A stretch of DNA of 64,000 bases from Hypomesus transpacificus (taxonomy: Eukaryota > Chordata > Actinopteri > Osmeriformes > Osmeridae): assembly GCF_021917145.1 (NCBI RefSeq), contig NC_061073.1:12065980-12129979 (forward strand), read 5' to 3'. Of the stretch, positions 1-64,000 are shown piece by piece. The translations under genes were made by a program, and so were the position numbers. The notes under the pieces are model-generated. The model did no database searches, was not told where the DNA came from, and saw only the letters and a program-made list of their open reading frames with translations. The stretch's first letter is position 1. Every line of letters begins with the position of its first letter.

Positions 1-980
1 CTCGGACGAAGCGGCAATAAAAACTTGGCCAAACATGGTCTGAAAATCTCCGAAAGGACAACGCTGGCTTGTAGCCAGAATCTCTCTTGGTTGTTCCCAT
101 CTATTCCTCTAATCTGTAGGCTAACTCTAAGAAAGCTTGGTTTTAATCTAGCCTATGCATTCATTGATTGAAGTGAATGATCTTTCTTTTTTCTTTTTTT
201 TGGAACCCCAGTCCTTCTCTTCCCAAGCCCTTTCTGATCCGTCTGGGTCAGTGGGTTCAGGGTTTGGGTTTTAAGGCGTTCTCCTCGCTCTCCCACCTAG
301 GAGAAAGTGTAGGAAGGAGAGGAGAAGGAGAACACAATTCAGTACAAACAGAGAGGTGTTCAGCGCAAAAATAGCCCGCACAGTTTAGTACTTCACCAAA
401 TATGATTGGAGATGTAGCCTAGTTAAGACCCCGGCAACTTAAACCTATTGAACTCATGTTTTAAGGACTGTGAACTCTGTGACTTAGGTTGAGTGTGAGA
501 TTGTGTCTGAGAGTTTCTTTGAGAACCTGGTGACCTCGCTGCAATCTTGAGATAAGGCTTACTGAAACTGCCTGATAATGACTAAGTTAGCGTATGTGTG
601 GGGTATTTCTAGTTAGTCTATTCACTTGTAGCAAAAAAGTGTCTCAATAACATTACCAACCCTGCCTTTAAGCACCAGAGACGAAAACAAAATGTATTTG
701 GATAATAGAAAATACATAGTGTAGTATATATTATACACTATACACACACAGTGTGATGTGAGACTATGAACAAAGTAACTCCAAACAGATTTACTACCTC
801 TCATTAAGTCATAAACATATACGTTTCCCTAAGCTACTATAGTTCTAACAGGTTTCCCTCTCTCTCTCTCTCTCCCCCTCCCTCCATCCACCTCCCTCCT
901 CTTCACCCCCCTCCCTCCCCGCTGCCTTGTCCTCTCTCCTCGCCTCCCGCCCTCCCTCCCCCTCTGCCTCCCTCCTCCAG
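1..980 (+). other. wasl: Intron of wasl (upstream of first exon in window)
   Basis: No coding exon was recognised here. The first wasl exon begins at 981 directly after a CT-rich tract (about 855-977) ending in CAG, so this stretch is read as the intron before it. The WH1 domain and earlier exons of N-WASP must lie before position 1. Open frames here on either strand (for example over the CT-rich tract, 829-1120 minus) are low complexity and resemble nothing known to me. Confidence 0.75.
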
Positions 981-3143
981 GCCCTGCTCTCCCCATGGCC
1001 ACGGTGGACATCAAGAATCCAGAGATCAACAATGTGCGCTTCCACAACTCCCACCACCATCACCACCAGCCACTCCCCCAGCACCAGCCCCAGCATCAGC
1101 CCCAGCAACAGTCCTACCACCTCAACAACATGCTCAGCAACAGCAGCCTTAACAAGAGGGACAAGAAGGCTAAGAGCAAGAAGGGCAAGAGGCTCACCAA
1201 GGCTGACATCGGCACACCCAGCAACTTCCAGTGAGTGAGGGGCTTTTAGTGTGGAGTCTGCAGCACAGAAGCACGACTGTGTGAGATCGTCGTGTTTTTT
1301 TTACTAGATTTTACACCGGCATATGTTTAAAAAAAAAAAAAGGGAGTATTTGAGAACCTCTGTGCTTCTCTGCCTCTCCAGGAACTGTTTAACATTTATA
1401 TATAACAAATGGAATTATTATTTTTTTGTGTCCGCTAGGTTGTTAGAAGCTTTATAAAGGGTCACACACAACCTTCTTAGGTTGTCAAATTCAACTGATA
1501 TTGAAGTAACAGTTTTAGGTTTGGCATCATCATGTTTAGGGAGGAAAAAATGAACGCTTTTGTTCAGTTACGCAACACATTGAGTTGGATCATCAGGTTT
1601 GAGGGCGTGCTTCAGAATGCCTTCAGACCCTTTCAATCCTTCAATTGTTTGTGTGTGCGTGTTTGAACATGTATTGTATGGGTGTGTGAACTTATGCATG
1701 CCAAGTGGGTCTTCATGAGGGTCAGTTCTTGCACATGCTAGCCCATGTGTGTGCACGTGAACGTACATGCAACATGCCGGCGTGTGCGTGTGATGCGCTC
1801 ATCACTGTCGTGTATCTCCTTCCTCAGACACATTGGCCATGTGGGCTGGGATCCGAACACAGGCTTCGATGTGAGTTCCGCAACAATGACACATACATAC
1901 ACACACACACACACTGCTGCAAACCGGGGCCCTTTTTTGCCGCACAATGGTGACCTGTGTGGTTGATGCATGGTTGACCCACACAATGGCCTCTTGTTAC
2001 ACACAACGCATACTTAGCAGGCATCCATGCTTTCATGTAGGCCTTCTGCAACCCACGATTATTCCAAAAGCTTGACTTATTTATTTATTTTTCATGTTTA
2101 AATGACTGGAGGTATTGTTTTTATATATATATTTAAGGCTGTATGTTGGCCACAAATTAGAAGCATCAAACTGAATTTGACGCAATAATGCTGGTCGGTC
2201 ACTTGAAAACAAAAACAAAATGTTCAATTCACCAGCTGTAATGAATGTGACTGATTGAGCACCATTCTCCTGGCCATAATTGTGTATTTACTTGACTGGT
2301 CATGCATCTCAATCACTATTTCTTCCACCCTTCATGTCAGAACAGTCTAGAAATGAAACTGGGGAATTTTGAATCTAAATAGTTTGCAGATGGGGGACCA
2401 AAGATTTAAAGAGCACCCAAGCTCATAACACAGAGCTGCACACGGAAGATGACTTTGCACATTTTAAAGGCCAGTGAACAGTATTGAGTCATTATTGTAA
2501 CATTGCAAGTGTGATTGTAATCCAGTCCATGCAACCACAGATGTAATCCTGCTCCTCCTCCACTAGATGTCAGACTGGCGCCTCTGCTGACACACTGTCA
2601 CCACTACAACAGAGCACTGTTACGTCTCAAACATAAGCTAAAACTGTTACCGTTGGCAAAACAAAGTTTTGAATACACAACCTATTTTACAATGGTTAAG
2701 AATAAATATGTTGTGTACCCCAATCAATACCTCAATTGACCATTTTATTTTAGTACATGCATGTACATTTCACTGGAATGTATACTGTCATAGTTAGCTG
2801 CTATTGGTTTCTGAGATATCAATGGTTTCCAACCACAACTATTCTCTGCTTGAGCTAAAATCCCCAAAGATTAGTGTGAGTTTCCTGACTGCGTCTCTCG
2901 TCATTGTCCCCCCCCAGCTGAACAACCTGGACCCAGAGCTGAAGAACCTGTTTGACATGTGTGGCATCTCAGAAGCCCAGCTGAAGGACAAGGAGACCTC
3001 CAAGGTCATCTACGACTTCATCGAGAAAAAGGGAGGCGTGGAGGCTGTGAAGAACGAGCTGAGGAGACAAGGTAAGCTCTCCTGGAACCACTGCCACACA
3101 CACAAATCACACACATATACATTCTCGCATATTTGTACACATT

Positions 3144-3227
<84 letters not shown>

Positions 3228-5893
3228 AACACTCACGTATATATTTGTACACGCTACATGTACACTTTGGAATGAACACTGATGAAACTCTTTTTTCATA
3301 TAAATATTACAGCAATATTCTTTTGGGGTACAAGGAAAAGGCTTTGCCACATACTTGCAAATAGCTGCTTAGACCCAAAATTTGGGTTGGAGATGTGAAG
3401 GCTAAGTAGTGTACAAGAGGGTTAATCCACCTTCCATGAGTCCCTCAGCATACATTACACTGAGACAAGCTCCGTTGCAAGGGGCCGCAATTTGACAGTA
3501 CGTATTGAAAGTGGACCAGGGACATTTGTAAAGATTTCAGGACAATTAATCATGTTGGATCACCTCATTTACTTTCCAATACTTTTCAAATACTGTGACA
3601 AAACATCTGGCCTTATTTGCCGTTAGACGTGTGGTGGCCCAGTGTTGAGATGATGTGATGTTTTTCCCAGGGCCGCCCAGGTGGTGTGGTGGGTAACTAT
3701 CTGACTGTGAGCCTGTCAGTCTGTGTGTCTGTGTCAGTTCCATGGCTGTGTCTCTTCTTCTCTCTCTTTTTGTCTCTGTCTCTCTCTCTGTCACTCTCTC
3801 TGTCTGTCTCTCTCTCTGCTCCCACCCTTCTCTCCCTTTCTCTGCCACCCTTTTCTGTCCTCTCCCTCTCCTCCACCCACCCCTCCATCCTCCAATCTCA
3901 TTGTCATGCACCTACCCACTGCGTGCACGTAGTCATGCGGTGGCTCTCACCTGTGCCTGTCACTCATCGAGACAGACAGGGCCCCTGGACTGTGTCTGGT
4001 CTTAGTCTCTGCCAGGTGTTGACTGTTAACACGGTTTAAACCTATGCATGACCAATCGCCGCAGTGTTCTACAGTAATCTTATCATCACTTGGGTGAAGT
4101 AGCATTAAACTTGGTGGTCGCTTTGCGCACATTGCGGCCGCGTGGTAAGTTTGATAGTGTCTCTTGCTCTCCGACACACACATGAACCCCTCCCGCGCCC
4201 CACTGGGCTCTGTCAACTCCTCGAATAACAGCAGTCAGTGTTCTTGCATGGATTGAAGGCTTGCACAGTGCTGTTTTTAGTTTGACTGACTCGTGTCTGG
4301 GGTGTGTGCTGTCTGTGCTGGAGTGATTTGGATGCTCATCAGTGTGCGTTTACCAAAACGTTTTTTTTTTTTTTTTTAGAGCCTTAAAAATAGAGAAATT
4401 GTTCATTTGTGAAAAGTGCCAAAGTTAGTTAATTGTGATTAGAATGCCAATCTCCCAGCAAGCCAGTAAAATGAAACCCTGAAACATGAATTATTATAAT
4501 TTGTAAACTTTTAATGTGACCTCACTCTCTTTGTCTCCTTAGCCCCACCCCCACCTCCCTCTCGCGGGGGCCCCCCTCCTCCTCCTCCCCCCCCTCATAG
4601 CTCAGCCCACACCCCCCCACCACCTCCACCCCCATCTCGGGGAGGGCGGGGCGCTCCCCCACCCCCTCCTCCCTCCCGCGCCCCGAGCTCCGCCCCTCCC
4701 CCCCCACCCCCCTCCAGACCGGGCGCCCTGGGCGCGCCTCCTCCGCCCCCTCCCCCGTCCCGGGCCGCCGGCGGTCACGGAGGCCACCACCACCACCAAG
4801 CCCCACCCCCGCCTCCCCCCTCGCACGCCTCCATCGCCCCGCCGCCCCCGGCACAGCCGCCCCCGTCTACCGGGGGAGCCCCTCCTCCCCCGCCACCCCC
4901 GCCCCCCCCTCCGGGCCCCCCGCCCCCTCCAGAGCTGGACGGCCTGGGAGGCGGGGACTCGCCGGGCTCGGTGGGTAAGTCGGCCCTGCTGGACCAGATC
5001 CGGGGCGGCGCCCAGCTGAAGAAGGTGGAGCAGAACAACAAGCCGCCGTCCACCGGCGTGGGCCGCAACGCGCTGCTCGACCAGATCAGGCAGGGCATCC
5101 AGCTCAAGAATGTGAGTGGACCCTGCAGGGACACACGGTCGTCGCACTGAGTCAGGTTTATGAGTCAGATGGCTGAGCAGTTAGGGAATCGGGCTAGTAG
5201 TCAGAAGGTTGCCTGTTCGATTCCTGGCCGTGTAAAACTGACGTTGTGTCTTTGGGCAAGGCACTTCACACTACTTTCTTCGTGGGAATGTCCCTGTACT
5301 TAGTGTAATGAATGACCAATCACCATAGATCCACTTAGAGCTGCTCTAGAGTTGATGTGAAGCAAACAATATATTTTTGGGGGAGGCCGTTGTTGCTGTT
5401 TACACCTCTTGTTATAAGCGTTTAAACCTAGAATACAATGATGGCATTGTCACACAATCAGTGTTGCATTGAACTTTGTGTCACTTGACTCTTGTATTGA
5501 GCATTTGGGTGTGTGTCTCGTAGGTTCCGGACAGCCCAGAGTCTGGCCCCGGGACGCCAGCTCCCTCGGCAGGCATTGTCGGGGCGCTCATGGAGGTGAT
5601 GCAGAAGAGGAGCAAAGCCATCCACTCTTCAGGTAAGCAAGGCGCCTGCCACAGCAACTCACCTGCACAGATCATCTTGCCGTACCTTCACTTAAAGACA
5701 CACGTCAACAAGAAGAGCGCTGAGGTAGCGTTCTGTGCAGATGTGTTTTCAGTTTGGGGTGTTCCAGATGATGCAATATTAACCTCAAATGTTTGTTTTT
5801 TTAAACCTCAAACGTGTCTCTCGTTCTCTAGATGAAGATGAGGATGATGATGAGGAGGAGGATTTCGAGGACGATGATGAATGGGATGACTAG
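981..5893 (+). CDS. wasl: Neural Wiskott-Aldrich syndrome protein (N-WASP), 3' six exons
   Basis: N-WASP relays Cdc42 and PIP2 signals to the Arp2/3 complex to start branched actin filaments. Exons by splice site and phase: 981-1230, 1828-1870, 2918-3071, 4543-5111, 5524-5632, 5832-5893 (TAG stop at 5891-5893); 394 codons plus a partial first codon. In order: basic region ([17 protein letters not shown]); CRIB ([14 protein letters not shown], split over exons 1 and 2); autoinhibitory GBD helices (exon 3); long proline-rich region (start of exon 4); two WH2 actin-binding motifs ([15 protein letters not shown] and [15 protein letters not shown]); central/cofilin-like helix ([19 protein letters not shown]); acidic tail with the Arp2/3-binding tryptophan (DDEWDD). 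The WH1 domain is outside the window. Odd: His/Gln-rich insertion after the CRIB-proximal start (HHHHH, then QPQHQPQQQ) and a second His cluster in the proline-rich exon, which is far richer in GC than its surroundings. All introns are GT-AG and phases match. Confidence 0.97.
3146..3225. repeat. (AT)n microsatellite, about 80 bp
   Basis: Uninterrupted AT dinucleotides in the wasl intron, about 75 bp after the donor of exon 2918-3071. It creates spurious tyrosine/isoleucine repeat ORFs on both strands. Confidence 0.98.
5164..5300 (+). repeat. tRNA-derived SINE, 3' tail missing or diverged
   Basis: Same family as 13986-14160, inside the wasl intron between exons 4543-5111 and 5524-5632. The tRNA-like head (GATGGCTGAGCAGTTAGGG, TGTTCGATTCCTGG) and body (TTGGGCAAGGCACTTCACAC) are clear; the tail after 5300 is degraded. 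Confidence 0.8.
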
Positions 5894-7440
5894 CTGCCCC
5901 TGCCCCTTGTCACAGTTTGTCACGAAGACTGTCCCTCAAACAAATCTTCCAAAACCCGACTAAAATTGTAATGTAAATGGTGTATGAATTCTCTGTGTAT
6001 TTATTGTTGCCTTTATTTGCTTTCATTTTATTAATCTGTGCAATACCTCATTCATTTAATCGGTAGAAAGTTGTCACACATGCCCTGTGAAGTGTCTCCA
6101 GCTTCCCTGTTATAGAATGCACTCAACACCGTTAAAAGCATGACATGGCGGTGTTATAAGCGGTCATAACTGCTTAGGTTAGACAACCGGTCATTATATT
6201 ACTACTTAGCCAGACTAACTCTTCTCCTGACACTGCAGGGGTGGGCTGATTGACAAGCCATGCAGGAGACAGTCGACAAAGACAACTCTGTGACAGTGAC
6301 CTCCAGTAGTGTGATATTCCCGGATAAACTGTGCAATTCTCGATGGGATATATTTTTATTAGTGTGTTACTTTGAATGTTATTTTCCCTCGTCCGCGAAG
6401 TAAGGGAAATGTACGTTAACAGGTGGACGGGATCCTATTGTGTTGTAATTGTTGGTTGATGCAAGATAACACTATTTTCTTACCCTACTTTTTTGTGTAC
6501 CTTCGATTTTCTTATTGAGATCATAGCCTAGCAGTTATTTTTTCATGAGTAGTCCACCCTCCAGATGATGAAGCCCTATGTGTACTCAAAGGTTGTGTAT
6601 TCGAGGCTGTTACTTTTTTGCACAAATTGAGTATTGAATTCACTACAATAGTTAGGCGTTGTGTTGTTTTTGTTCTGACCATAAGCTGGGAAAATGAAGG
6701 CCTTCATATCTCATCTTGGGCTACTTGAGCAATTTATGCTGATTAGCAACTGTCTTGGACAGTTGCATCCAGTACTTTGAAGTGGTCAGAGTAATGAGGG
6801 GGGCACTCCATTTGAGCGATCCAGGAGTCTCCTCTTCCTCAATGCCCAATAAACATTATCAAAAGAGTAATTCATCAAAACACACTCCCACACACACACA
6901 TTCTTGCACACAAGTACTTATGGGGACTTAATTGGGTTTTGTGCGGTTTGTCTTTGTTTCATGTTTTTTTTCTTCCCTTTTGTATATCTGGTTGCAATTC
7001 CCCCAACATTTTCCCCTTCTGTAGAAGTGATGAGAGTACCCCTGGTATCCTCTCTCCAGTCAGTGTTCCTACTAAGATGCTAATTTACAAATGCCCTATT
7101 CTGTTTAATTACAAACCATGACTTTTATGCAATGAGTCTGTGAATGCCACCTGTTGACAAAAATGGCAAATAATGAACCAAAATTGGCATTTGCAAGAAT
7201 CGTCTTGAACTGTTCTGGTTTGACTTCTACAAAATATGGACACAGATGCCTTCCATTACACAGTATATACAGGAGTAATGGGATGCTATTTTAACTGTCA
7301 GAATTCAGAATTTTTACCATCCTTCATCGAAGCTATTGCTGCATTAAAGAACCATGATACTGACATCCAACCTGTAAAATGGGTTGGAAAAAAAGCAATG
7401 AAAATACTAAATTGTACACTTAAATAAATGTTAATATTTA
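5894..7440 (+). other. wasl: Probable 3' UTR of wasl
   Basis: AT-rich non-coding sequence after the wasl stop codon. Possible poly(A) signals AATAAA occur near 6849 and 7424; which is used cannot be told from sequence. No convincing ORF. The UTR boundary is inferred. Confidence 0.5.
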
Positions 7441-10293
7441 CAGAGAACCTGTTGTGTGTTATATACATAGACCGTCAATCACTTTCATAAAAATTCCCAC
7501 TTCAGAATGTGTGCTGCCCTTTTCTAAGTTTAAAATTAAGGTTTAAGTTGCTGGACATTATTCCAATGCCACTTGTGTAAAGAATATTTTATTGGGATCT
7601 TATTTGAGGGCATAACTAAGGTTGATTGTCATTGCTGCTGCTGATTTGTCTTCTAGGTACCTATGAAATCACGAAGGTGTTCCCTCGAGTAACTATTTGA
7701 AGGGGCCTTATAATGGAGCGAAGCAGGCTCATGCTGGAGACTCGCGATATTCAGCACCATCGTCACATTACGCAGCCTGACACTCCTACAGCTAGGGCCA
7801 GAGCAGGTACTCACCAACACTCCAACAACGTGACACAGAATGTTCAACGCGTTTCTCCTGTTCCCTCTACCCCCCTTGCCTCCACCTTTGGTGCTGTGTA
7901 CCCTCTACCTGTAGGGGAATGTGTATTGAGCTCGAGAAAGTGTCTCAGCTGGTTACTGCCGGAGAGCCGGTGCGAGTAGAACCATCTCTGCCATGACCAA
8001 AATAAGTGTTTTCCAAAAACGTTTCTTATTCTAGGCCCCACTAACTAAGTTTTGCTGCCTGAATCATTATTAATACAGGATTTGTTTGCTTTACACCTAC
8101 ACACTACTTTTTAAATGCAGTTCATGTTCCGTAATGTGTAATTCAGGACGCTCTCTTTCGATGAAAAGAAAATGCCTGGGACTAATTGAAATCTTAATTG
8201 TTCTTTGTTAAATTAGATTTGAGAGGGTGGTGATAATTTTCACATCTATAGATAATTACACTACACTGTGCAGTGCTACTTTGAGTGACACCCTAATAGC
8301 AATCCATTCTTTCATAACTTCTCTAGTGTTATAAATGACGTTTACTGTCACAATATGTCTTGTATTTTTCTGTTACATAGTCTCAGCTAAAATAAAAACG
8401 TCATTTTCCACGAATGATAATGGATGACATTTCTCTGAAAGGGCGCTCTCACACTAGAGAGACATTTCATGCAAGTTTCTCCAGTGGGAAGCGTGTTTGC
8501 TCTGAACAGCTGCAAAACAAAGTTAGGAATTAGGATCCTATCCAAGACAGACACACCGCGACAACGCTGGATTAGAAGCAATTTGGTTACAGATAGTACT
8601 AACACTTTGTCATTTTGTTCCCAGCCATTGCTGTTCTGACTATGTATGAATTGAGGTTTATCTTTAGGATCCTCGATGAGCTGCAATTACGCCAGTTTGT
8701 AGTTGCAAATACTGCGATGTAAGAGGGTCTTTGCCGTTGTTTTGATAACGATTGACACCAAGGACCAGGTGTTGCTCAAAGATGGCAGATAATAATGACA
8801 CAGATTATTAACGGAGTTAAACCAGCCGTCTGCTATCATAAGCATTGCATAACTGTTGTTACAACAATATTCTAAACTATTGTTAATTTAATTCAGTCAT
8901 TTCAAGACGTGATTTTGTGTTGAAAACTGTCTGTGAAAGGACCATTTCTCTGGCTCTGTCCCCATGGCTTCGACCCCACTCTCCCATACAGTCCTACTGC
9001 AGCCTGGTTATCAAAGTAGCAAACAATTTAATACAGAAGTCTTATGCAATCCAATATCTTATGGTCCTCTGCACACCACATAATTTATTTACAAATTACA
9101 CAGTAGATACAATCCTACTTGGATATTATTGTGTCAATAACATTAATATTTAGTTTTAAACTACATTGTTTAGTTATGAATAGTAAGAAGTCATCATGTA
9201 AGTTGGATTAATACAAATACTTAGCCAAAAAGTGTAACAAAGGTCTCATATCACAAAAATAAATACAGTTTAATGTTGGTGAACAATTGTGCAGAAGATT
9301 CTTGTCTTGAGATAAACATCCTTTGCTTTGTCCGAGAGGACCATCAATCCTGTCAATTTGAGAGATGGTCACTTTTGGACATTCACCTATTGGGAGAAAG
9401 ATGTTATTGTTCAATTCACTGATCGACAACTAAACAAGGACAGATACCATCTTATCGTCTGTGGATGAGTTGGTGGATATTTTGGGCCTGAGAAACCTCA
9501 AGAGAGAACACGTGAAAGAGCAAGACATTTGGCATGGTGAGAGCTATAGCCTGGCATACCAGCAGTTGTTCTTAAGCAGTGATAATTGTGATGGAGGTCA
9601 GTTTAAGTGCACACAATCTGCTGGGAGACCAACCAGTACATGCTTGACCAGTTATTCATATGTTTTTCCATCGTATAGAGCAAGCTCCTGCTGCTAGCCT
9701 CTGTCATCTCATTCACAGTTGTGCTGATAGTATCTTTGTTTATGATGCTTGTAAAACATTTGAAAGGGTAAGGATTTATACACACACACACTCATATACA
9801 CATATTAGTGGTATAAATGTAACTAATGAAAGTTTCGCAATTTAAAATGAATTTTTCATGTGAGCTGATAGAGGTTAGTGAGGCCCGATTTGTTTTGTAA
9901 CTCCCCTTCAACTGCACTGCTGACTGCCTACTGGGGTATCTACCCTCCAGTTTGTTTGTTAGGTTGCCGTGATATCATTCTGGTGCACATCCATGCTCCA
10001 AGCCATTTGTCATATCGGCCAGGGGTGAAAATGTCCATCTATAAATAACTTCTCTAAGTGGGAAGAATTCGCAGGGTTGTGAGGGCTGTCATCCAGTGAT
10101 AGCAATGTTTCCACATAGGAGGTTTAATTAGTTTTTGAAGAGTTTAAAAAAGAACCCATCTTTTTTTTTAATACAGTGCAGACTGACACCCTTTAATTGA
10201 CTGTCCTTTAAGCCTTTGTTTGCCTATTTGCAGGTCTACAAAAAAAGTGTAGTTGTTACTGTTGTGTAGTGTAAAAAAAGTGTAGTGTAACTG
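7441..10293. other. Intergenic region between convergent wasl and lmod2
   Basis: No gene recognised. Small open frames (such as 7713-7979 plus, 8387-8686 minus) have no recognisable domains and no supporting splice structure. The short last coding exon expected for lmod2 (a few C-terminal codons after the WH2 motif) should lie here, but I could not identify it. Confidence 0.6.
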
Positions 10294-10350
10294 TTATGCC
10301 CCTTCAATGTATTTGTCAGTCACAATTAGCCGTACACATGCTATGCTTAC

Positions 10351-12432
10351 TCTTTTGAGAGATCGTATGCTGCTCCCACGAATGGCCTCCATGAGGTCGT
10401 CTCTGCCAGACCTCTGGGGTGCCAGGGGACAGCAAGGGTCATCTTTCCTCTTCCGCGGGGAAGGCTTCAGGGAATTCCTCAGCTCCTTTAGGATGTCGGT
10501 GCTCTCCTTTTCGTTGGAGCCGTTTTTGCCCTTTTTGGATTTGGATTTCTTCTGACCCAGCTGACCCTTCACCCCATTCGAACCTTCGTGCTGTTTTATC
10601 ATATCCGCAATCTTCCTGGTTGGTTTATTCTTCTCTGAAGAAGTTGAGAGGGATGGGGGAGGGGGAGGCGGAGGAGGGACCTTGTTTGAGGTTAGGTGGT
10701 TACGTGTCAGTCTTTGAGAGCACTCATCTAATGTCTGGTTCAACCTGTTTTTAGGTTTGGAACCGGACACTTGGCCTGTTGGCTTGGCAACTGCCTCTTT
10801 TGTGACTGGTAATTCTTGAAGGCCTTGTTCCCTTTGCTGTCGCAGTCTCCTCTGCCTTTGTCTGTCCTGGTTGCGGGTCAGGATGCTGGTGGCCGTCATC
10901 CTTGGGCCGGGTAGGTCGAACTGGTACCCCAACTTCAGCAAAGTGGTGTTATCTCTCAAGAGCTGCACCATCTCCATCTCCACCTGGCCCCCGCAGATGT
11001 GCCTTTGGTTGTGGAAGCGCAGTTCGACGATGGTCCTGTTGTGTTGGAGAGACGCCACCAGGGCCAAGATACCCCGGCCGGATACAAAGTTTGACTCGAC
11101 GTTGAGGTTGGTGATGGAGCGGTTTTCTTGCATCATCTTCGAGATGGCGAAGGCCACGCGGTCGTCGGCGTGGGTGTTTGCGAGGCTGAAGATCTGAACG
11201 TGTGTGTTGGCGCTCAGGGCTTCCGCAAAGCGCAGCAGGGTCTCTTGGGAGATGTCTTCGATGTTGTTGAGGTTGAGCTCCGTCATGGTGGGATCATCGT
11301 GAAGGATCCGTTCCAGGGCTTCGTCAATCACGATGGGGTTCCCACTCAGTCTGTCTGAGGTTGCGTTAAGGTTGAGGTCTGTGGTTTCGGTCCCCAAGTC
11401 TTTCTTGCAAAGTCCTTTCTCTGGATTCCCGGATGGGACGTCGGCATTTGTACCACATCTGTCCGATGTTAGCAAAGGCTCCTTTTTGCACTTGTCTTTC
11501 TTCTCTTCATCATTTTCCTCATCTTTGCCACCCCCTCCATCAGTTAGGCATTTATTTTTCCCTTCATTGTCCTTGGACCCAGTGATGTAGCCGTCACTCT
11601 CTGTTCCACATTCCCTTTCAGTCTTATCTGATGGTTCCTCCTCGTCCTTGCTTTCCTGCATTCAAAGGGGGAAACATGTGCTTGTGTCCTTACTTTTACA
11701 GACACTGATCCTCCTAATGAGGAATACCTCAACTGCGCTCGCACAAAATCCTTAGAGTTGGTATTTCTCTGACAAAAAAATGTCTATACTTTTTTCCCTA
11801 TTTATCCTATTTACCCATTGTGGTTAGTACTATTCCCCTTGTGGGATCAATAATGTGAATTTGACTTCTGTCAAAGTTGACTTTGTTTCTGTACTATGCT
11901 AAACAGTGAGATTTAACAATATATTTTGTTACAGTGTTTTACATTTTTTATTTCAGATTATTTAACATTTAAGTATCAAATCAAAATAACACAATGTCAT
12001 GTTTTTCAGACATTTTGTCTCATTTTCACCATTTCATAACTCCAAGTGTTGTGTTAAGATCCCTAATATATATATACTTAACATATATTTAAGAAGTATA
12101 ATAATACAATTTATTCTTGTTAATTCCTGCTCACATCATCCTCGTCTACCCTTACTCACCTGTTGAGCACTTGATTCTGAATTCCCATCCAACAGCTTCA
12201 GAGTCTCATCCTCAAAGTATTTCAGTAGTGCCACCCTACTGAAGGTGCCTATTGGACTCTTAGCCGTCTGGTCTTTCTGCCTCAGCCCAATGGGGACGTT
12301 GTCGTCAGGGTCGATGTCGGCCAATTCGCTTTCCAGTTCCTGGAGTTCCTCAGAAGTCAAGGTGGCCAGCAGCTCTTCTTCATCCACCTCCTCGTATTTT
12401 CCCAACTCCTTGTGGTACCCAAAGGTACTCAT
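10351..12432 (-). CDS. lmod2: Leiomodin-2, two main coding exons
   Basis: Leiomodin-2 nucleates actin and sets thin-filament length in cardiac and skeletal sarcomeres. Minus strand: exon 1 at 12432-12160 (91 codons, starting MSTFGY as in other leiomodins) and exon 2 at 11655-10351 (435 codons); the junction is in phase 0. Visible parts: N-terminal tropomyosin/actin-binding helix (LLATLTSEELQELESELADI); acidic linker rich in D/E/K; tropomodulin-type leucine-rich repeat domain (TELNLNNIEDIS, SLANTHADD, NVESNFVSG, ELRFHNQRH); basic arginine/glutamine stretch; run of nine prolines; lysine-rich segment; C-terminal WH2 motif (LMEAIRGSSIRSLKR). The WH2 makes it a leiomodin rather than tropomodulin; LMOD2 over LMOD1/3 rests on synteny next to WASL and ASB15. 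The reading ends at a good donor (AAAAGA/GTAAGC); a short third exon is expected but not found, otherwise translation would run on to a stop at 10294. An in-frame upstream ATG at 12456 was not chosen. Confidence 0.95.
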
Positions 12433-14611
12433 GGTCGGACCTTTGGAGTCTTCCACCTGCTTTAATGAAGCCTGAAAGGGAGTCGTTTAAGTGTGAGACC
12501 AGGGAGCCGATACAGTTTGAGTGGTTTGGAAATAGACAGCAAGTGCTCTTGTGCATCTAATCTTCTTTAGCTTCCAGAGGAGCCTTTAAGGGAGGGGGGG
12601 ATGAAGGTCGGGGGGCAACCAAGGGCCTTCCAGTGACGTTCTTGTCTTTTTTTAGGGTGGGGGGGTCAATTAGAGGTTTAAAGGAGGAATGTGAGCCCAC
12701 TTAGTGTCAGTTGGGAGACCTGTGGCAAGCTTGTGCCCACCAAGAAATTAGCCCAACAAAGCCTAAGGGACACATCAAAGATGGAGCTTGATAGTGTTAC
12801 ATAATGTCAGGACATACTGCATAGGTTCATCATGCTGCTATGTACTGTAAACACTTATTTTCCAAGTGGGAAAGAGATGCTTTAGTATGTGTCCAGTATA
12901 GAAATGTAAGCTTAGTTTAGTGTCTTGTGTGCTACACAAGTACAACAATATTGATGAAAACTAAATGAGAAACAGGAGAATAAGTGAGTGTTTTAAAGGT
13001 TGTTGAAGCATTATCTAATGGCGCTATGGTGGTTGTTGCTGTGTTGACAAGGCAAGAAGGAACAGCATCACAAAGTTGTTGTATCATGCCATGTTGTTCA
13101 TTTGAACATGATCTTTTAAAATACAGGGTTAGCATGATTCAGTTACCATAATTGCCTTACAGATATGCTGGTTGACCAGTTTGATCTGAAGTGAGCTTCA
13201 AACACAAGCAATGCCAACTCTGAGAGACAGGACATGTTAAAGGAATCTAAGTACCTTCTGTTGGTTGTACCATAAGGGAAGATATTCTTGCCTATTTTAA
13301 AGCTGATTCGGGACAAGTTAACAAGATTTAAGTTTTGTTGTCCAAAAAGCTTCAACTAACTTTGTCTTGTTCGGTGATAACATTGCTCTCTAGTGGAAGT
13401 CAGGGGGACTGTCTTGGCATGTATTCTGTGTATCTGAAAACATATTTATGGTTTTTACATGTTTTATGTTTCATATTCAATCAAATATTAGGTTTTTAAG
13501 AGACAGTTTTTTTACAAAAATGTGTTTCTGTGCATCAGACTCAAGGCACTTTCTTTCAAATAATTTATATTCAGTGTCACAACTTGGGAAGTCTGTTGAT
13601 GGAAGTCAGATTTCTTCCATTGACAGCTGAGGGCATGTTTGTTGTTGATGCAGGCCATAAGGTTATTTTTATAAAGATGACCCACTTTCATTATCTGTCT
13701 TTAGGAATGCAGGTCAAGCTACTAAAGTGAAGTGCTGTGGAGGTTTAAAGCACTCACATGGTAGTAGTCAGTGTTGAACTCCATTTGTTGGCTAACAGCA
13801 TGTTTCAGTGAGGAGCATAGGAATAACGGTTGTTAAAGGGACAGTTAACAGTAAAAAAACTTATGTTTTAGACTTATTAAGAGTAAAAAAACTTGTATTT
13901 TCCTTAAATGCTTAAATGTTTTATTACAGGGCTCATCTGAAAAAAGGGCTTAGGTGCCAATGTCAATACACAGAATAAATACATGTGGCGTCAGATGGCT
14001 GAGCGGTTAGGGAATCGGCCTATTAATCGGAGGGTTGCCGGTTGGATTCCGGCCGTGTGAAATTACGTTTTGTCCTTGGGCAAGACACTTCACCCTACTT
14101 GCCTCGGGGGAATGTCCATGTACACTGTAAGTCGCTCTGGATAAATGACTAAATGTAAATGTTAAATTATAAAACATTCTTAATTTAGATTCAATTTAGT
14201 TTTATATGTCTTAGGAGCAAATCTACAGTTGCTAGTTATGTCCCTTTCAGTGGTAAAATAAACATATACAAGCTCAATGCAAGGTTGCCCCCACCCTTAA
14301 CATTTGACCTGAACTTTAACCAGACTGAAACAGGGTTTAGACGTTAGGCCTCAAATGACAGACCTTTCAATATCCCTTAACATCTAAAACATGGATATGG
14401 ACCATGACAATTGACAATCATTTGAAAAGCAGGACTAGATATGTCTGTTACTAATCACAAACTGTCAAGCATGACATACATTATTTGATCATATGCCCTT
14501 TCTACCTCTGAGACTCTTTACTGGTGGATCTGCATTTTAATGGAAAGTGACAGGTAATATGCGCTCAAAAACATGAAGTAGCCTTTGTTTAGTCAGCAGT
14601 GTTTTGGATTT
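12433..14611. other. Intergenic region between lmod2 and asb15 copy 1
   Basis: Contains the lmod2 upstream region, AT-rich unique sequence and one SINE (13986-14160). A possible non-coding lmod2 5' exon boundary (AG acceptor near 12475) is seen but not certain. No other gene recognised. Confidence 0.6.
13986..14160 (+). repeat. tRNA-derived SINE, near full length
   Basis: Begins with a tRNA-like head: A-box-like GATGGCTGAGCGGTTAGGG and degenerate B-box-like GGTTGGATTCCGG. A conserved body follows (TTGGGCAAGACACTTCACCC) and then a fish-type 3' tail (GTCGCTCTGGATAAATGACT then AAATGTAAAT). The same family occurs at 5164-5300 (head and body), 39595-39778 (reverse) and 40461-40502 (tail only). 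Confidence 0.85.
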
Positions 14612-17600
14612 TCAGTTTTCCATACAGATAATCTTGCCATATAAATCTTGCTCCTTGTACAGGAGGTAGTCTCTCAGTCTAGGCGGGAAGGGGGCGGAGG
14701 CAATGATGTTTGGGTCAGCCAGTCTCTTTGGGGTAATCTGCTTCCTGATGATTAGTCGGCACAGGTGTGATAAAGAACGGGGGTTCCCTATTGGTCATAG
14801 GTGATCCAAGAAAAAGATTAAAGTTAAAACAAATTATAAACAAAGCTAACAAACATGATATGTCATTATATTTCTCACCCAATATGTTGCATATCTCAGG
14901 CCACTCTTTTTGCATAGCCAGGATCTGTTTCAGTTTGCTACAGAGAGGCACAAGACCAACATAGTCTAGAAGGATCCACACCGCCCTGCCAGCTAGATGC
15001 ACCAGCCAGGAAACACTGATGAAATCACAGAACTGGATGACAGAGATGACAACAGAGACACGTGAGACCAAAGTCATAAATGTCAGTCAAACAGTGGCAG
15101 TTAGACATGAGGTCAAGTGATGGATAACCTTTTGTTCCATTTTGGAGTTTGACTCTTATTTATAGTAATTACAATGTATCATAACACCTGCAAGCCAACA
15201 ACAGTGTTGTTGAAGCCTTCAGACCAAAGGTAAATCAACAGCATATCACCTCATTACCTCACACTCCCATGGCTACCAGGAACTTACTGGAACTTTTTCG
15301 TCTCTGTGCCCAGACTCCTCTACGTAGTCCAGGTCGTCTTCATGGTTACAATCGAAACATGTCTCTGCGTTGTAGCCGTTGTTGAGCAGGAGACGCATCA
15401 TCATCTCGTCCCTCAGGCAGTACTGCAGGGCAGTGGGAAACACGGTGTCACTGACCACCGTGAAGTAGCAGTTGACGTCTGCCCGTTTGGCCAGTAGAAG
15501 CTTCACCATCTCATACCGCCCGGCTCGGACGGCCACCAAGAGACAGCGTAGGGGATCCAGGTCGGATTTGGCTCCTTTGTTCAGCAGCATTTTGGTGCAA
15601 GTCACGTCTCCATTGGAGACCGCAAAGTACAACGCGGTTCTTCTCATGTCTCCGTAGTTTTCAGAGATGTGAGATTCGAGGACGGCGTTGACATCGAAAC
15701 CCTTCTCCACCAGTAGCTCCAGACACTGAACATGGCCTCCGTCTGATGCAGAGTGAACAGGACTTTGTCCTGACAACCTAATGGCTCTTCGTGTAGTTTT
15801 AGGGATTAAGATTCTCAGTGCCCTGATGGAGAACATGTTTAGTTTTCAACAAAATATCTTATTTAGAGCCAATACAATTCTAAACCCCCTTTCCAAATGT
15901 TCACTTCACAGCCCAGACTCTAAAAGGCCTCCAAAAATGTCTGTGTTTATTTACACATTGGAACCTTCAAGTACAAAGTTCAACATTTTAGGAAAATCAT
16001 AAAAATATCAATAAACATCTCCCTGACATTTACCACATTGGGCCTCCTTGACTTCTATCGAGTTGCTTTTGCTGAGTTTAGATGATCTCAAGCCATATGG
16101 CGGATTTGAAAACGCAGTCTGCAGTGAAGCTAATTGGAAAAGAAAACATGCTAAATGTTTAAAATGTTGAACTGTCCCTTTAATTAATGACAATAATGAT
16201 TAGGCATGTACTCACAGGTAATGCCCTTCATAGGCTGCTCGGTGAATAGGTAACTGTGAGCATAGACTGGGGATGTTGGGATTGGCTCCATGCTCTAGCA
16301 GCACGTCTATACAGTCTGGATTCCCAGATCCAGCAGCATCGTACAGAACACTGTCACCATTGGGGGCCTGCGCGTTCACATCGCCCCCTTCATGTGTGGC
16401 GGGGAAATGCAACTTTTAATATACTCACACCGAAAAAGAATATTTGCATGCCATGTCCTGAATGATAGGCTTAATTGTGGAAACGTGTAAATGTAAGACT
16501 TTTGTTAAATGCTAATGGTCTCTCACCATGTTTAATGAGGAGTCCGAGAACCTCCGCGTGGGCGTACTCTGCTGCAATCCCAAGTGGAGTAACTCTGTGT
16601 TGGTCTGTCTCGGTGACCTGGCCTCCATGGTCTAATACCAGCTCCATAATTTCAGTGCAACCCACCATGGCAGCCTCATGAGTGGCCGTCCACTTCTTCT
16701 GACACACCTGCTCCACCCGCGCCCCTCTTGTAATTAGCGCAGAAGCCATTTCGTATGATCCTGATCTAACGGCTGCATGGTTGAAATTAGATGAAACATG
16801 AATAGCTAATTTGGATATTCTGACCAAAATAGCTGTATACTTGGTCTGATATATTTAATTGCTAACAAAGATGGTGTAGCCTGTTTTTATGCATCAGGCC
16901 ACACGATTACTGCAAAACTCATCATTTTAAATCTTTTGAGATAATCTCTAGGCCTAATCAGGGTTGGGGAGTAACGGATTACAAGTAATAAGATTACTGT
17001 AATCTGATAACAAAATAATTAATCCATTACTTTACTGTAATTAATCATTACTTTTCTCAATGTATTACATTTAAAAAGTAACCTACCCAACCCTGGGCCT
17101 ATTAGGCTATTATTTCATAGTGTCTTCGTTTCGCTTGGAGCGGTCAAATACCTGTGATAAACATAGATATCTATGTTGATACACACCTAGTACTAATGGA
17201 GACTCATTCTTGGCGCTGGTGTTGTTCGGACACGCTCCATGTTCTACAAGCATTTTCACATTTTCAACTAAACCAGCTTTAGCAGCTAGCGTTAGCAACG
17301 TCTCCCCTTCCATCGTCCTTTCCTCCAGGGTTAATCTGCAAGAAGCTGGCAGATGCAAAGTTACACTGATTGATAACATTTTAAAAGATTTCTTATTGAA
17401 ATATCCCCGTATCTCTCCTACATCAAAACATATCGATACTAACACCCAAAATGGGATAATTGCAATTTATTTGTTTGGGCTTACATTGGTCAATTCAAAT
17501 AGGTCATGTTTCATTTGGCAGTCAGAGGCCCAACCATCACTTGATACAAGTCTAGTTTAGTTCAGCATCCATCTTTGTGTTTGTACGTTTTTGAGGTTTG

Positions 17601-18505
17601 TGTAACCCTCATGTGAAATGGACCTCATATGTTTTCGGTGCTCTCACCGAACAAAACGATCTCCAGCACCTGGATCAGTGGTTGGGCAGCTGCCTTATGT
17701 AGAGGGAACCAGCCTCGGTCATCTGTTTCTCCAAAGCCAGCTGGGAATTCTGATAGCTCCTGTAGAGCGAATATATCACCTCGGATGGAAATGGGCCAAA
17801 TAATAAGATTACATTTTCCAACTGGGGAATGGGTGGTCCACAGGTGTCACTTAAGATATAATACATATAATCTTTATTCACTTTCTTGAGATATGCCATC
17901 AGACTGATATAGGTAAAAAAAGGTATGGTACAAAATTTAACCAAATGGAAATTGTTTTTATCACAGAGCGCAATGGTAATAGTGTTTTCATTTTTGGTGA
18001 ATCTCTAAAATGTGTAATTTCAATGCATCCGATTAAGACAAAAAGTTATGTGTGCATGAACTGTCAATTCTTGAAATTAAAACACATTTAAAGATGCAAG
18101 AATAAGAATACAGTATGATACACTCTGGTTCATACATTTTTAAGATTAGAGCTTTTGTCCAGAGGGCAATTAGTCCATACTGTGATGGCGCTTCCTTTAC
18201 ATGCAGGCACCCATTGGCCAATGTATGTAAACAACTTGTAATATGAGATCTATAATGAAGGATTTACCTTGCTCAATGGCCTTCAAGATCTTCAGATGGT
18301 CATTGCTTGAATTCAAGTATCAAAACAAATGACATTGTGCAGAGTAAATCATCATTATCATTTAAGCCAAATGAAGCTGTGCAATTTATTTGCAACCTTT
18401 TTTGTCCCACCCACTTTACCTCTCTAATGTTGAAAGATATTCTTTCTGACAAGACTCATGAATGCTCAACTGGATGGAATAGTGTTGAAGCTGGTCTTCA
18501 TCCAT
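14612..18505 (-). CDS. asb15: Ankyrin repeat and SOCS box protein 15, tandem copy 1
   Basis: ASB proteins are substrate receptors of Elongin BC-Cullin-5 ubiquitin ligases; ASB15 is a muscle member. Nine minus-strand exons with consistent phases: 18505-18420, 18305-18268, 17779-17648, 17345-17187, 16772-16527, 16387-16216, 15822-15288, 15032-14879, 14787-14612 (TGA), giving 565 residues against 588 in human ASB15. Seen: N-terminal UIM-like helix ([13 protein letters not shown]); ankyrin repeats from [13 protein letters not shown] through [13 protein letters not shown] and [14 protein letters not shown] to [23 protein letters not shown] box with BC-box [10 protein letters not shown] and Cul5-box-like [15 protein letters not shown]. 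No frameshift or stop, so it looks functional. Its second exon is only 38 bp and is placed by phase and a short similarity, the weakest part of the model. Exon order, phases and most sizes equal those of copy 2. Which copy is the ancestral one cannot be told here. Confidence 0.92.
16959..17095. mobile_element. Short TIR element (hAT-like MITE) in asb15 copy 1 intron
   Basis: Starts CAGGGTTGGGGAGTAAC and ends with its imperfect inverse (GTAACCTACCCAACCCTG). The interior alternates ATTAC/GTAAT motifs and is nearly palindromic. GGCCTA flanks both ends (GGCCTAAT/GGCCTATT), fitting an imperfect 8-bp target duplication typical of hAT elements. No coding capacity. Confidence 0.75.
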
Positions 18506-19539
18506 GTCATCAGTAGAATTAATTTCTTAGAGTAAATATAGAGGATGAGCATGATTAGGATGTGCATGGCCCACTTAAATCTTCGCTTTAAATATCGTAC
18601 TGTTGACTTTGCAATACAATCTAAATAGCTTTGGCATTCAACACAAACATCCATTCATGTCTTACTTGATTGGTTTGCAGAAAATGTCAGGGATGTCAAC
18701 TAGTTGCTTTGAATCTCTGAAATATTGGTCAGTTAAAGTCACGTATTGTACACAGCTACATTGTACACAGCTACACCGAACAGCTACACTGTAGGGATGT
18801 TATCATGTCTGAACTGAACAACCCCTCTGCTACTGACACGTCACATACACATGCTTTTTTTAGCTCTCACCTGCTGTGGTTATAACTGTGTATTTAGCAT
18901 GCAGACCATACCATAACATTCAAGCAGTGTGTTGTCGTGTATGCTAAATCTGTCTGCTAATGACAAAGGTAATTACAGATACATTTTTATGAATATTTAT
19001 TCCATTAGTGTGGTAAATGAGAGCTATGATGTTTATTTTCTAACAAGCATTTGTAACGTTTGCAGTAAGAATATATCCGTTGGCAGACTCAATGAACTGG
19101 AATAAGTGAAAGACAATTTGTGAGGTAAAAATTTGAAACAGTTTTCAATACTACTTTGGTATAGTTTTGTATAGGTGATGATAGTGTCATATGACACAAG
19201 ATAATTCATTTCACAGACTTGAGTGCTTATATAAAACACATGGTCTTCGATATCTATGAAAGTGGCAGAGCTACAGTCTGACAAATTTGTAAATCACATT
19301 GAAAATCTGTACTGTCCATTTGTGATTTTAAAAAACATGCAGAAATATGTATTTATGAAAAACCAAATTTTTTACGTAAAGGGACAGGACAAATGTATCC
19401 ACACTCTAAAACACATGAAAAGAACATACTTATAAAAAATTATGATAATATGATGCATTCATTTAACATCAGTAATTCAAGCAAATACAAACAGCATACA
19501 TGCTGGCATTTTGAACAGTTAATAGTCATCTCTTTCCCT
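18506..19539. other. Intergenic region between the two asb15 copies
   Basis: About 1 kb holding the 3' flank of copy 2 and the 5' flank of copy 1, AT-rich. No TATA box or clear regulatory motif stood out in front of copy 1, unlike copy 2. No other gene seen. Confidence 0.6.
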
Positions 19540-22500
19540 TTACATCATAAATTCAGCTGTTTGGTCATACAAATCTAGCTCTTTGTACAAAAGAACGTTT
19601 CTGAGGCCGGGAGGAAAAAGGTCAGAGTTCATGATTCTTGGGTCATTAAGTCTTTTGAGGGTCATCAGCCTCCTGATCTGCAGTCGGCACAGGTGCTTGA
19701 GTGGTCGAGGGTTCCCTGGGTGAAAGGTCAAAAAACATTTTACCTCAGCCAAGCACAGAGAGATTGTATGCAAGTTCTCACATAATTGCACAACTCACCA
19801 TGAATGTCACATATTTCCGGCCACTCCTGCTGCTTCTCCAGAATAAGTCTGAGCTTTAAACAGATGGGTACGTGACTGACATAATCCAATAGAATCCTCA
19901 CCACACGTCCAGCCAGGTGCATCAGGCAACAAAGGCTCATAAATTCACAAAACTGTAGAAAGGAAAAGTAACATTCAAAGCATGTTCTATTTTCGCTGGC
20001 AGCAACATGGTTTAGCAATATTGTTTCTTTTCTTTCAAGTTTCATTCCCTTAAATCCGTTTATTGATCTCAAAGGAAATTCCATCTACAGTAACTAAGGA
20101 ATAGCTAGTCTCCTGTCTGCTAAGAAAACTGACAGTAGTTACTTATCTTTTCATCACAAAGTGTCAGAACAACTCACAGGAATTCTTTCCATGTCAGGCC
20201 CAACAGTACCAGAGAGGTTGTCATGGTTACACCTGAAACATGTCTCTGCGTCGTAGCCTTTGTTGAGCAGGAGACGCATCATCATCTCGTCTCTCAGGCA
20301 GTACTGCAGGGCAGTGGGAAACACGGTGTCACTGACCACTGTGAAGTAGCAGTTGACGTCTGCCCGTTTGTCAAGCAGCATTTGGACAATCTGGTAAAAC
20401 CCTGCTCTCACTGCCACCAGAAGGCAGTTCAGAGGGTCCAGGTTAGGCTTGGCACCGGCGTTCAGCAGCACCTCAGTGCTAGTCACGTCCCCATTGGAGA
20501 CAGCAAAATACAGCGCGCTTTTTCTCAGATCTGTGTAGTTCTCAGAGTTGCGCGTGTTCATGCTGGCATTGATGTCGAAGTCGTGGGCGATGAGGAGCTC
20601 CAGACATTTGCTGTGACCTCCATCGGCCGCAGAGTGAACAGGACTCTGGCCGGACTGTTTCAACGCCTTTTTGGTGGTGAGTGGTATCAATATGTTCAAG
20701 ACACTGTGGACGAGAGAATCAGGAGACTCGTTGAACAGTTTTACAGATGATGTAATGATGTGTCAGTTATGTCGGATGTAATGAAGCAGCATTGTGAGGG
20801 ACTAAGGTCTGGGTTAAAGTTTCTTGGATTGCAGTTGTCGACATACAACACTCACTCATAGTGGCCCTGAAAGGCTGCCTTGTGAATAGGCAGATGTCCG
20901 GATCCACTGGCGAGATTCGGGTCGGCACCGTTTTGTAAGAGAAGTTGAACACAGTCTGGGTTTCCTGATCCAGCTGCATCTGTCAGAATACTTTCCCCGT
21001 TCAAGGCCTGAGAGTTGACTTTACTCCCTGTTGGTCGACAAATTCAAACACGTTCCTGTTCAGTTTATTTTCAGTTCAGACCCGTTTTATTTTACCAGAA
21101 TAACAACAGTTGGATGAGCTGTCAAGGGAATATCCCTACTGTTAAACATCGCATTAATCTCTCGTTAGAAATAACAGTCTTGGTCATAGGTAATTTAATC
21201 TGAAAGGTTATTCGAAAAAGGGTCCCTGCACTTCAACCTCTCTTCAAAACTGATCCCATTAAAATGTATTTAGCCGGGTGGTGCTATATGTCAGGGAGGG
21301 ATGTGATTCAGTGAACACGTTCATTCAGCCAAAGTATCTCGCCCAAGACCTTAGGACTTGCACCTGCATTCCTAAAGTGATTCCCCCGCTGCAGAAGCTT
21401 AAGTTCAGTAAACTAAACCCATTTGGTATGATACTGAATTCGTGACACCAACTTAAGCACTTATATTTGACCGTGAAGCTGTTGTCACATACCATGGTGC
21501 AGCAGGATCTCTATAATGTGAAGGTGGCAGCAATCGGCCGCCACAGATAACGGCGTGACTCCGTGGAAGTCCTTCTGGTTGGCGCGGCCTCCATGTCGAA
21601 TGAGCAGCATGATCATCTCGGAGCTGCCCAACTTCGCTGCCTCGTGCATGGCCGTCCACTCCTTCCGACACAGCTCCTCTACCCATGCTCCCCGGGCAAT
21701 CATCGTGTACGCCATTTCGTAGGACCCGGCACGAACAGCTTAATCAGACGAAAAAAGAAGTCTTTCATTAATGTACATTTGATTTGTCATCATTAGTCAT
21801 CATCATTAGTAGTGCTCTCCTTTATGTCATTCATTGATGGTGGATTTTGTTTGAGATTCTCAGTGGTGTCAAATTAGCATAGAATTCACTGAGGCTGCGA
21901 CTTCTTGAAGCTCACACAGTGTGGGGAGTCAAACTTCATAAAGTGAAAGAAAGATTTTAAAGTTAAAGTTGTTATTCAAACATTGTGGTTTTGGTTCTGT
22001 AGAGACATATAACATGTTTTTCTTAACTTAAATTTAGGAAACTAATTTCACCTGTCTTTATTTGTTGTTTTGTGTGACTTAGTACCTGTGCTACTGGAAT
22101 ACAACCATGGTTTATAGAGTTCAGAATTTGACTGTTAGCTCTCGTTAAACGGCATTACCTAACAATAGAGGTGACTCATTGTTGCTGTTGGTGTTGTGTG
22201 GAGAAGCACCATGCTCCAACAGAGTCTTAACATTCTCCACCAGGCCGGCTTTGGCTGCCAGAGTCAGGGCTGTCTCCCCCCCTAATGTTGTCCTCTCTTC
22301 CAGCGTCAGCCCATGTGAAGCCACTGAAAAACATCTGAAGGTCAGAGGGAGAATTCTGGAAGTTCATTTATGATCTACCGTCATGGGTGGCATTTGTAGC
22401 ACTGAGCTAAAAATCTGATAATAAAAGATTTGGGTGAATTCCAGGTACTGTTGTTTAAATCCTTCCAAAAGTAGCATCAATTACCAATTGTCCCCAGAAC

Positions 22501-23430
22501 AGTGTTGTGAACCATTAGCAACAACAAGAAAGTTCTACCATGTAATATTACGTGAACAAAAAGCATACAGAGCATTTATGGAGTTGTGAAACTAAGCCAC
22601 ATATTTAAAACTTTGAAAGCATTTTTCCAACTTACCTCGCAGAACCGTCTCCAGAACAGCAAGTATAGGTTGCGATGCAGCCCTGTGGAGCGGCAGCCAA
22701 CCCCTGCTGTCCAGCTCTCTGAAAGCAAAGGAGTGGCGCAGCATCTCCTTGAGTACACAAACGTCCCCTGCAGAGATGAGGAGGAAGGAGACAGAAATGG
22801 AAGTTTAGGTGCAGCTCTATTTTCCAGCTCTGTCAGTTAGGGTAACTTTGAAGTGTTCTACGGGCATCGAGCTTTGTGGATCATACTGCCTTGTTGACCA
22901 TCTGTCATGATTCATAACTTTTTCCTCTCTCCTCAACCTCTCGGCCTCACACACGAACACCCCCCCTCCCCCCCCCCACACACACACAGACATACGCTCC
23001 ATTCCTCTCATCTCTCTGTGTCAATTTAGCTATCTGTTTGCCAATGTACTGATGCTTGGTAATCCCTTAGGTCAACTGTTTGCCTTGTGACTATTGGGGG
23101 AGCCCAGAGGTAGACAACCAAGGCCCTTTCTGCCCAACTTACCTTTCTCTATTGCAGTGAGAACTCTCGCATTTTCATCACTTGCTTTCTTTAAGCTTGT
23201 AGGAGAAAATAGAGCCATCGTAACATGGTTAGTTATATTCCTACTTATCTGGATTTTAGGCACACATCAAATACAGCGAGAACTATCATCTATCCATCAT
23301 CTGTTGCATGCGAGTACTACTTTCCTTACCTGACATCAGATTTTAAGGCATCCTGACAAGATTCTTGTATACTCATTTGAATAATGTAGCTAGTCAGTTC
23401 ATCTTCACTCATATCCTCATAGGACTCCAT
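19540..23430 (-). CDS. asb15: Ankyrin repeat and SOCS box protein 15, tandem copy 2
   Basis: Second complete asb15 gene. Nine minus-strand coding exons: 23430-23330, 23195-23143, 22767-22636, 22323-22159, 21738-21493, 21027-20856, 20703-20178, 19952-19799, 19715-19540 (TAA); 574 residues. The start ([19 protein letters not shown]) contains a UIM-like helix resembling human ASB15 (LTSY..Q.SIQES). Ankyrin repeats include [57 protein letters not shown] and [14 protein letters not shown]. The SOCS box has BC-box [10 protein letters not shown] and Cul5-box-like [14 protein letters not shown], so Elongin BC and Cullin-5 contacts appear kept. An upstream non-coding exon is likely: acceptor TTTACTCTAG ends 6 bases before the ATG and a donor lies at 23567/23566, below a TATA/MEF2 sequence. 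Start chosen as the first ATG after this acceptor. Confidence 0.95.
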
Positions 23431-23566
23431 AGCTCCTAGAGTAAAATACATATACAAATCCCAGGGTTAACAAATGCCGTATTACTGAAGAAAAAAAAAA
23501 CTCAACCAAGCGGTTGTTTCTCTCTCCAAAATCGAAATCACACAGAAATTGCATCTGACTTCTCAC

Positions 23567-23633
23567 CTTAGAGGTATGTGGCTAGTCACACTAGTCACAC
23601 ACTGGCAGACAGGGCACAGCCTTTTATATTTAG
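23567..23633 (-). promoter_or_regulatory. asb15: Putative muscle-type core promoter and non-coding exon 1 of asb15 copy 2
   Basis: On the minus strand, 23633-23624 reads CTAAATATAA, a perfect match to the MEF2 consensus CTA(A/T)4TA(A/G). It overlaps TATAAAAG at 23628-23621. About 30 bases downstream a start site near 23595 would give a short exon ending at a donor (CTAAG/GTGAGA at 23567/23566), with the acceptor at 23437-23436 just before the ATG at 23430. Known biology: ASB15 is muscle-enriched and MEF2 drives muscle genes. Use in vivo is inferred. Confidence 0.6.
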
Positions 23634-24919
23634 GCTCGACCTGCCTGGTTGACGGCCAAATTATAGGAATGTCAGCTGTGGCATAACCATGACATATAGC
23701 TGTCTATTGTGAATGTTGCTACTCCCCAAAAAGTTAGTTGAAATTGAGGACTTGAAACACCTGGTTGTTATTTTTTTTACAAAATTAGCAGAGATTCTTC
23801 TTTGCTATTGTGTGTTTGTAAGCCATCTCTTTGTTGGCTTAGTCCACCATGAGACCTTGAGCTTTTGTTTCAAGCAATGGATTAAGCCCCATTGTGACAT
23901 GGATAGCTCACCGAAATCTATTTTTCTTATGAGAAATATGATAGTATGGATGTCAAATACAAACTTTGGCGTGTCCTCTTTTTTTACAAGCTGGTGCTAT
24001 GCAAGGGTTGTTAGTGATCAGACCCCCTACCCCCAACACACATTGATCTGCTTTTTCTTTTCTGCTAGTGAAAGTGTATACAACAGTGTGTAGGCGTTAT
24101 AATATATATTGCCATGTGCTTACTTTACTTCTTTGAATCAGTGTAGTCAATAAAAGCTTAGAAGTTGCCAGTAGGTCTGCACTGTGGATTATGTCTGTAA
24201 TGCTGTAAGGGGATGCATAACTATCAGCATTTTCATGGCTCCATGAGGGGCCTCTGTCTCCTACTCTTGACACTGATTATACAGCGTGACCCGTGTAAGC
24301 ACACAGCTTTGCAATATTATTCCGTAGTAACAAATCCTACCTGATGTAGTCATGCACTTGTCATGAACTAGCCAGGAGGATTAGTTATTTTGTGATTTAA
24401 AAGTACCGTGTAATAAGGATACTTGTTTCACATCAGCCTACAGAGTTATGTCTTTGGAGTCTTAGCAGTTTGATTACAATTATGTATGAATCTTACAAAC
24501 AGCAAAGGAAAATGTTTATTTTTTGCTGATTTTGTTCCGGTCAAACATCTAGCAACTTGTTATATTTACCACGCGATCCCTCCACCTGCATTATTGGCTT
24601 ATATTCAGGTGGGAGGTTACATCAGTTACCATGGTAGCACCAAACACTTGCTTAGCTGCTGCTAAAAAGGTTAACAGCGGAAGTTTGCTAGCTAGATTGC
24701 TATGAACGAATACAAAACGATGCCAAACTGCTATCCATGTTTGTTCAACGCATTTCAAAAGTCGATTTTCCGGATCTGTTTCTAGCTACATTTGCAGGAG
24801 CCAACTGCCACCTCTTTGCTCAAAATTTGCAGTAAGTAAGCAGTCGGGGAAGGCTAGTCAAGGTAACTACTGTAGAATTCTTAACTAGACTAACTAGCAA
24901 GCTAGACTGGCTGTTAATC
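23634..24919. other. Divergent intergenic region between asb15 copy 2 and iqub
   Basis: 1.3 kb between head-to-head genes, holding the shared upstream DNA of a muscle gene and a ciliary gene. No exon of ndufa5, which I recall lying here in human, was recognised; the 126-codon open frame at 23713-24093 has no resemblance to it. I saw no clear X-box (RFX site) for iqub by eye. Confidence 0.6.
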
Positions 24920-27900
24920 ATGTCTGAGCATGAGCATGAAACGCCAGGACTTGCAATTGAAGAGCAACATGCTCAAGAAAATGAAAAAATAATTGATAAA
25001 GAAGGGGCATTAAATGAAACTTCCGGTCTCAAAACCGAAGAGGAAAACGCTCAAAAGGAAGAAAAAGTGAACAGTTCTGCAGACTCAGTGAATGAACCAA
25101 ATACGAGTGCAGGGTCTCGAGAAATCAGCAATGCCACAGAGAAAGAGCAGAGCCACCCTGTCGTAGAGGTGTGCACGTCCACTTTTTTAACCTCTGGTGA
25201 GAGCGCAGCCGAAGTAACTGGTCAAGAGGATTTTCCCGAGGAGAGTGGCGAAGATGAAGCCATTGACAAGAAAGCTAATGCCTCCACTGATGTTAGAAAC
25301 TATACAGCTACGGGTAAGACTACAGTATTATTTCAAGTCAACAGCAACAATAGAACAAAAACGTATCTTGAATCACTTAGACTACTATTCTGAGATTCTC
25401 ATTCAATGCAGTAAAGGTTATGCTGATGCCAGAAGGCAATATGATGACCATGGCCTTTGCCATTGGACTCAGCATCAAAGACCTGAAGCGTCACTTTGCA
25501 AACCAGTTGAAAGTCCCTTCAGAAGTCATTCAGATCTCACTGGAAGGTAAGTTGTCTGTTGTAGCCTACATTCAGCATTCAGCAGCTGCCCGCTTCTAGC
25601 ATGCATTTTCAAGAATGGCACATAATTTACGACTAATAGCTGAATGCCAACACATTTCAGTGTTGACCATCCAGATATCCTTTTGATGGTTGTGTGTTAC
25701 AGCCAAGAATTTGCTCAACTGTGGCTAGGCATTTATCAACATGTCTCCCCCCCCCCCCCCCTTCTCTCTCTTTTAGGCAGAGTAGTAAAGGAGCACAGGA
25801 GCCTGATGGACCTGGGAGTCCAGCCTCATGGAACCATCCAGCTGGAGATGTCCTCCACAGACCCAGAGTACCACCCTATCCGCCCAGTCAAGCCCCAGCA
25901 GGAGTACAACATGCCTGATGTCATCACTGTCAGAGTGCAGACAGGTGGGCCTATACAGTACAGTGTAGGGTGTGTGTATACCCTGATTTGGTTGAACAGG
26001 TCTGTCTTAAATGTTCTTATATTAAAAAAATATATATCAGTTAGAATCACCAGTGTAAATACAGATTAGAAATACTGTAGCTACATGATGTACTGGGTAT
26101 AGCACCAATAAATCTAACTTAAATAGAAACTAATAATCATTAAGGACTTAAATGTGCTGTATGTGTTTATAATGAGCATGACATTACATTTCCTACAAAA
26201 CCACAAATCTAAACGGTATATTATAAATCCATGTCCAGCTGAATTCTATGATCAGCTTCTCTCTGCCCTTCCCTCCTGGCCAAACAGCCTGTCTTCTTTT
26301 GATCTTTCATCTGCTCCCTCCCCTCCTCTTCCCCCTCCCAGACACAACGGAGTACCAGGATGTGGTGGTGGAGATTGAGAGAGCCACCCGTAGGACAGCC
26401 TTCCTGGGGGGCTACAGGCACAAGGCTGCAGGTACTGAGTACCACCATGCCGCCGTGCAGACCATGGCCAGGAGGAAACCTGACACAGGAGTGGAGACCT
26501 TCAGTCGGGACACACAGGTAGCCCCCACGCACCCACCTCAAAATGAACTCCAACACACGTATAACAAACACGCGCACAGCCGCACACACTTGCTCGCCTT
26601 GTCTGATGACTCGCACACACACCGCTGCCGAAACTCAAGAAGACTCGCACTCATAGGATGCTCATTATGGACACGCACACACACCAGTATTGGACTTACA
26701 TACATTACAATTGACTATGCACACGGTGGAACAAACGTGGGTCCGCTTATGTACGCTCACACGCGCACACCATCACACTCAAACCCTCCGGGTTGGCAGC
26801 AGCGTAATGAGATCCCCTGTCTCTGTGGCTGTGCATTCATGTGATGAGATCGTTTCCCTGGAGTAATGAGTTGACCTCTCACTCATATGGATAAAAGCAC
26901 CTTATTAAACCGTCAGCAGACGCTATCTTTCCAGATCAAGTCTGTATTTACGCCACAAAGCCAGTGACCTGTTGTTTGCCTTGCAATTACCGGTGTACAC
27001 AATTTGCATTGTGTCTGTGTTGTGACGGTCTCTGATTGGACTATTGCGAGAATTGCCTAATTGGGTTTCTGTGCTCGCATTGAACTGGAAGATGGTTGCA
27101 ACGTATGGTAATGACATGTTTGATCAATCCGGAAGTGTGGATTTTCCTGAGAGATGATTTGTTGAGCAGCGCCTATGAAGTCCTTGCAGTATATTGCATG
27201 TTTAAGAATGCTTTGGGGTGCCGACATCAGTTAGCGTTTGGGTGTGTGTGCGCGTGTGTTTTTGCATGTACGTGTGTGTGTTTGAGTGACTAATGACTTT
27301 TTTGTTGCTCGTACTGTACTGTATACACCAAGCTAGGGTTAGCTGTACCAGCATGTATACAGGTCTTTGGTGCGTTTTGGCTGCTGTCATACTGTGTGCC
27401 ACCCCCCCCCCCCCCCCCCCCCGTCAGACCATGTCCACGAGGAGCCAGGGACAGCAGTGCTCCAACAGCACCTCCACCCAGATGACGAAGATCGGCTGCT
27501 ACATCTCCAACGCCGAGGACAAGCTCGTGGCCCCGGGCCCCTACGTCACAGCAGCCCAGTACCACGCCAGGAGGCTCCAAGCCGTGCGTTCATGTGCTCT
27601 TCTCAGTCCTGCATGAAATAGAGATGTTTACTATACAGGACCGGTCAAAAGTTTGGACACATTTTCCACTTCAAATTTTTCACCGGTACTGTATATCTTC
27701 ATTCATCGGTTTTCGTTCATATTTGTATGAATTAATCTATGTTTTTGAATATGCCGTGCTATTTTGGGGTGGTTCTTTTTCGGAATGACTCAGTTTCAAA
27801 TTTGGAGTGTGTGTGAGTGAGTTAGCATGTTATGAGTCTGTGCTGGTTGGTGTGAGGTTCTGTTCGTGTCTGAAGAGTGAGTGTTTTTGAAGTTTGATTT

Positions 27901-29251
27901 ACTGCCTTTTTAGGGGGGAAACTACAAAGCTAACCTGTCTGTCTCCCACCTCTCTCTCTCTCCCTCCATCTCTCTCTCTGTCCCCCCCCCCCCCCCCCCC
28001 CCCCCCCCTCTCTCCCCGTCAGGTGATCACCCTGCAGACGTACGCGCGGCGCTGGCAGGCCTGGCGTCTGACAGACATGCTGCGTCAGGACCGGGAGCTG
28101 CGGCTGGCCTGGGTGGAGCGCGAGGAGCGCAGGAAGGCGGAGGAGAAGGTGGAGCAGGTCCGGGGGGAGCACAGGCGCAGGATGAACCCCCAGAACAAGG
28201 CGGATTTCGCCCTGCTCTACAACGCGCTGGAAAGTGAGGAAACTGTGTGTGTCGGTGTGTGTGTGTGTGGAGGAAGGTGGGCGTGTGGATATGCAGGTTA
28301 CCTTATCAGGTTAAGTTTCATCATCTTACTGAATGAATGTTTGGGATGTTTATACAGTACTGTAGGTTTTCACATGACCTTTTACATTGCATTTTATTTA
28401 TTTAGCAGACACTAAAATATCCAAAGCTACACATGTGGGACCAACAAAGAATCACATTTCCAAAGAGCACAGCTCAAACAGCATTTCAGTGGTTAGTGCC
28501 ATCAGTCTGAAGGCTATTCCAACCAGACAACAATGATATCATCCAGAATGATGTTCTCCCCCAGAATGGCGTCGTGAGGAGGTGGAAGAAATCGATGCCA
28601 CGCTGACGGGAGCAGAGCGGAAGGCCGCGCTGTGCGCCCTGCTGGACAAGGAGACCCAACTCATCGCATCCATCGGACGCCACCGCATCGCCGCCAGCGA
28701 GAAGAACCACGACAAGGCTGTTCAGGCCTTCCTGGACAAGGTTAGAGGTCATCCCGCTAGGTAGTTCCGGGGGGTCAGGCGGTCGTTTGCTTATGTGTTT
28801 TTATCAAAGTCTGCTTTGAGATGAACAGTGGTTTTTCCAGTAAGATGGGTAATACCTACTTCAATGCCTGCAATAAATAAAATGTATAGTCTACCTTCTA
28901 CAGTTGAGGTAGCAGGGACTACAGTAGTCATCGACGTGAGTCAGTGAGCCAGATTACCCAGAGATAACAAAATGTTCCGAAGAGACTCCTGAATAGTTCA
29001 TATGTCCATATGTCACGGTGTTACGTCCATGTTAACTGACGTCGGTCAATTTTCTGTTGACTGTCCGGTCAGTGTGCTGCCCCTAAAAGATGGCGGGCGT
29101 TCGACGGGAGGATGACCCAGATGGACACCCAGTTTACCGTCCGAGCCAAGGAGCTGAGGGACCTGTACACCAGCATCAACCTGACCTACCTGAACCAGGA
29201 AGAGAGACTGGACGCGCTGCTCACTCTCAAGCACACCGTCAAGGTGCTCCA

Positions 29252-29288
<37 letters not shown>

Positions 29289-31931
29289 AGAGAGAACGAC
29301 AGATTGGGAGACAAAGGGCGTCAGTCAGAGATACGGAGAGACAGACTCAGAGACGGAGATGTCTGACAGAGAGAGAGAGAGACACAGACAGAGATATATA
29401 TATATAGAGAGAGAACAGACTACATCAATCATTAGTCTGTTACATCAGCCACAGTGGTAGTTTACTGTACCACATCATTTACTCACAGCAGGGCAATAGG
29501 CTTCAAGTTCTAGGCCTGCCACTCAAATTGTTGACATTTTGTTTCCACAATCAGTCCATGGTATTGTGCTTTAACATGTTCTTTTCTACATATTTTTAAA
29601 TATCTTGTGCAGTTGCTAAAACACGTTATCGTATAACTCTGTTATATTAATTACTATTGTTATTACTGAGTCATATTACTGTGATAGTTGATTTAGCTCC
29701 GCCTCTCTATTCTGATTTTCAGGAGCACGAGTGTAAGCTGACCAAGGACATAGTGGAGTTGATTGACAGGGAGGCAGACCTATTGATGAGGGGGGTGAAG
29801 GAGACCAACCTGGAGGGCTTGAGGAAGAGAATATCCACCCTCGTCCTTCAGTACATCAAAACCCCGACCTTTAACCCTGAGGTGGCGAAGATACTGAAGG
29901 TACGCTACTGCTGGCATTGGGCTGACCTTGGCCTGCTGCATCCTGTGGTGTACCTGACGTTGTGGTTTCCACAAACAAAAATGGCGCTGAAAATGTGAAG
30001 CTATCCCGGCTATGCCATCCAGTCCTGTTTTAAAGAGACAGTTTTGCGCATTTCAGTACCTAACCCTCACCCCCGCATGTCCCATTTCTGCCCCCCCCTC
30101 CCCTCCCTCCCTCCCCCAGGTACCTCAGGACCCCACCCAGCTCCAGAGGAACATCTACTTCTGTGGTGGCTGCAGCCGCTACCTGCTGTCCACCGACTTC
30201 TCCCTGACGGCCAACGCCCGCTCCGTGGGCCAGTGCCGGCGCTGCATGGAGCTGGATAACGAGGCCCGCCGCCGGGAGGACTTCTCCCACTACAGGACCA
30301 TCCTCCACAGGCTCCGCAAGGCCGAGGCGCTCGCCAGCGGGGACACGGCCAAGATCACCTATCTGCTGCAGGTGGGAGGGACTGTGGGTGTGTGTGTCGG
30401 TGGGTTGGTGTGTGTGAGATAGTAATCCATCGAACGCCCTTTATCCTTCCCTTGTCATGTTTACGAGCCTGCATGTGCACGATGCTTGTGTGTGTGGTAC
30501 TGTGGGTGGTTTGAATGTATTTCCTTGTGTGATTTAGGAGCAGGACCTACAGTACCTGGTGGATGTGGTCTGGGGCGCCAAGTCGGCACTGAGCGCGTGC
30601 AGTGACCTCCACGACCTGGTGATGGTGAGGTGGGACCGTGTGTGGGAGTGGAGTCCCTGGAACTGTGTCCTGCTCGCCAAGGACGAGGCATCAGCGCACC
30701 TCAAAGTGGAGAACCTTGACCAGGTACTGCACACGTCCAATTCTGGATATGAAATCATTTGCTTTTGTAGATTTATTATGATTGTGCCTGGGACTGGTCA
30801 AAACCAGGAGTTATTAAATGCACACGTGACTACACTCTCTCACACACACACTCTCTCAGCTTTTGTGCTTATCAAGGACAATCCAGCAGCATGTTGTTGC
30901 CGTAGCTCCCAGAGTTATAAACCAGGTGGTGGATGTTTGAGGAATACTATGTCTCTCCAGCAGATGGCTTTTATGCCCAATTGGATTCTCATCCATAGCA
31001 TGTAGAACAGGATCATGACATTGCAAATACCAGAGAACCTTTTAATTCATGTTCTGCATAGAATGTAGCCTTATTTTTATTAAATATGTAACATGAAACT
31101 CTAGCCCCTATGTATTGGTTAATAGATTTATCATCCTAAAATGTCTCGTTTGAAAAAGACAAACCTACAAAATAATACACACTGATTAACAATCAAAATG
31201 TCAGAAGAAAGTTCAGTGTGTCTGATATGTCATTGTTCAACTTTTGATTATTTGGACCAGATTGAGTCAGTACTGTGCAATTGATTGGTTTACAAGCTTT
31301 TTTGCAAATTGTCCGAGCATGATACTTTCCTCTAATAGTTTATTTAATCTTAACATTACTAGTTATAAAATATTTGAAGAATGATCTTACAATCATTATA
31401 TTTTTTCACTGAATGAGTAAAGAATGCTTTCTCCAGTTGGAATAAACCCCGAACTCCACAGGGTGTTAATTATTTAATTGCCAGTAACTGTAAAGATGCT
31501 TCTAACCATTGTGGAAAAATGGGTACTTCCGGCTAGATCATACAGTAGACCAGACCTCTGCATTGTTTACCAGCTCACCCCAACCCTAACCCTTCACGGG
31601 GTCTCAGCTTAGCTGTGGTTCTGTCTGGGTCCCACAGGGGGTTTTCTCGTCGAGCTACACCTAACCTTAACCATAACCCTTAGCTAAACTCCTTAAGTGT
31701 CCTAATCTTGTGGATCCTTCTTTATAGGCCTACGGAGTGGTTTTCATTCGCAGTGTCAAACACAAACACACTCTGGCCAAGAAGTATTTCTCCCAGATCC
31801 CCATCATGGCCCAGTACCTCCAGGATGTCGACTCACAATCCGCCGCCCACTGCAACCTGCTGGTGGCCAGGCCCATCGCCACGGTGACGGCTCGGACTCA
31901 GATAAACACCTCGAAGAAGTGGCAGCGTTAA
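24920..31931 (+). CDS. iqub: IQ motif and ubiquitin-like domain-containing protein (IQUB)
   Basis: IQUB is an axonemal protein linked to radial spoke RS1 assembly and sperm motility. Twelve plus-strand exons: 24920-25313, 25412-25546, 25777-25944, 26342-26517, 27428-27583, 28023-28233, 28565-28740, 29073-29243, 29723-29899, 30120-30371, 30538-30723, 31728-31931 (TAA); 801 residues, human 791. Layout: acidic disordered N-terminus (1-131); ubiquitin-like domain (about 132-230; [38 protein letters not shown]); conserved segment [22 protein letters not shown] calmodulin-binding motif at about 344 ([15 protein letters not shown]); charged helices; segment [16 protein letters not shown]-terminal domain with paired cysteines FCGGC and CRRC about 30 residues apart; end motif [18 protein letters not shown]. 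All phases agree. The exon 29073-29243 donor (AAG/GTGCTC) is weak and sits next to a 32-base G run. Start chosen as the first ATG of exon 1; the acidic N-terminus is poorly conserved. Confidence 0.97.
25747..25761 (+). repeat. Poly-C run (15) before iqub exon 3
   Basis: Fifteen consecutive C bases 16 bases before the exon at 25777, part of its polypyrimidine tract. Confidence 0.97.
27402..27422 (+). repeat. Poly-C run (21) at iqub exon 5 acceptor
   Basis: Twenty-one C bases followed by GTCAG and the exon at 27428; the homopolymer is effectively the whole polypyrimidine tract. Confidence 0.97.
27637..27700 (+). mobile_element. Tc1-like transposon end remnant
   Basis: The sequence ACCGGTCAAAAGTTTGGACA (27640-27659) resembles the terminal sequence of Tc1/mariner elements common in fish (GTCAAAAGTTTGGACAC core). 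No transposase or matching far end was recognised, so it looks like a short remnant or solo end in an iqub intron. Confidence 0.5.
27982..28008 (+). repeat. Poly-C run (27) before iqub exon 6 acceptor
   Basis: Twenty-seven C bases then TCTCTCCCCGTCAG and the exon at 28023. The opposite strand is a long G run able to form a G-quadruplex. Confidence 0.97.
28380..28440 (-). repeat. Diverged SINE/LINE 3'-tail fragment
   Basis: Reads TTTAGCAGACACT after TTATTTA on the plus strand, resembling the reverse of the fish SINE tail motif (AGCGTCTGCTAAATGA) seen at 40461-40502. Degenerate and without a head. Confidence 0.45.
29254..29285 (+). repeat. Poly-G run (32) after iqub exon 8 donor
   Basis: Thirty-two G bases starting about 10 bases into the intron after the exon 29073-29243, whose donor GTGCTC is non-optimal. 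G runs near donors are known intronic splicing enhancers; a role here is inferred. A purine-rich GA tract follows to about 29414. Confidence 0.97.
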
Positions 31932-34900
31932 ACCATAGGGATCTCCCTCACCACTATCCTTCACTTCTCTCATTCTCTTCTCCTCTTCTTTCAGAACCAT
32001 CCTCTATTAAATAACAGATTTGACTGTTATGTAAGGGATTATTATTATTTAAACACAGTAGTGTCGTTTCAATGAATGTACTGTAGTAGGTGCCGATCAA
32101 CTGCAATAATAATAATTTATGATAATGGGGCAACAAGTAGGTAAACAGTCAAATTGATAAATCAAATCAAATCAAATTTATTTGTATAGCCCTTTTTACA
32201 CGCAAGCATGTCACAGAGGGCTTCACATGCGCCCATAGAACTGCCCCTCAACCAACCTAAGCAATAATTACCCTAAGCAATTTGAAAGATTGCGTTTGTG
32301 TGTTGGTAGGTGTGTGCTTGGGACTTGTCTATATTATAAAATGGGTTTGACTTGTTCAAAATATAGTGTGATTAAATAGTGGATCATTAAAACCATACAA
32401 ACTTTTCTTTCAATGCAGCATGTTTGATGTAGCTAAATTTCAGCTCTAATGACACTCACACATTTTGCGATCAATAGACCAATAAAAGTAAAAATACCAT
32501 TTCATTTATGATATAATTAGCCACCTCTGTACCTTCATGGATAAATAACTGTTGTGCGATATTTATTGCGTGAACTTTGCTATTAATACCACAGGTGTCT
32601 CAGAGTTCTAAGTTCACGGACGGTGTCTTTTGAAAGAAAGTCTGTCAAAGGGCCTCTTAACACTATGTTGCCAGCGGTAACAATGAATTAGGATGATTCA
32701 TCTGTCTTATGTACTTTAAAAGGATAGGTTTCAGATGAGCCTAATCATCGGAGAAGAGTCTGCTGGCCTCTTATGTAACATGCAAAACATAAAAACATAA
32801 GATTTCCAGGCAATTCTGCTGCCTCAGTGGGTTTTCTTAGAATGTTTAGTTGTCTGTAAAGTCCTAGTTCCAAACATGAATGTTAACTAAGCAACATTTC
32901 TTAGTAAATGTTTTGTACTTTACAAGGTCTCTCAAAAGAAGTATCACTTAAAGTATGAATGAATGAAATAATAGGTTGGCTTTTATCTTGAAAAAGTACC
33001 TTATTTGTTCATTGAGGTACAAATGGAGGTAAAAACACCTGCATTATGTAGAAGTGCCAGTTTAAAGACCCACCTCTGCTCAATTATCAGAGATAATTAC
33101 TCTTAACTATTCTTAATAATCATTTTAGGAATATTTTTGAGCTGAAATGTAAAAGATCAAAGGATTCTAATTAGTGTGGCTGGAATAAGATAAATAGCGG
33201 TAGTTGGACGATGAATAAGTCTGAAATGTTGCAATTAAGCAAAAGGGCAAATGGTTGTTCCCTGCCCTCATAGCATGCTGAGAGATTGTGGGCACCCAAG
33301 TTTCAAAGAAATTGAGTTCTCAAAAAGCTGTAACAAAAAAGGTTAATTGCTTCCACTTTTATTCTTTTCTTAGTTTCTTCTCTCAAATTTCAGCTAAAGC
33401 CTTGTTCTCACATACAACTAGAACATTTTGCAGATATTGTACAACAACATGGAGAGCACATATTTTTGATTAAGACCCTTAATGTGCTATCAGTAAAGTT
33501 GTTTATTGATTAGATTTGTGTTTTGTTTTTTTCTATTCGTTATCACTTTAGAATGAATTCTAGTCTTGTATGCAGAATCAATCGCCATGAGGAGTGCATC
33601 TCTCTTGTAGATCTGTAGTCCATGTACTTGACCTCTATTCACAGGCTCCTATATGGGAGTTGAGAGACAATAGAGGCGAGAGTTCAACCGGACAGAAAGT
33701 AATCTATACATATACAAAAAAATGGGGTCAACGTAAAATGGAAACAATGGTGAAAATGTTACATTTTCATAGTTAATTGGTCACACATACTGTTCGCAGT
33801 TGCACCAGAAATAAGGAAATTTGACGGCATCCATTTCAAAGGAAATTTTGCCATGGGGTCTGGACAACATTCCGAGAAAGCGACATGTTCAGGGAAGTCT
33901 GTCAATGAGACATAAGTGTAAACAGGTTCAAAGGGGTCTGAGAAAATCCAGACTGAATTTGAATTACAATGGTTGATTTTGCTTGATAAAATAAGAGGTT
34001 AGATAACATGACATTATGCAGACACATGAACAGTCGCCGTGTCCTAGGTGCATGGGAAGGAGTCTGAGTGACATGCATAACAAGACGAAGAAACAGAGAA
34101 TGATTTGTGTACCTTTTATTTACTTACTGATTTCTTTACAATTACATCAATTAATCAAAATGACAGTCAAGAAAAACTATGTGTCTGGCTGGAACATGGA
34201 CAATATTCATATATTTTTGTAATACAATACAACACGGCCTAATCTGTATGGTCACCGGATCGACAACCCTAAGAACATCAGTAGGGAAACGCAAGGTAAA
34301 ATGAAACAAAGGCATAAGTAATGGACCCCCGTGTCCCTATTCTAAAGCAAGCATAACCCAGGTGAGTGTAGCATATTGGTAGACGTTACTGCCTTGTGGA
34401 ACAGGCCTGACCTAAAGCACCTGTGCAGATTTGTCATCAATACCACACACACCTCACTCCGACACAAGATTAACAGCATTATAATGCATGACGTCACAAT
34501 GTAAAAATTCAGGGAAAACCTGCTCGTTCTGGAAATGTTGTCGACTGGGCCTTTGATACTTGAATAGAACATTAAGGGGAGGGAAGATGCAGCACATGTT
34601 CAGAGAAGTCTGTCAATGAGACATTGCCACACAAGACTGCACAGGTGAAATCCAAGTAAATAATGATGCTCCATCAATAAAGGAGGTTGTGTAACAACTC
34701 ATTATGCAGATGCATGCACTCCCTCTGAATACAGGGTGCCTCCAGTCTAAGGCTCAAGGGTCACATGTCTGGACAAATCAAATACATTCGAATACGGCAC
34801 AAACACAAATTGGTTAAATATTGCACATTTCAGTGCATGTTCAATGGGCTGACCATCAGCTATAAAAGTGATAAGCTTGGCGATAAACTTTACGACCGGC

Positions 34901-34989
34901 TGCTGGGGGCTGGATAACAAAAAGGTGAGGTTTCCCATAAAAGCTGTCAGTGCCATCCAGGACTTGTCAGAGAGAGAGCAGCTTCAACC
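31932..34989. other. Intergenic region between iqub and slc13a1
   Basis: AT-rich, no gene recognised; open frames are short and unlike known proteins. It holds a dispersed repeat (32155-32290) and two partial copies of a segment about 710 bp apart (near 33884-34025 and 34595-34725). The final 100 bases carry the slc13a1 5' leader. Confidence 0.6.
32155..32290. repeat. Dispersed fish repeat, AATCAAATTTATTTGTATAG family
   Basis: Starts with repeated CAAAT units (AAATCAAATCAAATC), then TTTATTTGTATAGCCCTTTTT and TCACAGAGGGCTTCACATG. This layout is familiar from abundant 3'-end retroposon fragments in teleosts. The class cannot be fixed by eye. Confidence 0.6.
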
Positions 34990-37900
34990 ATGGAGGCTGT
35001 AAAGATGGTTCTGAAGGTGACGTGGAGGTACCGGAGTCTCCTCATCATCCTCCTGACGCCCTCGCTCCTACTCCCTCTCCCTCTAGTCATTGGGACCAAG
35101 GTGAGAGAACACAACCAGACAAACACCTCACACACACACACGGTCAAAGCAGTAGTTTGGTATACCGTCATGATCCTTTTAATACACATGCTGGAATGTA
35201 CTTAATAAAGTGTAGTATGGATAGGGAGGCTTGGTACCCATAGATTTGGTTCAAATTGTTGCCCTATTTAACAAACAAATCCAAAATTTTGCCTGTGTCA
35301 TATGATAGTCAAGATTGAAAAAGTAGTATGTATTCTGTGTTTGTCAAATAAAAAAATTATCTGTATGAAAGCATATTATTAACTGAAATGACCTGGCAGA
35401 AAAAATCAATACAATGTATTATTCATACCTGTCCTTACATAAGTGACTGTTTAAGTAATCTATAGATTTAAACAAATTCTCCCTCTTTCCTCAAAAGCCT
35501 ACACTGACACACCGTAATCAAAACCACCACAATACCACAATATGTCTATTTCGACTTAACGGTACATAAATGGTGTGATCAACTTTTTAATGTACTTCTT
35601 TGCAACGCTAGTTCTATTATTGGGTTTTTCACCGACTGTACATTATCACTATGGAGTGAACGACCCATAGATAACATTATCAGCTGAAGCCACTGGTTAA
35701 AAAAAAAAAAAACTGGTATAATCTATCCATCATTATTTGTCCTACCCTGCTACAGGTGGCAGATTGTGCGTTTGTCCTCATGCTGATGGCCATTTACTGG
35801 CTGACGGAGGCCTTGCCCCTGTCGGCCACAGCCATGCTGCCTGCCCTTCTCTTCCCACTGTTCGGCATCTTGAAGTCTAACGAGGTGAATGGTTTACGAG
35901 AACGCCTCCTCACGACATCCCATTATCGTTTTTTGCAGACAATTGGCACAAAAGGCACTTTTTTCACTTTATCTCTCACCCACCCCCCCCCCCACCCCCA
36001 CCCCAAATACACACAATTTCAGGATGTATTTTTTTATGCAATATCGAAACAGAGCAGTAATTTTCTTTTTATTCATGCATCTGTTTTTCCCCCCCAAAAT
36101 GTCCTCTCCCATGTCAGGTGGCTAAAGTGTACTTCAAAGACTTCCACCTCCTGTTGATAGGGGTAATCTGCCTGGCCACGTCCATAGAGAAATGGGGCCT
36201 CCATCGAAGGATAGCTCTCAGGCTGGTCACCCTGGTGGGGGTCAACCCTGGATGGTAAGGTCTCCTTGGAAACGTTTTGTGACCTTTCTGAAATCATCAC
36301 TCATACACAAAATATTGGCACAAGTCAGTGCAGCATGTGAGACTGTGTGTGTGTGTTTGTGTTTGTCTGTGTGTGTCTTTTTGTGTTTGTGTCTGTGTGT
36401 GTACAGTATGTGTGTGGGGTTACATGATGTAATCCAGGTGAACTTTGAAGTATTCTCTTAGTTCCTATGTAATTGCAGTAGAAACAACAGTTTGTTTTGT
36501 GATAACCAATACAGACAAAGTTAACTGCTTTGGTTCGTAAGTGTCACTAATACTGATAAGCAAGGGACAAGGCCATGTCTAGCCATATATTTAAGACAAA
36601 GAATGGAATGAAGGATCAATATTATGAGAGAAGATAAGCCTAATGTAACCGAGCTGACTTGACTGAACTCACTCCTCAGAAAAATAACCTCAGTTTGAAT
36701 CCTTGCACAGGCAAGAAAGGGAGGAAGATATACTGATAAGCGAAGCAATGACACTTGTGACACTTTGTTACATAAATAATAGTTCAACCAAATATTTCCA
36801 ACTAAAAGTTCCACATGTTGATTTTCAGAAACCATTGTGATGTAAAGTCTATATACAATTTCTCCTAAATTAATACGCCGAAGCAAATTACATTTACGGC
36901 TACATTTTTCTGTTAAATTATTTTATTTTCTACAATGGTTTTACCACAGGAAAGCAGATTCAATTTTATAAACCAAACTTCAGGCATTTAAGAAGCCACC
37001 CTACCCATTCACCACTCACTGTTGTTTACATGAACGTGTTCAGCTTACTGACCTCATCCTGCCCCTTCCATGTCCCTTTCCCAGGCTTATGTTGGGCTTC
37101 ATGTCCGGCTGTGCCTTCCTCTCCATGTGGGTCAGCAACACCTCTGCCGTCGCCATGGTGATGCCCATTGTGGAAGCCGTCATCCAGCAGATCCTGAGGT
37201 CGGAGGAGGAGGCCGATGGACGGCGCTCCAGAGCTGCTACGGGCGTCAGCAACCTGGCCCTGCAGCTGGACGGTGGGTCTGACAAGCTCACAGACGGTCT
37301 CTTGGCTTTGGGTCACGGTGTCGTAGTGCTTGATACTTGTTTGGGAGAAATGACAGTGTTTAACTGTGTGACTTGTCGTTTTTTTGTTGGTTGTACTTTG
37401 TACCTCTAAACGTTATACATTCATTTTGTTTTTTAGAAATTATTGGGCAGAAGGAGAAAGAGGATATTATGAGGTACAGAAAAAAATGCAGTTTCCTTCT
37501 TTAAGATGAAAGATGGTTCAAAGTTACTTCTTAGTCTAAGTGATACAGCAATGTTATGCCACTGTCATGTTGTCTGTCCACAGTAGCCAAGTACAAGATC
37601 CAGAAGCTCAAGTGTACACTATTCCTGACAACGAAGTCCCCCCACGCAGAACTGTAAGTAGAAAATACAACCACAGAACAGTAACTACAACCTAAAAGCA
37701 ACATAGCACCAACTGGACAATATCACCATGCATTGGTTGTCATTAAAATACTAGTTATCGGTGAGAAATTATCCGTTGTTATAATGAGATTTATGATGTT
37801 GGGAGATTTTATTATTAGAATATTTGAACAAATTATTGTTAAAACCTGTATTAAATTGTCATGCTTTATAAACAATATTATTCTACATACAACAATTTCA

Positions 37901-40900
37901 GCTTTGGAATTCTAGAGGTCCCGACAGGCACTTCAAGGACCGTTTTATGACCCTTTCATTACATGACCTAAGGTCATCCCTCAGGTACCCGGAAGGAAAC
38001 AAGATAATATGATCTGCAAGGCTTTGTGCATCAGCATTGCCTATTCATCCAGCATGGGCGGGATCGCCACTTTACCCGGGACTTCCCCCAATCTCATCTT
38101 CTCAGAGTACATGACTCAGTAAGTTTTTTACTGAACTGTACCTTTAAAACCAGATGTGTGCTCGGAGTCGTGTGTGTGTGTTTGTGTGCGTGCAGACACT
38201 GTTGCCCTTAAGATTGATATAGAGTAAGACCAGAGATATATTTAGTTTGTAAAGTAAAATGCACTTAAAATAAAATGATACACTAAATTGATTCATCATC
38301 CATATTGTGCACTTGGATTTTTTGTAATGGGAGTTCTGTTTCAGGTTTTACCCAGACTGCGACCAGATCAACTTTGGAAACTGGCTCCTTCTCTGTGTCC
38401 CCATCAGTATCCTGATGCTGCTGTTGTCATGGATATGGCTGTACTGGCTGTTCATTGGCTCTGAGTGAGTGCACACTGCCTCAAGTCTCTTATGAGAATT
38501 ATCTGAAATATTTAAAGCCAATATTTATAGTTAAGGGTACAGCAAAAACATTGAGCTATCTACAGGTGAACGCCTTTGCTTCCTTGAGTGAACAATATAA
38601 TGTTAATAGATTACCATCATAGCAATTCATTATCCACGGCGTTCTCCTTGTTTAGGCATCATGTCTGTCCATTGTGTTTTGAAGAAGATTAGTTAATCAT
38701 TAGTGTTGGATGCTCGGAAATTGAACATTAGTTGTCTGATCACAATCAGTGAGGCAAATGTCCAAAATGCTATCTTTATTGTTTGTCAACTCTCTCTTTC
38801 TCACTCTCTCACTCTACCTCGGTCTATCTCTGTCTCTCTTCCTTTCTCACCCACACCTGCACACACAGTTTTAGGTCTTTGCTGCGCTGTGGAGGACAAC
38901 GGTCCGAGAGGGAGAAGGAAACAGGCCGCGTCATTCAGGAGGAGTATAATTCTCTGGGGCCTATTGGGTGAGACACCCGTTCTTTCTTGAGTGTTGGTGA
39001 CTTTTGAGATTGTGTTAATTATACATGGATTCATTTAGACAAACAATTCAAACAAACACACTACACGTGTGTTCTCTCTTCCCCCCGTTCCTAATCAGAC
39101 ATGACTGATTTCAAGATTAGTGGGGGGAAAACATTGTATAACCCCCAATGCCAGCACTACACATGCCCTGCTGCTAATTATTTATGCTCTGTGGTCTCTT
39201 GCGGTTCCTCCTGTCCGCACCTAGACCCACAGCCATGTTTGAGTCTATGGTTGAGTGTCTCCTTCTCCTGCTCCATCCAGTCCTCAGGAGGTGGTGACCC
39301 TGATCATCTTCGTGCTGATGGCTCTCCTGTGGTTCACCAGGAAGCCTGGCTTCATGCCTGGCTGGGCCAACCTCTTCCCTGAGTGAGTTTTTGCCATCAC
39401 TGGTACACCTGTTTGTTTTGCAATCTACACCCATTAACAACATTAAAGTCGGTATTGGACGAAAACAACCTGTTATCAGGATTCCTCATTAAAAGGGTTC
39501 CATTTTTAGTATTAGTATCATAATACCTGGCATTACCTATGGTTGATAGAAATCAAGGAAATCAAGCAGGATGTAAATTTGCTCTAAATTACATTACATT
39601 TACATTTAGTCATTTAGTAGACGCTCTTATCCGAGCAACTTACTCGTACAGGGACATTCCCCCAAGGCAAGTAGGGTGCCTTGCCCAAGGACACAACGTC
39701 ATTTGGCACGGCCGGGAATCAAACCAGCAACCTTCAGATTAATGGCCCGATTCCCTAACTGCTTAGCCATCTGACCCCCCACTGACTGACTTCTTCTGCA
39801 TTCACGCAGACATGCCGGCTACGCTACAGATGCAACCGCTGCCTTGCTGCTCGGCCTTCTCCTGTTTGTCATCCCAGCACATGGTCCATCCCCCAAGAAT
39901 TTTGGTAGCCATCTTTTCAAAAACCTAATAATATGAATGCATGCATTTAGCAGGTGATTTCAAGTATACATTCTATAATATATTCTAGTAGGATGTCAGG
40001 TATACCTAGTACAGAAGCAAACTTTAACAGGCCACTATTGTTTAGAACATTTAAGCTTCACAAGATACTGAGAAAGAAATCAATCCTTGTTTTTCCACTT
40101 AATTCTCCTGATATGGCTCCATGGCCTCCATGGTAATCAAATATAGTCTTAGAATGTATTTACAACATGGAATGTATTTACAACGGTTGCTGTACAGACT
40201 GTGGCAACACAACACAATACAGAATCGTATCTGTCTCCCTCCAGAGGCCATGATCACATGGAAGGAGTTCCAGGCTGTTATGCCATGGGAGGTGGCGCTG
40301 CTTGTTGGTGGAGGTTTTGCCTTGGCTGAGGGAACCCAGGTACAGTTTACCAGACCTTCATCATCTTTATCATGTTGTCTTTCCCTAGTAAGCTTTTAGA
40401 GCCTACTCCCTACATTATACACCTTTCCTAAAACCTCACATTATACCTTTACACTTTGTCTAGTCGCTCTGGATAAAAGCGTCTGCTAAATGATTAAATG
40501 TCTACACCCTCATCTTAAACTTCCCCTATACCCTACACTATACCTACACCTTCCCTAGACGTTACACCTCTCCTACACCCTGACAAACCCCTGTGGAAAT
40601 CAATTTCACAAGTGAAAGCAGGCAATGGATTTACGGGTCCAACTCCAGCTGAGATGTTAGGGCCGCAGATTCTATAAAAAAGCCTGACGTACATGTTGTT
40701 GACGTACATTAGCCAAAGAAACTTCAGTGCGCCAATGTACAAAAGGTTTTCCGAAACCGCCACACTTTTCGTTACTCATTAAGGCTAAGTCATTAGTATC
40801 CTGCTGGTGAGTTGCTAAGTAACATGGCACATGTTGTGTTCTCTGTGATTTACAGTATTAGTTTGAATGCAGAACAGTCTCTACGTGGATCCATTCAAAA

Positions 40901-42467
40901 CTGTGAAAGACAGGAAAACTAAACTGAGAGGGAGCTAAATCTTTACTGACTAAACTGCAAGCAGACTTGAAGTATGCTTGAAGAATGAATACAAATGATT
41001 TTTGCCGGTGTTCTAAAATTAATTTAAGGGTAGGGGGAGTACTTGTTCACACGGTCAACCTTTTTGAGCGAAACAATAAAGGGCAATGCATGCACAAACA
41101 AGTTCTCCGTTTAGGATTACAACTCCACAAAAGAAAAGGAGAAACCACAATGGCCACTGCCACTGGGTTTTCATTGTGTCCCATCTTCTTCGCGACTATC
41201 GGGGCCAGCTGATAAATTAAACTTTTACCGAATCCCGTAGGAAAGACGGCAAAAACTTATTTTCCATCGACAAATGCTTTGATTGCTTCTCTCTGTTTCT
41301 CTTTCAAAATTAATGCGCTGTCGATGTCTTCTAAAACAGACTTGATGGCAGAATCATAACATCCCAGATCTCCAGCGGTAGCCATGTTTGTTCAAAACAA
41401 ATTCAACTTAAGCGCTCTTTTGTGTCGTGGGTGATTACGTTACTGTTGATCATCTGTCCATCATCGTATAAAGCCCGCCCTGGCAATTTCATTGGTTCGC
41501 CCAGATTCTGGTTTTCTGTAGTTGGTCCCCAATACGAGACCCTCCAGACCCAACTTCCCGACCAAATTTTTTGGGGGGCGGGGAGAAGTTGGGCTGGCAG
41601 CCAGGCTAGTTCCCCATAGCCCCTTGCTTTAACTATTATTATTCCACGAGAACATTGGGGTATGCTAAATGGCAAAATATGTAATATGCAATTATTTAAG
41701 TTGTTCATGCAATTGAAGGGGAGTTCTAACATTGCCACCGGGGGCTATTAGACATCATTAGCCATATGAAATGAACATGGTGTTCATGGTGAATAAATTG
41801 TTGACAATGAAAATGACTCAGTACTGCAATAGGCACATAAACAAGGGTTGTAGATTGTAAATGGGGTATACTTAAAGGATGGGTTTTTTTGTTGCACAAA
41901 CAAAAACATATATCACCACATCAACAAAAATGTATGTGTTTTATTAAATGCCACCAGAGGCAATTAAGATAAAAGGTTGTACTTTGCAGTAAACAGGATG
42001 TTCTTTTCACAATATCTGTGTGTGCGTTCTGCAGGCTGAGGCAATCCAAGTGAACCCACTCTACATGCTGATACCCACAACCCTCTGCACGTCTTTCTCC
42101 TTCCTGCTTCCTGTGTCTAACCCATCCAATGCCATCGTGTTTGGCTATGGCCATCTTCGCACCATTGACATGGTGAGTATTGAGTGAGCAGTGCACATTT
42201 TAGTATAACTACTGTCACCCCATCACATTGCATAGAAGCATGTTGTAGCGACAGTCTAATGTAAATACATCATACACATGTAAAGGGTATTCTTCATGTT
42301 TTCCCTCCATTCGATGATTCTAGGTGAAGGCGGGGCTTGGCACAAACGTAATCGGTGTCCTTGTGGTGGTACTGGCTGTGACGACTTTGGGAGTACCCCT
42401 ATTTGGACTCAATACCTACCCTGACTGGGCGCCCATCTTACCTCCGTCCAACAGCACTGGCCTGTGA
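34990..42467 (+). CDS. slc13a1: Solute carrier 13 member 1 (sodium-sulfate cotransporter), apparently missing one exon
   Basis: NaS1-type transporters bring sulfate into epithelial cells with sodium. Fourteen plus-strand exons found: 34990-35100, 35756-35884, 36118-36254, 37085-37272, 37437-37473, 37584-37653, 37985-38118, 38345-38464, 38869-38967, 39281-39382, 39810-39904, 40245-40339, 42035-42172, 42324-42467 (TGA); 532 codons, human 595. Seen: N-terminal membrane segment (SLLIILLTPSLLLPLPLVI); VYFKDFHLLLIGVICLATS; first half-repeat signature WVSNTSAVAMVMP; variable cytosolic loop; GGIATLPGTSPNLIFSEY; LLVGGGFALAEG; NPLYMLIPTTLCTSFSFLL; NAIVFGYGHLRTIDM. The exon expected between 40339 and 42035, which carries the second half-repeat signature (SNPATIT-like), is not seen on either strand, though flanking phases (0/0) would still join in frame. 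All other exons keep frame and splice sites. Called SLC13A1 rather than SLC13A4 from synteny and closest remembered similarity. It may be a recent loss of function, a real variant, or an assembly error. Confidence 0.9.
39595..39778 (-). repeat. tRNA-derived SINE, near full length, reverse
   Basis: Reverse-oriented copy of the family at 13986-14160, in the slc13a1 intron before exon 39810-39904. On the plus strand the tail comes first (CATTTAGTCATTTAGTAGAC), then the body (GGTGCCTTGCCCAAGGACAC) and the tRNA-like head ending CTTAGCCATCTGAC. Confidence 0.88.
40461..40502 (+). repeat. SINE 3'-tail fragment
   Basis: Contains TCGCTCTGGATAAAAGCGTC then TGCTAAATGATTAAATGT, the tail of the SINE family without its head. 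It lies 120 bases into the interval where an slc13a1 exon is missing. Confidence 0.8.
41047..41385 (-). pseudogene. RecQ-like DNA helicase fragment with in-frame stop
   Basis: Minus strand from the ATG at 41385: about 42 codons (start MATAGDLGCYDSAIKS, then LKEKQREAIKAF), one TAA stop at 41259-41257, then VFAVFPTGFGKSLIYQL and AVAIVVSPF before the similarity fades. PTGFGKS is a Walker A motif; its placement after a KQREAI-type segment and before SPF (motif Ia region) matches RecQ family helicases. The stop falls where the family usually has a short polar residue before V-FAV-PTG. The rest of the helicase is absent, so it is broken. The upstream flank on this strand (41386-41640, CCAGGCTAG end, CCAATGAAATTGCC) resembles dispersed fish repeats, suggesting it came with an insertion. 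Family assignment is by eye only. Confidence 0.65.
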
Positions 42468-43404
42468 GTCTTTGGGATAAAAGCACAGCTGAAATTACCT
42501 CAGGAAGGAAAAAAAAAGTGGGCAAGTAAGGACCAATAGCGTGGACAAAGATGGGACACTGTACACAACGTGGTTCTGGTTAGTTAGCTATCCAGGCTAA
42601 CGGATGCTGGTGATGGTGCACAGGTCGGGTCGCAAGGGAATATTGTTCTCCTGAAGTGCACAATATCACGGTCCACAGATTTTAAAATGCCGTTTGAGGA
42701 CAAATCGATCGACTCCAGAGGACACTGTTTAACCAATATTGCAGTGCACCATGATGCAGTTTATTGACACGTGCATCATTGTATTTGTATTGGAACATCA
42801 TGTTTTGTACCACACGTACAGCACATTGTTCTTGTGCAGAGGATTGATTTTGTCGCAGTTTATTTGTAAAAAATCTGTTTTTCCCATCCAATAGGAGCTG
42901 AAGAGTGGCAGTGACAGTGAATGTGAGAAAACATGAAGAAAAAAAAAAAGACAAACTGTCAGGTTGACTGCTGTATCACAGCAGTCATCATTATATAATG
43001 TAAATACAATGCTACAAATCAGTGGTAGCTTGTTTACCTACACGTAAACCCAAATTTATATAGGAAAGATTTTCTAAGTACTGTACATTGATGTGGTTTT
43101 CTGTGAAATGTTGGTACATTGTAAAAGTGAAGTGACTGAAAGTATATTCGGTGTTGACATTTTGGAGTTGAAGTTGGATGTTACTCAGAAGAACTGAGTG
43201 AACAATTTATTATTAAATGTATATATTTTTTGGACATTGTTGAATGAGGATCTTTATGTGTTGGTGGTAAAGAGCCATCATAGCCCTTCCCTGTGAGAAG
43301 CTTTGACTTATGAGGCACATTGAGATGTAAGATTCCATCTTGTAGTCACTGTGTCCCTGGTTCTACTTGAGTACAGCATTACGTCTTGCCCTACGGAAAA
43401 GACC

Positions 43405-43535
43405 CTGCTCCAAAAGAGCTATTCCTGTAGGTTCACAATCCAATCAGCACACCTGATTCAAATAATTAGATGGTTGATGCATTCAATCTGATTGGTCACT
43501 TAGTAGCTCTCTAGGGACAGAGTTGGACACATAGT
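43405..43535. mobile_element. Non-autonomous TIR element (fish MITE), diverged
   Basis: Contains AGAGCTATTCCTGTAGGTTC, the core CACACCTGATTCAAATAATT, AGATGGTTGATG, and ends AGTAGCTCTCTAGGGACAGA then GTTGGAC. This order matches a very common teleost MITE in which a CCTGTAGG-type end and an AGCTCTC end flank a CACCTGATTC core. Boundaries are approximate. Confidence 0.65.
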
Positions 43536-43684
43536 TTAGATCTACAATACCAATAAGATGACACACTACTAAATGACATTGTCTGAATACTGTAAGTGTT
43601 TAAGTGTGCAGCATCTAAAGGTGAAGTACAATTAGTCTAATGGTGTCACATTACAAATACTTAGTGGAAGTGATGTTTGATCCT

Positions 43685-43708
43685 CCCCCCCCCCCCCCCC
43701 CCCCCCCC
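43685..43708 (+). repeat. Poly-C run (24) with following CA-rich tract
   Basis: Twenty-four C bases then ACACACACA and further CA-rich sequence to about 43806, between slc13a1 and cadps2. Confidence 0.97.
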
Positions 43709-44608
43709 ACACACACACAAACACGCCATGGCCATAAGGACACACAAACGTATGCAAGCATACACAAGCATACACCCACACATCATAGAAACACACACAC
43801 ACACAGAAAGCTATGGCATTAAGATAATTAAGTCAGCAATAGCACTCATGCCATGACAACACTAATGTAATTAGTGTTGTTAATTTTATATGAAGGTTGA
43901 CAAGACGCAAATGCCTGGCCATGGTACAGACAGGCACCAGGCAGGAGCAATTAGCTTTAATCATCTTCATTTCAAGACATAAGACATTTAGCAAAAGGTT
44001 AATTTATTCAATTTAAAAAAAAACTAAATTACAAGGTAAGACAAATGTCATGCTACCCTTAATATGCCTTTGTCCTACTAGAATGCAGTGTTTCATATTT
44101 AAATACAACTTCAAATTAAGCATTGTTTGTTTTAAAATCTGAAAAGCAGCCTATAGTTTTACACCCATTTGTAGATATTGGTATCAACGTCAGACAAATG
44201 TTTCCAACGGGATCGACAGTCTCCAAACAAGAACCGTAAACGAAGGGTTGCTACTCCAATGTTTGTTCTTTTCTTATGGTAGATCGACTAGTTAAAATGG
44301 GCACCTCCCACGTGTTGCTGTTGTCCATTCTACACTACAGGTTGCCCACCTGTATGGGAACCCAATGCGCGCACTGCCGTTGCGATAGTGAAAAGGCGCA
44401 AGCGGAAAGCCTTTGAGAGGCGACGTTTCTAAACTCCGCCCTTCACCTCGCATTTCTGTCAAGAAATTTCACTGTGAAGTCGTCGTCACCGTTCGGAAAG
44501 AGAGAAGAATACCGCCACTTAAAGGGCTGTGGCGACAAACACGAGCTGTCATCTCACGAGCTTTTCATTTTAGAAAAACAGTTGTTCACCTGCACCTGTG
44601 TCTTAGCG

Positions 44609-47600
44609 ATGTTGGATCCGTCCTCAAGTGAAGATTCGGGGGGAGATGAGGACCCTGAAGTTCCAAAAGAATTTCCTAAAACACCTGGTGCTTCCTCGGG
44701 GCAAGGAGGTAAACAAAAGAAACGACCACAAACTGATCAACCCAAGCCTGAAAGTCATCCCGAACAAGATGAACTGGAGAAAGAAAGGGAGAGACTTCAG
44801 AAGGAAGAAGCGGAGAGGAAGATTAAGCTGCAGGTTTACGTGTTTGTGTTGCGATGTATCGCATACCCTTTCAATGCCAAACAACCCACTGATATGGCAC
44901 GCAGACAACAGAAGGTAAGTGAGGGCAAACGCAGGCTAACCTTTTAAATACAGTTTGGAATAAAAGTAGCTAGTTACTGATAAAAAAGTGACTTCCTGCT
45001 ACTTAAAACTAATTTGATATGACATAACAACCATAATAAGTGACAACCACAAGTTTAAACCCAATCACAATAGGCTATATCGAATTACATAATTGCTTAC
45101 TTTTTTATGGCTGGTTTGTTTAGCATACAAACAAACCGCAATCAGGATTCACCAGGTTAAGCCACAGGATGAGAGAGCAATTAGTAAACCTCTGCATCTT
45201 TATCTCCTGTATGTCGGCAAAGCTTGGATATCAAAGCAGGATCAGAGTAGGTTGGACTGCACAGCTGTTGCTCGTGCTGAACAATGGTCTGTATAACCCT
45301 AGGTGAACAGGCAAATTACTACAGCAATGGAGCTAAATCCTTGGCAACAGATAAAGGAAAAGGAGTATGTGTGTGTGGAATGTAAAAGACAATATGAATG
45401 AAATAGTATGATAAGTCACAAAACCCCATTATTTGGACTCTTCACATCATCAAAGAAGACTGAGACTAAAAACATTTTGTCTTTCCAAGATTGACTTTTT
45501 AGTTTGTTTACCTGGCCTGAGTCAAAATGCAAAATTAGCCTGAGGCATTGGCAGAAACAGCCTCCCCTTATTGACCAACACCAGCTGATTTGCAATCTAG
45601 TGGAAATCGAAAGCCTCAGTTCCCCTCCTGCTCGCATGCATGAACCTTCAGGGTTGGAATAAAATAAAAAAGGGTTATCATCAAAATCAAAAGTGTTAGC
45701 TTGTATCAAAATACTAGCATATCTATGGCTAAATTATGCAGTAGATTCTGTGATGTGTAGTGAATTTGGCAGAGGCGATTAGTTGACAAGACTTGCAGTT
45801 GTGTACTGCACCTTCCCTTGGTCTAGAACTCCTGCCATGGTGATACAGTATGCAACATCACCATTGGCTTTTAGACCTACAGTATATTCCTTACAGCATG
45901 CAAACATTCAACCTCATACCCTTTGCAACTGTTCACAGATTGCAAGCCTTCCAAGTCTTCCCTGCCTGTGGCTCTGTGCATGCATTCAAAGTACAAGGAA
46001 AATAGAATCACCCATGCATAACAGCCTAGTGTGATGCAATTACTTCTTAAGGTTTATTGAATAAAGCCAATGGCTGTCTTGATATTCTGATTGGCCTTTT
46101 ACTAGTGTCAATATATTTAGTGATGCATTTACTCTAATGTGATACTGAACACAAAATTATAAATTATTTGATAAATAAATATGTGACGAAGAGTGTATGC
46201 AGCCTATTTTATAAGCACACTAAATTCAATGCTTAAATGTATGTTTTCTTTATGATAAGTGAAATTCCCTCCAGACTTCAGTTAGTATGGGTCATTATGT
46301 TGGTAATACCCAGTGGTTTAGCCGTTTTCCAACTCGACCAAAGATAATTGTTTTGAGTGCTCAGCTGTCGTGGCAGTAGTCAAACTTCAATAGGCTGTAA
46401 TGACTGTTCATCTCTCAACCGTACAATTTTTAAAGGACACATTTGCCAACTTTGTAAAGCAGCCATGGCTCCTAAAGCAGCGTTTCTTAACCCTGTCCTC
46501 AGGGAACCCCTGTCCTGCATGTTTTGGATGTTTCCCTGCTCCAAAACACCTTATTCAAATTAATGGGTCATTATCTAGGTCTGTCAAAGTCTGGTAACAA
46601 ACATGCATTTGAATCAGGTGTGTTGGAGCCAAGATACATCTTAAACATGCAGGACAAGGGTTCCCTGAGGACAAGCATCTCTCTTTACTTCCTAAACCTT
46701 AATTAAGTCTTAGAATGTGCAAATTAATCCATGGAACTGTTCATGGGATAGGAGATTTAATGTGGAAGATTCTGTTTGTTGTAACTCGTTTAAACGCTAT
46801 TGGCTTGCCAAGGTTTGTTGTTGGATATGGATTGCCGCACAGCACCTTCTGAGGGCATTCTAAAACCTATATGTCCATCTGCTGAACTGTTTGTGTATGA
46901 AAGCATCCACACAACTTGCTTTTGATGCACTAGCTGGCGAACTACTGAGTTATTGATGTTACTCAATCAAATACAGACTGTGAATTTAAAGACACAAAGG
47001 CACTTGTCTTTGGGCTGAGTGAGTTAGCGAGGTGGTTTGGAGTATGAGAGGTTGGGATTTCATCCCAGCTGGTTGAATACACAGTACATGCTGTATTGTC
47101 GAAAAACTTGTTTTACAACATCCCTGACTTCCTTGTTGACATACTTTAATGATTTGTGAAACTGAAGCCAGCACATCCACAACCAAGAAGCAGGCAAAGC
47201 CCTTCACATCCATTCCCTCTGCTGGTCTGTCCTTCCTTGATCAACCTAATGGGACAGCCATGGGCATGGTGCTTACTCATAATGACGTTTGATGTAAGCC
47301 TTTAATCAAAGGCTAACTCCTAAACTAAGTAGCTGGTGAAAGCGTATGCTTTATTGACCAAAAGTCGTATGCTGTATGTACTGTGCCACACTATGAAACT
47401 TCCTTGTTGCCATGCTGATGGAACAGTCTTTAAGTTCAACCCTCGCCCCTTTTTGTACCGTACACCATTCCTGGTCTAAAGCAGTTTATCTTTATAAAAA
47501 ATATTATCTGTCCAAGTCTGTTACATTGACATTTCATTCATTTAGCATACAAATAGTGCACATAGATTAGAATAGAATGTTAATGTTTGAAGAGGTTTAA

Positions 47601-50600
47601 CTAAAGTTATGTTTGGTGTGTGCTTGGTAAATGTGATATGAAAAGTACAATCAATCCATTATTGATATGTAATCAATCACCTATTAAGTCTTGATGAAAC
47701 AATATTCTTGTGAACTAGTCAGTCAGTAACTTGTATATCATTGTAAAGACACTCGTTATTCCATTTGATATTATTTGACCTGCCTTACTCCCTCCAAGAT
47801 CTACAGTATTTCGGAGGTCAGAGTCAAGGAACATTCTGGATTTACCAGCCAGATCGCACAGTGGTATAGTTGGACATCTGCTATAATATTCAGCTGTGAA
47901 AAGACCCCATTTGTGCCAAAAGATGTCTAGAGGTTGCGGTCTAAAACGTATGGTGCTGTAAGAATACACTGTCTGAATACACTCAGAAATGTGATTGGAT
48001 CAGGATTCAGGGTCACTGGTTCTACGCGGAGGATATTCTTGGGAGACTCCAATGCAAGAAGCAACTTAGGGTTCTGTGAGAGTTGTCTTTCCTGATCAGT
48101 GGAGCACAGCGCTGAGGAGCAGGAAGAGGTCACATGACAATGTCAGGTCAAGACACGAGTGCCTACGAGAGCCTTGCAGTACATCACTGTCAAGTTTTTT
48201 CAATGTCCCTTTTGTATGTGTAAAACCCAAACCCGTAATTTACTTCATATTGATGCAACCCACCAAAGCAGCAGATTAAACGATGTCTGCTACGACTGCT
48301 TAAACATTTTCCAAAGTCTGATCATCGGTGGAGAACATTTTCATGGGACTCACAAAAGGACACCCGGTCCACTAACACAGTATGTTGAGACTTCCTGTTT
48401 TGTCACACTGTGGAGCAGCCTGTTCTGTGCTCGTGTCAAGAGCACAAGGGCAAGCAGGCCTCACAGTAAAGCACTGGAAAACGGATGTGACTCTACAAGG
48501 AACAGCATCAGACAAATGAAAACAGACCTTGAGTAAAGGTCACCTTTACTGCAAAGTATCTGCTAATTCATATCGTCTACAACCTCTGAACTCTGGTCTG
48601 TTTCACTTCAGCTTCTGTTTGCCAGTTTTCAAATAGAAATTTGAATAACCGTGTTGGATAGAAACAAGGCCAACTCAAAACGGTCTTCCTGCTTGTTGAA
48701 ATCTACTGTACCGAGTCCCGTCATTTCAGCTAACACATTTTATAATAGACATGATCAATAGATTTTAATTGGATTCTTAAAATGACTTGAGTCGAATGTA
48801 CATAAGTAAATCACTTAATACTTCTTCCATCCTGTTCCACCAATGAGGTGCAATCCCTCCCCCACACACGTTCTTTGAGACGATCTACTTGTCTACTGTA
48901 CACGACAGCAGAGGAGGGAAACCATCGCCACGGAAAAGCCTCTCAGAGAAGACCCACGCATTCTTCAATACACGTGTCTAATCCCTTGGCCCTTTGTCAT
49001 TACCCAAACAAATAGCCATCTTTTTCCCTCTCTCTAAACTTATGTAAGAAGCTATTTCTGCCAGAAAGAGAAGTTTCCCTGTGCATGTCTTGTGGACTGG
49101 TGGTGGGTGCAGTTGGCAGCTTATAACGTTGCCAGAGGCTGTCTTCCGTCCTCTTTGTCGTCTCGCCTTCCCCTGTCAATTTCCCTCTCCCTGAGACGTG
49201 CGTCTTCCCAGGCAGTTATGTAACTCACTCCTCCCCCTTACCCTCTCTCTCTCGTCGTGGAGTGAAGAGACGATTCCACTGGGCTATCTTGACAGCTAAG
49301 AGGAGATGCAGTGTGGAGAAACCAGCGACAGGACATCAGCAGACCCCTAAGGGCACCGAAAGCCCAGTGTGACCACCTCCTCCTCCTTTCCTCCCCGGCT
49401 AGCAAACATGAAGAAACGAGAAGTCAAGTTGAGGACGTCGTTTAATTTGGAATGAGGAACCAGACCACATAGGGTTGTCAGTCAGATTTTTCATCCTTAC
49501 CTCTCCGACCTCCTCCACAACACCCCTACCGGACGCCTGCGGCTCTAACTGCACAAAAAAAAACACCAGGACCAAGCTCCAAACCTGGGCCTTTTCTGTT
49601 GCCTCACCCTCCCTCTGGAACCCCCTCCCTAACCACAACCGACAAGCAAACAGCTTGCCATCTTTCAAACAGGCTCTCACAACCCACCCTTTTCAGGCTT
49701 GCTGTCCACAGTTAACCCCCTTCTCTCTCCTCCCATATTCCTTGTCTTTTATTGACGTCTTTCTTAAGGATTTGACTGTCTGAAGGTTCTTTGAGTGTCT
49801 GGCAAATTGCTATACCAAACGTATGTATTATTAATTTACAAGTGTTTTCATTTCAGTTCAAACATCTACATGGGTTTATATTAGGTGATGGCATACAGGG
49901 CGGGCCTACTTAATTGTTCATTGACTTTCATGTCAATTCCAAATTGTATTTAATATTTAATACCCAGTTCCTACACAGCTCTAAACACTATGAAACTGCA
50001 CAGCAGTATGATTGTATAAACTGTGTGAGAAAGGTCCATTTTAGCTCGAAAGCTTCTTGTAGCTCGGCCTGACATTATGACCTTTTTAAAATATGCAAAG
50101 CCCCGTCTCTCCCTTCTGAAGCACGATTATTTAAAGGATTGTGCATTTCCACACAGGTTGGTCTCCAGAGTATAGAGGGTGGGGGTGAACAATGACCTCA
50201 AGCCCTCAAGGGTCAGGGCTAATTTGCAGCACCCTCAAGAACGTGGAGGATTGATTCTGATAATGATCTGAAATGTCTATTGACAGATTGAATATTGAGC
50301 ATCCTGTCCTCCTCTAGTTTCTGTAACAGTCGACAGTTCCAGTTGGTGGGTGCGGTGGCTAATGAAGTCTCTTGGGGCTGTGTCTCCAGGGCTCCTTCAT
50401 GCACAGCGTCAGGAGAGCGCTTGTGTTCTGCATCCACAGAGGCATCGAGTATGGGTTGTGTATTGTTTGTTTTATTACAGCTTATTTTGAATTTCAAAGG
50501 AAAACATTTCCCCCTACTTTCATGTGAAGTTAGACGGTAACGCTTCGGAGAAAGAAAAGCCGATGATTTATTCAACTGACCTTCAGCAAAGCGTGCTATA

Positions 50601-53600
50601 GACTCAGACTGTGCAGCGAATCTTTTCAGTAATAGGATGAATGAATAAGAAAATCCTTTTTATTTAAAAGTAGACATCTATAGAAATCTCACTGGTGGGG
50701 TCACATGATGCCGTTTCCGACTGAAAAAGGACTTGTTGCTAAATGATTATCAGATGTAGCACTTGATGGAATATCGCTGTGAAATAAGCATAAGTAGCAC
50801 TTATGTTTTATGCATAAAACTGTAGCTGACAAAAAGATACGGAGGAAAAAAGCTGTGTGCACACTCACGTCATGCACGCACATGTGGGACCATTGGGATA
50901 ATTTCCTCATGGGTTATTGATTGAGCAAATACAATGCACACAACTCCTGGAGATCTCCGTCTGTGAAATTGAAAATGACACTTTGTATAAGCAATCAGTT
51001 TGTCTTTCATGCCTCGTCCTTCAAGCTGAAGTCAGTTGTGATTGCATTTTCCCTGCCGCGGAGACAGACTGGCACCTGCCAACCATCTACGGCAGGTTTT
51101 AATTGGGACTGGGTCTATTGATCAGGTCTATATCCTGCATTGTTCTGTTACGTGTAGATATGATCTGTGTACACTGCTGCTATGGCCACCGATTTTGTAT
51201 AAATGTAAAGAGACTATCTTTTCCTCTCCCAGCTCAGCTTATGATAGTTGATGCTCAGGGGCTGGAAGACCAAATCTTGCCTTCAGGTTTTTTTTGCTGG
51301 CCTTGCATTTGTATTGAATGCCCTTTAGCTTAGCTGTCCACAGTCTTAGACCTTTTTATAAACCCAGAATAATAAATATTACTCAAACTATTTTGGGGGG
51401 TGTTAAAGCAAGAAGTATGTTCCTCTTTATTTTAGTTTGACTTAGCCAAACTAAGAAAAATGTTAAGTAAGGGAAATATCCACCCTGTTTAAAAAAAATA
51501 TATATATATGTTATTTTAAGGATGTCTTCCCTTTGCTACAACAGTAGATGTAACCTCAGGGCAGACTTATTTTCATCCGATTTCTTCCACTGTGTCTGTC
51601 CTACCAAAGAGAGACATGGTTGGTGGACTGTCACAATGACAGCAGGAGCTTGAGAGAAGGAGAGCTGGAGACGTCGAGGCTGGCGGGGGACTCGCCCCCC
51701 TCGGTTTCCCTCGTCTCACCCCCTCCCCTCAGCGTCTTCTGCCTAATGCTGATAAAGAGTCGCACACTCACACACACACACACACACTTCTTTATCGGAG
51801 GTGTCGAGGGGGCAGACGCCACCCGTCCCCTTCCTCATTAAGGCTGATGCTCGGGGATGTTCTGGAATGTCGCGGCTCCATTGTCCCGCAGCTGTGTGTG
51901 TTCTCTACGTGTGTACAATGAGACTGCGAGGGCTTCACGCCACCCCAGTGCCGTCCGCAGCATAGCTCTGCAGCAAGAGGCACTCTGTCACTGCTGGGGA
52001 AAGCACAGCCTGTTTGCGTTGTGATTTTTAATTAGAAATGCACCCAAAGAAAATACATGTTTGGATCCCCCCCCCCCATGAATCCCAGCTACCACTGATC
52101 TCATCTTGCTGGTTACATTTCATACGACCCGAAGGCCAGCTCCAGATGAGGCTTCTGTTAATATTTCTATCTACCAGTCTGGTGACTACTGCTGCTGTAT
52201 CTTAGGTAATGAGTTATTTCACCATTTGATCTGGCATGTGTATATACCCAGAACAATGATATTTGTAACAAAAAAAGTGATGCTAATAATATCCATTTGA
52301 AAATCGTAGTTAGATCTGTATTATTATAACAACGTAGGAAACATGACGAAATGTGTCATCCGTTGATTGGCTGATTACACAGCAGCCTCTAGATTTGCAG
52401 GTATGGGGAGCGCTGAGGGGGGAGTCATGGTAGTCAAGTATCACAGGCCAAAGTTTGAAGGGCTTCTACACTGCCACGGTCAGCTGTTTGACCAGACTAT
52501 GTCAATGCCATTGACTAGATGTCCCTTCTCCCCATTGGCTTTTCAGCGAGTCTTTTGGCTCTTGCTCTCGCTTGGTTTGGCAACCTGACCGTGAACATCC
52601 AGACCCTCCTGTGTGAGAGCAGGACCGAGCGAAGCGGACATGACTGTTTGACACGCTCCAAGGAGGATCACACGTCGCTGCGGCGCGTCCCGGAACTCGG
52701 AGGCATCTCTCGTCTTCCGTCAGCTATTAGGAGGTTAAGACGGTTGGTGTGCCAAGACTTGCTCGTCAGGCTTTCCCGCTGCAGCCAGCTCAGACGGTCT
52801 CGCTCCAGAATCCCTTTGATCTCCCTCCGCGGCAGATCAGCAGTTAGCACATCTGGACTGAATATTCCCTTTGACGAAGGACGTGCTTGGGCTCGGTCCC
52901 AAGCATGCGAGATGGCCGTGTTCTTGTAGGTCTGGACAGCTGCTTTGATGCAGAGCGGTCAGACTGTAGGTGTTCAATTCTCTTGAATCACTTCCGATCT
53001 CTGTGTCTTCAAGGTTCCGACACTGTGACCCGCACAGGACAATGCCGCGAAAACACAATCAACCGCAATGGCCTGTTTTTCTAGCTGAATTCCTTGTGGA
53101 GTCTCATGCGTGCACCCAGACGTGGTGTGTTTGCATGTACACCATTGAGGCTCGAGAGCTTGATTGGCTGGTGTGTTATTCTGAGAGACGACATCCCTGG
53201 GCTTTCCTGCCCTAGCTGAGGGTATAACCAACTACTCGTCTGTCTGTACATGGATATCCTTTCTGGGTGAACTGGCAGGATTGCTTGCCTACTGTGAGGC
53301 AGCGTTTGACAAGCAATTTAGGGCCAAGCTCTTGTCCTTGAATGTTTTCATTGGTGTTTTCAAAAGCAGTTACTTTCGATTGACCTTGTTTGCCTGCATC
53401 TTCTCCTCTATGCTCTCTCACTAGACTTACTCACTAGTTATATTTGACATAAAATGTATTAATTTAGCGTTATGCGACATTCAAATGGCATTGTTCCCAG
53501 TCTTGTTCGCTTTACTTGTCGGCAGAAGTTGCTGGATCATGTAATGTGATTTAAATGGTTGCATATGTATATCAGCTCCATGGAGATCAAGCCAAAGAAC

Positions 53601-56600
53601 AATAGGATTTTTTTTTTTCTAAAGTATATAATTTCTTTTCTTTTCTTGCAAGCAGCTCTGACTGTTCCTACTTTCAGTATGGCCTGTTTTCACTGCAGAA
53701 ATTAGGCTCAATTTACGCTGAAACTGTTGTTTCGTGGTTTGGAAAAATTAAGCAGTTACCAAAAAGGGTGTGTAAAGCTACCTGATTCATCGACATCTGT
53801 CAGTTCTACAGAAAGTGATGCACTTCTCAGCCTGTGCTGGAGTGAGGCTTGTTAGCTAGTGTCTCCAACAGCTTTCTCTTCCCATCCTTATTTTCTACTT
53901 TCTATCCCTCTAACTCTTTGTTTGCATTCTTTTCCTCCCTTTCTGTCTTTCGACTCCCTCTCTCTCTCATTTCCCAGTCCCTTTTTTCTCTCGCCCGAGA
54001 AAACGAGAGACTGGTTTCTACAGGTGTGGTCATCTGTTGTGTGATCTTCATATCCCACCCAGCCCCACCCCCCCGCCCCTGTTGCCAACACCAAACTCTC
54101 CAGAGTGCTGTTATCTTCCGCCACTCAAGGTAATTGCAGTCCAGGGGTGAAGTGCTTCAGAAAGGGGCGAGATCTCAAACACACGCCTACCGGCCCCTCA
54201 CTAACCCTCCTCACTTTCAACCCACACTACTCAAGCAAAATGGACACGGCCCTCTTCTTTTTGAGGATACATGATGGGTGGGGACTCTTGAACATATAAC
54301 TCGTGTACAATTTCATACAGGCTGAAATGGATGGTGGGGGTTCATTTGTATTTATTGTATATATTGCTGATGAAAATGTTCAGCTCACGTAGGATTCGGA
54401 TAAATTCATTATATGATTTTGGATTTTCCGCTAGGAAGTTGTCGAGAGGAGCCAGACCAAGAAATCCAATGTATATAAATAAACCTGAAACTTCTAGTGG
54501 AATGGTGTTAAACATCATTCCTAAGTTACAGAATGTGTCACTTAGGAATGATGCAGTGATACAGATGATGGCTTTTCATCTCCCTTTGCTCACTCTAAAA
54601 ACACGTGCTCACGTTTTTTAACAAGTTACTAAGTAGTTTTGACAAATGGCTGACTGTTGTGACAGACAATCCATGAAAGTCCTGTCAGAATAGAGCTGGT
54701 CGTTTGCCGGAATGTAGCAGCAGTAATGAAAGGTGCGTTTTGATGATGAAAGATTATGAATAGGTCTAAATTGAATCGTTGTGCCCAGGCGCCCCTACTG
54801 ATTCTGTAATGTAATAAGGGACTTTACTCTGCCGCCGTGCTGGCGATCAATTGATTCAAATGGCCTCTGCAGACTGGCCCACCCCGTGCGCCCTGGGTGC
54901 TATTTTTACCCGTAGCTACTTGTATCACAGACGCAATCTCAGTCTCTCTCTCTCTCTCTGTCTCTCTCTCTCTGTCTCTCTCTGTCTCTGTGTGTGTGTC
55001 CTCTCTTTCCAATCTCCAGTCCTATCTCCCTTCCTACTCTCCTCTCCTGCTAATTTATGATTTTGTTTTTCAGTTTTCATTCTGTGCTTCTCTTGCTGAA
55101 TTATTGTTTGGATTTGCGTAAATGCCCATCAAAAGGTTTTTTATAAAAGGTACCTGAAGTAGTTCAAGTTTAAGTAGTCAAAATTAGCCATGAAATGTTG
55201 TTCTAGCGTGGGCTTGGTGTGGGTAATGCAGATCATTTTACTGGTATAACAGGGGGCTGTCGTAATGCACTCACCAGGATTTAGGATGCGTCAGTCTGTC
55301 TAGTCAGTCTAGCTATTATTGTTTTACAATTCCAGTGTTGTTATGAATAATAATAGCGTACATTAATTCATAAACTGTTATACCAGTGGAATGGAGAGCA
55401 TGCCTGGCAGAAGGGAGGCCAGGTTTGTCAAGAAGGTTTCTTGTCGGTGTACATTTTCAAACTATTTACAAAAATAATTCTGGCATAAGGCCATCCTCTT
55501 AAACCCTTTGCGTGAGAAAAGTACAAGAATAATTTTGAACCCATTTTTCACACACTTTCTACACCAATTTCCAACTGCTATTGTGCACATGTGACCCAGT
55601 TTGATGAATTGGACTTTGTGAGAGGCTTAATTAATGGTGTTGCAGTTTCGCCTCTCGTCTCTGTCTGCCTCAAGTGTCATTACTTTTCTACTCCTCTTCT
55701 TTCTCTGCCTCTTCCCTCCTCCCTCCTCTTCCCTCCCTCCATCGCCTGCTGTGGCTCAGAGGCCATGTTCTTCTGCTTCATTTCCCCTCATCCTTCAACG
55801 GTCGTGAAAAGGAGAAGCCCTCCCCACCTCCCAAAGATCTTTTCACCTGCCTTTCAATCTTCCCTCAGACACGACTTCCCCCTGCATCTCTTTTACTGTC
55901 CTCATTCCCCTTCATCTCCACGCCCCTACATCTTACTTTACATTGTATATACAAGTGTAATATCCTTTAAGCCTAGTGTTTTTTCCTCAGGATTTCAGAT
56001 TTAGCCATTTGTTTCACCCTCCTTTTGACACCTTCTTCCCCATCTCTTTTTCTCTCCTCTCCTCGCTTCACTTCAGTTTCCATGTCTCACTCTTCCTTCT
56101 CCCACTTACTCAACTAGCACTTTGAGGTGAGGAAACAAAAATACTAATAATTACACATATATATATTATTGTGTACACACACACACACACACACATATGT
56201 CCCTTTCACTCAAGGATGCTAGCAAAGGAAACTGTCAGCCCTGACTCAGGAGGACCATGTGCATGGACATGTCATAGTGAGAGTGAGTGACAGCAAATGG
56301 GAGAAACCGTGTTTGGCATTTGGCGGGTTATGTCGCTACACTTAAATCGTATTGCTTAGATATCATTCCTGCATACGTTACACAATGCTGAGGTGTTTTG
56401 GACCCTGAAGATTTGAGTGTGAAAGGGAGGGCAGAGTCAAACAATGGCAGGAAAGAGCTGGGGAAGTGTGGTCTGCATCATGCTGAACGTTCATACCCCT
56501 TGACTCATATATTTGCTCTCTGTATTAAACGAGTCGTTTTCGATGTAGGTCCTTTTTCAATATTTCTCTGCGATGCTAGCGTTGCAGTTTTGTCTCTTTT

Positions 56601-59600
56601 GAATTCATTTTGTGATTGGGAGTTTGTGTGATGTAAAATGGAGCTTCTTTAAAGGCCGTGCTGTAGTTAGGCACAACATAGGATGATCTCAGAAAACAAA
56701 AGCTGAAGATGTATTCCATTCAGTCAAATAAGTCTTCAATTTAATCACAATACCTGTCATGCTTGTCAAGCATGTAGTTGAGGAAAATAACAATGATAAA
56801 GTACTCTCTGAAAGTGAACTGTACCATAGATTTAAAATATAACTAACCCCTTCTTTGTTGGCCTCAACCCTAGACAGTAAAATCTGAAATCCTTTCATCA
56901 CTAAATCATATTTTGCCCACGAATAGCAGTTAACAAAGTTGGTGAAGTCAGAAGGAAAACGGCAACAAAGGAAGCACGCTTAACCAAGTCAGAAAGCCGT
57001 GGCGGACGTATCGAGCGTATCACACTGGAGTCATTCTGCCCTTGAGGCTTTTTGACAAAGCTCCTCCACATGTGAATGGCAGGCAGACACTAGGCCTTCA
57101 CACCACTAGCATACGTGCACGTGTCTACACACACGCGCGCACACGCACACAGACACAGGTCTCTGGTGTTCAGTTAACATAATAGTAAGCATTCTATGTA
57201 CATTTAAATGGAAAATCCCAAGCCATCACAGCTTGGTTGTGCACGTTGTGGGACTTGACTGCAGGCTATGTGGTGTATCCTGTTCTGTAACGGTAGCTAC
57301 TAGCTGCACTGCTATAGGGGTACGCTGCCCTGCTAGTAAACGTAGTGGGGTACATGCTGCCCTGCTAGTAAACATAGTGGGGTATATGCTGCCGTGCTAG
57401 TAAACATAGTGGCGTATATGCTGCCCTGCTAGTAAACGTAGTGGCGTATATGCTGCCCTGCTAGTAAACGTAGTGGCGTATATGCTGCCCTGCTAGTAAA
57501 CATAGTGGGATATATGCTGCCCTGCTAGTAAACGTAGTGGGGTATATGCTGCCCTGCTAGTAAACACACACATGGAGACCATAACAACCATAACTACTTA
57601 GAGCAAGTGAGCAACATACACAATCTTCTCTCATAACACCTGTCATTGGTAGTCACTGTGAACAGGATCAATATTTACAGGAATCTTAAGTTCTTTCTCT
57701 TTCAATTCTAAGTGGACAAAGATGTTTCAATCATAGATTCCATGGTTTACACTTCAAAGTCCTTTAACTCCCATCCATTCTACATGAAGTATCGTATTGA
57801 AGTATATAGTACTCTCTTCCCTTCAGTTTGCCTAAAGTCCTCTCCACTGAGTGGCATGGTCTGTTTGTAAAGTAAGCAGAAACGCATATTTGACTAAAGG
57901 GTGTGTTGTTGTAAACTCGTGTCTCAGCATTGTGATGTCATCACATATCGTGGTCATGGCAGTTCAGGTTACAGTAAGGTTGACTTCCAAGTGTGACTGG
58001 TTGTGTATAGTTGCAGTTAAAGGGACATTTCGCTGTTGTTGACGTCACTAAATTGTTCTTGAACAGGGATTATATTGTCTGATGGCTCCAGAGCAAATGC
58101 TGTGGGGTGTTTGCTTGATGTTTATAAGTGTGTGGGTGTGTAAATAGTGCTAGCTAGCCCTGCTTTAACGCTCACCCAAACTAGTGACTACAGCTGATGT
58201 ATTCTCTATGGAGGCTACGCTGTATGTGTACGTGAGTGAGTGAGTGTGCGTGCCCTTGTGTGTACATATGTTTATGCATGTGTGTATGCGTGCAAGTTTA
58301 CGTGTACGTGAGTGAGCAGGCTTGCCGGCGTGTGTGTCTGAGTGAGTGTGATGGCTCCCATATTGAGGACAGATGCGTCACTCCTGAGAGACAGCGCTCC
58401 AATCCAAAGAAGCTGACACACGCCATGCGGTGGAACGGATGTTGCCATGACGATCCAGGGAGATGTCATACTCTCAGTTGTGGCGCAGTGAACACACCTT
58501 GGCAGCCCCAAGGGGGGGGGGGGGGGGGGGGGGGGATGTCAAGGTGCGTGTCTCCCCCCTGAAATCATTTAAGGGCGTTTTGTGTGGACTAGTGTAGTGC
58601 TTGTTGGTGGCCAACCAACCTCGTTTGCTGTAAGATCCACGGCTGACGTTTAGTGGAGCTGAACATTGCAGCGAACCTGTTTATGCGTCTCGAACCGCTC
58701 ATCCAAACAACTTCACACCGACAACGCACGGGTCCTGAGCGATGCAACTGCTGAACCCTACAGTACCCTGTCCTCGAGATCGAGTCTCTCACACACTCAC
58801 ACACACTCCTACAGGTGTTCCCCCCCCCCCCCTCCCGGCTCATAGGTCTGTGTCCTGGAAGTTCTCCTCTCCGTCAACCAGTTACAGGAACTCTCTCAGA
58901 TGACACACACACACAATTACTCAATAAGAAAGTCCTGGCGCCCCGTTAGGTCCTCCCACCCGGAGCTTGCGTGGCCATGCTGTGCAGTGGGAGAGAAGCT
59001 TAATGAAGAGGAAGAGAGGGGGGAGGGGGACCAGAAGGATGAAGGCCACAGTGCAAAGCAGCAGCTGGCAGGCCATAACACCCCGCCTACTTATCACATT
59101 CTCAGATGTGCTGATGATCCAGTCATGCAGCAGGATGCACACATGCACATGCGCGCAGGGGTGCATGCCCTCACCCACACACACACACACAGACTCACAA
59201 GCAAGCACACACGTTAAACTTGTACTGTAGGCCGTTTGGCACTTTTTTTACGCAACACAAACAAGCATGCACAAACGCACACACTTCCAAATGGGCATCG
59301 ACACATTTTATGGACACCGTTAAATAGACGTGCGTGCGTGCGTGTGTGTGTGTAAGAATGTGTCAGCCCGTCAACAGAATATGTTTAACGTGTGTGCACT
59401 TGGCGTTTGTCAACAGTGATTGCGGGAAAGGTCATGTTGTACCAGGCCAGGAACCTTGACTTCCTGTCTGTCTGCACTAGAAATCATTTTTTACAACAGT
59501 CTGTTGTTGTACTGTGAGTGCAGTTGAGAGTAGAAGTTTCTGACTAACTCAGGCATAACAGACAATATGCGTTGGCTTCAGTTAGCATAAGCCACCTTGC

Positions 59601-62600
59601 TAGTGAAGAGTTCAGTTTGGAGGATGGAGCCAATCTCCTCAACCACCTCACAACGCACCTGAATCAAACATGCGCATATATATGTATATATATATACACA
59701 CACACAATATACCGTGTGTGTATATGTATTTATGCTAAAACTGCATGCAGTTCTGTGCACAAATGGACACAAATAGTTTTAGACTGCATCCCAAACCAGC
59801 CACATGCCGCACTGGGTCATCTGCTACCAAATGTCTTGGCCATGATTAAATGGCCTGGTTAATGAATACAATGTAAATGTAACTTGGTAGTATAGAATGC
59901 TTTGTGAAGAGGATTTGTGGCATGTAGAATTAGCTTGCTTGCTGTTGTACCTGTCAGAAGTCTCTTTGGATGAAGGCGTCTCCCTAAATGACAAAAATGT
60001 AAATGTGTCAACAGGCAATTTGCTTCCTCGATTTACTCAAAATGTTGCCCTGTTCTACGACCTACGCTTGGATCTAACGTGTTCCTGAAAGTCAGTTGCG
60101 ATCCTGAGTGTTCCCAGCGTCTGCAGTCGTCAGTGGTGTGAGTTAATGACTGACATTAAGGTGTCACACCGTGATGTCTCTGTACCTTGTAGCTGCCATA
60201 GCTACAGCACAAGTGCTGTGACACTGGCCATCTGCAGACACGCCTATAAATAATCCCATGTCAGGGATAACAAGAGGAGAATCGATGGAGCTGGCTGGTT
60301 GGCCAGACATGGTTCTGACAGGTGGTCTGACAAGCATGGAAAAGCCTCTCGATGTACAACAAGTGTTACCCAAGTGTCTTATTTCCCAGGTAGGCACTGG
60401 GAAGATGACCGTGGGTGTGTGTCTGGGTGGGTGTGTGTCTGGGTGGGTCTTTTTGTCTCTCGCACAAACGCCTGTCATTTCTGGCCTTTGAGCATGGAGA
60501 GTGAAATTGTTCTAGTGTGAAACACAACACACGAACACACCCATCTGACTCTGTATTGATCCACTGTATCGTCATGGATTGAAGGGAATGCTGGTATCCA
60601 AACTGGCTCTTAATTGTCCTGAAGAACCCGTCACAGCCTCTGAGGACATAACTGGAATTGGAGCCAGTCAACGTGCACACAGCATGCGGAACACTCACTC
60701 ACTCGACCTTTCCTTAACTAATGTGAAACCCTTCACCTAGTTCCTCCTGCTCTCCCACATACAGACCCTCCACCTAGTTTTGCTGGTCCTCGTCGGTTGA
60801 GGCCTTCCAGGGTGATCCATCATCACAAGTCCCCGATGACCAGTCTGCTCCACCCTGACGTGAGCTGACTTTGGCAAAAGATGGAGAGGCCTGTTGTGGA
60901 AGCTAGCAGCCTCACTCTCAGCTCTATTTATGCGACTCTAATGTTTGGGTCCTGATACATTTTCATGAGAGCCAGTGAGTGAATGCCAATGAGCCCACAT
61001 GGCTGATGGCCTTAGCCAATCAATGCTCTTGATCGATGAGATGACTGTTTAGAATGCAGATAATGGCATCTTCAAGGGGGTAATTACACGGTGGCACTTG
61101 TGGATGTTGTGTAGAGCCCTACAACATCACGGTAAACAAACAGGTGGTCTACCTGTGCCCTTATTGTGATTCAGGACACGTACTCTTGCTCGTGATGAAA
61201 AGGTTCCATGCTATGATACTAAGATGTATCAAGTAAGAAAGTCTTGGGTTTTAAACCCCTAAGCAGCCTGAGTTTTCGAAACGTAAAAAATAAATAATAA
61301 AGCTAGAAATGAATGAAAATCCCCCGACATTCTACCACAAGCACATTGTAATATGCTTCACAGTAATAGACACAATAGCTTTTAACAGTTTTTTGAAGTT
61401 TCACGATTGCTCACAGTTTCTTGCTATTATGATTGTAAACATTTCCACTTTTTATGAGATTAGAAGAGCCTGGCTTTGTTCATTGTTGGACAAAGCACTC
61501 CACATAAAATTCGTTCCTGATGATAAGTGATGTCCGTGTTATGTCAGTAGACTGCAGTAAAAGTATGCAGTGTACCTGGCAGTGCTACAGTCAATGGCAG
61601 AGAAAATATTTTTCATTTGTCCAGTAGGGACTCCTACCTTCATACATATGCAAACAAGATGAAAAGGCTTTTGGGCTTTCTGTCTTTCGAAAACTCAAAC
61701 TGCAGGGGGGAAGCAGCGACCTATGTTTTCAGCGGTAGCTCCAGCTCGAGAAATGCGAATTATTTAATAGTCAATGGACTGAAATGACAAGCTTTGGTGA
61801 CATTTAGGGAAAAGCTGCGTTGAAAATTCTGTTCGGAATGTGCTTTCTTTGGACAAATATGGTTCTCTTTACTTAGCACCGTGCTGATTTTGAAGTATCT
61901 GTATATGTTTTGTAATTGAATCTTGTCTAATTGGTTGTCAGGCAACCCCATGTTGCCTGAATAACATTCTGACGGACTGAACCCAATTATTGTATTCTAT
62001 TCAGCTGCACTTACAGCACTTAAGGCCTTTGTGAAGTATTTTAGCACAGGGTATTCACTACAGCTCTGTAATGAGCCCTGAGGAAAGTCAAGGATGACTG
62101 TATAGATGGGACAAAAAAAATATATGCTCCAAAGTTAATGGGAGTTATTTTTCCAAAATGGGTTCTCTTCACTGTATCCCTTTGTAATACAGGAAAGGTT
62201 GGCACAACCACATGCTTCCAGTAGATTCATTTACTATCACAAGTTGAATTTCCTCAGCACTGAACTGCACATTTGGTTTTATTTTCACAGCTTTATAGGG
62301 TTTTTACATACCATTTCATGCTGGCCTATGACATTGTCTGTACATTATCAGTGAGTTTAATATAGTTATATGTAATAACATTTTCAATTGTCTTTAACAT
62401 ATCTTAAACTGTGATTTTAAATGTTAATACGACACCCATACCTAGGCATAATTTAACTTGTCCAAAAGACACCAACTTCTTACAGTACTTTTGCCTGTTC
62501 GTTTTCAATACTTTGTTGTTCACCTTGCCTTTTACTTTTAGTGTTTTGAACCGTACAGTGAAGCTATCTATTGTGTACAGTGAGGCCCAATCTGTTCCTT

Positions 62601-62962
62601 AATTGTGCCAGCACCTGCTGTTCATCCATGTTTAAATCAAATAAGAAGTGTTGTGATCGTGATGAAAATAGTATCACCTGCCTACACTGTAATCACAGGT
62701 GTGACTGTCCACAGGTTTTATGTTTGTGGTTCATTTGAATCTCACAGTGCATCCCTCTCTTTTCTCTTCTGACGTCCTTCCACACCACTTTCTTTTCAAT
62801 CTGCCATTCATACCCTTTCGCTCTTCTCCATAATTGTATTTCACCCCCTTTTTTTTGCCTCTCACACCATCGTCCCGTCTCCTCTCCCTCACCTCGTCCG
62901 TCACTTCCCCATATCTCTCCTGGCATCACAATCTCTTTTATCCTCTCCATTGTCTCAACTAC

Positions 62963-63004
<42 letters not shown>

Positions 63005-63214
63005 AACTGTCCTCATCCCTGTCATCCCCCTCCTCTTCTCCCGTTTTCTCCTTCTTCCCACTCATTGTTCACTCCTTTCTCTCCTTCTCTTCCCCCCCAG
63101 TTAAATAAGCAGCAGCTGCAGGCGGTGAAGGAGCGTTTCCAGTCCTTCCTCAATGGCGACACCCAGATCGTGGCGGACGAGGCTTTCTGCAACGCAGTGC
63201 GAAGCTACCACGAG
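44609..63214 (+). CDS. cadps2: Calcium-dependent secretion activator 2 (CAPS2), exons 1 and 2; gene continues past window
   Basis: CAPS proteins prime dense-core vesicles for calcium-triggered exocytosis in neurons and endocrine cells. Exon 1: 44609-44914 (102 codons, start [17 protein letters not shown] as in known CAPS proteins; acidic and lysine-rich linker; helix [17 protein letters not shown]; then [20 protein letters not shown] and TDMARRQQK). Exon 2: 63101-63214 (38 codons: [20 protein letters not shown], then [18 protein letters not shown]), phase 0 on both sides. These cover only the N-terminus of a protein of about 1,300 residues; C2, PH and MUN domains must lie beyond 64000. CADPS2 over CADPS1 rests on synteny with SLC13A1. 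Intron 1 is 18.2 kb. An in-frame ATG at 44474 could add 45 residues, but the annotated start matches the family. Confidence 0.95.
46478..46680. mobile_element. Non-autonomous TIR element (hAT-like fish MITE)
   Basis: Left end: CAGCGTTTCTTAACCCTGTC then CTCAGGGAACCCCTGTCCTG and CATGTTTTGG. Right end, inverted: TTAAACATGCAGGACAAGGG then TTCCCTGAGGACAAG. The interior has the ATTTGAATCAGGTGTGTTGG motif common to this type. The outermost right end appears decayed. No coding capacity. Confidence 0.75.
49442..49800 (+). mobile_element. 3' fragment of a CR1/L2/Rex1-type LINE
   Basis: One frame gives [19 protein letters not shown], then [15 protein letters not shown]. This matches the usual C-terminal end of non-LTR retrotransposon ORF2 (RAFSVAAPKLWNSLP...LASFKSLLKTHLF pattern). 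The rest of the reverse transcriptase is missing and the upstream frame is low in similarity, so it is a 5'-truncated dead copy. The clade cannot be settled by eye. Confidence 0.7.
57313..57565 (+). repeat. Minisatellite, about 8 copies of a 31-34 bp unit
   Basis: Tandem units with core GCTGCCCTGCTAGTAAAC followed by GTAGTGGGGTATAT variants. Core starts are spaced 31-34 bases. Copies differ at a few positions (CGTAG/CATAG, GGGGT/GGCGT/GGGAT), so the array is diverged but clear. It lies in cadps2 intron 1 with no other feature near. Confidence 0.95.
58512..58535 (+). repeat. Poly-G run (24)
   Basis: Twenty-four G bases in cadps2 intron 1, in a region otherwise rich in GT and CA repeats. Confidence 0.97.
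62968..63002 (+). repeat. (CT)n microsatellite upstream of cadps2 exon 2
   Basis: Perfect CT repeat inside a long pyrimidine-rich stretch (about 62755-63097) that runs up to the exon 2 acceptor. Confidence 0.95.
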
Positions 63215-63676
63215 GTAAGACCCTGGGTTTCACCCTTATCCTTCTTGTACCAGTTCAACCCCCCCCCCCCCAAATTAAAAAAATAAAAGACAGCTGAACC
63301 CCCCCACAGACAACAATCCTCCCTCAATCCTTAAAATAACATTGCAACCTTCCCTTTCCACCAACAATCCTGAGTTATCTCTTCCGAAAACATTTGGACT
63401 TACAACAGACACTCCCCCCCCCCCCCCCCCCCCCCAAAACCAACCACCTTTCAGCAGGATAGACAGTAATGCAACTGTCCCTCATTATAATATCCCCTCC
63501 CGTGGCCATACTGCAGCCTGCCTCCAGCTGCCTGGTTTCCATCGAAACATGAACCGTCATCCTGCTAATTAACAACAGATGACAGAGGCAGGCTAAAGTG
63601 ATTGATTCATAGCGCGCTCTGTGGATGCTCTGTACGATAGCTATCGGTTCACGTGGCAAAGTGCTAAAACCAGTCT

Positions 63677-63716
<40 letters not shown>

Positions 63717-64000
63717 GTAGCCGATTTTCTCTCCGGTGGAAGTTTGCGCCCAGATGTTCTGTGTTGCTACGCTAGCTTTGCTAGCGTTCCTCTTGGGTAT
63801 CCCTACTCATTGACGTGAACAGCTGGAGTTTAGCAAGGACTGTAATTGGCGAAGAAGGTACGCAGAATGAAGTAAACATCGTTTTGTTAAGTAAACACGG
63901 CCGGTGTTTATCTAGGCATGCGAATGGCAGTCCAGAGGAAGAGTGAGTTTATCCCTTGTTGTGTTTTACTGTTCCACATGGCTTGGGCTTCGAGGCTTGA
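63215..64000 (+). other. cadps2: Start of cadps2 intron 2
   Basis: Begins with the donor GTAAGA. Holds poly-C at 63260-63270 and 63414-63435 and a 39-base poly-G run at 63677-63715. No exon recognised before the window ends. Confidence 0.8.
63677..63715 (+). repeat. Poly-G run (39)
   Basis: Longest homopolymer in the window, in cadps2 intron 2. It gives spurious glycine-repeat ORFs. A 22-base C run lies 240 bases upstream (63414-63435), so the two could pair. Confidence 0.97.

Follow-up and report, generated by a model that had tools for sequence, protein, structure and literature searches.

A putative recent deletion of exon 13 in a fish slc13a1 gene, with one breakpoint inside a DNA transposon

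The slc13a1 gene and the segment it lacks

The locus raises the question of whether a sulfate transporter gene with an open reading frame has lost one of its core exons from the genome, or whether this exon is hidden from view or was dropped in assembly. The window, i.e. the whole stretch of 64,000 nucleotides that was analysed (C14:12065980-12129979), belongs to a 437-Mb assembly of 376 contigs. Its genes and repeats suggest a teleost source. The exon splicing model places slc13a1 on the + strand at 34990-42467, where 14 coding exons make up an open frame of 530 aa. GT-AG borders and matching phases are seen in all 13 introns, and no stop, frameshift or splice lesion was found in the 1593 nt and 13 introns of the remaining gene. 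Human SLC13A1 has 15 exons, and fifteen are also described for the dog gene (PMC3530542). The coding exons are as follows, according to the gene model, with the kept human residues taken from the alignment and their roles from PMC10980263:

34990..35100, + strand: exon 1 (ATG at 34990)
35756..35884, + strand: exon 2
36118..36254, + strand: exon 3
37085..37272, + strand: exon 4, first SNT motif (human S139 N140 T141) kept
37437..37473, + strand: exon 5
37584..37653, + strand: exon 6
37985..38118, + strand: exon 7, loop L5, human G258 T259 S260 kept
38345..38464, + strand: exon 8
38875..38967, + strand: exon 9
39281..39382, + strand: exon 10
39810..39904, + strand: exon 11
40245..40339, + strand: exon 12, ending in phase 0 at ...FALAEGTQ, donor GTACAG intact
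42035..42172, + strand: next exon (14 of the ancestral 15), starting in phase 0 at AEAIQVNPLYM, loop L10, human N533 kept
42324..42467, + strand: last exon, stop TGA

Among solved structures, the best match of the window gene is human SLC13A1/NaS1 (PDB search, E 2.5e-160). The pieces flanking the gap share 42 of 52 residues with NaS1 and 29-32 of 52 with NaDC1, NaCT and NaDC3, SLC13A4 lying outside this comparison. In the alignment to the PDB entry the gene keeps human S139, N140, T141, G258, T259, S260 and N533, which in NaS1 contact sulfate, contact Na1 or have a proposed role in selectivity; the sulfate-site residues are S139, T141, T259 and S260, with N533 assigned to selectivity (PMC10980263). 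Where human NaS1 (SLC13A1; PDB 8y5u, 8w6h) has T257 and P535, the window gene has P and S, respectively; it is missing E451-L504 and with this segment A488 and N490 from the Na2 region. On these sequence comparisons the gene is the slc13a1/NaS1 orthologue, NaS1 being the nearest of the SLC13 members compared. The conserved neighbourhood of SLC13A1 is IQUB - SLC13A1 - CADPS2; on reading, the open reading frames upstream and downstream resemble IQUB and CADPS2.

Between exon 12, which ends at 40339, and the exon at 42035, residues E451-L504 of human NaS1 (PDB 8y5u) are unmatched. The frame passes over this exon border from human E450 to A505, in a numbering that sets the window N on N533 as in PMC10980263. 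The other gaps in the alignment to 8y5u stem from exons 5, 6 and 9, absent from the query used, and from 8 residues that only the human protein has at the exon 11/12 border. The absent segment of 54 residues runs from TM9 into HPout and includes TEVASNPATIT, the second SN motif and the Na2 site; NaDC1 T471, T474 and N476, to which PMC10980263 ascribes Na2 coordination, align within it, and PMC11803892 assigns its last part to TM10. The first-pass annotation of this DNA had described 14 exons with intact splice sites and matching phases, flanking exons of phase 0/0 that leave the frame open, and the absence between 40339 and 42035 of an exon of about 54 residues with a SNPATIT-type motif, taken as the second sodium/substrate-binding signature. 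The gene model and the alignment to NaS1 and NaDC1 bear this description out.

Searches for exon 13

Both strands of the window were searched for exon 13 by tblastn, phmmer and a four-row HMM, and nothing credible was found. Inside 40340-42034, where the earlier reading had also seen nothing like the exon on either strand, the best HMM score was 2.7 bits (E 0.66). The same tblastn did recover the flanking exons, which serve as positive control, with E values of 4.5e-14 and 2.9e-23. In a sensitivity trial, randomly decayed exon copies were inserted by script into this intron and scored. Scores above 12 bits were obtained for 20/20 copies at 90, 70 and 50% identity, for 11/20 at 40% (9/20 missed) and for 0/20 at 30% (20/20 missed), and five exon pieces of 18-27 residues at 70% identity exceeded 8 bits in 19 or 20 of 20 runs. 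A tblastn row at 62944-63048 (E 0.017) was rejected as the exon, being a serine/leucine-rich repeat with no motif.

The first-pass annotation had suggested a tblastn of a teleost exon 13 against the interval and the whole assembly; the assembly was searched with the human exon. Exon 13 was not found elsewhere in the 437 Mb. The search gave 7 rows at E<=10, namely six SLC13 paralogues (E 1.1e-11 to 7.7e-6, 42-58% identity), on which the sensitivity of this whole-assembly protein search rests, and one row judged to be chance. The homologous exon stands at the homologous place in all six paralogues, whole and directly between AG and GT in five of them and with a frame shift near its start in the sixth (C74). 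In the pieces compared, NaCT is the nearest member for two of the paralogues, NaDC1 for three and NaDC3 for one; C74 is NaCT-like and was rejected as a second slc13a1. Of the seven SLC13 genes seen in the assembly, slc13a1 thus stands alone in lacking the exon. The row judged to be chance, at C2:1756211 (E 0.41; 41% over 39 residues), was discarded as exon 13, as it has no SNPATIT, in-frame stops on both sides and no credible slc13 exon beside it; its E of 5e-7, when compared alone with its own 3-kb locus, was read as bias of prior selection. With both strands, the whole window and the whole assembly searched, an exon overlooked in the earlier reading was rejected, and neither the interval nor another contig yielded the exon whose discovery there would have spoken against the first-pass annotation.

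It is extremely improbable that exon 13 is present and unrecognised, be it through strong divergence, interruption by new introns or relocation. The protein-level comparison was made with human and paralogues only, and the trial loses copies at 40 and 30% identity, which would leave room for such an exon; against this, inserted copies of at least 50% identity, and the short pieces at 70%, were detected in at least 19/20 runs, the exons flanking the gap keep 68% and 80% identity to human, and the whole-assembly search yielded paralogues only.

A truncated transposon at the junction

The interval between the two exons comprises the following parts:

40340..40916, + strand: putative remaining 5' part of ancestral intron 12, single copy among scored candidates except for a repeat core at 40462-40501 (DNA search, 40/519 candidates scored)
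40916..40917, no strand: putative deletion junction from intron to transposon interior; exon 13, left transposon end and left target duplication gone (DNA searches, copy comparison)
40917..41608, - strand: young high-copy DNA transposon, here truncated, right terminus CAGGCTA intact (DNA searches, copy comparison)
~41134-41385, - strand: helicase-like frame in the transposon, broken by a stop at 41257-41259 (reading frame)
41609..41617, + strand: surviving right 9-bp flank GTTCCCCAT adjoining the transposon (window search)
41609..42034, + strand: putative 3' remnant of ancestral intron 13, found once when the assembly was searched (DNA search)

When compared with the assembly, the interval DNA matched itself, 39 other main places and 14 shorter rows (40 scored of 2253 first-look candidates). 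At each of the 39 other main places the match begins at interval base 570-590 and ends near 1270, with 95-97% identity; the window copy starts at 578. Nineteen of these 39 places were fetched. Eighteen of the 19 extend 176-200 bp (mostly 195) further to the left, up to a left terminus, which gives a total length of 861-890 bp, about 880. These 18 complete copies all end in CAGGCTA at the right, and their left terminus is TAGCCTG (AAGCCTG in one). A 9-bp target duplication with at most one mismatch was present in 17/18 (14 exact, 3 with one mismatch), L038 being the exception. The element is a DNA transposon with terminal inverted repeats, these features being found in most copies. The fetched copy L035 is also without its left end; loss of an element end thus occurs elsewhere too, and it was counted against the deletion.

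In the window copy, the right end at 41608 is present and the left end is absent, so that essentially single-copy intron abuts the interior of the element. The only repeated part of the left flank is its 40-bp core at 40462-40501, no other second copy being seen among the 40 scored of 519 candidates, and for the right flank the assembly search gave no second copy either. Therefore, no intact haplotype was seen there. The 9-mer GTTCCCCAT occurs in the window at 41609 only, as is expected if the left target duplication was deleted. The repeat core itself was rejected as breakpoint, there being no evidence for it. Neither a megablast of the interval against plasmids nor an Rfam scan of the window at gathering threshold gave any hit. 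The transposon and the located breakpoint are new relative to the first-pass annotation.

We propose that a DNA transposon of about 880 bp would have inserted in intron 13, downstream of exon 13, and that a later single deletion would have run from inside intron 12, over exon 13, to about 195 bp inside the transposon, so that exon 13 would have gone together with the transposon's left end and left target duplication. By economy, one event would lie behind both losses. The splice sites of exons 12 and 14 would be untouched, the mRNA would join exon 12 to exon 14 in frame, and the product would be a 530-residue protein without human E451-L504. The deletion is, in this order of events, younger than the transposon insertion. 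The position of the exon between the junction and the lost transposon end would be the simplest map.

An assembly fault would account for the junction if exon 13 is present in the genome and, at the repeat, part of intron 12 was lost in assembly along with the exon and the left transposon end. The junction does lie inside a very abundant element, and the rest of the gene is intact with unusual changes not in excess, as for a working gene. Nevertheless, a repeat misjoin is expected to leave a whole or chimeric element, whereas here non-repeat DNA meets the interior 195 bp from the end; no stray piece with the exon or either flank was seen in the 376 contigs (left flank, 40/519 candidates scored), and there is no N base in the window. 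We consider such a fault unlikely. A transposon collapsed from two flanking copies is likewise disfavoured by the truncated left end. High-copy repeats are prone to assembly errors, and such a fault would likewise show the rest of the gene intact and unrelaxed; both points were counted against the deletion. The first-pass annotation had left loss, changed function and assembly fault side by side, and the truncated transposon favours a real, recent loss-of-function deletion. We infer that the deletion is present in the animal and not merely in the assembly; a real deletion, fixed or segregating, is quite likely, and it is likely that slc13a1 carries a recent genomic deletion which removes exon 13 and leaves the transporter product nonfunctional.

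Expected product, age of the loss and known parallels

As the exon 12 donor and the next acceptor are intact and both in phase 0, an in-frame product is expected. The second SN motif in HPout with its Na2-site residues, by which a working Na+/sulfate cotransporter of the DASS fold is recognised, was absent from the gene in the window and assembly searches. In NaDC1 the citrate current drops markedly with N476A, at the position aligned with N490 of NaS1 in the lost exon (PMC10980263), and human NaS1 G448D and L516P, whose positions flank the lost segment, abolish sulfate uptake though they reach the membrane (PMC11803892). PMC10980263 describes no sodium density at Na2 in the inward/inward structure of NaS1, with Na2 occupancy varying between conformations; the argument therefore leans as much on the missing core membrane segment as on the ion site. 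By analogy with these variants, no sulfate transport is expected of the 530-residue protein. Its gene probably encodes a broken transporter, and the locus is most likely a null allele, fixed or polymorphic.

The window transposon copy has 6 private substitutions in the 686 bases compared, and differs from the majority of the 19 fetched copies at 16/686, a rough figure, as the copies were chosen for likeness to the window copy. Under drift, with assumed indel rates, the chance of no lesion in the gene is 0.003-0.016 at 2% neutral divergence and 0.05-0.13 at 1%. For a relative-rate test we used 148 columns invariant in at least 4 aligned fish paralogues, from pieces of ten exons (exons 1, 5, 6 and 9 left out). 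Both genes keep 100 of these columns and both depart in 22; the window gene alone departs in 13 and human NaS1 alone in 13. This count suggests no long relaxation of the remaining slc13a1. The few private substitutions, the intact frame and the 13 vs 13 departures together indicate that the loss is recent, or not real. A pseudogene of long standing was rejected, the other exons having no stops, frameshifts or broken splice sites.

The same data bear on whether the exon-less gene is under selection, its short protein doing something else, e.g. damping uptake by joining normal protomers, or transporting without Na2. The frame is open, splice sites are intact, the residues that contact Na1 and sulfate are still there, no decay is seen in the relative-rate test, and NaS1 and NaDC1 are homodimers joined by scaffold domains (PMC10980263). 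Against it, the loss looks recent enough for the frame to have stayed intact without selection, and single substitutions beside the lost part abolish transport (PMC11803892). We regard selection on the exon-less gene as quite improbable, and as very improbable the stronger claim that it is fixed and its 530-residue product made and useful, as a sulfate carrier lacking the Na2/HPout half-site or as a dominant regulator of other SLC13 protomers.

The preferred reading, a recent deletion, has parallels in other species. In the Miniature Poodle, a germline deletion also removes coding exons of SLC13A1; it was termed a complete loss-of-function allele, and affected dogs have lower serum sulfate (PMC3530542). 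That deletion spans ~130 kb and 14/15 exons, whereas the fish lacks one in-frame exon with a breakpoint in a transposon. Human biallelic loss-of-function variants of SLC13A1 also lead to NaS1 loss, but through point changes and not exon deletion (PMC11803892). No report of exon loss in fish slc13a1 was found in the titles and abstract openings of the literature searched, supplements being outside that search. SLC13A1 loss is known in dog and people; the fish case adds another, unusual in that a single exon is lost in frame, and with the breakpoint located. In transposon-associated exon deletions generally, one end of the deletion lies in a mobile element and an exon is removed; this instance differs in its TAGCCTG/CAGGCTA ends, 9-bp duplications and broken helicase-like frame.

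If the deletion is in the animal, the species or some individuals would have very recently lost NaS1-type sulfate uptake, with the gene otherwise intact. The locus would then show, without complication, a mobile element bordering an event that deletes an exon, and would also be a warning, since a transporter that is probably dead would be annotated as open and in frame. It would, additionally, be a natural knockout in fish, where the role of slc13a1 is debated: PMC8098666 places it in the kidney of freshwater eel and describes no expression detected in freshwater pufferfish, and in salmon it was detected only in intestine (PMC8495805).

Loop substitutions in slc13a1

The slc13a1 (NaS1) gene differs from its relatives at two family-conserved positions, which lie in the following exons:

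37985..38118 (+), exon 7, encoding loop L5
42035..42172 (+), exon 14 of the ancestral 15, encoding loop L10

In loop L5, the position of human T257 is occupied by a proline, while the threonine is kept in human NaS1 and in the five fish paralogues aligned there (5/5). In the same way, the position of human P535 in loop L10 is occupied by a serine, the proline being kept in human NaS1 and in all six aligned fish paralogues (6/6).

Other SLC13 genes of the assembly

The assembly searches with PF00939 and the NaS1 exon gave no match that could be identified as an SLC13A4 (NaS2)-like gene. If slc13a1 is broken, this fish may be without any SLC13-type sulfate carrier.

A slc13a5-like gene was found on a 309-kb contig (C74:86000-95999). 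In the 10 kb fetched, it presents pieces matching exons 10 onward only, and the exon equivalent to the one that slc13a1 lacks is frame-shifted close to its beginning. This gene is either a copy in decay or mis-sequenced.

Repeated sequences

A repeat core of 40 bp is present at two places in the window:

39602-39640, repeat core
40462-40501, repeat core, in the presumed remaining 5' part of ancestral intron 12

At least 40 further matches to this core were obtained in the assembly, with 40 of 519 candidates scored.

Concerning the transposon, the assembly DNA search (40 of 2253 candidates scored) showed several same-strand copies or pieces inside 2 kb on another contig (C9:16594303-16596221). 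In one fetched copy (L023), the sequence of the 9-bp duplication also occurs inside the transposon. A second copy without the left end (L035, C8:10984645-10985318) adjoins a different sequence.
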